NCBI GenBank assembly: GCA_945903645.1
Contig: CAMDOM010000009.1
Coordinates: 1 to 64,000 of the forward strand
Origin: Chryseobacterium gleum
GTDB lineage: Bacteria; Bacteroidota; Bacteroidia; UBA10329
Length of the DNA stretch: 64,000 bases
Reading direction: 5' to 3'
Part shown: positions 1 to 64,000 of the stretch, in pieces
Numbering within the stretch: position 1 is the first letter of the stretch
Layout: every line of letters starts with the position of its first letter
The notes under the pieces: generated by a model
Seen by the model: the letters and a program-made list of their open reading frames with translations, nothing else
Database searches by the model: none
What the model was told of the DNA's origin: nothing
Translations under genes and position numbers: made by a program

Positions 1-221
1 GCACAGAACACATCGCCATTGGCTTTGATTACCACTGCCCACACGCCCTTGCTCTGGCTGGCATAGGTCAAGGCAAAAGCAATTTCGTTCGCCATCACTG
101 GATGAAGCGCGTTCTTCTTTTCAGGGCGATTAAGCGTAAGGGCTAAAACATTGTCCTTCTCTACAACTTGAAGAAAAGCAAAGGTTTTATCGCTCAGAGT
201 TAAGTCTTGGGAGTTGAACAT
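1..221 (-). CDS. Enoyl-CoA hydratase/isomerase family protein (N-terminal part, runs off window)
   Basis: Reading the minus strand from ATG at 221 gives 73 complete codons with no stop before the window edge. The start is MFNSQDLTLSDKTFAFL, followed by LTLNRPEKKNALHPVM, the family signature for the first beta-strand/helix of crotonase-fold hydratases, and then VVIKANGDVFCA, which leads into the oxyanion-hole region (normally GxGxxFSAG). Crotonases hydrate 2-enoyl-CoA esters. The nearby mccA-mccB-tetR genes on the same strand suggest methylglutaconyl-CoA hydratase in leucine/isovalerate breakdown, but this is inference from context. The pyrophosphatase gene lies between on the other strand, so this is a separate transcript. 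The C-terminal two thirds are not in the window. Confidence 0.88.
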   Translation of the reverse strand, partial: MFNSQDLTLSDKTFAFLQVVEKDNVLALTLNRPEKKNALHPVMANEIAFALTYASQSKGVWAVVIKANGDVFC

Positions 222-278
222 GTAGGCTTTAATTATGAAGTAGTCCTCAAATTTCGAGTTGAAATCTTGTTTGATACT

Positions 279-306
279 GTGGTGCAAAGAAACACATCAG
301 CACCAC
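279..306. repeat. Hairpin in the leader between enoyl-CoA hydratase and hppA
   Basis: A 7-bp perfect stem GTGGTGC/GCACCAC encloses a 14-nt loop and is followed on the plus strand by four T residues. It lies in the divergent 253-bp gap between the hydratase start (221) and the preferred hppA start (475). It could be a leader structure of hppA or chance; no known riboswitch fold was recognised here. Confidence 0.35.
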
Positions 307-307
307 T

Positions 308-319
308 TTTCAATTGAAA
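308..319. promoter_or_regulatory. 12-bp perfect palindrome, possible operator
   Basis: TTTCAATTGAAA reads the same on both strands and directly follows the hairpin at 279-306. It sits in the divergent gap between two genes, where a dimeric repressor site would be plausible. No other copy was noticed in the window, so this remains a weak candidate. Confidence 0.25.
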
Positions 320-474
320 TGGATAAACAAGAGAAGATGTGTTTTTTACCAAAATATTGGTTTCAAAGTGTTGATTTTACTCAATCTGACCAAGGAAATA
401 GACTAAGAATTGGAATACTGCTGATATTACCAAATGGAGAATTACTTTCGCGCTCCGTAAAAACCATTAAAATC

Positions 475-2694
475 ATGAGTTATCTATTCTATTTAGTGCC
501 AGTTTTCGGTGTGCTGGCCATGCTCTACACCGTTATTAAAGGCAATTGGGTTAGCAAGCAAAGTGCTGGTAATGCTCGGATGCAAGAGATAAGCACATAT
601 ATTGCCGAAGGTGCTATGGCCTTTTTGAAGGCAGAATACAAGGTGCTTACCTACTTCGTAATTATTGCGGCTTTGTTGCTTGGCGTTATGGGCTTTGCAA
701 ACGAAAATTCGCACTGGTCTATTGCAATAGCATTTATCATTGGAGCATTTTTCTCGGCATTAGCAGGATTTCTTGGTATGCGTATCGCTACCAAAGCCAA
801 CGTTCGCACAGCAGAGGCGGCTCGTACTAGCTTAGCTAAAGCGCTTCAAGTATCTTTTACTGGAGGTGCCGTAATGGGATTGGGAGTAGCAGGTTTGGCT
901 GTTATCGGTCTTGGCGGATTGTTTATTGTTTTGATAAACATGTTTGCTCCAGGCGTCACAGCTGATAGCAGCAAAGTGTTACTTGCTATTGAAGTGCTTA
1001 CGGGTTTCAGCCTTGGAGCAGAGAGTATTGCATTGTTCGCACGTGTTGGTGGAGGTATTTATACAAAAGCTGCTGACGTAGGTGCTGACCTTGTGGGAAA
1101 AGTAGAAGCTGGAATCCCTGAGGATGATCCACGCAACCCTGCAACGATTGCCGATAATGTGGGCGATAACGTAGGTGACGTTGCTGGTATGGGTGCCGAC
1201 CTTTTTGGTTCTTACGTGGCTACAGTATTGGCTACAATGGTTTTGGGTCAAGAAGTGAGAAATGCAACAGGCGGTGCACTTGATGATACTTACGGTGGAT
1301 TTTCTCCAATTCTACTTCCAATGCTTTTGGCTGGTCTTGGTATTGTGTTTTCTATCATTGGCACTTGGTTCGTACGGATTTCTGAAAAGGCCGGCATCAG
1401 CACAGCGGCAGTTCAGAACGCATTGAACATGGGTAACTGGGGTTCCATTGTACTTACCGCTGTAACCTCTGTTTTCTTGGTAAAATATCTTCTACCAGAA
1501 TCGATGTTCCTTCGTGGAAATGAATTCACAGAAAACGGTGTGATTGGAGCAATCATGGTAGGTTTAGCTGTAGGTACACTCATGAGCATCATTACAGAAT
1601 ACTATACTGCCATGGGCAAAGCTCCAGTATTAAGCATTATTCGTCAGTCATCCACAGGTCACGCCACAAACGTTATCGGTGGTCTTGCTGTGGGTATGGA
1701 GAGCACATTCCTTCCAATCTTGGTGTTGGCAGGTGGTATATACGGTTCGTTCCTCTGCGCTGGACTTTACGGTGTAGCTATCGCTGCTGCGGGCATGATG
1801 GCAACTACAGCTATGCAGTTGGCCATTGACGCTTTCGGCCCTATTGCTGACAACGCAGGTGGTATTGCCGAAATGAGTGAACTTCCAGCCGATGTGCGTG
1901 AAAAAACAGACGTGCTTGACGCTGTGGGAAATACTACTGCTGCATCGGGCAAAGGTTTTGCCATCGCCTCAGCAGCATTGACTTCATTGGCGTTGTTTGC
2001 TGCTTTTGTGGGTGTTTCGGGCATCAAGGGCATCGACATCTACAAGGCTGATGTGCTTTCAGGTCTTTTCATTGGAGGTATGATTCCGTATGTATTCTCT
2101 TCGTTGGCTATCACTGCAGTAGGTCAGGCCGCAATGGCGATGGTGGAAGAAGTGCGCAGACAGTTCCGCGAAATTCCGGGCATCATGGAAGGAACTGGAA
2201 AGCCTGAATACGAAAAGTGTGTTGCCATTTCTACCGAGGCTTCTATCAAGAAGATGATGCTTCCAGGAGCTATCGCTATCGTTTCTCCATTGCTCATGGG
2301 CTTCATCTTCGGCCCTGAAGTATTGGGAGGTTTCCTTGCTGGTGCTACTGTAAGCGGTGTGTTGATGGGAATGTTCCAGAACAACGCTGGTGGTGCTTGG
2401 GACAATGCCAAGAAATCATTTGAGAAAGGAGTAGAGATTAATGGCGAGATGTTCTACAAGAAATCTGAGCCGCACAAAGCCTCTGTAACTGGCGATACTG
2501 TTGGTGATCCGTTCAAAGACACTTCTGGTCCATCCATGAACATCCTTATCAAATTGATGAGCATTGTGGCGTTGGTCATTGCACCAACCTTGGCAGAATT
2601 GCACGACACCAAAGGACATCACACTACTGTAGAAGTGCAAGTGGAAGTAGATGCCATGCAAGAAACTATTGAAACTACGGTAACACAGGAGTAA
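475..2694 (+). CDS. hppA: Membrane-bound K+-dependent pyrophosphatase, probably proton-pumping (HppA)
   Basis: The product is 739 aa from ATG 475 ([19 protein letters not shown]). The open frame extends back to 259, but those 72 residues are hydrophilic and unlike the family, so 475 is preferred. M-PPases have 15-17 membrane helices and couple PPi hydrolysis to Na+ or H+ export. The PPi/Mg site is intact: [19 protein letters not shown] with Asp 217-218, then DNVGDNVGD. The K+-dependence signature is present, with [10 protein letters not shown] carrying Ala489 and Gly492 instead of Lys/Thr. The helix-6 gate motif reads DLFGSY (Asp242, Gly245), so the Glu of Na+ pumps (DLFE) is missing, and Ala249 stands where plant enzymes have Glu. 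A Glu instead sits on helix 5 (Glu183 in [14 protein letters not shown]), as I recall for Flavobacterium johnsoniae-type H+ pumps. Followed by a bidirectional terminator. Confidence 0.97.
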
Positions 2695-2724
2695 TCTTCC
2701 TACCGAACATATTCGTTCCTTAAG

Positions 2725-2767
2725 AAGAATAGGAGATGTCGCTCAAATCAGCGATTCTCCTATTCTT
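2725..2767. terminator. Bidirectional rho-independent terminator of hppA and mccA
   Basis: A 12-bp stem (AAGAATAGGAGA with TCTCCTATTCTT) is extended by TCGCT/AGCGA around a CAAATC loop, with A-rich sequence on the left and T-rich on the right, so it works in both directions. The mccA stop codon (minus strand, 2760-2762) lies inside the right arm, so the end of the coding sequence doubles as half of the terminator. Confidence 0.85.
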
Positions 2768-4727
2768 TTAGTTTTAGGAGGAGTGTATTTGCCTCCACGA
2801 ACTGACCATCCTGCACATACACATCCTCCACCGTGCCATCCTCTTCGGCACAGATGGTGTTCTCCATCTTCATGGATGACAGAACGACTAAGCCTTGGCC
2901 GTTGGTCACTGCGTCTCCTTTTTGCACCAGTACCTTCACCACCTGACCGGGCATGGGCGAAGCATAGCCACCCGCCAGTTTTTCTGGTTCTTTGATGGGG
3001 AATCGGTCTTTGAGAATGAGTTTGAGGGAACCAAGCTGGGCATTCCGCAGAAAGAACTCAGCTCCATTTTGGGCAACATGGAATTCCTGCTGCACACCAT
3101 CAATATCCAATCGCACCGAGCCATCCAAACATGAAAGTACGCGCACATCCCGCTGTGTTTCGCCAAAGGTGAAGTTTAGGGTACACCGCTCGTTGCGGTA
3201 GCTAACTGCAAGCTCCTCTTCACCGATGATGTAGGCCTCCATCTGTCCTTGATAGAAGCTGTTGCGCCAGCCCGATGGAAGATGGTGCAAAGTGGTTCGT
3301 TGCAATTCGCGCCCATGCCACTGATAGGTCGTGGCGGCAATGGCCATCAACTGCATCGTTTCGGCATTGGGCACAGGCAATTCGAGCTGCGCATGTTTGA
3401 GGAAATGCGTATCGTAGTTACCCGCTTGAAACTCATTATGCTCCAACAGTCGGATTAGGAAATCTTGATTGGTGGTCAGTCCCAAGCAGCGCAGATTGCG
3501 CAGAGTGTGTAGCATCTTGCGCTGCGCTTCCGCTCGGTCACGACCATGCGCAATGAGTTTGGCAATCATCGGGTCGTAGTGGACGGATATCTGCGAACCG
3601 GTCTCCACGCCTGTTTCGATGCGCAAGCCTTCCATGGCGGGCACGTGCCAATCTAGGATGGTTCCCGTTGCTGGAACAAAATCACGGTCGGCATCTTCTG
3701 CATAGAGGCGCACTTCGATAGCGTAGCCATTCCCATTCACCACTTCTTGCGTGATTGACAACGGTCGGCCTTCTGCCGAGGCGATTTGCATCTCCACAAG
3801 GTCAAGGCCCGTCACTTCTTCCGTCACGGGATGTTCTACTTGCAAGCGGGTATTCACTTCGAGGAAGAAGAACTCGCCCGTTTCGGTGAGGATGAATTCC
3901 ACCGTTCCAGCATTGTCATAGTTCAGCGACTTTGCAGCGCGCATAGCCGCTTCGCCCATCTTGGCGCGGGTATCTGCGGTTAGTGCTGGGGAAGGACTTT
4001 CCTCCACGATTTTCTGATACCTGCGCTGAATGCTGCATTCGCGCTCCAGCAGATGGATGGCATTGCCGTGCTTATCACCAAAAATCTGGAACTCCACGTG
4101 GCGGGCCGAGGGGAAATAACGCTCGATGATAAGTTCATCGTTACCAAAACTGCTCTTGGCTTCGCGCTTGGCCGAGTCTATCGCGCTTTCCAATTCCTTC
4201 GCCTCATTGACGATGCGCATGCCTTTGCCACCACCGCCCGCAGCGGCTTTCAACAACAAGGGGAAGCCCACACCCTTGGCTTCTTTCACCAATGTGTCGG
4301 TAGTCTGGTCTGTGCCCTGATAACCGGGAATGACAGGCACACCGTGATTCATCATCAGCCGCTTGGCCTCCGACTTGCTGCCCATGGCGTCAATAGCCTC
4401 TGGATTAGGCCCAATAAAGGTGAGACCAGCAGCAGCAACAGCCCGCGCAAATCCTGCGTTCTCCGATAGGAAACCATAACCGGGATGTATCGCATCAGCT
4501 CCCGAACGTTTGGCTGCATCGAGCAGTTTTTCCACGTTGAGATAGGATTCCGCAAGGTTGTTTCCTCCGATATGCAGCGCAACATCGGCCATGCGGACAA
4601 AGGGTGCAGCCGAATCGGCATCGGAATAGACCGCAACGGAACGGATTCCCAACTTCTTGCAGGTGCGGATGATGCGGCAGGCAATCTCGCCACGGTTGGC
4701 AATGAGAATGGTATGGATAGTTTTCAT
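2760..4727 (-). CDS. mccA: Acyl-CoA carboxylase biotin carboxylase/biotin carrier subunit, methylcrotonyl-CoA carboxylase alpha-like
   Basis: 655 aa, the usual length for fused BC-BCCP subunits. The N-terminus carries ILIANRGEIACRIIRTCKK (biotin carboxylase fold). Next come the ATP-grasp glycine loop AAGGGGKGMRIV and the core FFLEVNTRLQVEHPVTEEVTG with the conserved catalytic Glu/Arg residues. The C-terminal lipoyl-like domain ends with LSSMKMENTI, where Lys620 is biotinylated, exactly 35 residues from the end. It charges biotin with bicarbonate using ATP; the partner MccB transfers the carboxyl to the acyl-CoA. The gene lies 84 bp downstream of mccB on the same strand. The substrate (3-methylcrotonyl-CoA) is inferred from the partner and the neighbouring hydratase; propionyl- or geranyl-CoA are alternatives. 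Confidence 0.93.
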   Translation of the reverse strand: MKTIHTILIANRGEIACRIIRTCKKLGIRSVAVYSDADSAAPFVRMADVALHIGGNNLAESYLNVEKLLDAAKRSGADAIHPGYGFLSENAGFARAVAAAGLTFIGPNPEAIDAMGSKSEAKRLMMNHGVPVIPGYQGTDQTTDTLVKEAKGVGFPLLLKAAAGGGGKGMRIVNEAKELESAIDSAKREAKSSFGNDELIIERYFPSARHVEFQIFGDKHGNAIHLLERECSIQRRYQKIVEESPSPALTADTRAKMGEAAMRAAKSLNYDNAGTVEFILTETGEFFFLEVNTRLQVEHPVTEEVTGLDLVEMQIASAEGRPLSITQEVVNGNGYAIEVRLYAEDADRDFVPATGTILDWHVPAMEGLRIETGVETGSQISVHYDPMIAKLIAHGRDRAEAQRKMLHTLRNLRCLGLTTNQDFLIRLLEHNEFQAGNYDTHFLKHAQLELPVPNAETMQLMAIAATTYQWHGRELQRTTLHHLPSGWRNSFYQGQMEAYIIGEEELAVSYRNERCTLNFTFGETQRDVRVLSCLDGSVRLDIDGVQQEFHVAQNGAEFFLRNAQLGSLKLILKDRFPIKEPEKLAGGYASPMPGQVVKVLVQKGDAVTNGQGLVVLSSMKMENTICAEEDGTVEDVYVQDGQFVEANTLLLKLKE

Positions 4728-4778
4728 GAAATGAGCGAATTAGATTTTAAGGAATAAGCGAATGTTGGTGATAGTATT

Positions 4779-4813
4779 CTGATGTCTGACATCTGATTTC
4801 TGAGGTCTACATT
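4779..4813. repeat. Degenerate heptanucleotide tandem array (CTGANNT type)
   Basis: Five consecutive 7-mers, in register: CTGATGT, CTGACAT, CTGATTT, CTGAGGT, CTACATT. The array fills the end of the mccB-mccA spacer, and its last unit overlaps the mccB stop codon (minus strand, 4812-4814). A second heptad array of different sequence lies at 32868-32899, also on a stop codon. The organisation resembles short tandemly repeated repetitive (STRR) heptamers known from cyanobacteria; function unknown. Confidence 0.6.
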
Positions 4814-6410
4814 ACATCCTGAACACACCATAGCTCTCCGCTCCTTTGATAGGTGTGTTGTTTACCACTGCAAGGCAGAAACCAAGATGATTGCGTGTTT
4901 CGCGCGGATCGATGATGCCATCGTCCCACAATTGGCCGGTGGCAAACCACGCATCTGACTCTTTGCCCGCCTCGTTTATCATGTGTTGGCGCAACATGGC
5001 TGCTTGTGCTTCATCATAAGGAAGACCGGCCTTCTGTGCTGCCTCGCGCTGGATGGTTTCCATAACACCTGCCAGCTGCTCAGGCCCCATCACAGCGATG
5101 CGCGAATTGGGGTAGGAGAAGAGGAACCTTGGCTGATATGCCTGTCCGTTCATAGCGTAATTGCCAGCACCGTAGCTCGCGCCCATCATTATGGTAATGC
5201 TTGGAACTTCGCTATTGCTCACTGCGTTGATGAGTTTAGCCCCATGTTTGATGATTCCACCTTGTTCGTAGTCTTTGCCCACCATGAAACCCGTGATGTT
5301 CTGGAAGAATAGGAGCGGAGTATCATTGCGATTGCAGAGCTGGATGAAATGCGCGCCCTTGTTCGCCTCCTCCGAGAAAAGCACACCGTTGTTGGCTATA
5401 ATTCCCACTTTATACCCGTGGATTTCGGCCCATCCGCAAACCAACTTATCGCCCCATTCGGGCTTGAAAGGCGTGAATTTAGAACCATCTACAACACGAG
5501 CGATTATCTCGCGCATGTCGAATGGAGCCTTGATGTCTGGAGAAAGAATACCGAGCATTTCCTCCGCATCATATACAGGCGCTTCTACCTTGGGTTGTGG
5601 TGAGAAATGAATTCGTGGTGGACGGAGCGTGGCAACAATCTCGCGCGCAATGCGAATACCGTCCAATTCATCTTCGGCCAGATAATCGCTAACTCCAGAT
5701 ATACGGCTGTGCATCTCGGCACCTCCTAATGTTTCATCACCCACAATTTCATTAGTGGCCATTTTCACCAACGGTGGACCAGCCAAGAACACCTTTGCTT
5801 TTTGTTTCACAAAGACAGAATAGTCGCTCATGCCGGGGATATATGCCCCACCGGCCGTGGCATTGCCGAACACCACCGAGATGGTCGGGATTCCCTCTTT
5901 GCTTCTTCGGGTAATCTCGCGGAAACTGATGCCACCTTGATTGAATATGCGCGCCTGTTCGGGCAGATTGGCTCCCGCGCTCTCCACAAGGTTTACGACT
6001 GGAAGTCCATTCTCAGCCGCTATTTGCCCCAATCGCAAGCTCTTTTGCAACGTGGCATAGTCAATTGCACCGCCTTTGTTAGTGCCGACATTGCTGATGA
6101 CCATCACTAGTCGGTTGCAAACTAGTCCGATGCCGCCAACCACCGTTCCTCCTGGGCCAAAACCTCTACCGCCTAAACCAGCCAATGGAAGTAATTCAAG
6201 AAATGGGCTATCGCGGTCAAGGAGTAATTCGAGTCTTTCTCGGGCCAACAGATTGCCTCGCTCCTTGGCGCGTGCCACGTGCTTCTCGTTTCCTTGGCTG
6301 CGGCCTTCGGCCATTTTTTCATTCAACTTTGCGAGATGAGCTAACATGCCTTCACGATTCTGTTTGAACTGGTCGGTATGCGGATTGAGTGTGGTGCGGA
6401 TGGGTTGCAT
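4812..6410 (-). CDS. mccB: Acyl-CoA carboxylase carboxyltransferase subunit, methylcrotonyl-CoA carboxylase beta-like
   Basis: 532 aa, typical for MCC beta. The two crotonase-like carboxyltransferase halves are visible. The N-terminal half has KERGNLLARERLELLLD, the acyl-CoA site NLVESAGANLPEQARIF, and ATAGGAYIPGMSDYSVFVK with AGPPLVKMATNE. The C-terminal half has FQNITGFMVGKDYEQGGI, the biotin-side MMGASYGAGNYAMNG, and AVMGPEQLAGVM. The stretch GGAEMHSRISGVSDYLAEDE is closer to MCC than to propionyl-CoA carboxylase, as I recall these families. It lies between tetR and mccA on the minus strand, 44 bp after tetR, so the three probably form one operon. The product would be 3-methylglutaconyl-CoA, substrate for a hydratase such as the one at the window start. 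Confidence 0.93.
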   Translation of the reverse strand: MQPIRTTLNPHTDQFKQNREGMLAHLAKLNEKMAEGRSQGNEKHVARAKERGNLLARERLELLLDRDSPFLELLPLAGLGGRGFGPGGTVVGGIGLVCNRLVMVISNVGTNKGGAIDYATLQKSLRLGQIAAENGLPVVNLVESAGANLPEQARIFNQGGISFREITRRSKEGIPTISVVFGNATAGGAYIPGMSDYSVFVKQKAKVFLAGPPLVKMATNEIVGDETLGGAEMHSRISGVSDYLAEDELDGIRIAREIVATLRPPRIHFSPQPKVEAPVYDAEEMLGILSPDIKAPFDMREIIARVVDGSKFTPFKPEWGDKLVCGWAEIHGYKVGIIANNGVLFSEEANKGAHFIQLCNRNDTPLLFFQNITGFMVGKDYEQGGIIKHGAKLINAVSNSEVPSITIMMGASYGAGNYAMNGQAYQPRFLFSYPNSRIAVMGPEQLAGVMETIQREAAQKAGLPYDEAQAAMLRQHMINEAGKESDAWFATGQLWDDGIIDPRETRNHLGFCLAVVNNTPIKGAESYGVFRM

Positions 6411-6454
6411 GTGATGTTCTAATTTGATTATTCGAACTGAAATAAAATTTTGAA

Positions 6455-7066
6455 TTAAACGCGTATACCCCCTTCAAAAGCTGCCTTGCCCTTCTCCGAC
6501 AACAACGGAAATACAAGATTCCACATCGACTCGCGGGCATCGTGGAGAAAACTACCTTCTAAATTGCGAACTGTGTGCTGTGATAACCAGAACGTCAGCA
6601 TAAGGCAGACCGTTTCGGCCAATGAATCATATTGCCCGTTCCGCGATTCTGGAAGCATGTTGCCCGAACCCACAGAGTATTCAATGATGGCGCGGATGTA
6701 GCGTATCTGGTTGGAGATATGTTCGCGGTGACTACTGGCAATATCGGGAAAGGCACGCATCACCTCTAAAATGTCAAGATAGAAGAAGCGATATTTCTCG
6801 TAAAGCTCCATCAAGGGAAACAATTGTGCATGAATGTTGGCTATGCTTGGTGCAATTTGCACCGTTTCGAGCATGGAGTTTCGCTCTTCAATAAGTTGTT
6901 GATGAATAGCCTCAATGAGGTCGTCTTTTCGTTTAAAATGATAGGTGAGATTGCCAAGACTAATGCCAAGTTCTTGAGCCAAGTCGCGCATTGTGACATT
7001 CACAAAACCGCGCTTGTTGAAAAGCGAAACAGCAGAACTTATTATTCTATTTTTAGTGGTAATCAT
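6455..7066 (-). CDS. TetR/AcrR family transcriptional regulator
   Basis: 203 aa. The N-terminal 50 residues form the TetR DNA-binding domain: ISSAVSLFNKRGFVNVTMR leads into the helix-turn-helix DLAQELGISLGNLTYHFKRKDDL, ending with the family YHF.KK/R-DL motif. The remainder is an all-helical ligand and dimerisation domain of no recognised specificity. It is the first gene of the tetR-mccB-mccA unit. A 16-bp perfect palindrome overlaps its own -7 promoter box (7078-7099), so it probably represses itself and the carboxylase genes, with an acyl-CoA as likely inducer (inference from context). It may also control the divergent desaturase gene. Confidence 0.92.
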   Translation of the reverse strand: MITTKNRIISSAVSLFNKRGFVNVTMRDLAQELGISLGNLTYHFKRKDDLIEAIHQQLIEERNSMLETVQIAPSIANIHAQLFPLMELYEKYRFFYLDILEVMRAFPDIASSHREHISNQIRYIRAIIEYSVGSGNMLPESRNGQYDSLAETVCLMLTFWLSQHTVRNLEGSFLHDARESMWNLVFPLLSEKGKAAFEGGIRV

Positions 7067-7077
7067 GCTTATATGGA

Positions 7078-7099
7078 CAAAAATAGTACATATGTACTA
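7078..7099 (-). promoter_or_regulatory. tetR promoter -7 box overlapping a perfect TetR-type operator
   Basis: On the minus strand TATTTTTG (7078-7085) matches the Bacteroidota -7 consensus TAnnTTTG, 11 nt before the tetR ATG. It overlaps TAGTACATATGTACTA (7084-7099), a 16-bp perfect palindrome; with one mismatch the symmetry extends further into the AT-rich flanks. No good TTG is seen at the expected -33 distance. Position and symmetry fit an autoregulatory site shared with the divergent gene at 7195. Confidence 0.7.
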
Positions 7100-7194
7100 A
7101 TTTTAAATGTGCAGCAATTTTGGATGAAAAATATTTTGAAATTTTATCAAATGTCAGTGCTGGTTTTCAAATTGCTTCTACTTTAGCAATCCAA

Positions 7195-8109
7195 ATGAAA
7201 TCACTTTCGGAAATATTCGCAGAGTTGGACTTGCACGGACTAGCAGAGGATCCAACCGTTTATTTTATACCAGGATTTGTAGGTCTTATTTTGCTGGAGA
7301 TATATCTTGGATATCGAGAAAAGCGCAATATCCACAAAGACAGTAAAGACAGTTTTGCAAGTGTGAGCATGGGTATAGGCTCGCTTATTATCGACATTGG
7401 GGTGAAAACTGCTGCCTTTGGAGTGTTGATGTTTTTATACCAGTTCCGGATTTATGATTTGGGTCCAAACCTTTGGTATGCTTGGGTTTTATTGTTTTTT
7501 GCGGACGATTTCTCGTTCTATTGGCATCATCGTTTAAGTCATCAAGTGCGGGTGTTGTGGGCAGCACACGTAAACCATCATTCGTCTGTTAATTACAACC
7601 TGGCGGTTGCACTTCGCCAAAGTTGGACGGAGCTTTTTTACAAATTCACATTTTGGATGTGGCTTCCAATTGTAGGTTTTCATCCCATCATGATATTGAC
7701 GATGATGAGTTTTAGCTTGATTTATCAGTTTTGGGTACATACCGAAACGATAGGTAAACTTGGTCCTTTGGAGTGGATTTTGAACACACCATCGCATCAC
7801 CGCGTTCATCATGCTAGCAATACCCGCTATTTGGATCGAAACCATGCGGGCACATTAATTATTTGGGATCGCTTGTTCGGTACGTTTGAACCAGAATCTG
7901 AGAAAGTGAAATACGGCCTCACCACCAATATTCATACCTATAATCTCCTAGAAATAGCCTTTCATGAGTATCGCAATTTGTTTAAGGATATGAAACGCGC
8001 ACCCAAGCTTGGTGACAAACTGCGTTATATGATTATGCCACCTGGATGGAGCCATGATGGAACCACCATGACTTCGGATGAGTTGCGGAAAAAGGAGGGA
8101 ATTGTTTAA
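7195..8109 (+). CDS. Sterol desaturase / fatty acid hydroxylase family membrane di-iron protein
   Basis: 304 aa from ATG 7195 (MKSLSEIFAELDL). The frame stays open to 7120, but the extra residues are not membrane-like. The eight-histidine di-iron signature is complete: HHRLSHQ (HxxxH), HVNHHSS (HxxHH), a lone His in WVHTETIG, and HHRVHHASN (HxxHH), with NHAG after it. There are about four to five hydrophobic helices, for example VYFIPGFVGLILLEIYLG and WLPIVGFHPIMILTMM. The family oxidises lipids in the membrane with O2; the substrate cannot be told from sequence. It is transcribed away from tetR and ends at a strong terminator. The shared divergent promoter region suggests, but does not prove, control by the TetR protein. 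Confidence 0.92.
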   Translation: MKSLSEIFAELDLHGLAEDPTVYFIPGFVGLILLEIYLGYREKRNIHKDSKDSFASVSMGIGSLIIDIGVKTAAFGVLMFLYQFRIYDLGPNLWYAWVLLFFADDFSFYWHHRLSHQVRVLWAAHVNHHSSVNYNLAVALRQSWTELFYKFTFWMWLPIVGFHPIMILTMMSFSLIYQFWVHTETIGKLGPLEWILNTPSHHRVHHASNTRYLDRNHAGTLIIWDRLFGTFEPESEKVKYGLTTNIHTYNLLEIAFHEYRNLFKDMKRAPKLGDKLRYMIMPPGWSHDGTTMTSDELRKKEGIV

Positions 8110-8113
8110 ATAA

Positions 8114-8146
8114 AAAAGGGCTTAGCAAAGTTCGCTAAGCCCTTTT
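8114..8146. terminator. Bidirectional terminator between the desaturase gene and clpX
   Basis: A 13-bp perfect stem, AAAAGGGCTTAGC with GCTAAGCCCTTTT, and a 7-nt loop. A-tract on the left and T-tract on the right let it end both convergent transcripts, the desaturase (plus) and clpX (minus). Confidence 0.9.
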
Positions 8147-8168
8147 ATTTGAAGTAGAACTACTGAAC

Positions 8169-9422
8169 CTAAGCCGCACGTAGCGTATTCAAAGTAGAAT
8201 TCGAAAGTTTGTTTTCTGCGTAGCTTCTGGTAATGGTGATTGCTTTCTCATTTTGAGACGGTAATTCAAACATGGCATCAATCAAGATTGCTTCGCAAAT
8301 AGAACGCAATCCACGTGCGCCTAGGTTAAATTCCATTGCTTTTTCTACCACGTAGTCCAAAACTCCTTCCTCGATGGTAAGTTCTATTTTGTCCATGCGA
8401 AATAACTTTTGATATTGTTTCACCAACGCATTTTTCGGTTCTGTTAAAATGCGTTTTAAAGCATCAGCATCCAACGGATTGAGGTGAGTAACCACAGGCA
8501 AGCGACCAATAAGTTCGGGGATGATTCCAAAATTCTTAATGTCTTGAGGAGTGATATACTGGAGTAAATTCTCTTCGTCAATGTGACCATGGTCAGACTT
8601 GGTGGAATAACCAATAGTCTGTTTTTTCATGCGCTTGGCGATAATTTTTTCAATACCATCAAAGGCACCACCGCATAAAAAGAGGATGTTTTTCGTGTCA
8701 ATTGGGACCAATTTTTGCTCTGGATGCTTGCGTCCACCTTGCGGAGGAACATTCACAATGGCTCCTTCCAGTAATTTTAATAATCCCTGCTGAACGCCTT
8801 CGCCAGAAACATCACGGGTAATAGAGGCATTATCCCCTTTTCGTGCAATTTTGTCAATTTCGTCAATGAAAACGATACCTTTTTCCGCAGCTGTTTGATC
8901 GTAGTCTGCAGCTTGCAAAAGTCGACTTAGTATGCTCTCAACATCTTCGCCAACATAGCCGCTTTCTGTTAGCACGGTAGCGTCAGCAATACAAAACGGC
9001 ACGTTGAGCATTTTGGCAATAGTTCTTGCAAGCAAGGTTTTTCCAGTACCTGTTCTACCCACCATGATGATATTGGATTTCTCCACTTCAATTGCTTCAC
9101 CATCTTTCTCGGGCTTCTGCATTAAACGTTTAAAGTGATTGTAAACCGCCACCGAAAGCACTTTTTTAGCTTGATTTTGTCCAATGACAAACTCATCCAA
9201 AAAGGACTTTATTTCAATTGGTTTCAGCAGATTAAGCGAACGATTTGCGTTCTTGTCTTTAGAGCTAAATTCCTCGTTTACAATTTGATGAGCTTGCGCT
9301 ATGCACCGGTCGCAAATGTGGCCGTGAATACCTGCAATGAGTACCGCTGTGTCTTGCTTATCCCTTCCGCAGAACGAACATTTGATGTGGTCTTTATCGT
9401 TGCTTGTCTTCATGTGCTTCAT
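8169..9422 (-). CDS. clpX: ATP-dependent Clp protease ATP-binding subunit ClpX
   Basis: 417 aa. The N-terminal C4 zinc domain has Cys15, 18, 37 and 40. The AAA+ module has Walker A GRTGTGKTLLARTIAK, pore loop GYVG, Walker B GIVFIDEIDKIA, RDVSGEGVQQGLLKLLEG, and the sensor/arginine region FGIIPELIGRLPVV. The hexamer unfolds tagged proteins and feeds them to ClpP. The ClpP-docking loop reads IGY (KKQTIGYSTK) rather than the IGF/LGF of model bacteria. The gene follows clpP by 141 bp in the tig-clpP-clpX order; the gap holds an inverted repeat (9502-9522). ATG 9422 is used, though a second Met three codons in (9413) is equally possible. Confidence 0.97.
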   Translation of the reverse strand: MKHMKTSNDKDHIKCSFCGRDKQDTAVLIAGIHGHICDRCIAQAHQIVNEEFSSKDKNANRSLNLLKPIEIKSFLDEFVIGQNQAKKVLSVAVYNHFKRLMQKPEKDGEAIEVEKSNIIMVGRTGTGKTLLARTIAKMLNVPFCIADATVLTESGYVGEDVESILSRLLQAADYDQTAAEKGIVFIDEIDKIARKGDNASITRDVSGEGVQQGLLKLLEGAIVNVPPQGGRKHPEQKLVPIDTKNILFLCGGAFDGIEKIIAKRMKKQTIGYSTKSDHGHIDEENLLQYITPQDIKNFGIIPELIGRLPVVTHLNPLDADALKRILTEPKNALVKQYQKLFRMDKIELTIEEGVLDYVVEKAMEFNLGARGLRSICEAILIDAMFELPSQNEKAITITRSYAENKLSNSTLNTLRAA

Positions 9423-9501
9423 TCAATTTCAATCGCTAAGGTAGGTATGTGCCAATGATTAGCGAAAAGTGTTATGCATTGATTTCTACTTCACTCCAAT
9501 A

Positions 9502-9522
9502 TAATAGACCAAGGGTCTATTA
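9502..9522. promoter_or_regulatory. Perfect 9-bp inverted repeat between clpP and clpX
   Basis: TAATAGACC, a 3-nt AAG spacer, then GGTCTATTA. It lies about 80 bp upstream of clpX and 40 bp downstream of clpP, with no T-tract, so it is not a typical terminator. A repressor site or an mRNA processing hairpin are both possible. Confidence 0.45.
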
Positions 9523-9563
9523 AAGGGGATAGAACGAGATACTCTAACGCCAAAAAAGCCTTT

Positions 9564-10226
9564 TTATTTTATTGGCCGCACCAAAACTTCGTCAATCATG
9601 CCGTAATCTTTGGCCTCTTGCGAAGTCATCCAATAATCGCGGTCGCTATCTGCCCACACTTTTTCGTGGGTCTGATTTGAATGCGTGGCTATAATATCGT
9701 AAAGCTCTTTTTTCAACTTGGCAATTTCACGAGCTGTGATTTCGATGTCTGAAGCTTGTCCTTGAGCACCTCCCAAGGGTTGATGAATCATTACTCGGCT
9801 ATGCTTCAATGCCGTACGTTTTCCTGCTGCACCAGCGCAAAGCAACACAGCACCCATACTTGCAGCCATGCCAGTGCAAATTGTAGCCACATCGGGAGCA
9901 ATGTATTGCATCGTATCATAAATGCCCAATCCCGCATACACAGAGCCTCCAGGAGAATTCAAATAGATTTGAATATCCTTTTTGTTGTCAGCGCTTTCCA
10001 AAAACAGCAATTGCGCTTGAATAATATTCGCGATGTGGTCGTCAATGCCAGTACCTAAAAATATAATGCGATCCATCATCAAACGTGAAAACACGTCCAT
10101 TTGCGCCACATTCAACGAGCGTTCTTCTATGATGTAAGGCGTCATGCTCTTTATCGCGCTATCAAACACATTGCTGTTTATTCCTCTGTGCTGAATAGCG
10201 TATTTTCTAAATTCGTATCCGTCCAT
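9564..10226 (-). CDS. clpP: ATP-dependent Clp protease proteolytic subunit ClpP
   Basis: 220 aa, slightly longer than the approximately 207-aa E. coli precursor. The catalytic triad is Ser123 (GMAASMGA), His148 (VMIHQPLGG) and Asp197 (DSDRDYWM), with the spacing of known ClpP. Substrate-strand motif YLNSPGGSVYAGLGIYDTM is intact. It forms the tetradecameric chamber that degrades proteins delivered by ClpX. About 27 N-terminal residues precede the mature-like start and may be processed. It lies between tig and clpX on the minus strand; the 99-bp gap to tig holds a palindrome and a long hairpin. Confidence 0.97.
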   Translation of the reverse strand: MDGYEFRKYAIQHRGINSNVFDSAIKSMTPYIIEERSLNVAQMDVFSRLMMDRIIFLGTGIDDHIANIIQAQLLFLESADNKKDIQIYLNSPGGSVYAGLGIYDTMQYIAPDVATICTGMAASMGAVLLCAGAAGKRTALKHSRVMIHQPLGGAQGQASDIEITAREIAKLKKELYDIIATHSNQTHEKVWADSDRDYWMTSQEAKDYGMIDEVLVRPIK

Positions 10227-10247
10227 GATGTTGTTTTATACTAATGT

Positions 10248-10259
10248 TTGTTTAAACAA
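10248..10259. promoter_or_regulatory. 12-bp perfect palindrome in the clpP leader
   Basis: TTGTTTAAACAA lies 22 bp before the clpP ATG. It is perfectly symmetric and AT-rich, directly beside the hairpin at 10263-10298. Possible regulator site; no family assigned. Confidence 0.3.
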
Positions 10260-10262
10260 TGA

Positions 10263-10298
10263 ATGCCGAAAGTTGCAATTTATTGCAGCGTCCGGCAT
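10263..10298. other. Long imperfect hairpin between tig and clpP
   Basis: ATGCCG and CGGCAT form the base and TGCAA/TTGCA the top around a TTTA loop; about 14 of 16 positions pair, with two internal mismatches. No T-tract follows on the minus strand, so it looks like a processing or stability element between the two genes rather than a terminator. Confidence 0.45.
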
Positions 10299-10325
10299 CC
10301 ATAGAATGTTAAAAGTTGTCAACCG

Positions 10326-11687
10326 TTAAATGTTCTCCTGAGAAAGGGCAGAATAGAACTCTTCGCTGTTCACGAGCGTCTCATTAAGCTTGAATTTGGT
10401 CTTGCAATACGCCATCACTTTTTGGTCGTAAAGCTGCTCATTCACTTTGCGCACCTCGTCTTCCCGTTTCATAAAATTGTCAACCATTCCGTTCATCATT
10501 TCGGCATCTGCTTGATGAATACCGTAAGCTGCAAACTGTTGAAGTAGTTGAGCGCGAATGCCTTCACGCAATTCTTCGTGGTTAACTAAAATGCTTTGTT
10601 CCTTGATAATGTTGTTTTCAATCAACTGCCATTTCAACCCTTTGGCGTAGTTGTCATACTCACGTTCTATGTCTTCGGCTGTTACTTTATTTTCGTTTGA
10701 AATAACCAACCAGCGTTTAAGAAAAGCGTCAGGTAAAGAGATATTTACCTCATTGAGTAAATGAAGTACGATGTCGTTTTTCAACTTACGGTCGCTCTCT
10801 TTTGAGAAATAATTAGAATAGTCCTCGGTGATTTTCGCTTTTAATTCATCCAATGATGTTACAGAACCATCTGGATACATCCGCTTAAAAAGGTCTTCGT
10901 TTATTTCAGCAGGAGTTAATCGCTGAATACGTTCAACTGTTATTTTGAAATTGGGATTTAAATTCCCCAAATCTTCTTTCTGAACGCCAAGCATGGCTGC
11001 ATGATCAGCATCATTTTCGGAAAAATGATTGTGATTCACAACTTGACTTTCACCCACTTTTAAGCCCAACAATTGCTGTTTAGCCTCAGCATCTTTCACA
11101 ATATCCATCGATATAGAAGAACTGTGCAACACTCCACCTTCTTTAGGTGTGCCATCTTCTTTCAATTCTACCCATTGCACTTTCACTAAATCCGTTTCAC
11201 CAACAGATTCTACTTCCGTCATTTCGCCACTTCTCTTGGCTATATTTTCGAGTGAGCTTTCTATGTCTTTTTCTGTTGGACGAATAATGTAGAATGTAAA
11301 CGAAGCATTAAAAGCCGAGTTTAGGTTGATTATTGGAGCCAATCCAAGGTCATAGGTAAACTCCATTTCCTTTGGATTTTCCCAATCCGCCTGAGGTTTT
11401 GAAGTTTCTGATGGTAGCGGACTACCCAATATGTTTAATTTTTCCTCGCGGATATATTCATACACCTTACGGCTCAAAATATCATTCACTTGGTCAATAA
11501 GAATAGATGTACCGTACATCTTCTTTACCATGCCAGCGGGCACCTTGCCTGGTCTGAAGCCTGGCATTTTTACTTTTTTGGCGTGCTCTCTCAATTTATT
11601 TTCCACCAAAGTTGTATAGTCTGAAGGAGCTAAATTGATAACGACCTTCGCATTTAAGTCGTCCACATTGTGCGTGCTAATGTGCAT
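10326..11687 (-). CDS. tig: Trigger factor (ribosome-associated chaperone/peptidyl-prolyl isomerase)
   Basis: 453 aa. The N-terminal ribosome-binding domain has MPGFRPGKVPAGMVKKMYG, which contains the conserved GFRxGxxP loop. A central FKBP-like segment begins near residue 150 (ESVGETDLVKVQWVELKEDG), and a long helical C-terminal domain follows. It binds nascent chains at the ribosomal exit tunnel near L23. The FKBP part looks divergent, and isomerase activity may be weak or absent; I could not align it in detail. First gene of the tig-clpP-clpX block. tRNA-Leu lies upstream on the same strand, with a terminator between, so tig needs its own promoter; none matching TTG-N19-TAnnTTTG was seen close to the ATG. 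Confidence 0.94.
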   Translation of the reverse strand: MHISTHNVDDLNAKVVINLAPSDYTTLVENKLREHAKKVKMPGFRPGKVPAGMVKKMYGTSILIDQVNDILSRKVYEYIREEKLNILGSPLPSETSKPQADWENPKEMEFTYDLGLAPIINLNSAFNASFTFYIIRPTEKDIESSLENIAKRSGEMTEVESVGETDLVKVQWVELKEDGTPKEGGVLHSSSISMDIVKDAEAKQQLLGLKVGESQVVNHNHFSENDADHAAMLGVQKEDLGNLNPNFKITVERIQRLTPAEINEDLFKRMYPDGSVTSLDELKAKITEDYSNYFSKESDRKLKNDIVLHLLNEVNISLPDAFLKRWLVISNENKVTAEDIEREYDNYAKGLKWQLIENNIIKEQSILVNHEELREGIRAQLLQQFAAYGIHQADAEMMNGMVDNFMKREDEVRKVNEQLYDQKVMAYCKTKFKLNETLVNSEEFYSALSQENI

Positions 11688-11730
11688 TTGTTAATCTCTA
11701 TTTTGGTTAATTATTCTTTAGTTCTAAAGC

Positions 11731-11760
11731 AAAAAAAGGGAGATGCACTAGGCACCTCCC
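11731..11760 (-). terminator. Rho-independent terminator of tRNA-Leu
   Basis: On the minus strand GGGAGGTGC pairs with GCATCTCCC (one G-T pair) around CTAGT, followed by seven T residues. It lies 10 bp past the tRNA 3' end and separates it from tig. Confidence 0.85.
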
Positions 11761-11770
11761 TCTAATTCAG

Positions 11771-11852
11771 TGCGGATGGAGGGACTCGAACCCACATACC
11801 TCACGGCACCAGATCCTAAGTCTGGCGTGTCTACCAATTTCACCACATCCGC
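11771..11852 (-). tRNA. tRNA-Leu (anticodon TAG)
   Basis: The minus strand gives a full class II cloverleaf. Acceptor GCGGATG pairs with CATCCGC, the D-arm contains AATTGGTAGAC, and anticodon stem CCAGA/TCTGG has loop CTTAGGA, so the anticodon is TAG. A variable arm and the T-arm with GGTTCGAGTCC follow. Discriminator base is A. The genome continues with CTG, so the 3' CCA is not encoded and must be added by the CCA-adding enzyme, unlike the tRNA-Ser gene at 55 kb. Confidence 0.96.
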
Positions 11853-11890
11853 AATTTTCAATCAACGTTCCCCTTTCAAAAAAGGGAAGA

Positions 11891-11920
11891 CAAAAGTAAA
11901 TAATTACTTGGATTGAGCAA
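11891..11920 (-). promoter_or_regulatory. tRNA-Leu promoter, TTG-N19-TACTTTTG
   Basis: On the minus strand TTG (11918-11920) is followed after exactly 19 nt by TACTTTTG (11891-11898), a full match to the Bacteroidota primary sigma consensus TTG-N19-TAnnTTTG. Transcription would start about 30 nt before the tRNA. Confidence 0.88.
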
Positions 11921-12033
11921 GTTCAAAAAAAATGATTTGAATTAGTAACTCATCAACGAAAAACACTCTGATTGAATCTCAGGAAAGCCTTGGCGTGCGC
12001 TTAACTTTGAAGCCGATTGAAATTGATAATCTT

Positions 12034-12933
12034 ATGAAAACGATTGACCCAAAGGAACTTGAAATTGCCAAGTTTCATGGCTTGTTGCTAGGAGCGGTTG
12101 CTCCCCGACCCATTGCCTTTGCCAGCACTATTGATGCTCATGCCAAACCAAATCTTTCGCCTTTCAGTTTTTTTAATGTGTTCAGTGCCAATCCTCCAAT
12201 TGCTATTTTTTCTCCTGCTAGAAGAGTGCGCGGCAACACAACCAAGCATACTTTGGAAAACGTGGAGGTGGTGAAAGAAGTGGTAATCAACGTGGTCAGT
12301 TATGCAATGGTCCAACAAATGAACCTTGCCAGTACGGAGTATCCTGAAGGAGTTAACGAATTTGAGAAGGCAGGATTCACGCCATTAGCTTCTGATTTAG
12401 TGCGGCCATTTCGAGTTAAAGAATCACCAGTTCAATTCGAATGCAAGGTGCGCGAGGTAATTAAGTTAGGAGAAGAAGGTGGTGCGGGAAATCTAATTGT
12501 TGCGGAAATTCTACGCATGCACATTGATGAAAACGTGTTGGATTCGCATGGAAGCATCGACCCAAATCGTATTGATTTAGTAGCCCGAATGGGAAATGAT
12601 TGGTATTGCAGAGCCTCTGGAAATGCCTTGTTTGAATTGGCTAAACCTGGCAGAGACCTTGGTATTGGCGTCAACGCACTTCCAATGCATGTTCGAAATA
12701 GTAGAATTTTAACAGGAAATGATTTAGGCCTTTTGGGTGGAATTTCTGAATTGCCAACATCTGATGAAATTAAGGCGTATCGCAATCAGTCCAGATTGGA
12801 TGAACTGATACAAGAGAAAGGCGATAATCGCAGGGAAGTAGAAAAACAATTACATCTAAATGCCAAGGCGCTGTTGAGTGAAGGAAAAGTGAAAGAGGCA
12901 TGTATGATGCTACTCCTACTGGATGAAAACTGA
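12034..12933 (+). CDS. Flavin reductase-like (FMN-binding split barrel) protein
   Basis: 299 aa from ATG 12034 (MKTIDPKELEIAKFHGLL). The frame is open from 11995, but the extra 13 residues lack family similarity. The core matches the flavin reductase-like split barrel: VAPRPIAFASTIDAHAKPNLSPFSFFNVFSANPP binds the FMN phosphate, followed by KHTLENVEVVKEVVINVV and a C-terminal strand set ending HVRNSRILTGNDLGLLGG. The last 70 residues form a helical tail not seen in small reductases. Members reduce or bind FMN; the partner enzyme is unknown. Its end overlaps the next gene by 11 nt, implying translational coupling to the rRNA methyltransferase. Confidence 0.85.
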   Translation: MKTIDPKELEIAKFHGLLLGAVAPRPIAFASTIDAHAKPNLSPFSFFNVFSANPPIAIFSPARRVRGNTTKHTLENVEVVKEVVINVVSYAMVQQMNLASTEYPEGVNEFEKAGFTPLASDLVRPFRVKESPVQFECKVREVIKLGEEGGAGNLIVAEILRMHIDENVLDSHGSIDPNRIDLVARMGNDWYCRASGNALFELAKPGRDLGIGVNALPMHVRNSRILTGNDLGLLGGISELPTSDEIKAYRNQSRLDELIQEKGDNRREVEKQLHLNAKALLSEGKVKEACMMLLLLDEN

Positions 12934-14104
12934 GAAAAAGACCCCAGACTTTAAAATGACCGCCACAACACTTGCTGGGTTGGAGGAGATTCTAGCGATA
13001 GAACTGCGCGACATGGGCGCGCGAAACGTGAAATTGGCCCATCGAGCAGTTCACTTCAGTGGAGATTTAGGTACCTTATACAAGGTCAATTTCCGGTCAC
13101 GATTTGCAATTCGTGTGCTTAAACCAATAAAGAGTTTCATTGCCAATAGCGAGGAAGTTTTTTATCAGCTGGCCAAAACAATTCCTTGGGAAACCATTAT
13201 CCAACCTGAAAGCACGTTTGCTGTGCACGCGGTGCTGCATTCTGAAGCTTTTACGCATTCGGGATTCATGGCGCTGCGATGCAAGGATGCTATTGTTGAT
13301 TGTATTCGCGACAAGCGTGGAGAGCGTCCGAACGTGAATGTAGAGAGCCCAGATGTTTCCATCAATGTTCACATCAATGTTCACGATTGTACCATTTCTT
13401 TAGACAGTACAGGCGATTCGCTTCACAGACGAGGCTATCGAATTATAACTGGCCAAGCACCATTAAACGAGGTTTTGGCTGCTGGAATGGTAGAATTATC
13501 TGGTTGGAATCCTAATACTCCGTTTGTTGACGGAATGTGTGGTTCTGGAACTTTAGCTATCGAAGCCGCTATAAAAGCCCTGCAAATTCCACCAGGTATT
13601 TTTCGCAAAGAACCCTATGGATTCGAACGATGGGACGATTTTGACAAAGAGCTTATGGAGGCAATTGTTGAATCGTGCATGAAGCGCATTCTTGATCGGA
13701 AGGTGGATATCCGAGCGTCTGATATGCACAGTAACGTGATTTCGAAAGCGCGAAAGAATATCTATAATGCAGAGTTGGAGGATGACATTATGAGTGAAGT
13801 AAAGGAGTTTTTGGAGGTGATTCCACCGCCTGGGCCAGGTACTGTGGTTCTAAATCCACCATATGGCGAACGAATGGACAAGGAGGATATTGATGCGCTG
13901 TACAAGCGGATGGGCGATACGTTCAAGCAAAATTTTAAAGGGTACACCTGTTTTATTCTAACCAGCAATCTTGAAGCGTTGAAAAGTGTGGGATTACGTA
14001 CCACTAGCCGACTTATCCTTTTTAATGGAGCGCTTGAGTGCCGCTTTGCGCGTTACGATATATATGAAGGCACAAAAAAAGTTAGAGAAATAGAAGAAAA
14101 ATAA
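12923..14104 (+). CDS. THUMP-domain class I SAM RNA methyltransferase, RlmL-like (23S rRNA guanine-N2)
   Basis: 393 aa, equivalent to the N-terminal (RlmL) half of the E. coli RlmKL fusion, which makes m2G2445 in 23S rRNA. Visible parts are an N-terminal ferredoxin-like region (TTLAGLEEILAIELRDMGA), a THUMP domain around residues 45-160 (SFIANSEEVFYQLAKTIPW, CKDAIVDCIRDKRGERPNV), SDSTGDSLHRRGYR-like linker, SAM motif I FVDGMCGSGTLAIEAA, and catalytic motif IV NPPYGERM, the signature of N2-guanine methyltransferases. The RlmK half is absent, as in most bacteria. The start overlaps the preceding gene by 11 nt. Confidence 0.9.
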   Translation: MKTEKKTPDFKMTATTLAGLEEILAIELRDMGARNVKLAHRAVHFSGDLGTLYKVNFRSRFAIRVLKPIKSFIANSEEVFYQLAKTIPWETIIQPESTFAVHAVLHSEAFTHSGFMALRCKDAIVDCIRDKRGERPNVNVESPDVSINVHINVHDCTISLDSTGDSLHRRGYRIITGQAPLNEVLAAGMVELSGWNPNTPFVDGMCGSGTLAIEAAIKALQIPPGIFRKEPYGFERWDDFDKELMEAIVESCMKRILDRKVDIRASDMHSNVISKARKNIYNAELEDDIMSEVKEFLEVIPPPGPGTVVLNPPYGERMDKEDIDALYKRMGDTFKQNFKGYTCFILTSNLEALKSVGLRTTSRLILFNGALECRFARYDIYEGTKKVREIEEK

Positions 14105-14112
14105 TTTAATGT

Positions 14113-14142
14113 TTGAACATTGATGCGGAAATAGTATTTTTG
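14113..14142 (+). promoter_or_regulatory. Promoter of the YceI gene, TTG-N19-TATTTTTG
   Basis: TTG (14113-14115), 19 nt, then TATTTTTG (14135-14142), a full Bacteroidota consensus match. The predicted start near 14148 gives a leader of roughly 30 nt before ATG 14178. Confidence 0.87.
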
Positions 14143-14177
14143 TCGAATCAAATAATTACACCATTAACTACAAAATC

Positions 14178-14768
14178 ATGAAAAAACCATTCAACGTTTT
14201 CGGAGGTATAATTGCCTTCATCGCTTTAGTATCTTTTACTCCAGCTCCAGTTTCTAAGTTTTACGGTATTGATGCTGCAACAAGCACAATTATTTGGAAA
14301 GCTGGCAAAGTTGTGGGAGGTGGACATCAAGGAACAGTAAAATTGAAAGAAGGCGGATTGCAAATAACAGATGGAAAAATTAGCGCAGGCAAGTTTTCTA
14401 TTGATATGACTACTTTGAATTGCACAGATTTAGAAGGAGGGATGCGTGAAAAATTCTTGGGTCACTTGAATGCACCAGACTTTTTCGAAACAGCTAGCTT
14501 TAAAACAGCCAGTTTGGCCATAATTACCGCTGATGCGCAAGGCAATGTTAAGGCAAATCTTACCATTAAAGGAAAAACCCACGAAGTTGGGTTTATTGCG
14601 GTTGTAACCGAAGCAAATGGAGCGGTTACTGCCACAGCTAATATCGTAGTAGACCGCAGCAAATATGATGTTCGTTATGGATCAACAAGCTTTTTTAATG
14701 ACTTGGGCGACAAGGCCATCAAGAATGAAATTGAATTTGTAGTTACCCTAAAAGGTACTGCCAAATAA
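14178..14768 (+). CDS. YceI family lipid-binding-like secreted protein
   Basis: 196 aa. An N-terminal signal peptide (KKPFNVFGGIIAFIALVSF followed by TPAP) directs export. The mature part is a YceI lipocalin-like barrel: STIIWKAGKVVGGGHQGTV at the start, then GKISAGKFSIDMTTLNCTDL, LGHLNAPDFFETASFKTA, and the closing DRSKYDVRYGSTSFFNDLGDKAIKN. YceI proteins bind polyisoprenoids or other amphiphiles in the periplasm; the ligand here is unknown. It is transcribed alone, with its own consensus promoter and a terminator immediately downstream. Confidence 0.93.
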   Translation: MKKPFNVFGGIIAFIALVSFTPAPVSKFYGIDAATSTIIWKAGKVVGGGHQGTVKLKEGGLQITDGKISAGKFSIDMTTLNCTDLEGGMREKFLGHLNAPDFFETASFKTASLAIITADAQGNVKANLTIKGKTHEVGFIAVVTEANGAVTATANIVVDRSKYDVRYGSTSFFNDLGDKAIKNEIEFVVTLKGTAK

Positions 14769-14793
14769 TTATAGTGAATAGGATGGTTGGTGA

Positions 14794-14823
14794 GGGAGAG
14801 TCGCAAGGCTCTCCCTTTTTTTG
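14794..14823 (+). terminator. Terminator of the YceI gene
   Basis: GGGAGAG/CTCTCCC stem with an 8-nt loop and an eight-T tract, 25 bp after the stop codon. Confidence 0.88.
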
Positions 14824-14848
14824 CGTCAAAACCTCCATGCAATTGCCC

Positions 14849-14856
14849 TAAATTTG
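14849..14856 (+). promoter_or_regulatory. -7 box TAAATTTG four bases before an ATG
   Basis: A full TAnnTTTG match ends only 4 nt before the aminotransferase start codon (14861), so transcription would begin at or next to the ATG, giving a leaderless mRNA. A -33 TTG at normal spacing is not present (nearest is 25 nt away, in the T-tract of the terminator). Confidence 0.6.
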
Positions 14857-14860
14857 CGCC

Positions 14861-16057
14861 ATGCTTAGCCCACGCCAATTGATGCTGCGCCATCTAGCGC
14901 CCACATCTCAAAGTCCTATTGGCCTAATAATCGAACGTGCAGAAGGCATGTACATGTTTGCTCCAGATGGCAAACGATACATGGATCTGATAGCAGGAAT
15001 ATCGGTGAGCAACGTTGGTCATTGCCATCCTAAAGTGGTAAATGCAGTACAGCGACAGGCCGCAACGCACATGCATCTCATGGTATATGGAGAATATGTG
15101 CAAACGCCTCAGTTAGCATTTGCTGAGCAAATATGCGCGTTGCTACCCGACAAGCTCAATTCAGTTTATTTTGTCAATTCGGGAAGTGAGGCTATCGAAG
15201 GCGCAATAAAATTGGCCAAGCGTGTCACAGGCCGATTCGGGCTCATTGCTTTTGAAGATGCATATCATGGCAGCTCAAACGGAGCACTGAGCTTGATGGG
15301 TAATGAGGCATACAAAGGGCCATTTTATCCATTGTTGCCCGAAGTACAACACATTATATTGAACAATTTTGACGATTTGCTCAGAATTGACCACACCATT
15401 GCAGCGGTTTTTTTAGAAACGATTCAAGGCGAATCTGGTGTGCAGATTCCAACCAAGGAATTTATGCTAGCGTTGAGAAATCGCTGTTCGGAGCAAGGTG
15501 CGTTGCTCATTTTGGATGAAATACAATGTGGATTTGGCCGAACAGGAAAGATGTTTGCCTTCTCTCATTTCGACATCATTCCTGATGTATTGGTTATGGC
15601 TAAAGGCATGGGAGGAGGAATGCCAATTGGGGCATTTGTGGCAAGTAAGGCGCTTATGGAAACGTTGAGCCACAATCCAATTCTTGGTCATATCACTACG
15701 TTTGGAGGACATCCCGTCAGTTGTGCCGCGGGTTTGGCATCGCTTCAAGTATTGCAAGAAGAGCATTTGGTAGAACAAGTGGAGCGTAAGGAACAGCTGT
15801 TTCGAACCCATTTGAATCATCCATTAATTCGAGAAATTAGAGGAAAAGGACTGCTTTTGGCCATTCAACTCGATACCTTTGCGCAGCTAATGGCAGTGAT
15901 AGATGTTTGTATAGCAAATGGAATTGTAACCGATTGGTTTTTGTTCTGCAACGATGCTATGCGTATTGCACCACCACTTACTGTTACTGACGATGAAATA
16001 ATCACAGCCTGCAAAGTCATAAACGCGGCTATTGAAACCGTATATTCAAAACAGTAA
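14861..16057 (+). CDS. Class III PLP-dependent aminotransferase
   Basis: 398 aa, full length. Fold-type I class III features are in order: MYMFAPDGKRYMDLIAGIS, the cofactor phosphate site NSGSEAIEGAIKLAKR, FEDAYHGSSNGALSLMGN, EPxQGE-like FLETIQGESGVQIP, LDEIQCGFGRTGKMFAF with the pyridine-binding Asp, and the PLP lysine Lys248 in VMAKGMGGGMPIGAF. Relatives include ornithine, acetylornithine, 4-aminobutyrate and beta-alanine transaminases; substrate cannot be assigned. The next gene begins 7 nt after the stop, so the two are probably cotranscribed. Confidence 0.92.
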   Translation: MLSPRQLMLRHLAPTSQSPIGLIIERAEGMYMFAPDGKRYMDLIAGISVSNVGHCHPKVVNAVQRQAATHMHLMVYGEYVQTPQLAFAEQICALLPDKLNSVYFVNSGSEAIEGAIKLAKRVTGRFGLIAFEDAYHGSSNGALSLMGNEAYKGPFYPLLPEVQHIILNNFDDLLRIDHTIAAVFLETIQGESGVQIPTKEFMLALRNRCSEQGALLILDEIQCGFGRTGKMFAFSHFDIIPDVLVMAKGMGGGMPIGAFVASKALMETLSHNPILGHITTFGGHPVSCAAGLASLQVLQEEHLVEQVERKEQLFRTHLNHPLIREIRGKGLLLAIQLDTFAQLMAVIDVCIANGIVTDWFLFCNDAMRIAPPLTVTDDEIITACKVINAAIETVYSKQ

Positions 16058-16064
16058 TTTATTC

Positions 16065-16931
16065 ATGAAACGTTCACACCTGATTCTGCTAAATCTTCCT
16101 TTATTCTTCCTGCTTCCCTTATCGCTTTTGGCGCAGGAGGCCAATTCATTGCTTTGGAAGGTGACGTCACCAAGCAATGCCAAAGCATCATATCTTTTTG
16201 GAACACTCCATCTCTTGCCAGAAGACAGGTATTTTTTTACCGACAAAATGCAAGAAGCATTTGCAAGCACCGAAACGTTGGCTCTCGAAATTGACATCGA
16301 TATTCCAATGGGCGAACAGATGAAAATGGCAATGCAGATGATGATGCCAGACGGAAAATCGTGGGCAGATTATATGACTGCAGAGGAATTTGCAGCGCTT
16401 CGTTCGGCCTATATCGACTCGTTAGGCGTGAAAGAAGCCAAGTTTGATAAACAGTATGTAAAAATAAAACCGATGTATTTATCTGCTTTGGTTTTATCGC
16501 AGCTTTTGGGAAAAACAAAGGTATATGAACAGGAACTTTCGGGTATGGCCAAAAAAGCCAAAAAACCACTTATTGGCTTAGAGACGCTTCAACAGCAAAT
16601 GGATTTTATGGGTTCTGTTTCGCTCGAAGATCAGATTACACAGACCAAAGAGGCGGGTGCATCAATTTTGAGGGAATACAACAAAATGCTTGAAGCCTAC
16701 TTGAAACAAGATTTAACTGCTTTGCAAACATTAGCCAAGGAAAGTGATGATTTTGCTGGAATTGAAGAGGAATTGCTTACTAAGCGAAACGCGGCTTGGA
16801 TTCCACTTGTAAAGGAACAGGCAGCAAAGTCACCTACATTTTTTGCAGTAGGGGCGCTTCATCTTGTGGGAGAGAAAGGTCTTATTAGTCAACTTCGTAA
16901 TGCTGGCTTTAAAGTTGAGCCTGTCAATTGA
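16065..16931 (+). CDS. TraB/GumN family (haem/erythromycin-esterase-like fold) secreted protein
   Basis: 288 aa from ATG 16065 (MKRSHLILLNLPLFFLLPL). The open frame begins at 16032, inside the previous gene, but the signal peptide supports 16065; cleavage is probably after LLAQ. The family pattern is clear: SLLWKVTSPSNAKASYLFGTLHLL at the start (GTxH), TLALEIDID, GLETLQQQMDFM, and the second half of the putative active site FFAVGALHLVGEKGLI (GxxH). The two GxxH motifs are thought to bind a metal in TraB/PrgY/GumN proteins. The role is unknown; periplasmic metalloprotease activity has been proposed for the family. Confidence 0.9.
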   Translation: MKRSHLILLNLPLFFLLPLSLLAQEANSLLWKVTSPSNAKASYLFGTLHLLPEDRYFFTDKMQEAFASTETLALEIDIDIPMGEQMKMAMQMMMPDGKSWADYMTAEEFAALRSAYIDSLGVKEAKFDKQYVKIKPMYLSALVLSQLLGKTKVYEQELSGMAKKAKKPLIGLETLQQQMDFMGSVSLEDQITQTKEAGASILREYNKMLEAYLKQDLTALQTLAKESDDFAGIEEELLTKRNAAWIPLVKEQAAKSPTFFAVGALHLVGEKGLISQLRNAGFKVEPVN

Positions 16932-17000
16932 GTAACGTCCGAATTTTCTGAGTTTTACTTGCCTACCTTCGAGGCACAAAATTTTACCGAAATCAACACC

Positions 17001-17477
17001 ATGAAAATATTCTTTTTGTTTGCATCAGTTCTTATTATGTCACTTTTTTCTGGCTGTAGTCAAACAGATACCACATCAGAAGATGCTGCCGCAGCAGCGC
17101 GCATAGATTCTATAATTGGAGGTGGCGCAGCTCCATCCATTGGTAGCGGACTTCCAAGTGGTGGTACTGTTCTTAGTGGTGCCCCTGCTGCTGCTGGAAA
17201 TGTACAGTTGAATCCTGCACATGGCGAACCTGGCCATAAGTGTGAAATTGCAGTAGGAGCACCATTGAATTCTGCGCCTTCCGCACAAGCAACTCCTCAA
17301 ATGCAAATCTCACCTCAACCAGCTGCAGCAGTGAAAGCCGCATCAGCCCCTGCTGCAGAAGTTAAATCTGCACCAACAGAATCACCAGCAGCGATGCTTG
17401 CCAAAGGACTTAATCCTCCTCATGGTTCGCCTGGCCATGATTGTGCGATTTCGGTGGGTGCTCCTCTAAAAAAGTAG
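17001..17477 (+). CDS. Small lipoprotein with two NPxHGxPGHxCxIxVGAPL repeats
   Basis: 158 aa from ATG 17001; upstream in-frame residues from 16959 are not signal-like. A lipobox (SLFSGC) follows the hydrophobic signal, so the protein is probably lipid-anchored. After an Ala/Gly/Ser/Pro-rich low-complexity stretch comes one copy of NPAHGEPGHKCEIAVGAPL (near residues 71-89). A second Ala/Pro/Ser-rich linker and a second copy, NPPHGSPGHDCAISVGAPL, end the protein at the C-terminus. Each copy has two His and one Cys in fixed positions. I recognise this motif from many Bacteroidota proteins but know of no function. The low-complexity linkers suggest surface display. Confidence 0.8.
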   Translation: MKIFFLFASVLIMSLFSGCSQTDTTSEDAAAAARIDSIIGGGAAPSIGSGLPSGGTVLSGAPAAAGNVQLNPAHGEPGHKCEIAVGAPLNSAPSAQATPQMQISPQPAAAVKAASAPAAEVKSAPTESPAAMLAKGLNPPHGSPGHDCAISVGAPLKK

Positions 17478-17592
17478 TAGGGCATTTTTCGAAGTTTTTG
17501 GTATTCTGCACGTATCCTTTCTTAATTATTGGAAAAAAGTGCAAACCGAAGCTCTAAGGAACTAGCACTCGGATAACGAGCGTATCGTTTAG

Positions 17593-18013
17593 TTACACAC
17601 CTACCTTTCCATTCTTGAAACGCGCTGAAATTTGGTTTAACTCTTCGCTTGGAGATAATTTGTGGATTGAAAAGAGCAAATCTCTAAAGTTGTCGTTCTT
17701 GAATTTTTCGCCTTCTGGTCCACCAAATTGGTCAGGGTATCCATCCGAAAAAATGTAAATCATATCTCCACTTTGCAGACTAACTTCCTGATTGCTAAAT
17801 TTCCACAGCAAGTTGTCTGTTGATATAATCCAATAGGAAATTTATTGCCTTTGGTTTCCAAAAGCTGGCCATTACGAATAATGTATAGTAGATTTTAGGC
17901 TCAAGCATATTCCCTCTCCATTTTAGTAAAGTTGAGGCTAATAAATGCGATGTCCATACCATCCTTAATTCCCATGGTATAGCCTGTTTTTCGCATTAAT
18001 GGCCGAGAAATGA
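17593..18013 (-). pseudogene. Decayed C-terminal fragment of a SpoIIE/PP2C-type phosphatase
   Basis: On the minus strand three similarity blocks of a SpoIIE-type serine phosphatase lie in order but in different frames. The first is GIKDGMDIAFISLN, ending in an in-frame TGA at 17901-17903. The second is IRNGQLLETKGNKFPIGLYQ (about 17820-17880). The third is LLWKFSNQEVSLQSGDMIY followed by FSDGYPDQFGGPEGEKF (17593-17820). At least two frameshifts and one stop interrupt it, and the last domain strand (normally near a VDDILVIG motif) is missing. The N-terminal sensor and most of the catalytic domain are also gone. It lies downstream of ubiD on the same strand. Together with short flanks it fills the only gap above 300 bp in the window (17478-18013); nothing else was seen there. 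Confidence 0.8.
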
Positions 18014-19831
18014 TTAGATAATCCCGTGGAGTGAACCATTTTTTAATCCAAGAGCATCCACGCGTTTTTCAATTTCAGGGTCTTTTATCAGAGGTGGGGC
18101 ATGGTGGGGCTTTATACGCGCATCGAAAACAAGTGGACCATTGCAGCCCCAATGCTTGTGTTTCACGAATGCTTCCACTCCATGAATGTCATGCGATGGA
18201 TTGCAGCGAGTGAAAGTGACCCACAAAAAGTTGTTTATGCTATGCGCTAAAAAGGAGCTATCGTCACAAACAATGAGCATTGGAAAACCTTGGAGCACTT
18301 CCAATTGAGATTTTAGCTCATCTATAAGATTAGAAATATCTTGCCCGTCTCGGAAGGTTTGGGCTTCTATTGCTAGAACTCCTGGCATCACCAAATTTGG
18401 GTTTGAATAGCCATGGGGCAATTTCAATTCCGAAGATAGGGAGTTGGCCAATGTGCGAATTGGCTCACCTGCCGCAGCAATCACAACTTTAGAACCCGTG
18501 TTCAATCCATCTCCACTATAATCTAACGTGTCGATGGTGGTATTGGTATAAAAGTGTAGGTCTCGCCTAGTGTCAAGTCGTTCTAAAATGTGTTGGAAGT
18601 AATTCACGTAATCGTGGGTATCCAATTGTTCTGAATCTTGCCGTGCGGCAATAAAAAGAAACTTGGCCAGCGACATCTGATTGAATCCCAAAATGGCATT
18701 TGCTATGGTGAGAATTTCTTGAGGTCTGCGTTCGTTGCTGTAAGGCGTGTAGCGTTCGCTTCCAATGGCTAGTAAAAGTGGGTGAACTCCAGCAGCATCA
18801 ACCGCATTCACTTCTTTTAATCCCGGAATAGTTTGCGGAATTATTGGGCCAGTAATTTCATGAATTAGCGCCCCAAAACTTGTATCTTCCTGAGGTGGTC
18901 TTCCCACCACGGTGAAAGCCCAAATACCATCTTTCTTAGCCAAAACACGTTTTACGCGCATCAGCGGGAAATCATGTTTCAAACTATAATAGCCCAAATG
19001 GTCTCCAAATGGGCCTTCAGGTTTATTCTCTTTCGGATAAACTTCTCCCAGAATCACAAAATCCGCATCAGAGGAAATAGTAAATCCATTCCAGTTTTGA
19101 TAGCGAAACCTACGACCTCCAAGGGCTCCAGCAAAACTTACTTCTGGCAAACCTTCGGGCAATGGCATTACAGCGGCAAAAGAGTGGGAGGGAGGACCAC
19201 CAACAAAAATGGCAACTTTAAGTGGCTGACCTAAGGCATTGCTCTTCGTTTGATGCACGCCAATGCCACGATGCAACTGGTAATGCAATCCAATTTCTTG
19301 ATTTTGTTTGTAATCATTTCCACCAAGCTGAATCCGATACATTCCCAAATTGCTGCCCAAGATTCCTGGTTTATCGACATCCTCGGTAAACACTTGGGGT
19401 AGCGTTACAAACGGGCCACCATCATTGGGCCAGCATTGAATTTGAGGTAAATCGCTAATATTTATTTCGTCAAATCTTGCGTTGGTTTTACGCGGAAGCG
19501 CGTGCAAACCACCCAAGCCAGCATCTAAAATCCATGAAGGATTTTTAAACAACAAAGCAGGATCTCCTTTCAGTTGTACCAGTTTGCTAACACGGTCTAT
19601 CGCATCTCTAAAAAGAAAGCGACTGCGCTCAATGCTACCGTATAGATTGGAAACTGCGCGGTATTTTGAGCCTTTTAGCCGCTCGAAAAGCAAAGCTGGA
19701 CCATTGTTTTCATACACCCGAAGATGAATGGCGGCCATCTCCAAATGAGGATTTACTTCCTCTTTTATTCGAATTAGGTGACCGTTACGCTCTAGGTCGG
19801 TCACACACTGTTGCATACTGCTGTATCCCAT
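18014..19831 (-). CDS. UbiD family (prenylated-FMN) decarboxylase
   Basis: 605 aa. Family landmarks are the N-terminal MQQCVTDLERNGHLIRIKEEV, SNLGMYRIQLGGNDYKQNQEIGLHYQLHRGIG (cofactor and metal site), VGGPPSHSFAAVMPLPEG, and the catalytic EGPFGDHLGYYSL. The downstream dimerisation half includes MSLAKFLFIAARQ. UbiD enzymes decarboxylate unsaturated or aromatic acids using prFMN made by UbiX, which is not in this window. The roughly 600-aa Bacteroidota form is commonly associated with menaquinone biosynthesis; that assignment is an inference. ATG 19831 follows an 81-bp gap from the ABC permease gene. Confidence 0.92.
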   Translation of the reverse strand: MGYSSMQQCVTDLERNGHLIRIKEEVNPHLEMAAIHLRVYENNGPALLFERLKGSKYRAVSNLYGSIERSRFLFRDAIDRVSKLVQLKGDPALLFKNPSWILDAGLGGLHALPRKTNARFDEINISDLPQIQCWPNDGGPFVTLPQVFTEDVDKPGILGSNLGMYRIQLGGNDYKQNQEIGLHYQLHRGIGVHQTKSNALGQPLKVAIFVGGPPSHSFAAVMPLPEGLPEVSFAGALGGRRFRYQNWNGFTISSDADFVILGEVYPKENKPEGPFGDHLGYYSLKHDFPLMRVKRVLAKKDGIWAFTVVGRPPQEDTSFGALIHEITGPIIPQTIPGLKEVNAVDAAGVHPLLLAIGSERYTPYSNERRPQEILTIANAILGFNQMSLAKFLFIAARQDSEQLDTHDYVNYFQHILERLDTRRDLHFYTNTTIDTLDYSGDGLNTGSKVVIAAAGEPIRTLANSLSSELKLPHGYSNPNLVMPGVLAIEAQTFRDGQDISNLIDELKSQLEVLQGFPMLIVCDDSSFLAHSINNFLWVTFTRCNPSHDIHGVEAFVKHKHWGCNGPLVFDARIKPHHAPPLIKDPEIEKRVDALGLKNGSLHGII

Positions 19832-19912
19832 GATGCTAAGTTAAACCGCTAGAATCGTTGGTTGTTCTACGAATAGAAAGTGAAAATGAAATTTTGATTT
19901 TAATGGAGATTA

Positions 19913-21046
19913 CTAATCCCGCGCCTTTACGTCCAATGCATCTCGAAGTCCATTGCCCACTAACGTGAACGCCAAAACCATGAGCAGAATGGCAAAACTG
20001 GGAACAATTGCCAGATATGCTTTATCCATAATGATGTAACCATAGTGATCTTTAATCATGCTTCCCCACGATGGAATGGGAGGTTGCGCACCAATACCGA
20101 GAAAACTTAATCCAGCTTCAATAAGAATGGCGGAAGCAAAGTTGGCTGCCGAAATCACAATTACGGGCCCCATAATGTTGGGCAGAATATGGCGAACTAT
20201 GGTTCTAAATTCTCCAAATCCTAGAGCTCGGCATGCTTCTACAAATTCTTTTTCGCGGATGGCAAGAATTTGACCGCGAACTATTCGCGCAACCTCTACC
20301 CACATGGCCATTCCTACCGCCACAAACACTTGCCAAAATCCTTTGCCCATTGCCAATGTGATTGCGATAACCAGCAATAGGAGTGGAATAGACCAAACTA
20401 CGGTTACAAACCACATCACCACTTTATCTATCCAACCGCGAAAAAATCCCGCTAAGGCGCCCAAGGTGATTCCTATAAGTAGTGAAATACCCACGGCTAT
20501 AAAACCTACGCTCAGCGAGATGCGAGCGCCAAGAACCAACCGACTAAGCATATCTCGGCCAAAGCGATCGGTACCAAGCAAAAAGGTTTGCGAAACAATG
20601 CTGTTGTGTTCTACCCATGCAACGCAATCATCTGTTCTAATTGGGCAAATTCGTTGTGCCTGAAAAGCAATTACTTCCCCATTATTGGGAGAATCCCCGG
20701 TGTAACGCTCAATAATCAACGAATCATTTTTCCAAGAATGCGAATGGATGGTTATCCATTGAAAATTAGTTTCGGTTCCAGTAAATAGATTTCCTATTGA
20801 CCAAGACTCGTCAGCTTGACCAGTAGGAATTTTCAGAAAGGTGAACGTGCTACCAGGTTTTTTAGCCGCCAACTCTATAATTTGACGATTGGCATTTGGG
20901 CTATTGTCAGGAATAAAAGTATAAGCACCGATTGCTAGAAGCACAGAAACGATGATGACCACAGCACCAAACATGGCTGCCCCATCCTTTCGGAAACGGT
21001 GCCACGCTAATTGCCCCAACGATTTGCCGCGAAGATTTTTAGTCAT
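19913..21046 (-). CDS. ABC transporter permease, DppC/OppC type
   Basis: 377 aa. One N-terminal membrane helix (MFGAVVIIVSVLLAIGAYTF) is followed by an unusually long extracytoplasmic insert of about 110 residues. Then comes the family motif LLGTDRFGRDMLSRLVLGARISL, and four to five further helices. The ATPase-docking EAA loop is EACRALGFGEFRTIVRHILPN. It would be the second permease of a peptide/nickel-type importer, but the partner permease, ATPases and binding protein are not nearby. The start overlaps the preceding glycosyltransferase gene by 8 nt, so the two are translationally coupled although functionally unrelated on present knowledge. Confidence 0.92.
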   Translation of the reverse strand: MTKNLRGKSLGQLAWHRFRKDGAAMFGAVVIIVSVLLAIGAYTFIPDNSPNANRQIIELAAKKPGSTFTFLKIPTGQADESWSIGNLFTGTETNFQWITIHSHSWKNDSLIIERYTGDSPNNGEVIAFQAQRICPIRTDDCVAWVEHNSIVSQTFLLGTDRFGRDMLSRLVLGARISLSVGFIAVGISLLIGITLGALAGFFRGWIDKVVMWFVTVVWSIPLLLLVIAITLAMGKGFWQVFVAVGMAMWVEVARIVRGQILAIREKEFVEACRALGFGEFRTIVRHILPNIMGPVIVISAANFASAILIEAGLSFLGIGAQPPIPSWGSMIKDHYGYIIMDKAYLAIVPSFAILLMVLAFTLVGNGLRDALDVKARD

Positions 21047-22166
21047 CTACGGTTATTTTTCGCCCTTTCCATTCGTAGGTACTTACGTTGCCCAAAATAC
21101 CCAATGTGGTGGTATAAATTAGAATGAAAAGTTGGGCAGGAATTATATCCCACAAGCCGCAAGTTGGCAACAACTCAGAGCTAACCATGCGGATGAAAAA
21201 ATAGTCTACAATGGTTTTTAACAGAACTGCACCGAGTAAAAAATCAGTTGAACCAAGAGGAAATACAAGGTTTATCGCACAACCAAGCAAGGCAAGAACT
21301 CCTGAAAAATTCGCGAAATAGGTGATTAGTGCGGTCAATTTCACATTCCAATCTGAATAGCTGCCTTTTTTGGATAACCACCGTTTTCGTTGTTGCCAAA
21401 ACGAACTGAAGCTTGACAATGGTTTCGAGCTAACAACCGCTCGTGCATTTTTTGCAAATACCACCGAGCCAAGTGCTTTTATTTTAAGCATCAAAAAAAC
21501 ATCATCGCCAGAAGGGTTACTCGACCCAGAATATCCGCCAGATTGCAAGAATGCTTTCTTACTAAACAACAAATTGGCTCCATTGGCCATTATTGGATAG
21601 CCAAGCGAAGCTGCGCCTCCAGTAATTCCCATAATGGCAAGAAATTCGAGTTGCTGAATGCGCTCAAACAAGGTTGTGGCAGGTGTTAAAACTACAGGAC
21701 CCAACACCATAGCAGCATTAGCCGATTGTTGGCAAACAATCATGGATGAAATCCAACTTGGCGAAATGCGGCAATCTGCATCCACAGTGGCAATTAATGC
21801 GGTGGTCGCAAACATTATTCCTTGCTGTAAAGCTTGTTTTTTTCCGCCCGCGTTGGGCAAACGCAACACCTGTAAGTTGCTATGACTCCTCGATAATTCT
21901 TCAGCAATAGCAGCGGTTTCATCCTCCGAACCGTCATCTACCACAACTATGTTCAAAAACTGCTGCGGATAATCTTGATGGAGCAAATCATGCAGGCAAG
22001 ATTGAACATTCGCAGCTTCATTCCGAGCAGGAACTATTACCGTTACTGATACAGGAATAGCAGTATTTTCTGCCTTTAGTATTCGTTTCCAGCCCATAGT
22101 AAACCGCAATAGCATAGCGGAGTACACAATCATCAGCACCAAAATAATGTAGCCGAAAATCATCAT
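21039..22166 (-). CDS. Family 2 glycosyltransferase with membrane helices
   Basis: 375 aa. An N-terminal helix (MMIFGYIILVLMIVYSAMLL) anchors a GT-A domain. This has VTVIVPARNEAANVQSCL, VVDDGSEDETAAIA, the metal-binding ATVDADCRI, and the processive-type acceptor motif QQRKRW (QxxRW) near residue 265. Two or three C-terminal helices (for example ITYFANFSGVLALLGCAINLVF) follow. This layout is that of membrane synthases such as those for polysaccharides or glycolipids. The sugar and acceptor are unknown. Its 3' end overlaps the ABC permease gene by 8 nt, and the lipid-flippase-like gene upstream on the same strand may act in the same envelope process. Confidence 0.9.
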   Translation of the reverse strand: MMIFGYIILVLMIVYSAMLLRFTMGWKRILKAENTAIPVSVTVIVPARNEAANVQSCLHDLLHQDYPQQFLNIVVVDDGSEDETAAIAEELSRSHSNLQVLRLPNAGGKKQALQQGIMFATTALIATVDADCRISPSWISSMIVCQQSANAAMVLGPVVLTPATTLFERIQQLEFLAIMGITGGAASLGYPIMANGANLLFSKKAFLQSGGYSGSSNPSGDDVFLMLKIKALGSVVFAKNARAVVSSKPLSSFSSFWQQRKRWLSKKGSYSDWNVKLTALITYFANFSGVLALLGCAINLVFPLGSTDFLLGAVLLKTIVDYFFIRMVSSELLPTCGLWDIIPAQLFILIYTTTLGILGNVSTYEWKGRKITVDD

Positions 22167-22236
22167 TTGCCTTTTAGAGTATTGGAAGACGCCTTAATCA
22201 AAGGCAAGATACCTTGAAATGGCTTGATGCTACCCA

Positions 22237-23220
22237 TCAATTTGCCTTGCGGAAAAATTTGAGCCCAAAGATGCTAACCACTCCAAAAAGTGCAGGAATA
22301 ACTAGGTTTATTAACCATAACACTGAGCTGGCCGAAACAATTCCTGAGACATTGTCTGAAATGTGAGATAGGAAATATACCGCAACCGAACCTCGAGTTA
22401 CCATTTCAGTGATGGCAATGGTTGGAATTCCAGTCATCACAAAGTAGGTTAATGCAATCATCATCAGCGCGTCTGCATAACCAACTTCCACTGAAAATAC
22501 GCGAAGCAAAAGGATAAACTGAAGCGTGAAAATGAAATAGCGCCCCATGCTGGCCAATAGCACGCGAGCCAGTGATTGGGGGCTATGCAGCATAAATACA
22601 TTCACATGTCGCATTACCGATTTGGGCAAGCGCAATTTGCGCAACACCACGGTCAATAGGCGTGAATGCAGAAACAATACAATCATTATGGCGCAAATGA
22701 TAAACACTCCAACGCGCACAAACTCGAATTGAATGGGGAAAATTGGGCCAAGTCCCTCATAAGCGGGCAAGTAAAACATGGCGGCAATTAGGCCTGCAAC
22801 AATTGTTACGGTAAGCTGGGCGTAGCTTCCAACCACGGTTAATAGAACAGCATCAATGCGGTCGGCTTTGTCGAGATGAAATACCCGACCACCGTACTCT
22901 CCAACTCTATTTGGAGTGAAAAACGCGATGGTAACTCCTGAGAATATGGCTTTCATAGAGCGCCACATGCTAATGCGCTCTATCGAACCTATTAAAACAC
23001 GCCATTTGTAGGCTTCTAGTCCCCAATTCGCAAGCATGGCGAAAAGCAATAATACTAATTCACTGTATTGAGGAACTTCAAGTAGAAATAGACTATCCGA
23101 TAGTAAATCTGATGAATCGTCTTTGGCACGCAGTTCATGAATGATAAACCAAACGGCAATTAGGGCAATAGCTACCTTAAGAACAAAAGCAATTACGCGC
23201 TTTGGAGTCGAAAATGACAT
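22237..23220 (-). CDS. Lysylphosphatidylglycerol synthase-type transmembrane (flippase domain) protein
   Basis: 327 aa from ATG 23220 (MSFSTPKRVIAFVLKV). The longer open frame to 23262 starts inside the gltA terminator hairpin and is rejected. About eight hydrophobic helices are visible. The UPF0104/LPG_synthase_TM hallmarks are ANWGLEAYKWRVLIG, FFTPNRVGEYGGRVFHLD (conserved PxRxGE), and the C-terminal GIPTIAITEMVTRGSVAVYF. Such domains move lipids or glycolipids across the inner membrane; there is no aminoacyl-transferase domain here. It is placed directly upstream of the membrane glycosyltransferase gene on the same strand (70-bp gap). Confidence 0.88.
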   Translation of the reverse strand: MSFSTPKRVIAFVLKVAIALIAVWFIIHELRAKDDSSDLLSDSLFLLEVPQYSELVLLLFAMLANWGLEAYKWRVLIGSIERISMWRSMKAIFSGVTIAFFTPNRVGEYGGRVFHLDKADRIDAVLLTVVGSYAQLTVTIVAGLIAAMFYLPAYEGLGPIFPIQFEFVRVGVFIICAIMIVLFLHSRLLTVVLRKLRLPKSVMRHVNVFMLHSPQSLARVLLASMGRYFIFTLQFILLLRVFSVEVGYADALMMIALTYFVMTGIPTIAITEMVTRGSVAVYFLSHISDNVSGIVSASSVLWLINLVIPALFGVVSIFGLKFFRKAN

Positions 23221-23238
23221 GGGGTTGAAATAGCAAAA

Positions 23239-23269
23239 AAAAAGGATGAGGAGCTCCCTCATCCTTTTT
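23239..23269. terminator. Terminator of gltA
   Basis: A 13-bp perfect stem, AAAAAGGATGAGG with CCTCATCCTTTTT, and a 5-nt loop, 20 bp past the gltA stop on the minus strand, with T-tracts on both strands. Confidence 0.9.
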
Positions 23270-23289
23270 ATAATTCATTTATGCTGGGC

Positions 23290-24579
23290 TTAGCCTCTGT
23301 GATTCATAGTTACATAAGGACGCTCTACAGCACCAGTATATATTTGACGAGGCCTTCCAATTGGTTCCTTGTTCGCAATCATTTCTTTCCATTGGGCAAT
23401 CCAACCAGGTAGGCGACCCATGGCAAACATTACAGTAAACATATCGGTAGGAATACCAATAGCTTTATAGATAATGCCACTGTAGAAATCCACATTTGGA
23501 TAAAGTGAACGAGAGATGAAATATTCATCATTCAAGGCCACTTCTTCCAATTGTTTCGCAAGGTCAAGAATTGGGTCATTGATTCCCAACTTTGCTAATA
23601 CATCATCGCATGATTTTTTGATGATTGTGGCACGTGGGTCGAAGTTTTTGTATACGCGGTGGCCAAAGCCCATGATGCGGAACGGGTCGTCTTTGTCTTT
23701 TGCTTTATCCACCCATTTTTGCAATCCACCTCCATCTTTTTGAATTTGCTCAAGCATTTCAATAACAGCTTGATTGGCTCCGCCATGAAGTGGACCCCAA
23801 AGTGCGCAAGCACCCGCAGCAATTGTAGAGTAAAGATTTGCTTTGGATGAACCCACGATTCTAACAGTAGAAGTAGAACAGTTTTGCTCGTGGTCGGCAT
23901 GAAGAATTAGCAATTGATCTAAGGCACGAACTACAACTGGATCTGGTTGATACTCCTCTGTTGGCATGGAGAACATCATGTTCAAGAAATTCTCGCAGTA
24001 GTTGTATTTGTTTTGAGGATAAACTACTGGATGTCCTACAGAATTTTTGTGCGACCAAGCTGCGATGGTAGAAATTTTGGCCATCAAGCGAATAATGGTC
24101 AAGTCTACAGCAGAATCTTCACGGTCTGGATCTAAACTTTCAGGATAAAACGTTGAAAGTGAGATAAGATTAGACGCCAACACTCCCATTGGATGCGCTT
24201 TGCTTGGAAAGGCACCAAAAAACTTGTGCATATCCTCATGAATGAGCGTGTGGCGGGTAATTTTCTCTGTCCAACGATCAAATTCTACTTTAGTGGGCAA
24301 GTGACCATAAATGAGAAGGAAAGAAACTTCCAAAAAGGTTGACTTTTCAGCCAGTTGCTCAATCGGATAGCCCTTGTAACGAAGTATTCCCAATTCACCA
24401 TCTAGAAAGGTGATGTCGCTGGTAGTTGCACCAGTGTTTTTATATCCGCTGTCAAGCGTGATATATCCAGTCTTGGCGCGTAAGGACGTGATGTCTATTG
24501 CCTTTTCATTTTCTGTTCCAGTAACCACTGGGAACTCGAAAGTCTCATCTCCCAAGCGTATTTGTGCAGTTTCACTCAT
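23290..24579 (-). CDS. gltA: Citrate synthase
   Basis: 429 aa, the length of the hexameric type II enzymes. Motifs: SGYKNTGATTSDITFLDGELGILRYKGYPIE near the N-terminus, the substrate His in HKFFGAFPSKAHPMGVL, LHADHEQNCSTSTVRIVGSS, GPLHGGANQAVIEML (catalytic His), and IMGFGHRVYKNFDPRA (catalytic His and Arg). It condenses acetyl-CoA and oxaloacetate at the entry of the TCA cycle. It is a single gene with its own terminator. Upstream, TTG-N17-TATTATCG is a weak promoter candidate around 24620-24650. Confidence 0.97.
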   Translation of the reverse strand: MSETAQIRLGDETFEFPVVTGTENEKAIDITSLRAKTGYITLDSGYKNTGATTSDITFLDGELGILRYKGYPIEQLAEKSTFLEVSFLLIYGHLPTKVEFDRWTEKITRHTLIHEDMHKFFGAFPSKAHPMGVLASNLISLSTFYPESLDPDREDSAVDLTIIRLMAKISTIAAWSHKNSVGHPVVYPQNKYNYCENFLNMMFSMPTEEYQPDPVVVRALDQLLILHADHEQNCSTSTVRIVGSSKANLYSTIAAGACALWGPLHGGANQAVIEMLEQIQKDGGGLQKWVDKAKDKDDPFRIMGFGHRVYKNFDPRATIIKKSCDDVLAKLGINDPILDLAKQLEEVALNDEYFISRSLYPNVDFYSGIIYKAIGIPTDMFTVMFAMGRLPGWIAQWKEMIANKEPIGRPRQIYTGAVERPYVTMNHRG

Positions 24580-24786
24580 GTTAATCTAGTAATGTGGTTT
24601 GGGTTTGAAAATCAGCCGCGATAATACGAAAAATCACTCTGTACAAAGGGAAGAAAACATTCTAAATCTTCAGTTTTAGTTCTTTCGAAAATCATTGATT
24701 TTGATTGACGGCACCATAACGGTATTCCACGCCAAAAGTTCCCTACAATTGCATTGTTTTGGTGCTTTGCTTTCAAATTAACCGCT

Positions 24787-26637
24787 ATGCGATTTCTGTT
24801 AATCTTTCTCTTCTTGCCAATCATCTCTTATGGGCAATCTAATCTAGTCGAAACGCATTGGACTGTGCTATTTAAAAACGGAACTTCCGAATTGGAGCAA
24901 CAACAAATTTTGCGCTCGGCTGGATTGCATGGTACCGCAAAAGTCGAACACTTCAAAACAAGAGCCATAGCCGTTATTCCAATGCAACAATTGGACTTAG
25001 ATGTATTGCGTCAAAACGAGCAGGTTACCCATTTCGCTCCGTTGTATTCCAACAGCAAAGGTCAATTCGTTACCTATCTATCCACTTTTTTTGTGCAAAT
25101 GAAAAATGCTGGCGATATAGCCAAAGTTAAACGATTGGCCGCAGATTTAGGAATAACCGTAATTGGCCCCGACCGCTATTTGCCTTACGTCATCAAGCTA
25201 CAAACTTCAAAAACCAGCATTACTGCAATCGAGGCCATTCAAGCATTTAGAGCTAGTGGACAATTCTCGCTGGTTTCGCCAAACTTGATGCATACCGTGT
25301 CCGATTGTTCTGTAGATGACCCCTTGTTTAGCCGTCAATGGAACTTGAAAAATGATGGTTCGCCACTTCAAGCTAATGGCATTCCCGGTGCGGATATGGA
25401 TATTGAAGCTGCATGGAATACCACCACGGGAGACCCCAACATAAAAATCGCCATTCTTGATAGTGGAGTAGATACGCTGCATCCCGATTTGATGGGCAAA
25501 TTGCTTCCAGGTTTTGATGCAATGGTAGACCCAGATAGTTCGGGAACGAATGGTTATCCAACTCCAACCTATTCTCAGGACGGACACGGAACTTCTTGTG
25601 CTGGAATTGCAGTTGCTTCGGGCGATAATTCCATTGGAATTTCTGGCGTGTGCCGCGATTGCAGCATTATTCCAGTTCGTGTGTTTGCCTATCAAGATTT
25701 GCTCGGAGAAATTCAACCCTTTTCCGATACAGAGAGCTTTATCCGCGGCATAAGCTGGCAATGGCAAGTGGGGCAGGCAGATGTCTCGAGCAATTCTTGG
25801 GGAGTGCCCGATTTTCTGTTGGCATTCTTTCCTGGTGGCGATTCGTTGGTCAACATTGCCATTGATGCCGCTATTACGCAAGGCCGAAATGGAAAAGGGT
25901 TGCCGATGTTGTTCTCCAGCGGAAATGACGGAATCACCGATAGTATTCCAATTTGGCCGGCTCGCTATTCGCCTTCCATTGCGGTAAATTCTACCAGCAT
26001 GTGTGACGAGCGCAAATCAACTACTTCCTGCGATGGAGAAAGCTGGTGGGCGGGCAATTTTGGCAATCATTTAGATTGCGCTGCTCCTGGTGTGCGCATT
26101 CCTACTACAGATATGATTGGAACGAATGGCTTCAACAGCACTTCCTACTACAATACATTTAACGGTACTTCATCAGCTTGTCCCAATGCGGCTGGTGTTA
26201 TGGGTTTGTTGCTCTCCGCCTATCCCGATTTATCGAAAACAAATGCCGAACGTCATTTAATGAATGGATGCGAAAAAGTGGGTGATTATGCCTATGACCA
26301 ATGGAAACAACATGGACATTGGTCCAATGAGTTGGGCTACGGTAGGTTAAACGCCAATCTTGCGTTAATAAGTGCAGCTACTGTTGGTCTGGACGAAGTG
26401 CACGAAATTGCTCCGATAGTTCGCACCTATTACGATTATCATAGCATTGAACTGTCCAATGCCAATTCAGTGCAATGGATGCTCGTGGATATCAATGGCA
26501 AAACTTTGCGCGAAGGGAGAGACCAAGGTGGAATTACTGTAAACCACAATGGATTGGCAGCAGGTATTTACGCCCTTCGAATCACCGAAGGGAATGCGTT
26601 ACGCACTATAAAGTTGGTGGTGTCTGGGGTCAACTAA
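24787..26637 (+). CDS. Secreted S8 (subtilisin-like) serine peptidase with T9SS sorting domain
   Basis: 616 aa from ATG 24787 (MRFLLIFLFLPIISYG, signal peptide). An N-terminal region of about 170 residues resembles a subtilase propeptide. The catalytic triad is Asp225 (ILDSGVDTLHPD), His267 (QDGHGTSCAGIA) and Ser462 (FNGTSSACPNAAG). Several Cys pairs (CRDCS, CDERKSTTSCDG) suggest disulfides. The last 70 residues carry the type A C-terminal secretion signal of the type IX system, with WMLVDINGKTLREG, GLAAGIYALRI and a basic end IKLVVSG. The protein should be exported, moved across the outer membrane and cleaved or anchored there. Convergent with the kinase gene, 18 bp apart. Confidence 0.93.
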   Translation: MRFLLIFLFLPIISYGQSNLVETHWTVLFKNGTSELEQQQILRSAGLHGTAKVEHFKTRAIAVIPMQQLDLDVLRQNEQVTHFAPLYSNSKGQFVTYLSTFFVQMKNAGDIAKVKRLAADLGITVIGPDRYLPYVIKLQTSKTSITAIEAIQAFRASGQFSLVSPNLMHTVSDCSVDDPLFSRQWNLKNDGSPLQANGIPGADMDIEAAWNTTTGDPNIKIAILDSGVDTLHPDLMGKLLPGFDAMVDPDSSGTNGYPTPTYSQDGHGTSCAGIAVASGDNSIGISGVCRDCSIIPVRVFAYQDLLGEIQPFSDTESFIRGISWQWQVGQADVSSNSWGVPDFLLAFFPGGDSLVNIAIDAAITQGRNGKGLPMLFSSGNDGITDSIPIWPARYSPSIAVNSTSMCDERKSTTSCDGESWWAGNFGNHLDCAAPGVRIPTTDMIGTNGFNSTSYYNTFNGTSSACPNAAGVMGLLLSAYPDLSKTNAERHLMNGCEKVGDYAYDQWKQHGHWSNELGYGRLNANLALISAATVGLDEVHEIAPIVRTYYDYHSIELSNANSVQWMLVDINGKTLREGRDQGGITVNHNGLAAGIYALRITEGNALRTIKLVVSGVN

Positions 26638-26655
26638 ACCCAGAAGCAACATCCT

Positions 26656-27282
26656 TTAGAACAAGCCATTCAACTCGGCATCTATCCGAGTAATAATCTG
26701 ACCCAAATCTTCTTGGTTTTCCGAGAAGTTGTTGTTGTCCACATCTATAATCAAGATTTTACCCTTGTCATAGGTGCTAATCCACGCTTCATAGCGTTCG
26801 TTTAGACGTTTCAAGTAGTCCAATCGAATGGTTTCTTCGTACGCTCTTCCACGTTTTTGAATTTGTCCCACCAAGGTTGGTATAGAAGCCCTCAAGTAAA
26901 TGAGCAAATCTGGTGGAGCCACAAATTGATCCATCAAATCAAATAAGGACAGATAGTTCTCGTAGTCACGCGTGGTCATAAGCCCCATGGCGTGCAAGTT
27001 GGGAGCAAAAATGTAGGCGTCTTCAAAAATGGTTCTATCCTGAATTACCGTTTTCGAACCTTTCTTGATTTCAGTAATTTGCCGAAATCGAGAGTTAAGG
27101 AAATAGATTTGAAGGTTGAAAGACCAACGCTGCATTTCCTCATAAAAATCGTTCAAATACGGATTGTCGTCTGCGGCCTCATATTGGGGTTCCCATCTAT
27201 AGTGCTTCGCCAAAAGGCCCGTTAGTGTTGTCTTGCCGGCTCCAATGTTTCCAGCAATTGCTACGTGTTTAATCTTGTCCAT
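26656..27282 (-). CDS. Deoxynucleoside kinase (dGK/dCK family)
   Basis: 208 aa. Walker A is IAGNIGAGKTTLTGLLAKHY, followed by substrate-site NPYLNDFYEEMQRWSFNLQIYFLNSRF, the catalytic Asp-Arg region QDRTIFEDAYIFAPNLHAMG (family DRS), and the arginine-rich LID QKRGRAYEETIRLDYLKRL. These enzymes phosphorylate purine or pyrimidine deoxynucleosides for salvage; substrate choice cannot be read reliably. A TTG-N17-TATTTTTG promoter ends 7 nt before the ATG, so the mRNA is probably leaderless. Confidence 0.93.
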   Translation of the reverse strand: MDKIKHVAIAGNIGAGKTTLTGLLAKHYRWEPQYEAADDNPYLNDFYEEMQRWSFNLQIYFLNSRFRQITEIKKGSKTVIQDRTIFEDAYIFAPNLHAMGLMTTRDYENYLSLFDLMDQFVAPPDLLIYLRASIPTLVGQIQKRGRAYEETIRLDYLKRLNERYEAWISTYDKGKILIIDVDNNNFSENQEDLGQIITRIDAELNGLF

Positions 27283-27289
27283 GTGTGCC

Positions 27290-27317
27290 CAAAAATAGTA
27301 ATTCGATGGTGCGTCAA
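27290..27317 (-). promoter_or_regulatory. Promoter of the deoxynucleoside kinase gene, TTG-N17-TATTTTTG
   Basis: On the minus strand TTG (27315-27317), 17 nt, TATTTTTG (27290-27297). Only 7 nt separate the -7 box from ATG 27282, predicting a start of transcription within about 2 nt of the ATG. Confidence 0.75.
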
Positions 27318-27342
27318 TCAGAAGTTTGTTCGGTCAACGCAC

Positions 27343-28143
27343 TTATTTCGTTTCGCTGTTGAAAAAGTAAATAGAAACCCCAGTGCTGTCTAATATATAG
27401 AGGTGTTGTTTTTCCAAACGTACGCTTTGAAATGCTGTTTCAGGCAATTCAATTTCCGATTCTTCGAAGGTGAGCGGGTCAAACTGAAAAAATCCTGAGT
27501 CTTTCGTTAAGAATATTCCATTATCCCGCACTTGAATTTCTTTTACACCTTTTATGGGAATCATCTTAGAATAGGTGCCAAACACGTCAAAGCGAAAAAT
27601 GCCGTGTTCAGGGTCGTTCAAATAAAGCCAATCGCTTTCTTCCACCATTTGCGTAGGGTCGAGCGAAGTATCCACCAGCTGATTGATGTTATTGATTTCG
27701 TTAGTCACATTCATTTGTTGGTCAAACCGCAATAGACGAAAGTTCACAGGGTCGTACACCCAAAATCCATTATCGAATGAAGTGCATACCAAATGAACCA
27801 AATTCAGTTGTAATCGGTCCAAACGCAGCGATTGCTCTCGGTTTTTGCTCAATGTATTATCTAGAAAAACAATGCGGCTAAAGTCGGAGTAGAACACCTG
27901 CACCTTCATGGGGTTTCGGGTGTCGATGCTGCTAATATGCCCGTAACTAAGGTCGCTGTAGCGGTATTGCAATTCTCCGCTTAGCGAATAAAGCATCACT
28001 TCGGGCCCACGAGTCACATACACCTGGCCAAGCGTGTTGGTGGTCATTTTATCAAACGCTCCCTCAATTTTACTCACTAATTGTAGCCCTTGACCCAAGG
28101 CCAAGTTGCACAACAGCACAAGTAATAGTGTGAGGTTTCGCAT
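27343..28143 (-). CDS. Secreted beta-propeller-like protein of unknown function
   Basis: 266 aa from ATG 28143 (MRNLTLLLVLLCNLALGQG, signal peptide). The open frame reaches 28251, but the first 36 residues are hydrophilic and would overlap the promoter. The mature protein has a repeated pattern of short beta-strands with turns, such as GQVYVTRGPEVMLYSLSGEL, GFWVYDPVNFRLLRFDQQM, WLYLNDPEHGIFRFDVFG and GIFLTKDSGFFQFDPLTF. These look like blades of a six- or seven-bladed propeller. No catalytic residues are recognised. It sits upstream of the deoxynucleoside kinase on the same strand, 60 bp apart, and has its own promoter. Confidence 0.75.
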   Translation of the reverse strand: MRNLTLLLVLLCNLALGQGLQLVSKIEGAFDKMTTNTLGQVYVTRGPEVMLYSLSGELQYRYSDLSYGHISSIDTRNPMKVQVFYSDFSRIVFLDNTLSKNREQSLRLDRLQLNLVHLVCTSFDNGFWVYDPVNFRLLRFDQQMNVTNEINNINQLVDTSLDPTQMVEESDWLYLNDPEHGIFRFDVFGTYSKMIPIKGVKEIQVRDNGIFLTKDSGFFQFDPLTFEESEIELPETAFQSVRLEKQHLYILDSTGVSIYFFNSETK

Positions 28144-28147
28144 TGCG

Positions 28148-28176
28148 CTAAAGTACAGTCTCCTTCTAATTTGCAA
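28148..28176 (-). promoter_or_regulatory. Promoter TTG-N18-TACTTTAG, four bases before ATG 28143
   Basis: Minus strand TTG (28174-28176), 18 nt, TACTTTAG (28148-28155; one mismatch to TAnnTTTG). The 4-nt gap to the ATG predicts a leaderless transcript. Confidence 0.6.
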
Positions 28177-28234
28177 ACTATACGCACCTTCATAAAGTGA
28201 ATTTGCTTCCAAATGGCTATGTGCAGGCTTTTGG

Positions 28235-28242
28235 TACTTTTG
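28235..28242 (+). promoter_or_regulatory. -7 box TACTTTTG of the DUF5606 gene
   Basis: Full match to TAnnTTTG 21 nt before ATG 28264; no TTG at the usual -33 distance. It lies in the 120-bp divergent gap shared with the propeller gene. Confidence 0.5.
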
Positions 28243-28263
28243 CGCAAACATTAAAACGCATTC

Positions 28264-28806
28264 ATGGATTTAAGCGGAATTCTCTCAATTGCTGGCCACG
28301 GTGGTCTATTCAAAATGGTTAGCCAAATGAAAGGAGGACTAATCGTAGAATCTCTTACCGATGGCAAGCGCATGCCGGCCTATTCAACGCAGAAGATTCT
28401 TGCGCTTTCAGACATCAGTATTTACACCGATGCCGAGGATGTACCTTTGAAACAGGTGTTCGAAAGTATCATTGATAAAACCGGTGGAAAGGCAGCGATA
28501 GATACCAAAACTGCAAGCATCGATGCAATGCGCGATTATTTGGAATCGGTACTTCCTAACTTTGACCGTGTGCGCGTGTATTCATCTGATGTAAAGCGCC
28601 TTTTTCAGTGGTACAATCTCCTTTCTGAGAAGGGACTTACCGTGAAAGACGCTCCAAAAGATGAAGCCAACCCTGAGGCGAAAAAGCCGGTAATGAAAAC
28701 AAAGGCCGAAGAAAGTGTTACTAAAACAGCGGCTCCAAAAGCAAAAATTGCTACTGCGAAAGCAAAAACAGGTGTTGCCGCTCAACGGAAAGCGGGTAAA
28801 GCCTAA
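28264..28806 (+). CDS. DUF5606 domain-containing protein
   Basis: 180 aa, cytoplasmic. Residues 1-135 form a conserved Bacteroidota domain: MDLSGILSIAGHGGLFKMV, SQMKGGLIVESLTDGKRMPA, LSDISIYTDAEDVPLKQVF, and LPNFDRVRVYSSDVKRLFQWYNLL. Residues 135-180 are a Lys/Ala/Thr-rich, probably disordered basic tail that could contact nucleic acid. No function is known to me. The gene starts a run with the M3 peptidase (21-bp gap) and probably the DUF3078 gene, which ends at a shared terminator. Confidence 0.82.
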   Translation: MDLSGILSIAGHGGLFKMVSQMKGGLIVESLTDGKRMPAYSTQKILALSDISIYTDAEDVPLKQVFESIIDKTGGKAAIDTKTASIDAMRDYLESVLPNFDRVRVYSSDVKRLFQWYNLLSEKGLTVKDAPKDEANPEAKKPVMKTKAEESVTKTAAPKAKIATAKAKTGVAAQRKAGKA

Positions 28807-28827
28807 ATCCATTTCAAATCTTCTCGA

Positions 28828-30555
28828 ATGAATGCATCTCAAGAGTTAGCGCTGCCTGTAAAACCCGCGCGCACTTTTCTTCCTGAAACGTTGGTGTTTG
28901 ATAGTTGGATTACCTTAGAACCTCACTTCGAAAATCTTCTTCACCGCACTATTTCCTCTGCTGCCGATTTGAAGCAGTGGGTGGAAGACCTTAGCGAACT
29001 CGAAGCTGTGCTGAGCGAAGAAACCGGTTGGCGCTACATTCGAATGAATATCGATACTTCGAATACGGAGAACGCCAAGGCATTCGACTTTTTAGTAACC
29101 GAAATTGACCCTAAGGTTGCGCCATACTCTGATAAATTCAATCAGATGTTGGTGGATTCTCCTTTTCTAAAAGAGCTAAACACGGAAGGATATTCCATTT
29201 ATCTGCGTGCAGTGCACATGCAAATCAAGCTTTTTAGAGAAAGCAACATTCCGTTAATGGTAACCATGCAGCAGCTTCAGCAAAAGTATGGTGTGCTTAA
29301 CGGAGCCATGTCTATCGAGCACAATGGCAAAACTATGACCCTTCAAATGGCGATGAACCTCTTGAAGGATACCGATAGAAATCTGCGTAAACAGGTTTTT
29401 GATAAAGTGAATAGCGTTCGCTTAAGCAATGCCAATGAACTTGATAATCTGTTTAACGAATTGGTAGCCGTAAGGCATCAAGTTGCGCTGAATGCGGGCT
29501 ACACAAACTTCCGCGACTACAAGCTAGATGCCCTAGGAAGATTTGATTATGGAGTGAAGGAATGCAAAGCGTTTCATCAAGCCATTGCATCAGAATGCAC
29601 GCCATTAATGAACAAGATTGACCAAGAGCGCAAGCAAATGCTGGGTGTTGCTGAGTTGCGCAGCTGGGATATGGATGTAGACCCAATGGGGCGAGCTGGC
29701 CTACAGCCCTTCACAAATGATGTGGAGCTCATCGACCGCACTATTGAATGTTTTTACCGCATTCGTCCTGCTTATGGAGAATACCTAAGCATTATGCAAC
29801 GTATGAAACACTTGGATTTGGGTTCTCGCTTGGGCAAAGCTCCTGGAGGATTCAATTATCCGCTGTATGAAACTGGCGTGCCATTCATCTTTATGAATTC
29901 GGTGGGTAGCGTGCGCGATTTGGTAACTATGGTCCACGAAGGCGGACATGCTGTGCATTCCTTCCTAAGCAAAGACCTCGAAATCACTTCCTTTAAAAGT
30001 TTACCATCCGAAGTAGCCGAATTGGCAAGCATGGGCATGGAACTCATCTCCTTGGACCACTGGGATGTGTTTTTCGACAACCCAGAGGAGTTGAACCGTG
30101 CCAAAAAAGAACATCTTTCCAAAATTATTTCTGTACTTCCGTGGGTTGCCACTATCGACAGTTTCCAGCATTGGGTGTACGAAAATCCAACGCATACGGT
30201 GGAAGAGCGCGATGCGCAATGGTCGGCCATTCAAGCTAAGTTTGGAAGCACAGTAGTTGATTTTTCGGGGCATGAAGTGGAGCGCAGCAAGATGTGGCAA
30301 AAGCAACTGCACATTTACGAAGTGCCGTTCTATTATATAGAGTATGCCATCGCTCAATTGGGTGCGGTGGCCGTGTGGCGCAATTACCGCAACAATCCCG
30401 AGCAAGCGCTTAACCAATATGAAGCAGCATTGTCGCTGGGATACACAAAAACTATTGGAGAAATTTATGCCACGGCTGGCATTCGCTTCGATTTCTCGCA
30501 AGAGTATGTGCATGAACTTATGCAGTTCGTTTGGCACGAATACAATAGCCTTTAA
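28828..30555 (+). CDS. M3 family oligoendopeptidase (zinc metallopeptidase)
   Basis: 575 aa, no signal peptide, so cytoplasmic. The zinc site is His370-Glu371-x-x-His374 in TMVHEGGHAVHSFLSK, with the third ligand expected in the helix containing LPSEVAELASMGMELIS. The M3 fold's helical N-terminal lid (residues 30-230) and the C-terminal YEVPFYYIEYAIAQLGAVAVW, containing the substrate-binding tyrosines, are present. It cuts short peptides during protein turnover. It sits between DUF5606 and DUF3078 genes in what looks like one transcript. Confidence 0.94.
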   Translation: MNASQELALPVKPARTFLPETLVFDSWITLEPHFENLLHRTISSAADLKQWVEDLSELEAVLSEETGWRYIRMNIDTSNTENAKAFDFLVTEIDPKVAPYSDKFNQMLVDSPFLKELNTEGYSIYLRAVHMQIKLFRESNIPLMVTMQQLQQKYGVLNGAMSIEHNGKTMTLQMAMNLLKDTDRNLRKQVFDKVNSVRLSNANELDNLFNELVAVRHQVALNAGYTNFRDYKLDALGRFDYGVKECKAFHQAIASECTPLMNKIDQERKQMLGVAELRSWDMDVDPMGRAGLQPFTNDVELIDRTIECFYRIRPAYGEYLSIMQRMKHLDLGSRLGKAPGGFNYPLYETGVPFIFMNSVGSVRDLVTMVHEGGHAVHSFLSKDLEITSFKSLPSEVAELASMGMELISLDHWDVFFDNPEELNRAKKEHLSKIISVLPWVATIDSFQHWVYENPTHTVEERDAQWSAIQAKFGSTVVDFSGHEVERSKMWQKQLHIYEVPFYYIEYAIAQLGAVAVWRNYRNNPEQALNQYEAALSLGYTKTIGEIYATAGIRFDFSQEYVHELMQFVWHEYNSL

Positions 30556-30581
30556 CCCAATCTAACCTTAACACGAGTTAT

Positions 30582-31595
30582 ATGAAAAGATTATTACCCA
30601 TCCTTGCTTTAGTAATACTAGGTCTCAATTCAAATACGGCCTTAGCCAACGACCCAATTCTCACATCTTCGTTTGCCAGCAGATTGCTTGCCGCAGACCC
30701 GGATACCACTCCCGATGGCTGGAAATTTGGCGGGTTCACCAGTCTTCAAATAAATCAAGTAGCATTGGTGAATTGGAATGCGGGTGGTGAAAATGCATTT
30801 TCTGGAACAGCATTGTTCACTGGTTTTGCCAATCTGAAAAAGAACGGATGGCATTGGAACAGCTCACTCGACCTTGGCTTTGGACAGTTGTATTCTAAAA
30901 CATTTGGCTGGCAGAAAAATGAGGATAAGATAAACTTGCTTTCTACGCTCACACGTCCTATTGGGAAAAGCAATGTGTGGAGCTATGCTGCCGAAGTGAA
31001 CTTCAAAACGCAATTTGCACCTGGCTATGCCTTGCCAGACGATAGTACGGTTATTTCCAAATTTATGGCTCCAGGCTATTTGGTGCTAACTATTGGTATT
31101 ACCTACAAACCCATCGATTGGCTTTCCTTCTATCTATCTCCCGCCACAGGTAAGTTCACCTTCGTTACCGACCCACTTTTATCCGACCGCGGAGCTTTTG
31201 GCGTAGATACTGGCAAAACGGTGAATTCCGAGTTTGGAGCCTATTTCCGCTTAAACTTGAAGAAGAATATCATGAAGAACATCACGCTTCAAACCGACCT
31301 TACACTCTTCAATAATTACGCAGATAGTGACCCCGTTAACCAAACTAAAGTGGACGTGGATTGGCAAACATCTATCAATATGAAGGTGAACAAATTCATA
31401 TCCGTTAGCATTTTTACCCATCTTATTTATGATTACGACATCAAGCAATTGGTGTTTGATGGTGAAAACCCCGTGTATCAAACCGATGCCAATGGGCAGT
31501 TTATTACCGATGATACGGGTGCAAAGCTTCAAAAGCGCGATGCTTTGCTTCAGTTTAAAGAAGTGCTAGGCGTAGGGTTCTCCTACAAGTTTTAA
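30582..31595 (+). CDS. DUF3078 outer-membrane beta-barrel protein
   Basis: 337 aa. A signal peptide (MKRLLPILALVILGLNS...ALA) is followed by the DUF3078 pattern: DGWKFGGFTSLQINQVALVNWNAGGENAFSGTA, then alternating amphipathic strands (NLKKNGWHWNSSLDLGFG and others). It finishes with the aromatic C-terminus FKEVLGVGFSYKF, typical of outer-membrane barrels. Function is not known; such proteins are common in Bacteroidota. It follows the M3 peptidase gene by 26 bp, and a good terminator ends the run. Confidence 0.88.
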   Translation: MKRLLPILALVILGLNSNTALANDPILTSSFASRLLAADPDTTPDGWKFGGFTSLQINQVALVNWNAGGENAFSGTALFTGFANLKKNGWHWNSSLDLGFGQLYSKTFGWQKNEDKINLLSTLTRPIGKSNVWSYAAEVNFKTQFAPGYALPDDSTVISKFMAPGYLVLTIGITYKPIDWLSFYLSPATGKFTFVTDPLLSDRGAFGVDTGKTVNSEFGAYFRLNLKKNIMKNITLQTDLTLFNNYADSDPVNQTKVDVDWQTSINMKVNKFISVSIFTHLIYDYDIKQLVFDGENPVYQTDANGQFITDDTGAKLQKRDALLQFKEVLGVGFSYKF

Positions 31596-31615
31596 GAAAA
31601 CTAGTGCAGGTAAAA

Positions 31616-31645
31616 GAGTGAAATCCCTTGTTCGGGGTTTCACTC
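31616..31645 (+). terminator. Terminator after the DUF3078 gene
   Basis: GAGTGAAATCCC pairs with GGGGTTTCACTC (12 bp, one T-G) around a 6-nt loop, then ATTTTTATTTTG. Confidence 0.88.
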
Positions 31646-31718
31646 ATTTTTATTTTGTACAAAGTCGCTATTCCGTTTTGGCGTATTCTTGTAGAAGTCT
31701 AACGTGTAATTGCTTCTC

Positions 31719-32984
31719 ATGCACATCCCATTTCCCAATAGCCACCCCACCAGCGAGGAACTGTTCATCCAATTCGATGCGCTGTCGGCTAATGATGCCG
31801 ATTGGCGAAAGGGTCGCACCTTCAGCTTGGTGTTTTATCCCGGCCCAGAAGTAGAAGCCGTTCTAAAGCAAGCCTACACCCGATTTATTTTCGAAAATGG
31901 CTTGAGCCCCGCTAGCTTTCGTAGTCTAGGGCGCATGGAAAGTGAGGTGGTATCTATCACCGCTAGTATGCTCCATGCGCCAGAGAGTGCTGTGGGCAAC
32001 ATGACTTCGGGTGGCACCGAGAGTATCATGTGTGCCGTTCGCGCCAGTTTAAAACATGCCGAAGCGAGAATTCCTAAAGGGGAGAAAGGCAACATCGTTA
32101 TTCCCGAAACCGCCCATCCTGCCTTCAACAAAGCCGCAGATTATTTTGGGTTAGAATTGCGCACGGTCAAATGCCATGGCGAGGCTTTGCAACTGAATGT
32201 GGCAGATATGCGCAGCCACATCGATGAATGCACTGTGATGCTGGTGGGTTCAGCGCCTGCATATCCGCATGGCATTATCGACCCGTTGGATGAAATTAGC
32301 GCTCTTGCCGTAGAGAAAAATGTATGGATGCATGTAGATGCTTGTGTGGGTGGCTATCTCATTCCATTTCTTGAGCAGATAGGCGAACCTGTTCCCGTGT
32401 TCGATTTTCGGTTGGCAGGCGTCAGTTCCATCTCCCTCGATTTGCACAAATATGGCTATGCCGCCAAAGGCTCTAGTGTAGTCATGTATCGCACTACAGC
32501 GTTGCGCAGTGGTCAGTATTACGTCTATTCCCAATGGCCGGGCGGCTTGTATGCCTCCCCTTCGTTTAGCGGGACGCGGCCAGGTGGTGCAATTGCCGCA
32601 GCTTGGGCCGTAATGCATTTTATGGGTAAGGATGGCTATGCCAATTATGCGCGCCAAACCTTGAATGCTGCACATAAAATTCAGCAAGCTGTTCGCGATA
32701 TAAAGGAATTGGCCATTGTGGGCAATCCTCTGCTACCAGTGTTTTCCATCCAGTCCATTTCAAGCATGGACATCTACCAATTGGGCGATGCCCTGTCCGC
32801 TAAAGGATGGCACTTGGACAGGCAACTGAATCCGCCCAGTTTGCACCTTTCTGTTTCAATTTTCCATACTCGTCACTCGTCACACATCACTCGTCACTCT
32901 TTTGGTCAAAAACAGGATCCACCCCCAACTCGTGCCGAAACTTGCCTCCGTTGTTCACAAACAAGTTGTAGTACTTCTGATTGA
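31719..32984 (+). CDS. PLP-dependent group II decarboxylase / sphingosine-1-phosphate lyase-like protein, abnormal C-terminus
   Basis: 421 aa from ATG 31719. The first 380 residues look like a Dpl1/group II decarboxylase. They carry the PLP phosphate site GNMTSGGTESIMCAVRASL, HPAFNKAADYFGL, VGSAPAYPHGIIDPL, and MHVDACVGGYLIPFLE with the pyridine-binding Asp. The Schiff-base lysine is Lys244 in SLDLHKYGYAAKG. After LNPPSLHLSVS the frame runs into a heptad repeat and 35 unrelated residues (HTRHSSHITRHSF...), instead of the usual C-terminal helix of about 40 residues. It also overlaps the convergent next gene by 98 bp. The gene is therefore probably truncated at its 3' end, perhaps by the repeat; activity is uncertain. 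The substrate could be a phosphorylated long-chain base or an amino acid. Confidence 0.82.
   Translation: MHIPFPNSHPTSEELFIQFDALSANDADWRKGRTFSLVFYPGPEVEAVLKQAYTRFIFENGLSPASFRSLGRMESEVVSITASMLHAPESAVGNMTSGGTESIMCAVRASLKHAEARIPKGEKGNIVIPETAHPAFNKAADYFGLELRTVKCHGEALQLNVADMRSHIDECTVMLVGSAPAYPHGIIDPLDEISALAVEKNVWMHVDACVGGYLIPFLEQIGEPVPVFDFRLAGVSSISLDLHKYGYAAKGSSVVMYRTTALRSGQYYVYSQWPGGLYASPSFSGTRPGGAIAAAWAVMHFMGKDGYANYARQTLNAAHKIQQAVRDIKELAIVGNPLLPVFSIQSISSMDIYQLGDALSAKGWHLDRQLNPPSLHLSVSIFHTRHSSHITRHSFGQKQDPPPTRAETCLRCSQTSCSTSD
32868..32899. repeat. Heptanucleotide tandem array (ACTCGTC type)
   Basis: Four and a half consecutive 7-mers: ACTCGTC, ACTCGTC, ACACATC, ACTCGTC, ACTC. It lies where the PLP lyase loses its family similarity and overlaps the stop codon (32887-32889) of the minus-strand gene. 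Same unit length as the array at 4779-4813 but a different sequence. Confidence 0.7.
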
Positions 32985-33459
32985 TTTGAAGTTGTTTCAT
33001 TAAATAAAGTTTGTCGCCCTCAGATTCGGCTTCGAAGGCAGCATCAAAGGTTTTCTCGGTATCATCTCGCAACCAATCGAGCAAAGTGCGGCCATCTATC
33101 TCGATGTAGTTCATATCTACCCGCACATCATATACTAGGAAGAAGGCAATACTTAGGGCATTGTCGAACACTACTTTTCGCAGTAGCGTTCCACCCTCAA
33201 ACCCGGGTTCGTCCACACAACGGATGCATTCGTAATGGTCGCGGGTCCATTTAAGTAGGCCAGCTAAACTTTGTTGACCACTGCGCTTCTGCAAATGGTC
33301 TTTCACCACAAAAGCCTTGTTGTTTTCCACTATGGTACACAAGCTTTTGGAAAACACTCCAGCCAACGGCTTGCAATTGACCGTAGCATTTTGCCCAAAT
33401 GTCGGACTACCCATTAAAAAGGAAACCAGTAGAGGTGCAAAGGCGCGGTTAATACACAT
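32887..33459 (-). CDS. Small secreted protein of unknown function
   Basis: 190 aa. An N-terminal signal peptide (NRAFAPLLVSFLMGSPTFG, cleavage near FGQ) precedes a mature part with four Cys: NCKPLAGV, KSLCTIVENN, and the pair YECIRCVDE. The remainder is mixed alpha/beta with a predicted helical C-terminus rich in Asp/Glu. I recognise no family. The stop codon lies within the heptad array, and the end overlaps the PLP lyase frame by 98 bp. The start overlaps the end of murB by 11 nt on the same strand, so translation is probably coupled to murB. Confidence 0.7.
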   Translation of the reverse strand: MCINRAFAPLLVSFLMGSPTFGQNATVNCKPLAGVFSKSLCTIVENNKAFVVKDHLQKRSGQQSLAGLLKWTRDHYECIRCVDEPGFEGGTLLRKVVFDNALSIAFFLVYDVRVDMNYIEIDGRTLLDWLRDDTEKTFDAAFEAESEGDKLYLMKQLQINQKYYNLFVNNGGKFRHELGVDPVFDQKSDE

Positions 33460-34465
33460 TCACTTCTTGCTCAAGTTGAACGCCAAATGTATCGAACACC
33501 GACTTCATAATTGCCTTCGAAAGCTGTAAAATTTCAACGCCTGTTGCATTGCCATAATTCACCAATACAAGGGCTTGGTCGCGATGGCTGCCAGTGTTGC
33601 CCACCACCTTGCCTTTCCAGCCGCATTGCTCAATAAGCCACCCTGCCGCCAACTTCATGGAGGTGCCTTCGTTGGCATAAGCGGGCATAGTGGTGTATTG
33701 TTGCTTTAAGCGTTCGTACACCGCATAGTCCACCACAGGGTTCTTGAAAAAACTGCCGGCATTGCCCAATACTTTCGGGTCGGGCAATTTGCTTCTGCGG
33801 ATTGCGATAACTGCGTCACTCACATCTTTCACCGTGGGTTCGTGCACTCCCACGGCCTCTAATTGTTGAGCTATGGCACCGTAGGAGGTGTTTAACTTGC
33901 CCTGCTTGTGCAACTTTAGGCTAACGGAGGTTATCATATATTCTCCACGCAGGGAACGTTTGAACACACTTTCGCGATAACCAAAGCTGCAATCGGCTGC
34001 GTTAAACCGGTGCATTTCGCCTGTTTCGAGATGGATGGCCTCCAACTCATGAAACACATCTTTCAATTCCACCCCGTAGGCACCAATGTTTTGCATAGGA
34101 GCGGCACCCACATTTCCGGGTATGAGCGCAAGATTCTCGATGCCAAACAATCCTAACGCAACGCTGTGCATTACCATGGCATGCCAACCCACGCCAGCCC
34201 CAGCCTTTAGAATAACGCTTTGGTCATTGTCATCAAGGGCATCTATACCCAACAGCTCATTTTTTATTACTAGCCCATCCACGTTTTGCGTGAGCAGCAC
34301 ATTGCTGCCACCACCCAGAATGAAACAGTCCTCTTTTTTGAATACCCTATTAGATAATATATCGCTTAGATGGTCCAAATGCTGCACCCGAGCCAAGTGT
34401 TTGGCGCGTACATCAATTCCAAATGTATTGTAGGGTTGAAGGGATACGTTGTGTTCCATCATCAT
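33449..34465 (-). CDS. murB: UDP-N-acetylmuramate dehydrogenase (MurB, type I)
   Basis: 338 aa. FAD-binding residues: SLQPYNTFGIDVRAKHL and ILGGGSNVLLTQ (PP-loop), then IENLALIPGNVGAAPMQNIGAYG, with the catalytic Tyr/Arg region FGYRESVFK. The proton-donor Ser is in LGNAGSFFKNP. The type I insert, including the Tyr loop, is present. It makes UDP-MurNAc from the enolpyruvyl intermediate in peptidoglycan synthesis. Two Met codons precede MEHNVSLQ, so the exact start may be 34459-34465. It is divergent from the ribosomal superoperon; the 275-bp gap holds the rpsL promoter and little else visible. Confidence 0.96.
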   Translation of the reverse strand: MMMEHNVSLQPYNTFGIDVRAKHLARVQHLDHLSDILSNRVFKKEDCFILGGGSNVLLTQNVDGLVIKNELLGIDALDDNDQSVILKAGAGVGWHAMVMHSVALGLFGIENLALIPGNVGAAPMQNIGAYGVELKDVFHELEAIHLETGEMHRFNAADCSFGYRESVFKRSLRGEYMITSVSLKLHKQGKLNTSYGAIAQQLEAVGVHEPTVKDVSDAVIAIRRSKLPDPKVLGNAGSFFKNPVVDYAVYERLKQQYTTMPAYANEGTSMKLAAGWLIEQCGWKGKVVGNTGSHRDQALVLVNYGNATGVEILQLSKAIMKSVFDTFGVQLEQEVNVY

Positions 34466-34740
34466 GGGCTGCGAAAATACTATTTACGCAGGCTTGGGGT
34501 GGTGTTTTACCGCTAGTTTGACAAAATGCATCCGCGCCATGTTCACCAGAATGAAGGTTGAAATAGGAGAATAGGATTGAATGACGCAAATTGACGTTCA
34601 AAGATTTCGATTTATCCTTCGTCTAAATGGGTTTATTAACAACCCTATTGTGAAAAGCTAAAATCGCCCTCGCTGAACCGCCCACTGCAAGAGGAATTCA
34701 GACTTTTTTTAGGCAATTGGACAAAATAATTTTTAAGGGC

Positions 34741-34770
34741 TTGGATATTCGCAAGAGGTTTATACCTTTG
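34741..34770 (+). promoter_or_regulatory. Ribosomal superoperon (rpsL) promoter, TTG-N19-TACCTTTG
   Basis: TTG (34741-34743), exactly 19 nt, then TACCTTTG (34763-34770), a perfect Bacteroidota consensus. Transcription should begin near 34777, leaving a leader of about 45 nt before ATG 34822. It also shows that the open frame upstream of 34822 is not translated. Confidence 0.9.
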
Positions 34771-34821
34771 CCGACCCTAAAAATACGGGGTACCACTAAT
34801 AAAATCAACGAAAGCCGCGAC

Positions 34822-35247
34822 ATGCCTACAATTCAGCAGCTGGTAAGGAAAGGACGGAAGACTCTTATAGACAAGAGTAAATCTCCTGCTCTTGACTCAT
34901 GTCCTCAGAGAAGAGGAGTTTGTGTTAGAGTATATACAACCACACCAAAGAAACCGAACTCCGCTATGCGTAAAGTAGCAAGGGTTCGTCTAACAAATGG
35001 AAAAGAGGTGAACTCCTACATAGGTGGTGAGGGTCACAATCTTCAAGAGCACTCAATCGTACTTGTAAGAGGCGGAAGGGTAAAAGATTTGCCAGGTGTG
35101 CGTTACCACATCGTTCGTGGCGCTTTGGACACATCAGGTGTTTCTGATAGAAGACAAGGGCGCTCAAAATATGGAGCTAAGAAAGGTAAGCCAGGACAAG
35201 TTGCAAAGGGCGGAAAAGGCGCTCCAGCAAAAGGTAAAAAGAAGTAA
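34822..35247 (+). CDS. rpsL: 30S ribosomal protein S12
   Basis: 141 aa from ATG 34822 ([15 protein letters not shown]). Decoding-centre protein. The [13 protein letters not shown] loop has Lys43/Lys44 and [13 protein letters not shown] has Lys88, so the streptomycin-contact residues are wild type; Asp89 is the methylthiolation site. The C-terminal tail ([20 protein letters not shown]) is about 17 residues longer than in E. coli and strongly basic. First gene of the superoperon. Confidence 0.98.
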
Positions 35248-35270
35248 TTAAAGTAGTTCAATAGCGTACA

Positions 35271-35738
35271 ATGAGAAAGTCAATTCCCAAGAAGAAACCA
35301 TTAGCAGCCGACCCAAGGTTTAACGATACGCTTGTAACGCGTTTTGTGAACAGCCTTATGTTGGATGGTAAGAAAAGCGTTGCCTTCACAGTGTTTTATG
35401 ATGCGATTGATATCGTTAGCGAGCGCACACAAGAGGATGGTTTAGGTATTTGGAAAAAAGGCCTAACCAATGTGATGCCGCCCGTGGAAGTGAAAAGCCG
35501 CAGAGTAGGGGGTAGCACATTCCAAATTCCAATTGAGGTTCGCCCAAAGCGCAAATTGGCTCTTGGCATTAAATGGATGATTGATTACGCTCGTAGACGT
35601 AATGATAAGTCGATGGCTAGCAAGTTGGCTGCCGAAATTATTGCAGCATCTAAAGAAGAGGGTGCAGCGTACAAGAAAAAAGAAGACGTTTTGAGGATGG
35701 CTGAGGCGAACAAAGCCTTCTCTCACTTCAAGTTCTGA
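35271..35738 (+). CDS. rpsG: 30S ribosomal protein S7
   Basis: 155 aa. Starts MRKSIPKKKPLAADPRF; VGGSTFQIPIEVRPKRKLALGIKWM is the conserved rRNA-binding hairpin. S7 nucleates assembly of the 30S head and lines the E site. 23 bp after rpsL; followed by fusA after 9 bp as in the classic str operon. Confidence 0.98.
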   Translation: MRKSIPKKKPLAADPRFNDTLVTRFVNSLMLDGKKSVAFTVFYDAIDIVSERTQEDGLGIWKKGLTNVMPPVEVKSRRVGGSTFQIPIEVRPKRKLALGIKWMIDYARRRNDKSMASKLAAEIIAASKEEGAAYKKKEDVLRMAEANKAFSHFKF

Positions 35739-35747
35739 TATTAAGTT

Positions 35748-37847
35748 ATGGCAGATCTTAGATTTACAAGGAATATTGGTATTGCTGCGCACATCGATGC
35801 GGGCAAGACTACTACAACCGAACGTATCCTTTATTATACTGGTGTCAACCACAAGATAGGTGAGGTGCATGATGGCGCTGCAACCATGGACTGGATGGAG
35901 CAAGAGCAAGAGCGTGGTATTACTATCACCTCAGCTGCTACTACTTGCCATTGGGATTACAAAGACCAACAATATAAGATTAACATCATCGATACACCCG
36001 GTCACGTTGACTTTACAGTGGAAGTGAATCGTTCATTGCGTGTATTGGATGGATTAGTTTTCCTTTTCTCTGCTGTTGATGGTGTTGAACCACAGTCTGA
36101 AACTAACTGGCGTTTAGCTGATAACTACAATGTAACGCGTCTTGGTTTTGTGAACAAGATGGACCGTCAAGGTGCCGACTTCCTTAAAGTAGTTGGTCAG
36201 GTTCGCGAAATGTTGGGTGGAAATGCTATCCCTTTGCAATTGCCAATCGGTGCAGAAGAAACCTTCAAAGGTGTTGTTGATTTGGTTCGCAACATTGGAA
36301 TGGTTTGGAATGACGCAGACCAAGGCATGACCTTCACTGAAGTGCCAATTCCTGATGATATGAAGGATGAGGTGTACGAGTGGAGAGAGAAAATGCTCGA
36401 AGCCGTTGCTGAATTTGATGATACATTGATGGAGAAATTCTTCGATAATCCAGATTCCATCACTGCTGATGAGGTATTGATTCCGCTGAGAAAGGCCTGT
36501 GTTGCGAATAAAATTGTTCCAATGCTCTGCGGTTCTGCCTTTAAGAACAAAGGCGTGCAAACCATGCTGAATTACGTTATGGAATTGCTTCCAAGTCCAA
36601 TGGACAAAAACGTAATTGTTGGTATCAATCCAAAAACAGACGAAGAGGTTAGTCGCAAGCCAGATGTGAAAGAGCCATTTACTGCTCTTGCATTCAAAAT
36701 TGCAACTGACCCATTCGTAGGTCGTCTATGTTTCTTCCGGGTATATGCTGGAAGATTGGAGGCGGGTTCATATATCTACAATTCTCGTACAGCTGGAAAA
36801 GAGCGTATTTCACGTATATTCCAAATGCACGCCAATAAGCAGAATTCCATTCCGTTTATTGAAGCTGGTGATATAGGAGCTGGTGTTGGATTTAAGGACA
36901 TCAGAACTGGTGATACCCTTTGTGACGAAAAGAACCCAATCGTTCTGGAGTCTATGAAATTCCCAGAGCCTGTAATTGGTTTGGCTATCGAACCAAAAAC
37001 TCAAGCTGACATGGATCGTTTGGGAATGTCTCTTGGCAAACTTGCCGAGGAGGACCCAACATTCAAAGTGCGTACCGACCCAGAAACTGGTCAAACCGTA
37101 ATTTCTGGAATGGGTGAGCTTCACTTGGAAATTATCATCGACCGTTTAAGACGTGAGTTCAAGGTTGAAGTAAATCAAGGTGCTCCTCAGGTTTCTTACA
37201 AAGAAGCTATCACTAAGAAAGTTGCTCACCGCGAGACCTACAAGAAACAAACTGGTGGTCGTGGTAAGTTTGCCGATATACAAGTTGAAGTTGGTCCAAC
37301 GGACGAAGGAAGCACTGAAGCGTATGTTTTTGAAAACAAAGTTTCTGGTGGTAACATCCCAAGAGAATTTATTCCAGCTGTAGAGAAAGGATTCAAAATG
37401 GCCATGGAGAACGGTGTTCTTGCTGGTTTCAAATTGAATAACTTGAAAGTGACCTTGTTGGACGGTTCATACCACAACGTTGACTCGGATTCGCTGTCGT
37501 TTGAAATCTGCGCTCAAATCGCATTTAAGGAAGCATGTCGTAAGGCATCTCCAGTTCTTCTTGAGCCAATCATGAAAGTTGAGGTTGTAACTCCAGAAGA
37601 AAATATGGGTGACGTGATTGGCGATTTGAACCGTAGAAGGGGGCAAATGCAAGGCATGGACTCTCGTGGTGTTGCTCAAGTTATCAAAGCACACGTTCCA
37701 CTTTCGGAAATGTTTGGCTATGTAACTACTCTGAGGACAATTACCTCAGGTCGTGCAACATCTACAATGGAATTTGATCACTACACACCAGCACCAAATA
37801 ACGTGCAGGAGGATGTGGTAGCAAAAGTTAAAGGAGCAAAGGCATAA
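35748..37847 (+). CDS. fusA: Elongation factor G
   Basis: 699 aa. GTPase motifs: G1 [20 protein letters not shown]2 with RGITITSA, G3 DTPGHVDF, G4 NKMDR. Domains II-V follow, including [18 protein letters not shown] and the domain IV loop near [11 protein letters not shown]. It catalyses translocation on the ribosome. tuf, which follows fusA in many bacteria, is absent here; rpsJ comes next after 24 bp. Confidence 0.98.
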
Positions 37848-37871
37848 GTTAAAGCAGTCTGAAATAGAACC

Positions 37872-38177
37872 ATGTCACAGAGAATCAGAATAAAGCTAAA
37901 GTCATACGATCATAATCTCGTAGATAAAAGCGCAGAGAAAATTGTGAAAACCGTAAAATCGACAGGTGCGATTATCAGTGGACCAATTCCATTGCCAACA
38001 CACAAGAAGATTTACACTGTTCTTCGCTCTCCCCACGTTAACAAGAAATCAAGAGAGCAGTTTCAGTTTAGCGCTTACAAGCGTCTAATTGATATCTACA
38101 GTAGCACTGCAAAAACTGTTGATGCTTTGATGAAGTTAGAATTACCTAGCGGAGTTGAAGTTGAAATTAAAGTATAA
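37872..38177 (+). CDS. rpsJ: 30S ribosomal protein S10
   Basis: 101 aa, standard length. [20 protein letters not shown] and [29 protein letters not shown], the NusB/NusE and head-binding surfaces, are intact. S10 also acts as NusE in antitermination. Leads the S10 section; an 84-bp gap with a small hairpin separates it from rplC. Confidence 0.98.
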
Positions 38178-38179
38178 GT

Positions 38180-38196
38180 AGCTGTTTCTAACAGTT
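38180..38196 (+). promoter_or_regulatory. Hairpin in the rpsJ-rplC spacer, possible regulatory leader
   Basis: AGCTGTT/AACAGTT (7 bp, one G-T) around TCT, directly after the rpsJ stop. Downstream, AGCAGC and GCTGT (about 38215-38235) could pair with each other or compete with the first arm. At 84 bp this is one of the three longest spacers in the superoperon. No known r-protein motif was recognised. Confidence 0.35.
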
Positions 38197-38261
38197 AATT
38201 GAATCAAAGAAAAATAGCAGCCTTAATAGCTGTACAGAATTAATACTTAATAAAGAGAGTC

Positions 38262-38894
38262 ATGTCAGGACTTATCGGTAAAAAATTGGGAATGACCAGC
38301 CTTTTCGAGGATGGGAAAATTGTGCCTTGCACTGTGCTTGAAATGAGTCCGAATGCGGTTACTCAAATTAAAACAGTTGAAACAGACGGTTACTCGGCTG
38401 TTCAAGTGGGCTATGGTGATCGTAAAGAGAAGCATACTACCAACGCACTCAAAGGACATTACGCTAAAGCTGGAATCAGCCCAAAACGCAAAGTGCTTGA
38501 GTTCAGAACTGAGAAAGGTCACACACAATTCCCGTCTATTGGATTAGGCACTGTGCTAGCAATGTCTGACGTTTTCGCGGAAGGCGAATTCGTTGATGTT
38601 ATTGGTACTTCAAAAGGTAAAGGCTTTCAAGGCGTTGTTAAACGTCATGGCTTTGCTGGTGTTGGTCAGGCTACGCATGGTCAGCACAACAGACTTCGTG
38701 CTCCAGGTTCGGTAGGTGCATGTTCCACTCCAGCCCGTGTATTCCCAGGAATGCGCATGGGTGGTCAAATGGGAAATGATAGAGTGAAGATTCAAAACCT
38801 ACGGGTGTTGAAAATTGATTCTGAGAATAACTTGTTGGTTGTGAGCGGTGCTGTTCCTGGTGCCAAAGGCTCATATGTGATTATTGAGAAGTGA
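38262..38894 (+). CDS. rplC: 50S ribosomal protein L3
   Basis: 210 aa. [19 protein letters not shown] start; the central loop [23 protein letters not shown] contacts the peptidyl transferase region. [20 protein letters not shown] is the conserved globular core. An early-assembly protein of the 50S subunit. Confidence 0.98.
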
Positions 38895-38916
38895 TTTGTT
38901 GAAAGTTAATACTGCC

Positions 38917-39543
38917 ATGGAATTAAACGTAGTTAATCAAAAGGGAAAAGAAACCTCTAAAAAGGTTACCCTGAGCGATGATGTTTTCGGTATAGAGCCG
39001 AATGAGCACGCTATCTATCTTGATGTGAAGCAATACTTGGCCAATGGTCGTCAAGGCACACACAAGTCAAAAGAACGAGCTGAGATTGCTGGTAGTACCC
39101 GCAAAATCCGTAAACAAAAAGGTTCTGGAGGTGCCCGTTTCGGTAGCATTAAAAGTCCTCTTCTTCGTGGTGGTGGTCGTGTGTTTGGACCAAGACCAGT
39201 TGACCACAGTTTCAAATTGAATAAGAAATTAAAGCAACTTGCGCGTAGAAGTGCTCTTTCTACTTTGGCTAAGGATAATGCCATTATGGTAGTTGAAGAT
39301 TTCAGTTTTGACAAGCCGCAAACCAAGAGCTACCAAGAGTTTTTGACTAATCTGAAAGTTTTAGATAAAAAATCTCTTCTAGTGTTGAGTGAGCAAGATA
39401 AAAACATATATTTGTCCTCCCGTAATTTGAAGGGGGCTAGGGTGGTAACTGTTTCAGAATTAAGTACTTACGGTATTCTGAATGCGAAATCTCTGCTACT
39501 GTCCGAGAGTTCAATTGCAGCCATAGAGAAAAGTTTGAGCTAA
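38917..39543 (+). CDS. rplD: 50S ribosomal protein L4
   Basis: 208 aa from ATG 38917 ([17 protein letters not shown]). The open frame reaches back to 38884 through a TTG, overlapping rplC, which is unlikely. The exit-tunnel loop ([30 protein letters not shown]) is conserved. L4 lines the peptide exit tunnel and in some bacteria represses its own operon. Confidence 0.97.
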
Positions 39544-39549
39544 GAAAAG

Positions 39550-39840
39550 ATGGAAGTTCTTATTAAACCACTTGTTACAGAGAAGATGACGGGATTGTCT
39601 GAGAAGGCAAATCGTTATGGTTTCGTTGTAAATAGAAAGGCCAATAAATTGCAAGTGAAAACTGCGATTGAAGGCATGTATGGTGTAACAGTTGATTCTG
39701 TGAACACCATGGTAATGCCAGGAAAGAAAAGGACACGTAATTCGAAGTCCAAGTTCATAGTAGGTAGAACATCGGCTTACAAGAAAGCCATCGTAACGCT
39801 CGCAGCGGGTAACACGATTGACTTCTTTAGCAATATTTAA
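39550..39840 (+). CDS. rplW: 50S ribosomal protein L23
   Basis: 96 aa. MEVLIKPLVTEKMTGLSEKANRY start; basic loop MPGKKRTRNSKSKF is the rRNA contact. L23 sits at the tunnel exit, where trigger factor and SRP dock; trigger factor is encoded at 10.3-11.7 kb. 6 bp from rplD. Confidence 0.97.
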   Translation: MEVLIKPLVTEKMTGLSEKANRYGFVVNRKANKLQVKTAIEGMYGVTVDSVNTMVMPGKKRTRNSKSKFIVGRTSAYKKAIVTLAAGNTIDFFSNI

Positions 39841-39846
39841 TAGGAG

Positions 39847-40674
39847 ATGGCAGTTAGAAAGTTAAAGCCCACTAGCCCGGGTACACGTCATAAGGTAGCA
39901 AGTTCTTTTGAGCAGCTTTCAGGTGCAGCGTCACCAGAAAGAAGTTTGCTTTCAAGCATTAGCAAGTCAGGTGGTCGTAACAATACTGGTAAGATGACCA
40001 TGCGCTACATTGGTGGTGGTCACAAGCGCAGGTATCGTATGATTGATTTTAAGCGTAGCAAGGATGGAATTCCTGCTGTGGTGAAATCAATTGAGTATGA
40101 CCCAAATCGTACAGCTTTTATCGCATTGGTATATTATGCTGATGGTGAGAAGAAATACATTATTGCTCCAAAAGGATTACAAGTAGGGCAAACTATTGTT
40201 TCTGGTAAAGGAGTTTCTCCTGAAATTGGAAATGCATTGTTTTTGTCTGAGGTGCCTTTGGGTACTGTTGTTAGCAACATTGAGCTACGTCCAGGTCAAG
40301 GTGCTTTGATGGTTCGCAGTGCTGGCTCGTATGCACAGCTTATTGCTCGTGATGGTCGTTTTGCAACGTTGAAAATGCCATCAGGAGAAGTTAGAATGGT
40401 TCTTACAACATGCCGTGCTACAATCGGAGTTGTTAGTAATAGCGACCACAATCAGGAAATTTCTGGTAAAGCTGGTCGTACAAGATGGTTGGGAGTTAGA
40501 CCACGTGTGCGTGGTGTAGTAATGAATCCAGTAGATCACCCTATGGGTGGTGGTGAAGGAAGAAGTTCTGGTGGTCATCCACGTTCAAGAAACGGTATTC
40601 CTTCTAAAGGATTCAAAACACGTAGCAAGAAGAAGGCTTCTAGTATGTACATCGTAGAAAAGCGTAAGAAGTAA
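39847..40674 (+). CDS. rplB: 50S ribosomal protein L2
   Basis: 275 aa. [17 protein letters not shown] start; [22 protein letters not shown] and the C-terminal [19 protein letters not shown] contain the conserved His essential for peptidyl transfer. AGGAG lies immediately before the ATG, too close to act as a normal Shine-Dalgarno. Confidence 0.98.
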
Positions 40675-40680
40675 TAAGCA

Positions 40681-40947
40681 ATGGCAAGATCATTAAAAAA
40701 AGGGCCGTTTGTGGATTTTAAACTAGAGCAACGCGTTCTAGATTCACAAGAGACTAAAAAGAAGACAGTAATCAAAACTTGGTCACGTAGATCTATGATT
40801 ACTCCTGATTTTGTGGGTGTTACTGTTGCTGTTCATAATGGTAATAAGTTCATTCCAGTTTATGTAACTGAGAATATGGTTGGTCACAAACTAGGTGAGT
40901 TTAGCCCAACTAGAACATTTAGAGGCCATCAAAAAGGTAAGAAGTAA
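40681..40947 (+). CDS. rpsS: 30S ribosomal protein S19
   Basis: 88 aa. [15 protein letters not shown] and [21 protein letters not shown], ending [15 protein letters not shown]; full family match. Binds 16S rRNA in the head with S13. 6 bp after rplB. Confidence 0.98.
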
Positions 40948-40976
40948 GGGTTCGTTGAACCTCCAAGTCTATAACA

Positions 40977-41366
40977 ATGGGAAAGAGAAAAAGAATTAAA
41001 GCGGATCAAACCAAGGAAAGTCGGAAGACGCAGTATGTGGCAGAGTTGGTAAATGTACCTACATCACCACGTAAAATGCGCCTTGTAACGGATTTGGTAA
41101 GAGGAATGCAAGTTGAAAAAGCATTGCATACCTTGAAGTTAACATCCAAGGAAGCTGCTGGTAGAGTTGAGAAACTTTTGCTTTCTGCAATATCCAATTG
41201 GGAGCAGAAAAGTGGCAACACTGATGCAAGTACTCTTTTTGTGAAAGAAATTTCTGTAGACGGAGGTCGTATGTTGAAGAGATTGCAAACAGCTCCACAA
41301 GGTAGAGCTCACCGAGTAAGAAAACGTTCAAACCACGTAACGTTGGTTTTAGATAGCAAGAACTAA
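40977..41366 (+). CDS. rplV: 50S ribosomal protein L22
   Basis: 129 aa. [22 protein letters not shown] is the family core, and the tunnel hairpin is in [23 protein letters not shown]. Lines the exit tunnel with L4 and is a macrolide-resistance site. 29 bp after rpsS. Confidence 0.97.
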
Positions 41367-41373
41367 GATAGAT

Positions 41374-42093
41374 ATGGGACAGAAGATTAATCCTATTGGA
41401 AATAGGTTGGGTATCATCAAAGGTTGGGATTCTAACTGGTTTGGTGGTAAAACAACACCTCTTAAAATTGAAGAGGATTATAAAATCCGCAAGTATCTAC
41501 GTGCACGTCTATCTAAGGCTAGCATTTCTAAGATAATTATTGAGCGTACGCTTAAACTTGTTACGGTTACTATCAACACTGCTCGTCCAGGAATCATTAT
41601 TGGAAAAGGCGGTCAAGAGGTGGATAAGTTGAAAGAGGAAATGAAAAAAATTATCGGTAAAGATGTTCAAGTGAACATTTTTGAGATAAAGCGCCCAGAG
41701 TTGGATGCACGTTTGGTGGCGGAAAGTGTTGCTCGTCAGTTAGAAGGAAGGATTTCTTTCAGAAGAGCAATGAAGATGTCGGTTGCATCTACAATGAGAA
41801 TGGGAGCGGAAGGGATTAAAATTATGGTTAGCGGACGTTTAGGTGGAGCTGAGATTGCTCGTTCAGAAATGTACAAAGATGGTCGTGTTCCATTGCATAC
41901 GTTCCGTGCTGATATAGATTACTCTCACGTTGAAGCGCATACTACATACGGTCGTTTAGGTGTGAAAGTATGGGTTATGCTTGGTGAAGTATATGGAAAG
42001 CGTGATTTGGCCCCAAATGCTAATGTTGAAACCAAACAGCCAGCACGTTTGGCCAAACGGGATCGCAGAAGCGAACGTCCAGAGAGAAAATAA
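41374..42093 (+). CDS. rpsC: 30S ribosomal protein S3
   Basis: 239 aa. [20 protein letters not shown] start, KH domain with [17 protein letters not shown] (GxxG), and the C-terminal domain [25 protein letters not shown]. Forms part of the mRNA entry helicase. Confidence 0.98.
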
Positions 42094-42128
42094 TTCGAGT
42101 CGTAGGATAATTGTAATAAAGATTTAAG

Positions 42129-42551
42129 ATGCTACAGCCAAAAAGGACGAAGTTCCGGAAGATGCACAAAATGAAAATGAAGGGACTTGCCACGCGTGGT
42201 AGTCAGTTAGCCTTTGGTTCATTTGGAATTAAAGCGCTTGAAGGTGCTTGGATTACTGGTCGTCAAATAGAATCAGCTCGTATTGCTGTAACGCGTTTTA
42301 TGAAACGTGAGGGTCAAGTTTGGATTAAAATTTTTCCAGATAAGCCAATTACAAAGAAGCCTGCAGAGGTACGTATGGGTAAAGGTAAAGGTGCTCCAGA
42401 ATATTGGGTTGCTGTGGTAAAACCAGGAATGTTAATGTTTGAAGTAGAAGGAGTTTCTGAAGAGGTTGCAAAAGAAGCATTAAGACTTGCTGCTCAAAAG
42501 CTTCCTATTGTAACAAAGTTTGTTACAAGGAGGGATCACGTAGAAGCATAA
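42129..42551 (+). CDS. rplP: 50S ribosomal protein L16
   Basis: 140 aa. [19 protein letters not shown] start; [21 protein letters not shown]-like core and the Arg-containing loop [23 protein letters not shown] near the A site. 35 bp after rpsC. Confidence 0.98.
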
Positions 42552-42563
42552 AGGATATAGATT

Positions 42564-42761
42564 ATGGAAAACAAGGTAATTGTAGAGCTTTCTAATGATG
42601 AGTTATCTGAAAAGGTAGCTGAAGAAAGATTGAAGCTCGCGAAGATGAAATTGAATCATGCGGTTTCTCCTTTGGAAAACCCAATGGAATTGAAGAGTGC
42701 TCGTAAGTTGATAGCCCGTCTATTAACCGAGAAGACTAAAAGAAGTAAAGTTGCTAATTGA
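42564..42761 (+). CDS. rpmC: 50S ribosomal protein L29
   Basis: 65 aa, two helices ([22 protein letters not shown] and [18 protein letters not shown]). Located at the tunnel exit near L23. The stop TGA (42759-42761) is one base before the rpsQ ATG. Confidence 0.95.
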
Positions 42762-42762
42762 A

Positions 42763-43029
42763 ATGGAAAACGTTGAAGAAAGAAAGCTCCGTAAAGAGCG
42801 TGTCGGAATTGTTTCAAGCAATAAAATGGATAAAACCATTACTGTTGCAGTAGACCGTAAGGTGAAACATCCGATATATGGAAAATTTGTTCACAAGACA
42901 AAGAAGTTCCATGCCCATGATGAAAAGAATGAGTGCGGTATTGGTGATACTGTGCGCATCATGGAAACACGTCCAATGAGCAAGTCTAAGTGTTGGAGGT
43001 TGATTGAAATAATTGAAAGAGCTAAGTAA
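42763..43029 (+). CDS. rpsQ: 30S ribosomal protein S17
   Basis: 88 aa from ATG 42763 ([19 protein letters not shown]). A TTG-initiated frame from 42751 overlaps rpmC and is not preferred. Core [34 protein letters not shown] is an OB fold and a primary 16S rRNA binder. Confidence 0.97.
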
Positions 43030-43032
43030 GTT

Positions 43033-43401
43033 ATGATACAGCAGGAGAGTAGATTGAATGTTGCTGACAACAGCGGAGCAAAAGAAGTTCTTTGCATTCG
43101 CGTTCTTGGCGGAACACGCAGAAGATATGCTGGTGTTGGTGATAAAATCATCGTATCGGTAAAGCAAGCGGTGCCATCTGGAAACGTTAAGAAAGGTGCT
43201 GTTGCAACTGCGGTTGTAGTTCGTACTAAGAAGGAAGTTCGCAGACCTGATGGTTCATACATCAGATTTGATGATAATGCTGTGGTGTTGCTTAATGCTG
43301 CAGGTGAGATGAGAGGTACTAGAATCTTCGGCCCAGTTGCAAGAGAGTTGCGCGAGAAGCAGTTTATGAAAATTGTTTCATTAGCTCCAGAAGTTCTTTA
43401 A
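43033..43401 (+). CDS. rplN: 50S ribosomal protein L14
   Basis: 122 aa. [28 protein letters not shown] start and [20 protein letters not shown] end match the family throughout. Sits at the subunit interface (bridge B8). 3 bp after rpsQ. Confidence 0.98.
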
Positions 43402-43421
43402 TAGAGTTTAGTAGTAAAGCG

Positions 43422-43739
43422 ATGGCAAAATTTCATATAAAGAAAGATGATACAGTGATAATTATCGCTGGGGAGTCTAAAGGACAAAAGGGCAAAGTGC
43501 TTGAAATGAATTCTAAAACCAGCAGAGTGTTGGTGGAAGGAATTAATATGGTGAAAAAACACACTAAGCCTAATGCAGCTTATCCAAACGGAGGTATAAT
43601 TGAGAAGGAGGCTGCAATTCACATTTCTAACCTTACATTGATAGACCCAAAGACGGGAACACCTACCAAGGTTGGACGGAAATTGGTGAACGGTAAATTG
43701 CAACGTTTCAGTAAGAAATCAGGAGAAGTAATTAAGTAA
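43422..43739 (+). CDS. rplX: 50S ribosomal protein L24
   Basis: 105 aa. KOW motif in [23 protein letters not shown]; assembly initiator near the tunnel exit. Its TAA shares one base with the rplE ATG (TAATG at 43737-43741), giving coupled translation. Confidence 0.97.
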
Positions 43740-44287
43740 TGGAATACACACCAGCATTTAAGACAAAATATCGCAGCGATATTGTTAAGGCGTTGCAGGA
43801 ACGCTTCAAGTACAGCAGCGTAATGGAGGTGCCACGTCTTCAAAAGATTTGCATCAATCAAGGCGTTGGTCAAGCTACTTCTGACAAGAAGTTGATTGAA
43901 TCGGCAGTGGCTGATATGACTTTGATTACTGGACAGAAGGCAGTTTCTTCTAAGTCCAAGAAAGATATCTCCAACTTCAAATTGCGCAAAGGAATGCCTG
44001 TTGGAGTAAGAGTAACACTTCGCGGAGATCAAATGTATGAGTTCTTGGAGCGTCTAGTTTCTGTTTCTCTTCCCCGTGTTCGTGACTTCCGTGGAATTAG
44101 CAACAAAGGATTTGATGGCAGAGGTAATTACACAATGGGTGTTACTGAGCACATTATTTTCCCAGAAATTGATATCGAGAAAACGAATAAAATTCTTGGC
44201 ATGGACATCACATTTGTGACTACTGCTAAGACAAATGAAGAAGGCATGGCGCTTCTTCAGGAGTTTGGAATGCCTTTTAAGAAATAA
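43739..44287 (+). CDS. rplE: 50S ribosomal protein L5
   Basis: 182 aa. [44 protein letters not shown] and the P-site tRNA loop [20 protein letters not shown] are conserved. Binds 5S rRNA in the central protuberance. Overlaps rplX by 1 nt. Confidence 0.98.
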
Positions 44288-44295
44288 GATAGGAG

Positions 44296-44565
44296 ATGGC
44301 CAAAGAATCAATGAAAGCACGTGAGCGTAAGCGTGCAAGAATGGTAGAGAAATTTGCTGAGAAGAGAGCCAAGCTAAAAGCTGCTGGTGATTATCAAGCC
44401 TTGGCAAGATTGCCAAAGAATAGCTCTAAGGTAAGATTGCATAACAGATGCAGTATTACTGGACGTCCAAAAGGGTACATACGTGATTTCGGCATTAGCC
44501 GTATTCAATTTAGGGAAATGGCCAACAATGGCTTAATTCCAGGAGTAAGAAAAGCAAGTTGGTAA
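44296..44565 (+). CDS. rpsN: 30S ribosomal protein S14 (zinc-free form)
   Basis: 89 aa, the long C-minus form: [20 protein letters not shown], then [29 protein letters not shown]. Only one Cys remains, so no zinc site. 8 bp after rplE. Confidence 0.97.
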
Positions 44566-44584
44566 TAGCATAGCGTCAAAAGAA

Positions 44585-44983
44585 ATGGTAACAGATCCAA
44601 TAGCAGATTATCTCACGCGTCTTCGGAATGCGATTATCGCAAACCATCGTGTAGTTGAGGTTCCCGCATCAAACATGAAAAAGAGCATCACTAAGATTCT
44701 CTTTGAAAAAGGGTATATCTTAAACTACAAGTTTGAGGAAGAAGGACCTCAAGGCAGTATCAAAATTGCCTTGAAGTACAACCCGAAAACTAAGCTAAAT
44801 GCAATCAAAGGTTTGGAGCGATATAGTCGTCCAGGTCTTCGTAAATACGCAGGTGCCGAGGATTTGCCGCGTGTACTTAATGGTTTAGGAATTGCTCTAG
44901 TTTCTACTTCGCATGGTGTAATGACCGATAAAGAGGCTAGGAAATTGAATATTGGTGGAGAGGTTCTCTGCTTCGTATATTGA
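44585..44983 (+). CDS. rpsH: 30S ribosomal protein S8
   Basis: 132 aa. MVTDPIADYLTRLRNAIIANH start, C-terminal VSTSHGVMTDKEARKLNIGGEVLC is the rRNA-binding signature. Central-domain assembly protein; represses the spc operon in E. coli. Confidence 0.98.
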   Translation: MVTDPIADYLTRLRNAIIANHRVVEVPASNMKKSITKILFEKGYILNYKFEEEGPQGSIKIALKYNPKTKLNAIKGLERYSRPGLRKYAGAEDLPRVLNGLGIALVSTSHGVMTDKEARKLNIGGEVLCFVY

Positions 44984-45004
44984 TAATTTAGGTAAGCACA
45001 CAAA

Positions 45005-45565
45005 ATGTCACGAATAGGAAAAGCGTCTGTTGATTTGCCTGCTGGAGTAGAGGTAAAGCTATCATCTGACAATATAGTAACGGTAAAAGGTCCAAAGGGT
45101 GTTCTCACTCAAAAGCTTGCTGATGCTATTACGTTGGAAGTTAATGAAGGCAAAGTAGAGTTGGTAAGGAGCAATGAGTCTAAGCAGACTGTTGCCTTTC
45201 ACGGATTGTATCGCTCTTTGGTGAACAATATGGTGACTGGTGTTTCAAAAGGCTATGAAAAGCAATTGGAATTGGTTGGTGTGGGTTACCGTGCAACCAA
45301 CACAGGTCAACAGCTTGAATTGTCTCTTGGGTTTTCACACAACTTGGTGTTCGAACTTCCGAAAGAAATAGAGGTTTCAACAGAAACTTTGCGTGGTAAG
45401 AATCCAATAATTACCTTAAAATCAAACGATAAGCAGTTAATCGGCCAAGTGTGTGCAAAGATTCGCGCTTTCCGTACGCCTGAGCCTTACAAAGGAAAAG
45501 GTATTCGTTTTGTAGGTGAGATTATTAGAAGAAAAGCTGGTAAATCGGCAGGTAAGAAAAAATAA
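45005..45565 (+). CDS. rplF: 50S ribosomal protein L6
   Basis: 186 aa. MSRIGKASVDLPAGVEVKLS and the C-terminal PEPYKGKGIRFVGEIIRRKAGKSAGKKK are standard. Located near the sarcin-ricin loop and factor-binding site. Confidence 0.98.
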   Translation: MSRIGKASVDLPAGVEVKLSSDNIVTVKGPKGVLTQKLADAITLEVNEGKVELVRSNESKQTVAFHGLYRSLVNNMVTGVSKGYEKQLELVGVGYRATNTGQQLELSLGFSHNLVFELPKEIEVSTETLRGKNPIITLKSNDKQLIGQVCAKIRAFRTPEPYKGKGIRFVGEIIRRKAGKSAGKKK

Positions 45566-45582
45566 GATTTAAGTAAGCGAAA

Positions 45583-45939
45583 ATGGCTATTGGTAAAGAA
45601 TTAAAGCGGGCAAAAATTAAGGCAAGAATACGCAGCCGAATTTCGGGAACTGCGGATCGCCCAAGGATGTCGGTTTTCCGTAGTAACAAGGAAATCTATG
45701 TTCAGTTGGTTGACGACTTGACTGGAAGTACCATCTTGGCAGCATCTTCTAAAGAGAAGGGAATTGCAGAAGAGAAAGGCCCTAAAATTGAGGTTTCTAG
45801 AAAAGTAGGTAAGTTAATTGCCGAAAGAGCTAAAGAAGCTGGTGTAATTGCGGTTGTATTTGATCGCAACGGATATTTGTATCATGGAAGAGTTAAAGCT
45901 CTTGCAGAAGGTGCAAGGGAAGAAGGGCTACAATTCTAA
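45583..45939 (+). CDS. rplR: 50S ribosomal protein L18
   Basis: 118 aa. [31 protein letters not shown] and [29 protein letters not shown]; binds 5S rRNA with L5. Confidence 0.98.
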
Positions 45940-45957
45940 TTTTTGCTTTAAATTAAG

Positions 45958-46470
45958 ATGATAAATAAATCTAGAACAACAACTACTGACCTTGAATTGA
46001 AGGATAGAGTTGTGGGAATTAATAGGGTTACCAAGGTTACCAAAGGTGGTAGAACATTTACCTTCTCTGCTATTGTTGTAGTAGGTGACGAGCATGGCGT
46101 AGTTGGTCATGGTTTGGGTAAAGCGAAGGAGGTAACGGAAGCAATTGCTAAAGGAATTGAAGACGCTAAGAAGAACTTGATTCGTGTTCCAATTATCAAT
46201 GGAACTATTCCGCACAAGCAAGAAAGCAAATACAGTGGTGCACTTGTATTTATGAAACCAGCTTCACCAGGTACTGGTGTTATTGCTGGTGGTGCTATGC
46301 GTGCAGTTTTGGAAAGTGTTGGAGTTAAAAATGTGTTGGGCAAATCAAAAGGGTCATCTAATCCGCACAATGTGGTAAAGGCGACTATGCTTGCTTTAAG
46401 TGAAATGAGAGATGCCTTAGCGGTTTCATCTCAGCGCGGTGTAAGTATGGATACAGTGTTCAACGGGTAA
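45958..46470 (+). CDS. rpsE: 30S ribosomal protein S5
   Basis: 170 aa. [30 protein letters not shown] is the dsRNA-binding-like domain with the spectinomycin loop (KVTKGGR, wild type), and [23 protein letters not shown] is the C-terminal domain. Functions in decoding fidelity. Confidence 0.98.
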
Positions 46471-46488
46471 TCCATAATAAAAACTAGG

Positions 46489-46665
46489 ATGGCTAAGATT
46501 AAATTAAAGCAAGTAAAGAGCGGTATTAATAGACCATTACGTCAAAAATTGACGCTGAAGGCATTAGGATTCCGTAAATTGAATCAAGTGGTTGAGCACG
46601 AATCTACTCCGCAAATTATGGGTATGGTTATAGCAGTAGGCCACATGGTGGTTGTAGTAGAGTAA
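46489..46665 (+). CDS. rpmD: 50S ribosomal protein L30
   Basis: 58 aa, short but clear: MAKIKLKQVKSGINRPLRQK, then LKALGFRKLNQVVEHESTP and GMVIAVGHMVVVVE. Matches bacterial L30 in length and pattern and lies in its expected place between rpsE (18 bp) and rplO (27 bp). Confidence 0.96.
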   Translation: MAKIKLKQVKSGINRPLRQKLTLKALGFRKLNQVVEHESTPQIMGMVIAVGHMVVVVE

Positions 46666-46692
46666 AAGGTAGTATCGTAAAGAAACAAAGCA

Positions 46693-47139
46693 ATGAATCT
46701 CAGCAATATTAAACCAGCAGCTGGTTCCGTAAAAAAGAAGAATCGTCTCGGAAGAGGTGAGGGTACTGGTTCTGGCGGAACTGCAAGCCGTGGTCACAAA
46801 GGCGCGAAGTCAAGGTCTGGTTACAAGCGTAAAGTAGGTTTTGAAGGTGGACAGATGCCACTTCAAAGACGTGTTCCTAAGTTCGGATTTAAAAATCCGT
46901 TTAGAGTTGAATACAACGGAATCAATTTGGATGTGCTTCAAGAGCTTGCAGATGCTCATGGCGTTAGCAAATTTGACCATGCAGTGTTTGTTGAACACGG
47001 ATTGGCTGGGAAGAAGGATTTAGTGAAAATTCTTGGACGCGGAGAGGTGAAATCTAAAATTGAAGTTACCGCTCATGCATTTTCTAAAACGGCCCTAACA
47101 GCGCTTGAAGCTGTTGGAGGTGTAGCTGTAACGCTCTAA
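46693..47139 (+). CDS. rplO: 50S ribosomal protein L15
   Basis: 148 aa. [26 protein letters not shown] is the extended Gly/Arg-rich N-terminal rRNA-binding arm; [17 protein letters not shown] follows. Late assembly protein. secY starts 5 bp later. Confidence 0.98.
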
Positions 47140-47144
47140 TATCT

Positions 47145-48491
47145 ATGAAGAAGTTTATTACTACCCTTCAGAATATCTTCAAGATTGAAGACCTGCGTAC
47201 GAGAATTCTCAATACGCTTGGTTTCATTCTTATTTATCGGTTGGGTTCTTTTGTGGTTATTCCTGGGGTTGATCCAGCCAAGTTGGGTGGACTTCAAGCA
47301 CAAACTTCTGACGGATTATTGGGATTGCTCAACATGTTCTCAGGTGGTGCTTTTTCAAATGCATCCATTTTTGCGCTTGGTATAATGCCTTACATATCTG
47401 CCTCCATTGTGTTGCAGCTTGCAGGTATGGCTGTTCCGGCTTTACAAAAACTTCAAAAGGAAGGCGAAAGCGGTCGTAAGAAAATCACGCAGTACACAAG
47501 GTATCTTACCATACTTATTACCTTAGGTCAGGCTCCTGGTTACATTGCCAACTTGAAAAGCCAATTGCCTTCTGATGCGTTTTTGACAAGTCCTTCTTTG
47601 TTTTGGATTTCATCAATTTTGATTTTGGTAACAGGTACCATGTTCGTAATGTGGTTGGGAGAAAAGATTACGGATAAGGGGATTGGCAACGGTATCTCGA
47701 TTCTGATTATGGTAGGCATTATCGCTAGTCTTCCCTTCTCTTTTGTTGCCGAGTTCTTCTCACGTTTGGACCAGTCTGGTGGTGGATTAGTAATTTTCCT
47801 TATCGAAATGGTTCTGTTAATGTTGGTCATCGTATTCACAATTCTGTTAGTTCAAGGAACGCGAAGAATACCAGTTCAAGTTGCACGTGCCGCAATTTCT
47901 GGACGTCAGGCTTTGCCACAAGGTGGTGCTAGACAGTATATTCCTCTAAAAGTTAATGCAGCTGGTGTAATGCCAATTATTTTCGCTCAGGCAATTATGT
48001 TTGTGCCTGTTACTTTGGGAGGATTCGCTGGTGATGGAGCATCTTGGTTTGTCACTTCCTTTTCTGATTTCACAGGTTGGACCTATAACCTTACGTTCTT
48101 CTTTCTAATTATCATTTTCACGTATTTCTATACAGCAATTACGATTAATCCGAATCAGATAGCTGAGGATATGAAACGTAATGGTGGTTATATTCCTGGG
48201 GTGAAACCTGGAAAAAAGACAGCTGAGTATATTGATAATGTGATGTCTCGGATTACTCTTCCTGGTTCAGTTTTCTTAGGGTTAGTTGCAGTAATGCCTG
48301 CTATTGCGATGGTGTTTGGGGTTAATGCTCAATTTGCTCAGTTTTATGGAGGAACATCATTGCTTATTATGGTGGGCGTTGTTTTGGATACGCTTCAACA
48401 AATTGAAAGTCATTTGTTAATGCGTCACTATGACGGATTGATGAAATCAGGAAGAATTAAAGGTCGCTCGTCAATGAGCTTGGCCGGATAA
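47145..48491 (+). CDS. secY: Preprotein translocase subunit SecY
   Basis: 448 aa with ten membrane helices. The plug/helix 2 region is GLLGLLNMFSGGAFSNASIFALGIMPYISASIV, and cytoplasmic loops RRIPVQVAR and RQALPQGGARQYIPLKVNAAGVMPIIFA contact ribosome and SecA. FYTAITINPNQIAEDMKRNGGYIPG precedes the last helices. Forms the SecYEG channel. adk and map, usual followers in other bacteria, are missing; infA comes next (17 bp). Confidence 0.98.
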   Translation: MKKFITTLQNIFKIEDLRTRILNTLGFILIYRLGSFVVIPGVDPAKLGGLQAQTSDGLLGLLNMFSGGAFSNASIFALGIMPYISASIVLQLAGMAVPALQKLQKEGESGRKKITQYTRYLTILITLGQAPGYIANLKSQLPSDAFLTSPSLFWISSILILVTGTMFVMWLGEKITDKGIGNGISILIMVGIIASLPFSFVAEFFSRLDQSGGGLVIFLIEMVLLMLVIVFTILLVQGTRRIPVQVARAAISGRQALPQGGARQYIPLKVNAAGVMPIIFAQAIMFVPVTLGGFAGDGASWFVTSFSDFTGWTYNLTFFFLIIIFTYFYTAITINPNQIAEDMKRNGGYIPGVKPGKKTAEYIDNVMSRITLPGSVFLGLVAVMPAIAMVFGVNAQFAQFYGGTSLLIMVGVVLDTLQQIESHLLMRHYDGLMKSGRIKGRSSMSLAG

Positions 48492-48508
48492 TATTGAAAA
48501 GGATTTGA

Positions 48509-48727
48509 ATGGCGAAACAGGCATCAATCACACAAGACGGAACGGTTATAGAGGCGTTGTCAAACGCAATGTTTCGTGTTGAGTTAGAAAATGGGCATAT
48601 AATAACCGCTCATATTTCTGGAAAGATGAGGAAGTTTTATATCAAGATTCTTCCAGGCGATAAAGTGAAAGTTGAAATGAGTCCATATGATTTATCGAAA
48701 GGAAGAATTTCTTACAGGTACAAATAA
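48509..48727 (+). CDS. infA: Translation initiation factor IF-1
   Basis: 72 aa, the family length. [29 protein letters not shown] and [34 protein letters not shown], an S1-like OB fold. Binds the A site of the 30S during initiation. Confidence 0.98.
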
Positions 48728-48735
48728 TAGAAGCA

Positions 48736-48852
48736 ATGAAAGTTAGATCATCGGTTAAGAAAAGAAGTGTTGATTGCAAGATTGTCAAAAGGAAAGGACG
48801 TGTCTATGTAATTAATAAAAAGAACCCTAAGTTCAAACAAAGACAAGGTTAA
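48736..48852 (+). CDS. rpmJ: 50S ribosomal protein L36 (zinc-free form)
   Basis: 38 aa: [20 protein letters not shown] then [18 protein letters not shown]. Three of the four zinc ligands of the C-plus form are replaced (one Cys remains, and the usual NPKH is NPKF), so it cannot form the zinc ribbon. 8 bp after infA and 10 bp before rpsM. Confidence 0.95.
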
Positions 48853-48862
48853 TCAATAGAAC

Positions 48863-49237
48863 ATGGCAAGGATAGCAGGAGTAGATCTTCCAAGGAATAA
48901 GCGTGGCGAAATTGGGCTTACGTATATCTTTGGTATAGGGCGAGTTACCGCTCAGCGCATATTGGACACAGCAAGTGTGCATTATGACAAGAAAGTGCAA
49001 GACTGGAATGATGAAGAGCAAGCAGCTATTCGTGATGGTGTTGCTAAAATTAAAACCGAAGGTGAATTACGTTCGGAGGTTCAAACCAACATCAAGCGTT
49101 TGATGGATATTGGATGCTATCGTGGTATTCGTCATCGTGCTGGTCTGCCGCTAAGAGGTCAAAGCACAAAGAATAACTCCCGTACTCGGAAAGGAAAACG
49201 GAAGACTGTTGCCAACAAGAAGAAGGTAACTAAGTAA
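48863..49237 (+). CDS. rpsM: 30S ribosomal protein S13
   Basis: 124 aa. [26 protein letters not shown] start, [33 protein letters not shown] end. Contacts P-site tRNA and forms intersubunit bridges. Confidence 0.98.
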
Positions 49238-49261
49238 TCCTCCAAAAGCAATAAATTAGAA

Positions 49262-49651
49262 ATGGCTAAAACGTCAAAAACTTCTCGGAAGAGAACGGTT
49301 AAAGTGGATGCTTCAGGAGAAGCGCATATAAATGCCACCTTTAACAATATTATAATTTCACTTACGAATCTCAAAGGTGAAGTAATCTCTTGGTCTTCAG
49401 CTGGTAAAATGGGCTTCCGTGGTTCCAAGAAGAACACTCCTTATGCAGCTCAAACCGCTGCTATTGATTGCGCCAAGGTTGCTCACGATGCTGGCTTACG
49501 CAAGGTGAAAGTGTTCGTTAAAGGACCTGGAGGTGGAAGAGAATCAGCTATTCGTTACATCCACTCTAGTGGAATTGAGGTGTCTGAAATTGTTGACGTT
49601 ACTCCAATGCCACACAATGGTTGTCGTCCACCAAAAAAGAGAAGGGTTTAA
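49262..49651 (+). CDS. rpsK: 30S ribosomal protein S11
   Basis: 129 aa. [45 protein letters not shown] and the C-terminal [18 protein letters not shown] are fully conserved. Platform protein near the E site. Confidence 0.98.
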
Positions 49652-49749
49652 TCCTTTTTAATCGCTAGAAATCACTGAGAAAATCGGTTGATATCTCATG
49701 AAAGTGTCGAAAGATATTACAGGGAGTCAGCACCAAATAAAAAATTGAA

Positions 49750-50355
49750 ATGGCCAGATATACAGGACCAAAAACAAAGATTGCAAGAAAGTTTGGAGAG
49801 GCTATTTATGGGCCCGATAAATCTTTTGAAAGAAGAAATTTCCCTCCAGGACAACATGGTAATGCCAAACGCAGAAACAAGAAGTCAGATTATGGTTTGC
49901 AGCTCCAAGAAAAGCAAAAGGCGAAATATACGTACGGAATTCTTGAGCGTCAGTTCGAAAATCTTTTCGATCGCGCCTCCAGAAAGCAAGGGATTACTGG
50001 TGAGATTCTACTTCAGTATTGCGAAACTCGTCTAGACAATATAATTTTCCGTTTGGGCATTGCTCCTTCTAGAAGAGCTGCGCGCCAGTTGGTAACGCAT
50101 TGTCACATCACTGTTGATGGTGAAGTATGTAATATCCCTTCTAGAGCAATGAAGCCAGGTGACAAATTTGGTGTTCGTGAAAAATCTAAGAGCTTAGAAG
50201 TAATTACAGAATCACTTCGCTCTTACAGCAAAGGAACTTCTTGGTTGAATTGGAATTCAAGCTCTATGGAAGGTGAATTATTGAATTTCCCATCACGTGA
50301 TGAGATTCCAGAAAACATCAATGAAAAATTGATTGTGGAATTGTATTCTAAATAA
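49750..50355 (+). CDS. rpsD: 30S ribosomal protein S4 (zinc-free form)
   Basis: 201 aa. [21 protein letters not shown] start; N-terminal Cys cluster absent. S4 domain: [33 protein letters not shown]. Early 30S assembly and helicase function. Preceded by the second-largest spacer of the operon (98 bp). Confidence 0.98.
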
Positions 50356-50461
50356 AATGTTTGAGTCTAGTTTGGCTTTGGGCAATTAGATTCTTAAAAA
50401 AAAGTGAACCGGAGTATCCGAATGGATTTCCCTAAATGTTAAATAATATACAACTAATCTC

Positions 50462-51454
50462 ATGGCAATTTTAGATTTCCAAAAACCTGACAAAGTTATT
50501 ATGCTCAATTCTGACGAGCGATCAGGTGAGTTTGAATTTCGTCCTCTCGAACCAGGTTATGGTATTACAATCGGTAATGCTTTACGGAGAATTTTGATTA
50601 ATTCTTTGGAAGGTTTTGCAATTACGTCTATCCGAATAGACGGTGTAGATCATGAATTTTCTACAATTCCTGGAGTTGTTGAAGACGTAGTGGAAATTGT
50701 ATTGAATCTAAAGCAAGTTCGTTTTAAGCGTCAAATTGATACGCAAGACAACGAACGTGTAAATGTTGTAGTAACTGGTCAGGATAAATTTACTGCTGGT
50801 GACATAGGTAAGTTTCTTACCGGATTTCAAGTTTTGAACCCTGATTTGGTCATTTGTCATTTAGACAAAAAAACGAAATTGAGCGTGGAAATGACCATCG
50901 ATAAAGGAAGAGGATATCTTCCTGGTGAGGAAAATAAGCAGTCAAATGCTCCTGTAGGAACAATTGCGATTGACGCCATTTTCACTCCAGTTAAGAATGT
51001 TAAGTACACGGTAGAAAATTTCCGCGTAGAGCAAAAGACGGATTATGAGAAGTTGGTAATTGAATTGGTTACTGACGGCTCTATTCATCCAAAGGATGCG
51101 TTGAAGGAGGCGTCTAAAATTCTTATCCATCACTTCATGTTGTTCTCTGACGAGAAAATTGCTCAGGAGCAAGAAGTCAAGAAGACGGTTGAGGAGTTTG
51201 ACGAGAACGCAATGTATATGCGTCAGCTTCTAAAGACAAAGTTGGTTGATATGGATCTTTCAGTTCGTGCACTGAACTGTTTGAAAGCAGCTGACGTGGA
51301 GTCTTTGGGTGATCTTGTTTCTTATAACAAGAATGATCTTTTGAAATTCAGAAACTTCGGTAAGAAGTCATTAACTGAATTGGATGATTTGGTTTACGGT
51401 AAAAATTTGACCTTCGGGATGAATGTTGCCAAATACCGTTTGGACGAGGAATAA
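50462..51454 (+). CDS. rpoA: DNA-directed RNA polymerase subunit alpha
   Basis: 330 aa. The N-terminal domain (1-235) has the dimerisation helix [22 protein letters not shown]. The C-terminal domain has [21 protein letters not shown] and [16 protein letters not shown], including the Arg equivalent to E. coli Arg265 for UP-element and activator contact. The 106-bp spacer before it is the largest in the superoperon and may hold a secondary promoter; no full consensus was found. Confidence 0.98.
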
Positions 51455-51488
51455 TTAAAGGGCGAATTAGCCTTAGAAGAAAACAACA

Positions 51489-52088
51489 ATGAGACACAGA
51501 AAATCATTCAACCATCTAAGCCGGAAAACTGGGCATAGAAGACTTATGTTGGCAAATATGGCCAGCTCATTAATAACGCACAAGCGTATTATGACAACTT
51601 TGGCAAAAGCTAAAGCCTTGAGAAGCTATGTTGAGCCACTAATCAGTAAATCAAAAGAAGATACTACTCACTCACGTAGAGTTGTTTTTAGTTATCTTCA
51701 AGATAAAGAAGCTACTGCTGAGTTGTTCAAGGAGGTGGGAATTAAAGTTGCTGGTCGTCCAGGTGGATATACACGCATCATCAAATTAGCACCACGCATG
51801 GGCGATAACGCTGATGTGGCTATGATTGAATTGGTTGACTTTAACGAGTTGTTGGTTTCTGACAAGAAAGTTAAGAAAGCTGGAAGAAGCAGAAGAGGTG
51901 GTGGAACCACTAAAGCTGCTGGTGAGGCTGCAGCTCCTGCTAAAGAAAAAGCTCCTAAAGCTGCTGCACCAGTAGCGATTGAAGAAGCTGTGGTAGAAGA
52001 AGAAATTCAAGCACCTAAAGCATCTGCAACGGAAGCTCCTGAAGCATCTGCTGAAAATGAAACTGGTGAAGAAGAAACGAAGGATTAA
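51489..52088 (+). CDS. rplQ: 50S ribosomal protein L17 with long acidic/Ala-rich tail
   Basis: 199 aa. Residues 1-120 are standard L17 ([34 protein letters not shown]-like core; [18 protein letters not shown]). Residues 125-199 are an added low-complexity tail, first basic ([19 protein letters not shown]) then strongly acidic ([23 protein letters not shown]), most likely disordered. L17 sits at the tunnel exit. Last gene of the superoperon; terminator 26 bp downstream. Confidence 0.97.
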
Positions 52089-52113
52089 AATCTGTTTTTG
52101 TGAACAAGTTTAG

Positions 52114-52147
52114 GAAAAGGACGAATCCGGTTGGGTTCGTCCTTTTC
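52114..52147 (+). terminator. Terminator of the ribosomal superoperon
   Basis: 15-bp stem: GAAAAGGACGAATCC with GGGTTCGTCCTTTTC (one T-G pair) around a GGTT loop, followed by TATTTTTG. The T-rich tail doubles as the -7 box of carA. Confidence 0.9.
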
Positions 52148-52155
52148 TATTTTTG
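52148..52155 (+). promoter_or_regulatory. -7 box TATTTTTG of carA
   Basis: Full TAnnTTTG match immediately after the terminator stem and 18 nt before ATG 52174. The -33 position falls within the hairpin; the only TTG upstream is at N14 spacing, so the promoter is incomplete or spacing is unusual. Confidence 0.45.
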
Positions 52156-52173
52156 CGTCAATTTGTAGGAACT

Positions 52174-53292
52174 ATGAAATATAAGAACTCACCTGATGCA
52201 ATTCTCCTTTTGGAGGATGGAGCTGTCTTTAAAGGAAAGGCCGTTGGAAAGATTGGCACCACTGCGGGCGAGATTTGTTTCAACACCGGCATGACTGGCT
52301 ATCAGGAAATTTTTACGGACCCTTCTTATTTCGGGCAAATAATTGTCACGGCTTCTGTTCATATTGGAAACTATGGAGTGAGTGACGAAGATGTGGAGTC
52401 CGAAGGGATGAAAATAAGTGGCCTAGTGTGCCGTTATTTTAGTCCTACATATAGTCGGACTAGTGCGGAAGAGGGAATATCCAGTTATTTTCTTGGACAA
52501 GAAATGGTTGGAATTTCCAATGTGGATACTCGTGCGGTTGTACGTCACATAAGAGCGAAAGGGTCGATGAATGCCATAATCTCTTCTGATGAGTTGGATG
52601 TTTCCGAATTGAAGAAACGATTATTGGAAGTGCCTTCAATGGAGGGTTTAGAATTGTCGTCTCATGTAAGCACAAAGCAGAGTTTTACACTTGGTGATGA
52701 AACCTCGAAATTTCGGGTAGCCGTTCTGGATGTTGGCGTTAAGAAGAATATCCTTCGTTGTCTTCTAGATAGAGGGTGTTTTATTAAGGTATTTCCTATG
52801 AATACTGAGTTGGAAACCATGTTGGAGTTCAATCCAGACGGATTTATGATTTCTAATGGACCTGGAGACCCATCTGTAATGCATGATGTAGTTGCCAATG
52901 TGAAGCGAATTGTTGCTTCTGGGATTCCAGTTTTTGGGATTTGTTTGGGACATCAAATCATAGCTTTGAGTCAGGGAATTGCCACCTACAAAATGCACAG
53001 CGGGCACCGTGGAATTAATCATCCTGTTAAGAACCTTTTAACTGGAAAATGTGAAGTAACTTCTCAAAATCATGGATTTGTTGTGAGTCGAGAGGCGTGT
53101 GAGAATCATTCTGACATCGAGATTACTCACGAGCATCTAAATGACAAAACCGTTGCTGGCATTCGCTTGAGAGGATTACCCGTTTTTAGTGTGCAATACC
53201 ATCCCGAATCATCGCCAGGGCCAAATGACAGTAGATATCTATTTGATCAGTTTATAAAAGCAATGCAAGAAGTTTCCGTTGCCACTGTTTGA
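52174..53292 (+). CDS. carA: Carbamoyl-phosphate synthase small subunit (glutaminase)
   Basis: 372 aa from ATG 52174 (MKYKNSPDAILLLEDGAVF); an in-frame TTG at 52153 overlaps the promoter. N-terminal CPSase domain: FNTGMTGYQEIFTDPSYFGQI. Class I amidotransferase: nucleophile elbow PVFGICLGHQIIALSQG (Cys), HSGHRGINHPV, and VFSVQYHPESSPGP (His-Glu). Supplies ammonia to CarB for arginine and pyrimidine synthesis; carB is not in this window. 21 bp before eno. Confidence 0.96.
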   Translation: MKYKNSPDAILLLEDGAVFKGKAVGKIGTTAGEICFNTGMTGYQEIFTDPSYFGQIIVTASVHIGNYGVSDEDVESEGMKISGLVCRYFSPTYSRTSAEEGISSYFLGQEMVGISNVDTRAVVRHIRAKGSMNAIISSDELDVSELKKRLLEVPSMEGLELSSHVSTKQSFTLGDETSKFRVAVLDVGVKKNILRCLLDRGCFIKVFPMNTELETMLEFNPDGFMISNGPGDPSVMHDVVANVKRIVASGIPVFGICLGHQIIALSQGIATYKMHSGHRGINHPVKNLLTGKCEVTSQNHGFVVSREACENHSDIEITHEHLNDKTVAGIRLRGLPVFSVQYHPESSPGPNDSRYLFDQFIKAMQEVSVATV

Positions 53293-54612
<1,320 letters not shown>

Positions 54613-54613
54613 A

Positions 54614-54973
54614 TTAATAGGTTCCTGCACCCAGCATCACCAGAGTGCAAGCCTTTTCGAATTCAATTTCAGTTTTCCCTAAAAGCTTATAAAAGGCAGG
54701 ATTTTCGGTTCCAGGGTTGAAAATGATTCTTCTGGGACGAAGAGCTATAATGGCTGAGTAGTATTCTTGTTGGCGGTCAGGACCTATATATAAGGTTACT
54801 GTATCAACATCTTTGGTGGGCCAGGTTTTGGTGATAGCGATATTCCCAATCAGCCCTTCTCGGGTTCCGAAGGCTATCACTGCATGCGAATAGCGAACTA
54901 GCTTCTGTACTGCTATATTCGAGTATCGTGATGGGTTTGCACTTGCCCCAAGCACCAAAGTTGTTTTTGACAT
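54614..54973 (-). CDS. CoA-binding domain protein (YccU type)
   Basis: 119 aa, a single Rossmann-like CoA-binding domain: TTLVLGASANPSRYSNIAVQKLV, a middle strand set VDTVTLYIGPDRQQEYY, and RRIIFNPGTENPAFY, then ACTLVMLGAGTY. Function unknown; relatives bind CoA or NAD. Downstream of tRNA-Ser on the same strand but separated by a terminator. Confidence 0.85.
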   Translation of the reverse strand: MSKTTLVLGASANPSRYSNIAVQKLVRYSHAVIAFGTREGLIGNIAITKTWPTKDVDTVTLYIGPDRQQEYYSAIIALRPRRIIFNPGTENPAFYKLLGKTEIEFEKACTLVMLGAGTY

Positions 54974-54981
54974 GGTTGTTC

Positions 54982-55016
54982 AAAAAAAATCCCGAACCAT
55001 TATAGTGGTTCGGGAT
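54982..55016 (-). terminator. Terminator of tRNA-Ser
   Basis: On the minus strand ATCCCGAACCA and TGGTTCGGGAT form an 11-bp perfect stem with a 6-nt loop, followed by a T8 tract with G. Lies 11 bp beyond the encoded CCA. Confidence 0.9.
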
Positions 55017-55026
55017 GATAATTAAG

Positions 55027-55114
<88 letters not shown>

Positions 55115-55119
55115 AGCGG

Positions 55120-55153
55120 CAAAAGTAAAAGAATTCAGCGCTCGCGAAAGCAA
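55120..55153 (-). promoter_or_regulatory. tRNA-Ser promoter candidate, TTG-N23-TACTTTTG
   Basis: Minus strand TACTTTTG (55120-55127) is a full -7 match 6 nt before the tRNA 5' end; TTG at 55151-55153 is at a long N23 spacing. Confidence 0.55.
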
Positions 55154-55216
55154 ATTGTTTAGTTTTTTATCAACGTATTGATTTAGAGCCATTCTAGCAA
55201 TTACTACCTTTATACC

Positions 55217-56719
55217 ATGAAAAATTTGACCTCCCTTATTGGTTTGATTCTTTTGATAGGAATTTCAAACGTGTATGCATCAGATATCCGCGCTGAGTTT
55301 GGGTTTTCGCGCTTTTCTTCTCCAAAAGAAGGAGCCTATTTGGAAACCTATCTCTTGCTAAAAGGGCAGTCTTTGGCAGTTGTTAAAGATGAGAATGGTA
55401 AGTTTTATTCGGAGGTTGCAATCATCCTAAAACTTAAAAAGGGTAATGTGGTAGCATTTCAAGATGCGTATCGTGTTAAAGGGCCGTGGATGGATGCAGA
55501 GCAAGTCATTGATTTCATGGATCAACAGCGCATTCCATTGCAGGATGGCGCTTATGATATTGAGTTGGCCATTCATGATGTGAATCGTCCAGAGGCGCTT
55601 CCTGCGCTTGTTCAGCAGCAAGTTGTAATCAATCACAGAGGGCGTGTTGTAAATATATCTGACGTGGAGCTGTTAAGAAGTTTTGAAAAAACTGTTGCTG
55701 CGAATATGCTGAGCAAAGCGGGATTCGATTTGGTTCCATTTACCAGCAATTTCTTTCCTCAAACCATAGACGAGCTAAATTTCTACTTTGAGGTTTATAA
55801 CACAGACAACAAAATAAAAGCTGACGAGGAGTTTTTGCTAAACATTTTCATTGAAAATGCTGATGATGGCAGTTTAGCGGGAGATTTGCGTAAGTATTTC
55901 AAGCGAAAAGGTGAAGAAGTAATTCCTGTTTTGCACAGCTTCCCATTGAAGCATATTCCTAGTGGAAACTACAATATAGTAATTGAGGTTCGAGATAAGA
56001 AAAATGAACCATTAGAAACAAAGCGATTCTTTTTTCAGCGAAGTAATACCGTTGAAGCCGCTTTGGTAAGTTCGGAAGAGTATAAAGAAGGAGAAGATGG
56101 GTTTTCGGATTTGAGCAACACATTTGTCGCTAAATACAATCGTCCGGAAGAACTAAAGCATCATGTGAAATGTCTAATTCCCATTGCTACACAGCAAGAG
56201 GTTACTCAAATAACCAAGAGAATCAACTATAATGATGCGGCCATGATGAAGCGTTATCTCTATAATTTTTGGAAATCGAGACATCCAGATACAGCTGAAG
56301 CAGAGTGGAATAAGTATCTGGAGCAAGTGAAAAAAGTGAATGCATCTTATGGCAATAATATGAATATGGGCTACGAAACAGAGCGTGGCCGGGTGTATTT
56401 ACAGTATGGTCCACCAAACACAATTGCGGATAGTTATTTTGAACCTAACACGTATCCTTACGAGATTTGGCATTATTACAAATTAGAAAACCGCAACCTG
56501 AATGCATCTGATAGCAATAAGCGGTTTGTGTTTGCCAACACTTCTCCTGGTTCAAATGAGTTTATTCTGCTTCATTCTGATGCCGATAATGAACAGAATA
56601 ATGCGCGTTGGCACTTCGATCTTCAAAAGAGAAATGAACCCAATAGAGATTTGGATGAAGAGCAGGGACGAAGCCACAATGGTAGCCGTGCTTTACAGTA
56701 TTACAATAACCCGCGCTAA
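55217..56719 (+). CDS. GWxTD domain-containing secreted protein
   Basis: 500 aa. A signal peptide (KNLTSLIGLILLIGISNVYA) is followed by beta-rich repeats, for example YLETYLLLKGQSLAVVKDENGKFYSEV and LNFYFEVYNTDNKIKADEEF. The C-terminal GWxTD-type domain has NMGYETERGRVYLQYGPPN, PYEIWHYYKLENRN, KRFVFANTS and a Glu/Asn-rich end. The name-giving GWxTD reads GYETE here, a conservative change. Found across Bacteroidota, function unknown. A -7-like box TACCTTTA (55205-55212) ends 4 nt before the ATG. Confidence 0.88.
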   Translation: MKNLTSLIGLILLIGISNVYASDIRAEFGFSRFSSPKEGAYLETYLLLKGQSLAVVKDENGKFYSEVAIILKLKKGNVVAFQDAYRVKGPWMDAEQVIDFMDQQRIPLQDGAYDIELAIHDVNRPEALPALVQQQVVINHRGRVVNISDVELLRSFEKTVAANMLSKAGFDLVPFTSNFFPQTIDELNFYFEVYNTDNKIKADEEFLLNIFIENADDGSLAGDLRKYFKRKGEEVIPVLHSFPLKHIPSGNYNIVIEVRDKKNEPLETKRFFFQRSNTVEAALVSSEEYKEGEDGFSDLSNTFVAKYNRPEELKHHVKCLIPIATQQEVTQITKRINYNDAAMMKRYLYNFWKSRHPDTAEAEWNKYLEQVKKVNASYGNNMNMGYETERGRVYLQYGPPNTIADSYFEPNTYPYEIWHYYKLENRNLNASDSNKRFVFANTSPGSNEFILLHSDADNEQNNARWHFDLQKRNEPNRDLDEEQGRSHNGSRALQYYNNPR

Positions 56720-56752
56720 GGTTTGCCGCAGTCTTCTGCATCTTTGCAGCAT

Positions 56753-57757
56753 ATGAAGATAGCGGTTGTAATTCTGAATTGGAATGGTCTAAAGTTCCTT
56801 CAGCAATTTCTGAGTAATGTAGTGGCGCATAGCAGCGATTTGGCGCATGTGTATGTGGCCGATAATGGCAGCACGGATGTTTCTGTAGATTACGTTAGAA
56901 GCCACCATCCAGAGGTTCAAATAATTGAAACAGGTGGAAATTTCGGCTATGCTGGTGGTTATAATCGAGCACTAGCTCAAATCAAAGAGACCTACGCGGT
57001 GCTTTTAAATTCTGATGTGGAAGTAACGCCAGGTTGGTTAAAACCCTTGTTGGATTTAATGGGACGCGATAATAATGTTGCCGCATGCCAGCCAAAAATT
57101 TTGGATTTCTACCACAGAGGAAAGTTTGAATACGCTGGCGCAAGCGGTGGATTTATAGATTCTTGGGGGTTTCCTTTTTGTCGAGGAAGAATCTTTGATG
57201 CTCTTGAGGACGACAACGGACAATATCAGTCTGTGATGCCCATATTTTGGGCAACAGGCGCTTGCATGTTTGTGCGTATGAAAGCATTTAGAGAAGTTGG
57301 TGGATTGGATGCCGATTTTTTTGCGCATATGGAAGAAATCGATTTGTGTTGGAGGTTTCAACGCGCGGGCCATACGATTTATGTAGCTCCTGAATCTACC
57401 GTTTATCATGTGGGAGGAGGTACTTTGAGTAAGTCAAATCCACGGAAAACATTTCTAAATTTTCGAAATGGCCTGGAGTTATTGCTCAAAAATCTACCAC
57501 CAAACCAGTTGGTACAAAAACTTGGCGTTCGAATAGTGCTAGATTGGTTAGCAGCTTGGCGATTTCTGTTTGCGGGAAATGGGAAGGATTTTTTAGCCGT
57601 GTTCAAGGCGCATCTAGCTTTTTATGGCAGATTTATTTCTACCATCCAAAAGCGTGGTGGAGCGTATCCCAAGTTGAACGGAATGCATAGCCGAAGCATT
57701 GTGCTCGATTATTTTCTTCGGAAGAAAAAAACGTTTAGTTCGCTTTGGTTAGAATAG
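56753..57757 (+). CDS. Family 2 glycosyltransferase (rhamnosyltransferase-like)
   Basis: 334 aa from ATG 56753 (MKIAVVILNWNGLKFLQQFL). GT-A motifs: YVADNGSTDVSVDYV, LLNSDVEVTPGWL (DxD position NSDVE), WATGACMFVRMKAFREVGG, and catalytic-base region FFAHMEEIDLCWRFQRAGHTI. The C-terminal YVAPESTVYHVGGGTLSKSNPRKTFLNFRNGLELLLKNL is typical of the WbbL group that adds deoxyhexoses to envelope glycans. Soluble or peripheral. Its last 23 bp overlap the convergent aroQ. Confidence 0.93.
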   Translation: MKIAVVILNWNGLKFLQQFLSNVVAHSSDLAHVYVADNGSTDVSVDYVRSHHPEVQIIETGGNFGYAGGYNRALAQIKETYAVLLNSDVEVTPGWLKPLLDLMGRDNNVAACQPKILDFYHRGKFEYAGASGGFIDSWGFPFCRGRIFDALEDDNGQYQSVMPIFWATGACMFVRMKAFREVGGLDADFFAHMEEIDLCWRFQRAGHTIYVAPESTVYHVGGGTLSKSNPRKTFLNFRNGLELLLKNLPPNQLVQKLGVRIVLDWLAAWRFLFAGNGKDFLAVFKAHLAFYGRFISTIQKRGGAYPKLNGMHSRSIVLDYFLRKKKTFSSLWLE

Positions 57758-58169
57758 CTCCCAAAGCATCGATGGCCAATCGATAAGAATCGAGCCCGAA
57801 ACCTGAAATAATTCCTGCACACACCCCAGTGAATAGCGAAGTATGTCGAAATTCTTCTCGCGCAAGAATGTTCGAAATGTGAACTTCAACAACAGGTACT
57901 TTGATGGAGGCAATGGCGTCTCGCAGTGCCACAGACGTATGCGTGTAGCCTCCTCCATTTAGCACAACTCCATCGTAGCTACCAACTGCTTGGTGAAGCG
58001 CGTTAATGAGTTCGCCTTCTACATTTGATTGCAGGTGCGTCAATGCCACATTTGGAAACACTTTTTCGATAGAAGTGAAATATGACGCAAAAGTTTGGCT
58101 GCCATAAACGTCTGTTTCTCGCGTGCCAAGCAAGTTCAGATTTGGGCCGTTTAGGATTAGAATTTTCAC
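57735..58169 (-). CDS. aroQ: 3-dehydroquinate dehydratase, type II
   Basis: 144 aa. ILILNGPNLNLLGTRETDVYGS contains the catalytic Arg and Tyr, followed by NVEGELINALHQA, LNGGGYTHTSVALRDAI and VEVHISNILAREEFRH with the catalytic His. Dodecameric shikimate-pathway enzyme. Overlaps the glycosyltransferase end by 23 bp; promoter TTG-N20-TACCTTCG lies within the start of xerD. Confidence 0.96.
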   Translation of the reverse strand: MKILILNGPNLNLLGTRETDVYGSQTFASYFTSIEKVFPNVALTHLQSNVEGELINALHQAVGSYDGVVLNGGGYTHTSVALRDAIASIKVPVVEVHISNILAREEFRHTSLFTGVCAGIISGFGLDSYRLAIDALGAILTKAN

Positions 58170-58186
58170 TGGCTATTAATTTGGTT

Positions 58187-58218
58187 CCGAAGGTATAACT
58201 TCGGCCATGCACTGGCAA
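58187..58218. promoter_or_regulatory. Symmetric divergent promoter element between aroQ and xerD
   Basis: Inverted repeat CCGAAG-GTATAA-CTTCGG (58187-58204) contains a -7-like box in each direction: TAACTTCG (58196-58203, plus, 3 nt before the xerD ATG) and TACCTTCG (58188-58195, minus). For aroQ a TTG lies at N20 (58216-58218, minus), inside xerD codon 4-5. Both boxes differ from TAnnTTTG at one base. Confidence 0.5.
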
Positions 58219-59130
58219 CGCACTGCTTTAGGCTTCAAAACCTACCTCCAATTGGAACGGTCGCTTTCTGCCAACACGGTAGAGGCGTATTTGCGCGACC
58301 TAAATCATCTGCATCAATTTGCAACGGACATCCTCGGTGCTACCGATCTGAAGGAATTGAATACCGACAGCTTACGAAAGTTTGTGCGGCATTTGGCCGA
58401 TTTAGGTTTGGAGGCATCCTCTCAGGGACGAATGGTTTCAGGTATTCGGGCGTTTTACCGCTATCTTTTGTTGGAGGACTTTATCCAAACAGACCCAAGT
58501 AATGTGCTAGAAGTACCCCGGCAAAAGCGAAAGCTTCCAGACACACTCAATCCTGACGAGCTGGCCGCAATGATAGATGCTGTAGATTTGAGCAAACCTG
58601 AAGGTGAGCGCAATCGCGCCATTATCGAAACCCTTTACGGTTCTGGTTTGCGCGTGTCTGAGCTCACCAATTTGTTGATTAGCAATATCTATTTTCAAGA
58701 TAGATTTCTTCGCATTTTAGGGAAAGGCAATAAGGAAAGGCTGGTGCCATTAGGTTCGCTATCGGCCAAACGAATTCAGGGCTATCTCAAGCAAGTTAGG
58801 AGTAAAGCGGTTATTCGCAAAGGATTCGAAGACTTTGTATTTCTTAATAATAGAGGCTCTGCACTTTCGCGCGTTATGATTTTTAATATAATTCGAAAGG
58901 CAGCGGCAGATGCTGGAATTCGAAAAACGATAAGTCCGCATACTTTACGTCACAGTTTCGCAACACATCTCATTGATGGTGGAGCTGACCTGCGTGCTGT
59001 GCAAGAAATGTTGGGGCATGAGAGCATCACAACTACCGAAATCTACACCCATCTCGATAAGAGTTTCTTGATGGATAATATCATCCAGTTTCACCCTCGG
59101 GCAAAAACGGGGAAGCGAAACTTAGGGTAG
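58207..59130 (+). CDS. xerD: Site-specific tyrosine recombinase XerD
   Basis: 307 aa. N-terminal SAM-like core-binding domain (LQLERSLSANTVEAYLRDL). C-terminal catalytic domain has the Arg in ETLYGSGLRVSELTNLL, Lys in RILGKGNKERLVPLG, His-x-x-Arg in SPHTLRHSFATHLIDGGA, His in MLGHESITTTEIYTH, and the nucleophile Tyr in the same motif. Resolves chromosome dimers at dif with a second Xer protein. No integron, phage or IS context, so a housekeeping XerD/XerC rather than an integrase. Confidence 0.95.
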   Translation: MHWQRTALGFKTYLQLERSLSANTVEAYLRDLNHLHQFATDILGATDLKELNTDSLRKFVRHLADLGLEASSQGRMVSGIRAFYRYLLLEDFIQTDPSNVLEVPRQKRKLPDTLNPDELAAMIDAVDLSKPEGERNRAIIETLYGSGLRVSELTNLLISNIYFQDRFLRILGKGNKERLVPLGSLSAKRIQGYLKQVRSKAVIRKGFEDFVFLNNRGSALSRVMIFNIIRKAAADAGIRKTISPHTLRHSFATHLIDGGADLRAVQEMLGHESITTTEIYTHLDKSFLMDNIIQFHPRAKTGKRNLG

Positions 59131-59616
59131 AGGAATTATGAAATTGCAGTGAAAATCCGTGGTTCCATCATTCAAAAAGTAGGAAAATGCAATGGTGGAA
59201 TCGCTTATAAATCCGGTGCCGTTCACATCTACTGCGCCACTTTGCACCACCAAATGTTGCTGAGGAATAGTGATATAATCGCCATTTAGTGTGGCATTAA
59301 CACCAATTACACCATTTCCAAAATTGCCAATAATTAGGTCGCTCACACTTCCTTGTCCTGCTTCAATAAACATTTGATAGGTGAATGGCGCATCCTGATT
59401 GCAGTTTTGGGTGGCAACATATGAGCCTAAAATGCGGTCGCGACTTACGGTATCGCAAACTGCGCCTTCGTAGCCAGCTAAACAAAGGCATTCGCCATCG
59501 TTGCACAGACCGTAATTCAGGCAATCAATAGTTGAGCACGGATTAGGAGTGCTACAACCAACAAATAGAGCTATTAAACCAACTGAAACCAGAAAAGCGA
59601 AACGCACGCTTTTCAA
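59122..59616 (-). CDS. EGF-like domain lipoprotein
   Basis: 164 aa. Signal with lipobox LFVGC, so lipid-anchored in the envelope. Directly after it an EGF-like module with six Cys, NPCSTIDCLNYGLCNDGEC then LCLAGYEGAVC (residues about 26-55). A C-terminal domain of about 100 residues with lipocalin-like alternating strands follows (ILGSYVATQNCNQ, GVIGVNATLNGDYITIP, STIAFSYFLNDGTTDFHCNF). Function unknown. Its 3' end overlaps xerD by 9 bp; 3 bp separate its start from the Usp gene. Confidence 0.82.
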   Translation of the reverse strand: MKSVRFAFLVSVGLIALFVGCSTPNPCSTIDCLNYGLCNDGECLCLAGYEGAVCDTVSRDRILGSYVATQNCNQDAPFTYQMFIEAGQGSVSDLIIGNFGNGVIGVNATLNGDYITIPQQHLVVQSGAVDVNGTGFISDSTIAFSYFLNDGTTDFHCNFIIPLP

Positions 59617-59619
59617 TGC

Positions 59620-60471
59620 TTAATGCAAATGAAAACCATCTCCTTCAACTGGAGAGATGCTCAACACTGGAAGTTTGCAATGATTCACGATTTGCTGGGC
59701 AAATGGTCCCATTAAGAAACCAGTGAGGTTGTATTCCTGCTCGGTCATCATCACAATCAAATCGCCTTTTTTCGACTCTGAATAATTCATCGTCATTGTT
59801 GCGAGGTTATCTCCAATCAGAATATTTTCTTCATGGGCAATGCCTTCTTTGTCTAAATAGTCTGTAATCTGCTTCACTTTCTTGGCGAAATCATAACGAA
59901 CTTCTTCAGAGTCTTCAAGCAATAAACTCGCGATGTGAATGGTGGCACCAAACTTTTTGGCAAGCGTAGAAGCATATTGCACTTTCTGACGTGTTTCTGG
60001 TGTGCGATCTAGCGGCAGAATGATGTTTTTGAAACCACGCTTTTTGGCATGTTCCTGTATGGTTAGAACTGGACACGGTGTTTGAGTAACCACACGAAAT
60101 GCATTACTGCCAGCAAAAAACTCTGCCCATCCAGACACTCCATGGGTGCCCATCACCACCAAGTCAGCCTCGGCCTCTTCTACCGCTAAAACAATTTCAT
60201 CATACACACGACCCGAACGAATTACTTGCGAAACGCTGATTTCATGTTCCTTTTCTAAACGATGGGCTTCATCTTGTAAACGCAATTGCGCACGTTCTTT
60301 CTCTACATATTCGGTTTTGTTGCTTGGCGAGAAAATTCCAGCATAAGCCCCTTCTTCCAACACATGGATTAGCGTAATGCTTGCGCCAAACACTTTGGCT
60401 AATTCTACAGCATATTCCAACGCCACTGTGGCCGAAGCTGAATAATCAGTTGGTACGGCAATTCTTTTCAT
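59620..60471 (-). CDS. Universal stress protein, tandem UspA domains
   Basis: 283 aa from ATG 60471 (MKRIAVPTDYSASATVAL); an alternative ATG at 60489 adds six residues. Two UspA domains: residues 1-140, with the ATP-binding-type motif VVMGTHGVSGWAEFFAGSNAFRV, and 150-275, where FKNIILPLDRTPETRQKV restarts the fold and the matching loop is degenerate (IVMMTEQEYNLTGFLMGPFAQ). Role in stress or adenine-nucleotide sensing is inferred from the family. Paralogous to the next gene upstream on the same strand. Confidence 0.92.
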   Translation of the reverse strand: MKRIAVPTDYSASATVALEYAVELAKVFGASITLIHVLEEGAYAGIFSPSNKTEYVEKERAQLRLQDEAHRLEKEHEISVSQVIRSGRVYDEIVLAVEEAEADLVVMGTHGVSGWAEFFAGSNAFRVVTQTPCPVLTIQEHAKKRGFKNIILPLDRTPETRQKVQYASTLAKKFGATIHIASLLLEDSEEVRYDFAKKVKQITDYLDKEGIAHEENILIGDNLATMTMNYSESKKGDLIVMMTEQEYNLTGFLMGPFAQQIVNHCKLPVLSISPVEGDGFHLH

Positions 60472-60528
60472 TTTAAAATCTTGAAACATATCAGTCGGTT
60501 TTAATGGATGAACTAAATGTGTTAAAAA

Positions 60529-61416
60529 TCAGTAGGGAACAAATGAAGTGGTATCTTTTTTACGAGTTGGGGTAATGCTCAACACGGGGATTTCCGACCC
60601 ATTAATTATTCCTTGAGCCGCTGACCCTATGAAATAGTCTGTAAAATCAAGCTCTTGCTGCGTCATTACCATGATTAAATCGCCCTTGCTTTTATTGGCA
60701 TAATCGATAATGCTATCTGCAAGCGTATTGGATCCTTTGGTGTCGCGAACAATTTCGGCAGTACAGTTAACGCCACTTTTCTCGATGCTCTTTTTTACTT
60801 GATCTAACTGCCGCGTAAGACGATTTACAATGAACTCATCGTTGGTCATTAGCACCGAAACCACCCGAATCATCGAACCAAATCGCTTCGCAAATTCAAT
60901 AGCCTTCGCTACTTTCTCCTTGGTTTCTTTTGTTAAATCCAAAGGAAGTATAATGTTTTGGCATCCTTTGCGGTGATGCTTTCCTTTAATGGTGATAATT
61001 GGAATTTGCGATTCACGCACAACGCGCAAAGCATTTGATCCAATGAATTTTTTCTTCAACGTAGATGTGCCAGTTGTTCCCATAACTATGAGCAACGCAT
61101 CTAAATCGGTGGCGGTTTTAGCAATCTGCTCGTAAATAGAACCAAAAGCAATATGGGTTGAAATCTTAACTCCAAATGCTTCTTCTTTTTCCTTTACGAA
61201 CTCATTCAATTTCACCTGAACCCGCTCTTTGACTTCTTCGTTATTGGCTTCGCCAAAAATTCGGCTCAGTGAAAAATCCTCTTGTATAACGCTTAGCACA
61301 TGTAACTGACTATCAAATACCTTTGACAGGTTCACAGCTTGCTCTAATGCGATGGATGATTGTTCTGAAAAATCCAATGGAACGAGAATAATTCCGGGAT
61401 TGACTTGGTTGTTCAT
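60529..61416 (-). CDS. Universal stress protein, tandem UspA domains
   Basis: 295 aa. Domain 1 begins IILVPLDFSEQSSIALEQAV and has VMGTTGTSTLKKKFIGSNALRV, a good G2xG9xGS-like ATP motif; domain 2 begins CQNIILPLDLTKETKEKV and ends MTQQELDFTDYFIGSAAQGI. It shares the layout and many segments with the adjacent Usp gene (39-bp intergenic gap), so the pair arose by duplication. Divergent from the nucleoside phosphorylase gene. Confidence 0.92.
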   Translation of the reverse strand: MNNQVNPGIILVPLDFSEQSSIALEQAVNLSKVFDSQLHVLSVIQEDFSLSRIFGEANNEEVKERVQVKLNEFVKEKEEAFGVKISTHIAFGSIYEQIAKTATDLDALLIVMGTTGTSTLKKKFIGSNALRVVRESQIPIITIKGKHHRKGCQNIILPLDLTKETKEKVAKAIEFAKRFGSMIRVVSVLMTNDEFIVNRLTRQLDQVKKSIEKSGVNCTAEIVRDTKGSNTLADSIIDYANKSKGDLIMVMTQQELDFTDYFIGSAAQGIINGSEIPVLSITPTRKKDTTSFVPY

Positions 61417-61452
61417 AGATTTGGCTTAGATGCCGCGAAGATAACGTAATAG

Positions 61453-62328
61453 ATGATAAAACCCATAGCAGAATCGGAGTTAATCCTCAACAAAGACGGG
61501 AGTATTTACCACGTAAACCTCTGCCCCGAGCATTTGGCGCATACTGTGATTTTGGTGGGCGACCAAGGTAGAGTACCCAAGATTTCAAGGCATTTTGATG
61601 AAATTCGTTTCGTTAGGCAAAACCGTGAGTTTCTTACGCACACGGGACGAATTGGCCAGAAAGAACTGTCGGTAATTTCCACAGGAATCGGTACTGACAA
61701 CATCGATATTGTACTAAATGAGTTGGACGCATTGGTGAATATTGATTTAGAATTGCGAATACCGAAGGCGGAACACACCCCACTAACGCTCATTCGTTTG
61801 GGCACAAGTGGCTCGCTGCAAGAAGATATTCCTGTGGATAGTTTTTTGCTTTCAACGCATGGCATTGGGTTCGATGGGTTACTTAATTTCTATGCAGATG
61901 GCTCGGAAGTAGAAGACACCGATATGACCGAGGCGTTTATTGCCCAAACTCAGTGGCCGGACAATTTTGCACGTCCGTACATTATAGAAGGTTCTGCTTG
62001 GCTGCTCGAACTGCTGAAAGAGGGAACTTACCAAGGAATGACCGCCACAGCAAATGGATTCTACGGCCCTCAAGGACGTAGCTTGCGACTTGCGCCTCAG
62101 ATTCCTGACCTCAACGATCGGCTCAATAAATTTGAACACAATGGACATCGCATCGCCAATTTTGAAATGGAGACCTCTGCGCTCTATGGTCTTGGCAAAG
62201 CTCTAGGACATGAATGTGCTACCGTTTGTGCCATTATTGCCAATCGATTCAAAAAGGAATACAGTAAGAACCACGACCAAGCTGTGGAGCAACTCATTGT
62301 TCATTTGTTGGATAAACTGACCAGATAA
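61453..62328 (+). CDS. Nucleoside phosphorylase (uridine/purine phosphorylase family)
   Basis: 291 aa. PNP_UDP fold: AHTVILVGDQGRVPKISRHF, the phosphate site LSVISTGIGTDNIDIVLNEL, LTLIRLGTSGSLQEDIPVDS, and the nucleoside-binding IANFEMETSALYGLGKALGH (the EMET motif). Cleaves a nucleoside with phosphate to base and ribose-1-phosphate; uridine is the likeliest substrate but not certain. The stop overlaps the bshA ATG by one base (ATGA-type), so translation is coupled. Confidence 0.9.
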   Translation: MIKPIAESELILNKDGSIYHVNLCPEHLAHTVILVGDQGRVPKISRHFDEIRFVRQNREFLTHTGRIGQKELSVISTGIGTDNIDIVLNELDALVNIDLELRIPKAEHTPLTLIRLGTSGSLQEDIPVDSFLLSTHGIGFDGLLNFYADGSEVEDTDMTEAFIAQTQWPDNFARPYIIEGSAWLLELLKEGTYQGMTATANGFYGPQGRSLRLAPQIPDLNDRLNKFEHNGHRIANFEMETSALYGLGKALGHECATVCAIIANRFKKEYSKNHDQAVEQLIVHLLDKLTR

Positions 62329-63449
62329 TGAGAATTGGCATGGTGTGTTATCCCACCTTTGGTGGCAGCGGGGTGGTGGCCACGGAATTGGGACGGGAAC
62401 TTGCTTTGAAAGGTCATGAGGTGCATTTCATTACCTACGATTTGCCCGTTAGGTTCGACCATTTTTTGCCCAATTTACATTACCATGAAGTACGTGTAAG
62501 CGATTATCCATTGTTCGATTATCAGCCCTATGAGTTGGTTTTGGCGAGCAAAATTGTGGATGTAGTCAAGCACGAAAAACTAGAAATCTTGCATGTGCAT
62601 TACGCAATTCCACATGCGTCAGCCGCGTTTATGGCACGCGAAATTTTGAAATCAGAAAGTATTTATCTTCCGTTCATCACCACGCTGCATGGCACCGACA
62701 TTACCCTTGTGGGCAAGGATAGTTCGTTTGAACCTGTAATCACCTTTGCCATAAATCAATCGGATGCCGTTACTGCGGTATCCGAAGATTTGAGGAGAGA
62801 CACCTTCAAGCATTTCAAAGTAAATCGCGAGATTGAGGTTATTCCCAATTTCATCGATTTGAATCGGTATGCTGGCTGCTCTACCGAAGGCGTGCGCAAC
62901 ACTTTTGCGCCAAAAGGAGAAAAACTTTTGCTCCACGTTTCCAACTTCCGTCCGGTTAAACGTGTGGAAGACACTGTCCGTATATTTTCCAAGGTTCGAG
63001 AGAAAATTCCTGCCAAATTGCTTCTTGCTGGCGATGGTCCAGAACGGCATCGCATTGAGGCATTGTGCCGCGAATTGGGTACCTTTGCCGATGTCCATTT
63101 CCTTGGAAAATTGAAGTATATTGAGGAAGTATATTCAGTAGCAGATTTGTTTTTATTGCCCTCTGAAACCGAAAGTTTTGGACTATCTGCACTAGAAGCC
63201 ATGGCCTCACTTGTGCCTGTTATTTCTACAAACACGGGTGGTATTCCCGAAGTGAATGTGCATGGCGAAACTGGTTTTACAAGCGCGGTAGGCGATGTGG
63301 ACGATATGGCCATCAACGCCCTTCTTCTGCTTCAAAATCCTGAGATGCTAGGGCGCTTCCGTGAGCAAGCGTTTCAACGTGCCAAGCTTTTTAGCAAGGA
63401 GCACATCATCCCATTATATGAATCACTTTATGAGAAGGTGAGAGGATAA
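62328..63449 (+). CDS. bshA: N-acetyl-alpha-D-glucosaminyl L-malate synthase (bacillithiol synthesis)
   Basis: 373 aa GT4 glycosyltransferase. MRIGMVCYPTFGGSGVVATELG, HFITYDLPVRFDHFLPNLHYHEVRVSDYPLFDYQPY and VHYAIPHASAAFMAREIL are diagnostic for BshA. The GT4 donor-site motif is LPSETESFGLSALEAMA (Ex7E). It joins GlcNAc from UDP-GlcNAc to L-malate, the first step to bacillithiol, a low-molecular-weight thiol of Bacillota and many Bacteroidota. bshB and bshC are not in the window. Confidence 0.94.
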   Translation: MRIGMVCYPTFGGSGVVATELGRELALKGHEVHFITYDLPVRFDHFLPNLHYHEVRVSDYPLFDYQPYELVLASKIVDVVKHEKLEILHVHYAIPHASAAFMAREILKSESIYLPFITTLHGTDITLVGKDSSFEPVITFAINQSDAVTAVSEDLRRDTFKHFKVNREIEVIPNFIDLNRYAGCSTEGVRNTFAPKGEKLLLHVSNFRPVKRVEDTVRIFSKVREKIPAKLLLAGDGPERHRIEALCRELGTFADVHFLGKLKYIEEVYSVADLFLLPSETESFGLSALEAMASLVPVISTNTGGIPEVNVHGETGFTSAVGDVDDMAINALLLLQNPEMLGRFREQAFQRAKLFSKEHIIPLYESLYEKVRG

Positions 63450-63476
63450 GTTCCTCTTAGCGGTAATTCAATCCTT

Positions 63477-63484
63477 TATATTTG
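63477..63484 (+). promoter_or_regulatory. -7 box TATATTTG before the E1 dehydrogenase gene
   Basis: Full TAnnTTTG match 28 nt after bshA and 69 nt before ATG 63554. No TTG at N17-N20; the leader between box and ATG contains CTGAGGT and CTGATAT, two heptads like those at 4779-4813 but out of register. Confidence 0.5.
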
Positions 63485-63553
63485 CCGTTCAGCCAAATCC
63501 TGAGGTGAATCTGATATATATTGGCAAACTCCTCATTTTTAATTGTGTGAACA

Positions 63554-64000
63554 ATGATTGAAGAAACCACTGCAATTCATCCTACCATTTCCAAAAAAGC
63601 GTTTCTGCAAGAAGTGCTTAATGATTATCGCATTGCCAACGAAAGCCGCCAAGCAAGCCTATTAGGGCGCAAGGAAGTACTCACGGGCAAAGCCAAGTTC
63701 GGCATTTTTGGCGATGGCAAAGAATTGGCGCAAATTGCCATGGCCAAGGCGTTTCGCAATGGCGACTGGCGTTCGGGCTACTACCGCGACCAAACCTTCA
63801 TGATGGCTTCGGGCTTGGTGCAAGTGCAAGAGTTTTTTGCGCAGCTCTATGCTCATCCTGATTTAGCTGCCGACCCATCAAGTGCTGGACGCAGCATGAA
63901 TGGGCACTTTTCTACCCGTTCCATAAATGAAGATGGAAGTTGGAAAAATCTTGCGCAACAGAAAAACAGCGCTGCCGATTTATCTCCTACCGCTGGACAA
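63554..64000 (+). CDS. Thiamine-diphosphate-dependent 2-oxoacid dehydrogenase E1 component (N-terminal part, runs off window)
   Basis: 149 codons without a stop up to the window edge. After a 45-residue N-terminal segment, [24 protein letters not shown] and [15 protein letters not shown] are the start of the E1-alpha ThDP domain. [24 protein letters not shown] and the last residues follow the layout of branched-chain (2-oxoisovalerate) or pyruvate dehydrogenase E1. In Bacteroidota this N-terminus commonly belongs to a fused E1 alpha-beta chain, but the beta part is not visible. It would produce acyl-CoA from branched 2-oxo acids, upstream of the MCC pathway at the other end of the window. Confidence 0.85.

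Follow-up and report, generated by a model that had tools for sequence, protein, structure and literature searches.

Heptad arrays at operon junctions and their connection with genes for 23S-IVP four-helix-bundle proteins: a probable solo copy between mccB and mccA

Tandem heptads and IVP genes in described systems

Degenerate heptanucleotide arrays are known from cyanobacteria as STRRs, which are mainly intergenic. A second layout of relevance here is that of RAYT genes and REP/REPIN sequences: the gene, coding for a Y1 transposase, is flanked by inverted repeats, and inverted pairs as well as single repeats of the matching type are dispersed besides. Within the P6b stem of the tRNALeu intron, degenerate heptanucleotide repeats pair into a hairpin (PMC3488679), and both these and STRRs resemble the arrays treated here in being degenerate and tandem. 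For neither does the text consulted report a link to IVP genes (PF05635; 23S rRNA IVP, a four-helix bundle), whereas such a link was measured here, also on cyanobacterial plasmids. Xanthomonas campestris harbors 186 sets of degenerate GGGANTN heptads with 70 cases of close convergent sites, and the GGGAATC heptads of Xanthomonas were studied as formers of G-quadruplexes (both PMC4692102). Furthermore, the TAACTGA repeats of Beggiatoaceae, Cyanobacteria, and Bacteroidetes are intergenic tandem heptads with a patchy distribution over the phyla that lie near start and some stop codons and were interpreted as possible regulatory sites (MacGregor 2015, PMC4679880). The same paper overturns a remark of the initial annotation, which knew of no account of such arrays for Bacteroidota; the terms 'four helix', 'intervening sequence', 'IVP', and 'S23' are all absent from its text.

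The IVS of Coxiella (428 nt) comprises an S23p ORF preceded by GACAGAT heptamers, and its complementary ends form a stem (PMC4990558). It shares with the IVP elements described below an ORF of the IVP family, tandem heptamers, and complementary, stem-forming ends, but lies inside 23S rRNA, whereas our elements are situated between protein genes; the excerpted text does not connect its heptamers with other arrays of the genome. Homology between IVP and Avd proteins has been noted (PMC10053308), as have 18 IVP genes in cas loci, there as an interesting function (PMC3936711). Both heptad arrays and IVP genes were already on record, neither with an accepted role, and, among the matches listed for the open-access literature and as far as their excerpts go, no paper was found that links heptad arrays with free-standing IVP genes. 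The parts are already known; the connection between heptad arrays and IVP genes is new. It provides a testable origin for the arrays and a structural logic for the IVP family, whose members may form an array-binding ring.

The array at the mccB-mccA junction

The window (the whole stretch of 64,000 nucleotides that was analysed) carries the array between two genes of the minus strand (Table 1), where the order on the coding strand is carboxyltransferase stop codon (4814-4812), TCAGANN-type array, 51 nt of other sequence (4728-4778), and start of the biotin carboxylase gene, giving a spacer of 84 nt (4728-4811) with the array included. Read on the + strand, the units are CTGATGT, CTGACAT, CTGATTT, and CTGAGGT (consensus CTGANNT), followed by CTACATT, which keeps three of the five conserved bases (C, T, and the final T). 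The initial annotation had seen five in-register 7-mers that fill the end of the spacer and run into the mccB stop codon; four of these units are indeed exact but the fifth is degenerate, and the array does reach the stop codon, by two bases, but leaves the stretch next to mccA unfilled.

Table 1. Coordinates of the array, its neighboring genes, and further repeats in the window
Feature	Position	Strand	Remarks
mccA	2760..4727	-	Biotin carboxylase + biotin carrier domain; NCBIfam matches, all sub-cut-off
Tentative second array	4728..4768	.	Decayed; NAGNGAAT octads on + (by eye); period-8 score 4
Solo end-array, four exact heptads (putative)	4779..4806	-	CTGANNT on +, TCAGANN-type on coding strand
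Fifth unit CTACATT	4807..4813	-	Degenerate; 2-base overlap with mccB stop codon
mccB	4812..6410	-	Acyl-CoA carboxyltransferase family; top NCBIfam match TIGR01117, sub-cut-off
Second solo heptad array of the window	32868..32899	+	ACTCGTC type; inside predicted ORF near its 3' end

The four-unit CTGANNT pattern has one exact occurrence compared with 0.00 expected from 100 shuffles, and a chance origin is rejected on this expectation together with the excess of period 7 in a sample of the genome (see below). The TRF score of the array is weak (33 at 4777-4803, 3.9 copies). A structured RNA at the array itself was likewise considered and is unsupported (z -0.55). The octad-like array adjoining mccA has a periodicity that, taken alone, is not significant; comparable ATTCGCTA octads can be made out by eye in the mccB-mccA spacer of two related genomes (G002 and G005). 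The gap between the two genes amounts to 3 nt in two relatives, and others possess different arrays or an inserted gene.

Several of these neighborhoods display further peculiarities. At L097 (G004), the C-terminus of mccB is 98% identical to that in the window and divergence starts directly 3' of the stop codon; mccA is absent from the sequence stretch examined there, possibly reflecting a rearrangement at the array. Two other genomes (G001, locus L098; G006, locus L100) have an unrelated gene, presumably antirepressor/RhuM-like as judged by eye, inserted 3' of mccB and adjoining degenerate repeats.

Similar arrays recur throughout the genome and the genus. When two mismatches were allowed, a pattern of three units gave 29 matches in the genome under study compared with three in a reversed control (overlapping registers counted), and with up to one mismatch there were 75 near-matches in nine genus genomes compared with four in the control. 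CTGANNT arrays are present in all nine, including two (G007 and G008) without a detected IVP gene. A sample of 458,556 bases of the genome, window included, contains eight period-7 arrays scoring at least 12 compared with 0.3 in shuffles; the outcome that the initial annotation named as refuting, no more arrays than in shuffled sequence, did not arise. For period 14, the double of 7, the counts in this sample are 7 compared with 0.3, and for period 8 they are 3 compared with 0.6, two of the three being perfect AGCCGCAC arrays (G000:C1:3298-3325 and 191636-191684). Periods 4, 5, 10, 11, and 13 stay near chance, with no arrays at all for 5, 10, and 11, and periods 6, 9, 12, and 15 are elevated too, like codon repeats. 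The mccB-type array consists, as STRRs do, of tandem degenerate 7-mers above chance frequency, and the likeness to STRRs drawn at the outset is strengthened by IVP elements on cyanobacterial plasmids, which carry similar heptad arms.

Regarding their placement, seven of eleven places are at gene junctions and four inside predicted ORFs, one of the four just 3' of the preceding gene's stop; these are raw counts from mechanical ORF calls without a chance expectation, and the bias toward gene 3' ends that had been suspected is not shown by them. The ACTCGTC array of the window matches no resident IVP arm, and its pattern recurs at C46, C31, C42, and C58 (up to three mismatches). Another array of the genome, of the CGTCCCT type (G000:C1:49142-49170), lies in frame inside an ORF that we take to encode histidyl-tRNA synthetase, with its CT-rich strand providing no stop. 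A compound array at G000:C3:992-1077 is of AG type and then of CT type, the two parts being of two different resident element types, and begins 11 nt past a stop codon with no intervening gene.

Inverted heptad arms on both sides of IVP genes

Two groups of array matches bracket a small PF05635 gene, with an internal stop in the genome under study, that lies between two methionine synthase parts; this name (metH), like pdhA-pdhC and ftsQ-ftsA below, is our own assignment from the sequence unless annotated. Altogether, four PF05635 genes were found in this genome, none of them within the 64,000-nt window, and all four have mutually inverted heptad arrays on both sides, with a period-7 score of at least 9 on either side. 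Units are specific to each resident element, and the right arm shows the reverse-complement type of the left one; by automatic alignment three of the four loci reach the arm threshold of 30, with L042 at 24. Among three IVP proteins scanned, all score above the cut-off of TIGR02436 and none matches a transposase model in NCBIfam, while one has a distant match to Avd of diversity-generating retroelements (NF033474, E 0.00022, sub-cut-off). Reverse transcriptase RVT_1 has no match in the genome (95% complete), which leaves an Avd-like retro-mechanism without an enzyme in sight.

The association extends far beyond this genome. IVP genes occur in seven of nine genus genomes; 30 loci were taken from 39 matches, and of these 30 loci 17 score at least 9 for period 7 on both sides, three more (L052, L054, and L056) have period 8, and the remainder are weak on at least one side. 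The family is present in 116 of 148 genomes sampled from the phylum of the window. There, 70 loci among the matches listed (30 plus 40 chosen from the top of the list, with high scorers over-represented) gave period 7 at a score of at least 9 in 97/140 flank windows compared with 5/140 windows further out, period 8 in 22 compared with none, and other periods between 4 and 12 in at most 7 compared with 1 (period 6). Much the same was seen for 92 loci comprising 80 from named records of several phyla (the best 80 of at least 584 matches) and 12 on cyanobacterial plasmids (12 of 23 records), with period 7 in 127/184 flank windows compared with 8/167 outer ones and period 8 in 27 compared with 1. 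Armed copies were encountered in records named Bacteroidota, Cyanobacteria, Acidobacteria, Planctomycetes, Clostridia, Gammaproteobacteria, SAR324, and candidate phyla, many of them metagenome bins.

Taking all sets together (191 of 192 loci; L068, a piece of a split gene, was left out), a period-7 or -8 array stands on at least one side of 178 IVP genes and on both sides of 134. Period-7 arrays occupy 262/382 IVP flank windows compared with 53/155 other junctions near IVP genes, some of the latter apparently being part of gene-less hairpins or of a second IVP locus, and 10/219 junctions in the genome under study. IVP genes are distinguished by their complementary arms and not by the mere presence of an array. 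When the left flank was aligned with the reverse complement of the right, 61 of 97 loci scored at least 30 (three of 100 were left out, two for cut flanks and one for a split gene), compared with 1/97 for outer windows, 5/97 for the direct orientation, and 4/286 for swapped partners. At L045, the arms agree at 33 of 34 positions, the variable ones included. The named-record and plasmid loci yielded complementarity of at least 28 in 72/92 cases compared with 0/75, and for the full collection complementary arms were found at 122/191 loci (69 fall below the threshold), 116 of these 122 with period 7 (98) or 8 (18). Other genes of similar size rarely have such arms (3/108 in the same neighborhoods, all three adjoining an IVP gene, and 0/90 in the genome under study). 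The loci are not independent, since some represent the same site in related species. The median arm measures 31 nt for period 7 and 35 nt for period 8, which amounts to about 4.4 units in both cases; the elements have a median length of 471 bp.

Slippage can expand tandem arrays, and it is conceivable that the arrays are plain simple-sequence repeats, generated by slipped-strand mispairing in an unconstrained spacer and unrelated to any element. We consider this unlikely: periods 7 and 8 are far above other periods at IVP flanks, each unit of one arm has its inverted counterpart in the other (at L045 even at the variable positions), and the types of solo arrays match resident elements (see below). 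Moreover, slippage alone does not produce conserved unit cores next to two or three variable bases, although it would fit those arrays that are long and perfect (L146, L168) and the heptamer number that differs between Coxiella strains (PMC4990558). One flank of L146 (G061:C4) carries a perfect array of octads, TTGACCAG, whose great length shows that expansion is possible, and the arms of L264 and L218 have a best period of 9 (TTAGACTTC), so that 7 and 8 may not be the sole unit lengths.

Compared with the 23S IVS, full IVP elements possess the IVP ORF (all four loci of the genome under study) and complementary ends (122/191 loci; three of these four), but are located outside 23S rRNA, between protein genes, in the loci inspected, which makes them IVS-like and not IVSs.

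Insertion sites, solo arrays, and a candidate mobile element

Two junctions can be compared with and without the element. The pdhA-pdhC spacer measures 466, 476, and 469 nt in three genomes, where it accommodates an IVP gene flanked by two heptad arrays, whereas it is 9, 4, 9, 1, 6, and 4 nt long in six genus genomes lacking the element. Between ftsQ and ftsA, the genome under study carries a whole element whose array supplies a new stop codon to the upstream gene; in seven other genus genomes and, by eye, likewise in an eighth, the stop of the one gene overlaps the start of the other or is separated from it by 0-2 nt. It would seem that elements can enter operon junctions and leave the genes there intact. 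Inspection of ftsQ-ftsA by eye revealed no target-site duplication, the pdhA-pdhC spacers are too divergent to compare, and no recent jump was observed among the compared genomes.

The same sites speak to two further explanations. If the arrays were pre-existing landing sites for IVP genes, it would be understandable that ten arrays without an IVP gene occur in the 459 kb sample and only four IVP genes in the whole genome. However, insertion into a tandem array would leave direct flanks, while the 97 loci tested gave 61 inverted and 5 direct pairs, and pdhA-pdhC junctions without an element are bare (1-9 nt, no array). The inverted arms and the bare element-free sites lead us to reject this reading, which appears most improbable. 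Alternatively, the arrays could be operon-junction signals for regulation or processing (an RNase III stem, translational coupling, or a protein-binding site) that are maintained by selection and not by mobility. Translational regulation has been argued by MacGregor for the TAACTGA repeats (PMC4679880), L045 has a strong terminal stem, and 11 of 12 annotated elements on cyanobacterial plasmids sit between genes of one direction (with the IVP gene antisense in two of these). Yet arrays are missing from 6/9 pdhA-pdhC and 8/9 ftsQ-ftsA junctions of the genus (one by eye), solo arrays are found in either orientation and also within predicted ORFs, and the mccB array is unstructured; we regard such a role as quite unlikely to explain the arrays.

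The solo arrays, moreover, resemble the elements resident in the same genome. Six of the ten non-IVP period-7 arrays in the 458,556-base sample share their type with the arms of one or another of the four resident elements (4-mer cosine of at least 0.45; arrays unsplit, with arms cut automatically), compared with means of 0.5 for four random foreign elements and 1.12 for four random genus-mates, and six matches were reached in 0/500 draws of either kind. At a threshold of 0.35, one of 500 draws reaches six, for foreign elements and genus-mates alike; with hand-typed arms and one array split by hand, seven of eleven solo arrays match. The other four of the ten match no resident arm type. For the mccB array itself, the best match among the arms of 152 IVP loci is L040, the metH-linked element of the genome under study (0.77); the runner-up scores 0.54. 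When 25 CTGANNT arrays of the genus were picked, one per place, two proved to be the arms of the metH-linked element and two (L070 and L086) inverted pairs lacking an IVP gene, and for the remaining 21 the 3 kb locus showed no such gene. Dispersed repeats that match the flanks of a resident partner, here six of ten arrays and none of 500 draws, are a hallmark of REP/REPIN-RAYT systems, and the IVP element family shares their layout, but with a four-helix bundle and not a Y1 transposase as partner.

The arm type furthermore tracks the protein (Mantel r 0.178, 0/999 permutations, pairs below 80% identity), as measured for 112 of the 122 armed loci, those with an internal stop or a period other than 7 or 8 having been dropped. 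The mean arm cosine is 0.10-0.12 below 50% protein identity and 0.73 at 70-80% (15 pairs). L157 from the phylum of the window and L274 from a Trichormus plasmid are 74% identical and have TCAGAAT/TCAGAAG units in common, suggesting transfer of a whole element between phyla.

With a probability that we put at roughly three in four, the mccB array represents a solo end-array from a small mobile-element family encoding a 23S-IVP/four-helix-bundle protein. A full element (about 470 bp) would consist of an arm of four to five degenerate 7- or 8-mers, the IVP gene, and an inverted copy of the arm. It would insert between the genes of an operon. Once transcribed, its two arms could base-pair into a long stem with the ORF looped out, so that the upstream stop codon comes to lie near the downstream start codon. 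The arms would be the moving part: gene-less arms, as mini-hairpins or single arms, are presumably spread through the same genomes by IVP elements, and a single arm may have been inserted into an mccB-mccA junction like the 3-nt one of the two relatives. Stop triplets abound on the inward strand of the arms and, as 7 and 8 are not multiples of 3, fall in several frames, which would give the upstream gene a clean end. This strand is AG-rich with TAG as its commonest trinucleotide, and all three of its frames contain a stop in 93 of 232 arms, compared with 32 in shuffles and 56 on the outward strand. Folded as RNA, the L045 element has its arms close a long terminal stem around the ORF (z -3.59), which places the upstream stop and the downstream start at the foot of the stem.

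The architecture of the elements and the covariation of arm and protein, both read from sequence, suggest that the arrays may be bound by a pentameric ring of the IVP protein, which would contact several units of an arm, each subunit perhaps taking one. Two solved relatives, 2gsc and 2rld, have five chains each; 2gsc is XCC0516, the IVP protein of X. campestris, whose structure paper names five four-helix bundles in its title. Arm lengths of about 4.4 units were also considered as proof of a pentamer; the medians of 31 and 35 nt fit it but do not prove it. More tentatively, and with some doubt on our side, all of these systems could belong together as one class of mobile elements spanning the phyla listed above, with 7- or 8-mer ends read unit by unit by the subunits of a pentameric ring. 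The STRRs of cyanobacteria, the GGGAATC heptads of Xanthomonas, the TAACTGA repeats, the intron P6b heptads, and the 23S IVSs would then all be its products, and the link of IVP genes with CRISPR would reflect insertion and not an immune function.

The reported IVP-CRISPR associations may be insertions of this kind: annotated plasmid elements sit at cas6-cas4 and at cas10-cmr3. Another such host is a pair of ribonucleotide reductase genes. IVP genes in cas, cell-division, and metabolic operons may then be passengers, and guilt-by-association needs to be reconsidered for them. The array-flanked IVP elements at cas6-cas4 and cas10-cmr3 are those of L266, L269, and L271, all from cyanobacterial plasmids. 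As for carriage by phages, the IVP protein of L045 had no tblastn match in 50,697 phage records at 1e-5. Two strains of Flavobacterium columnare have a four helix bundle gene between those for guanylate kinase and nicotinic acid mononucleotide adenylyltransferase, in a predicted phage region (PMC5524665), and this gene may be another element at an operon junction.
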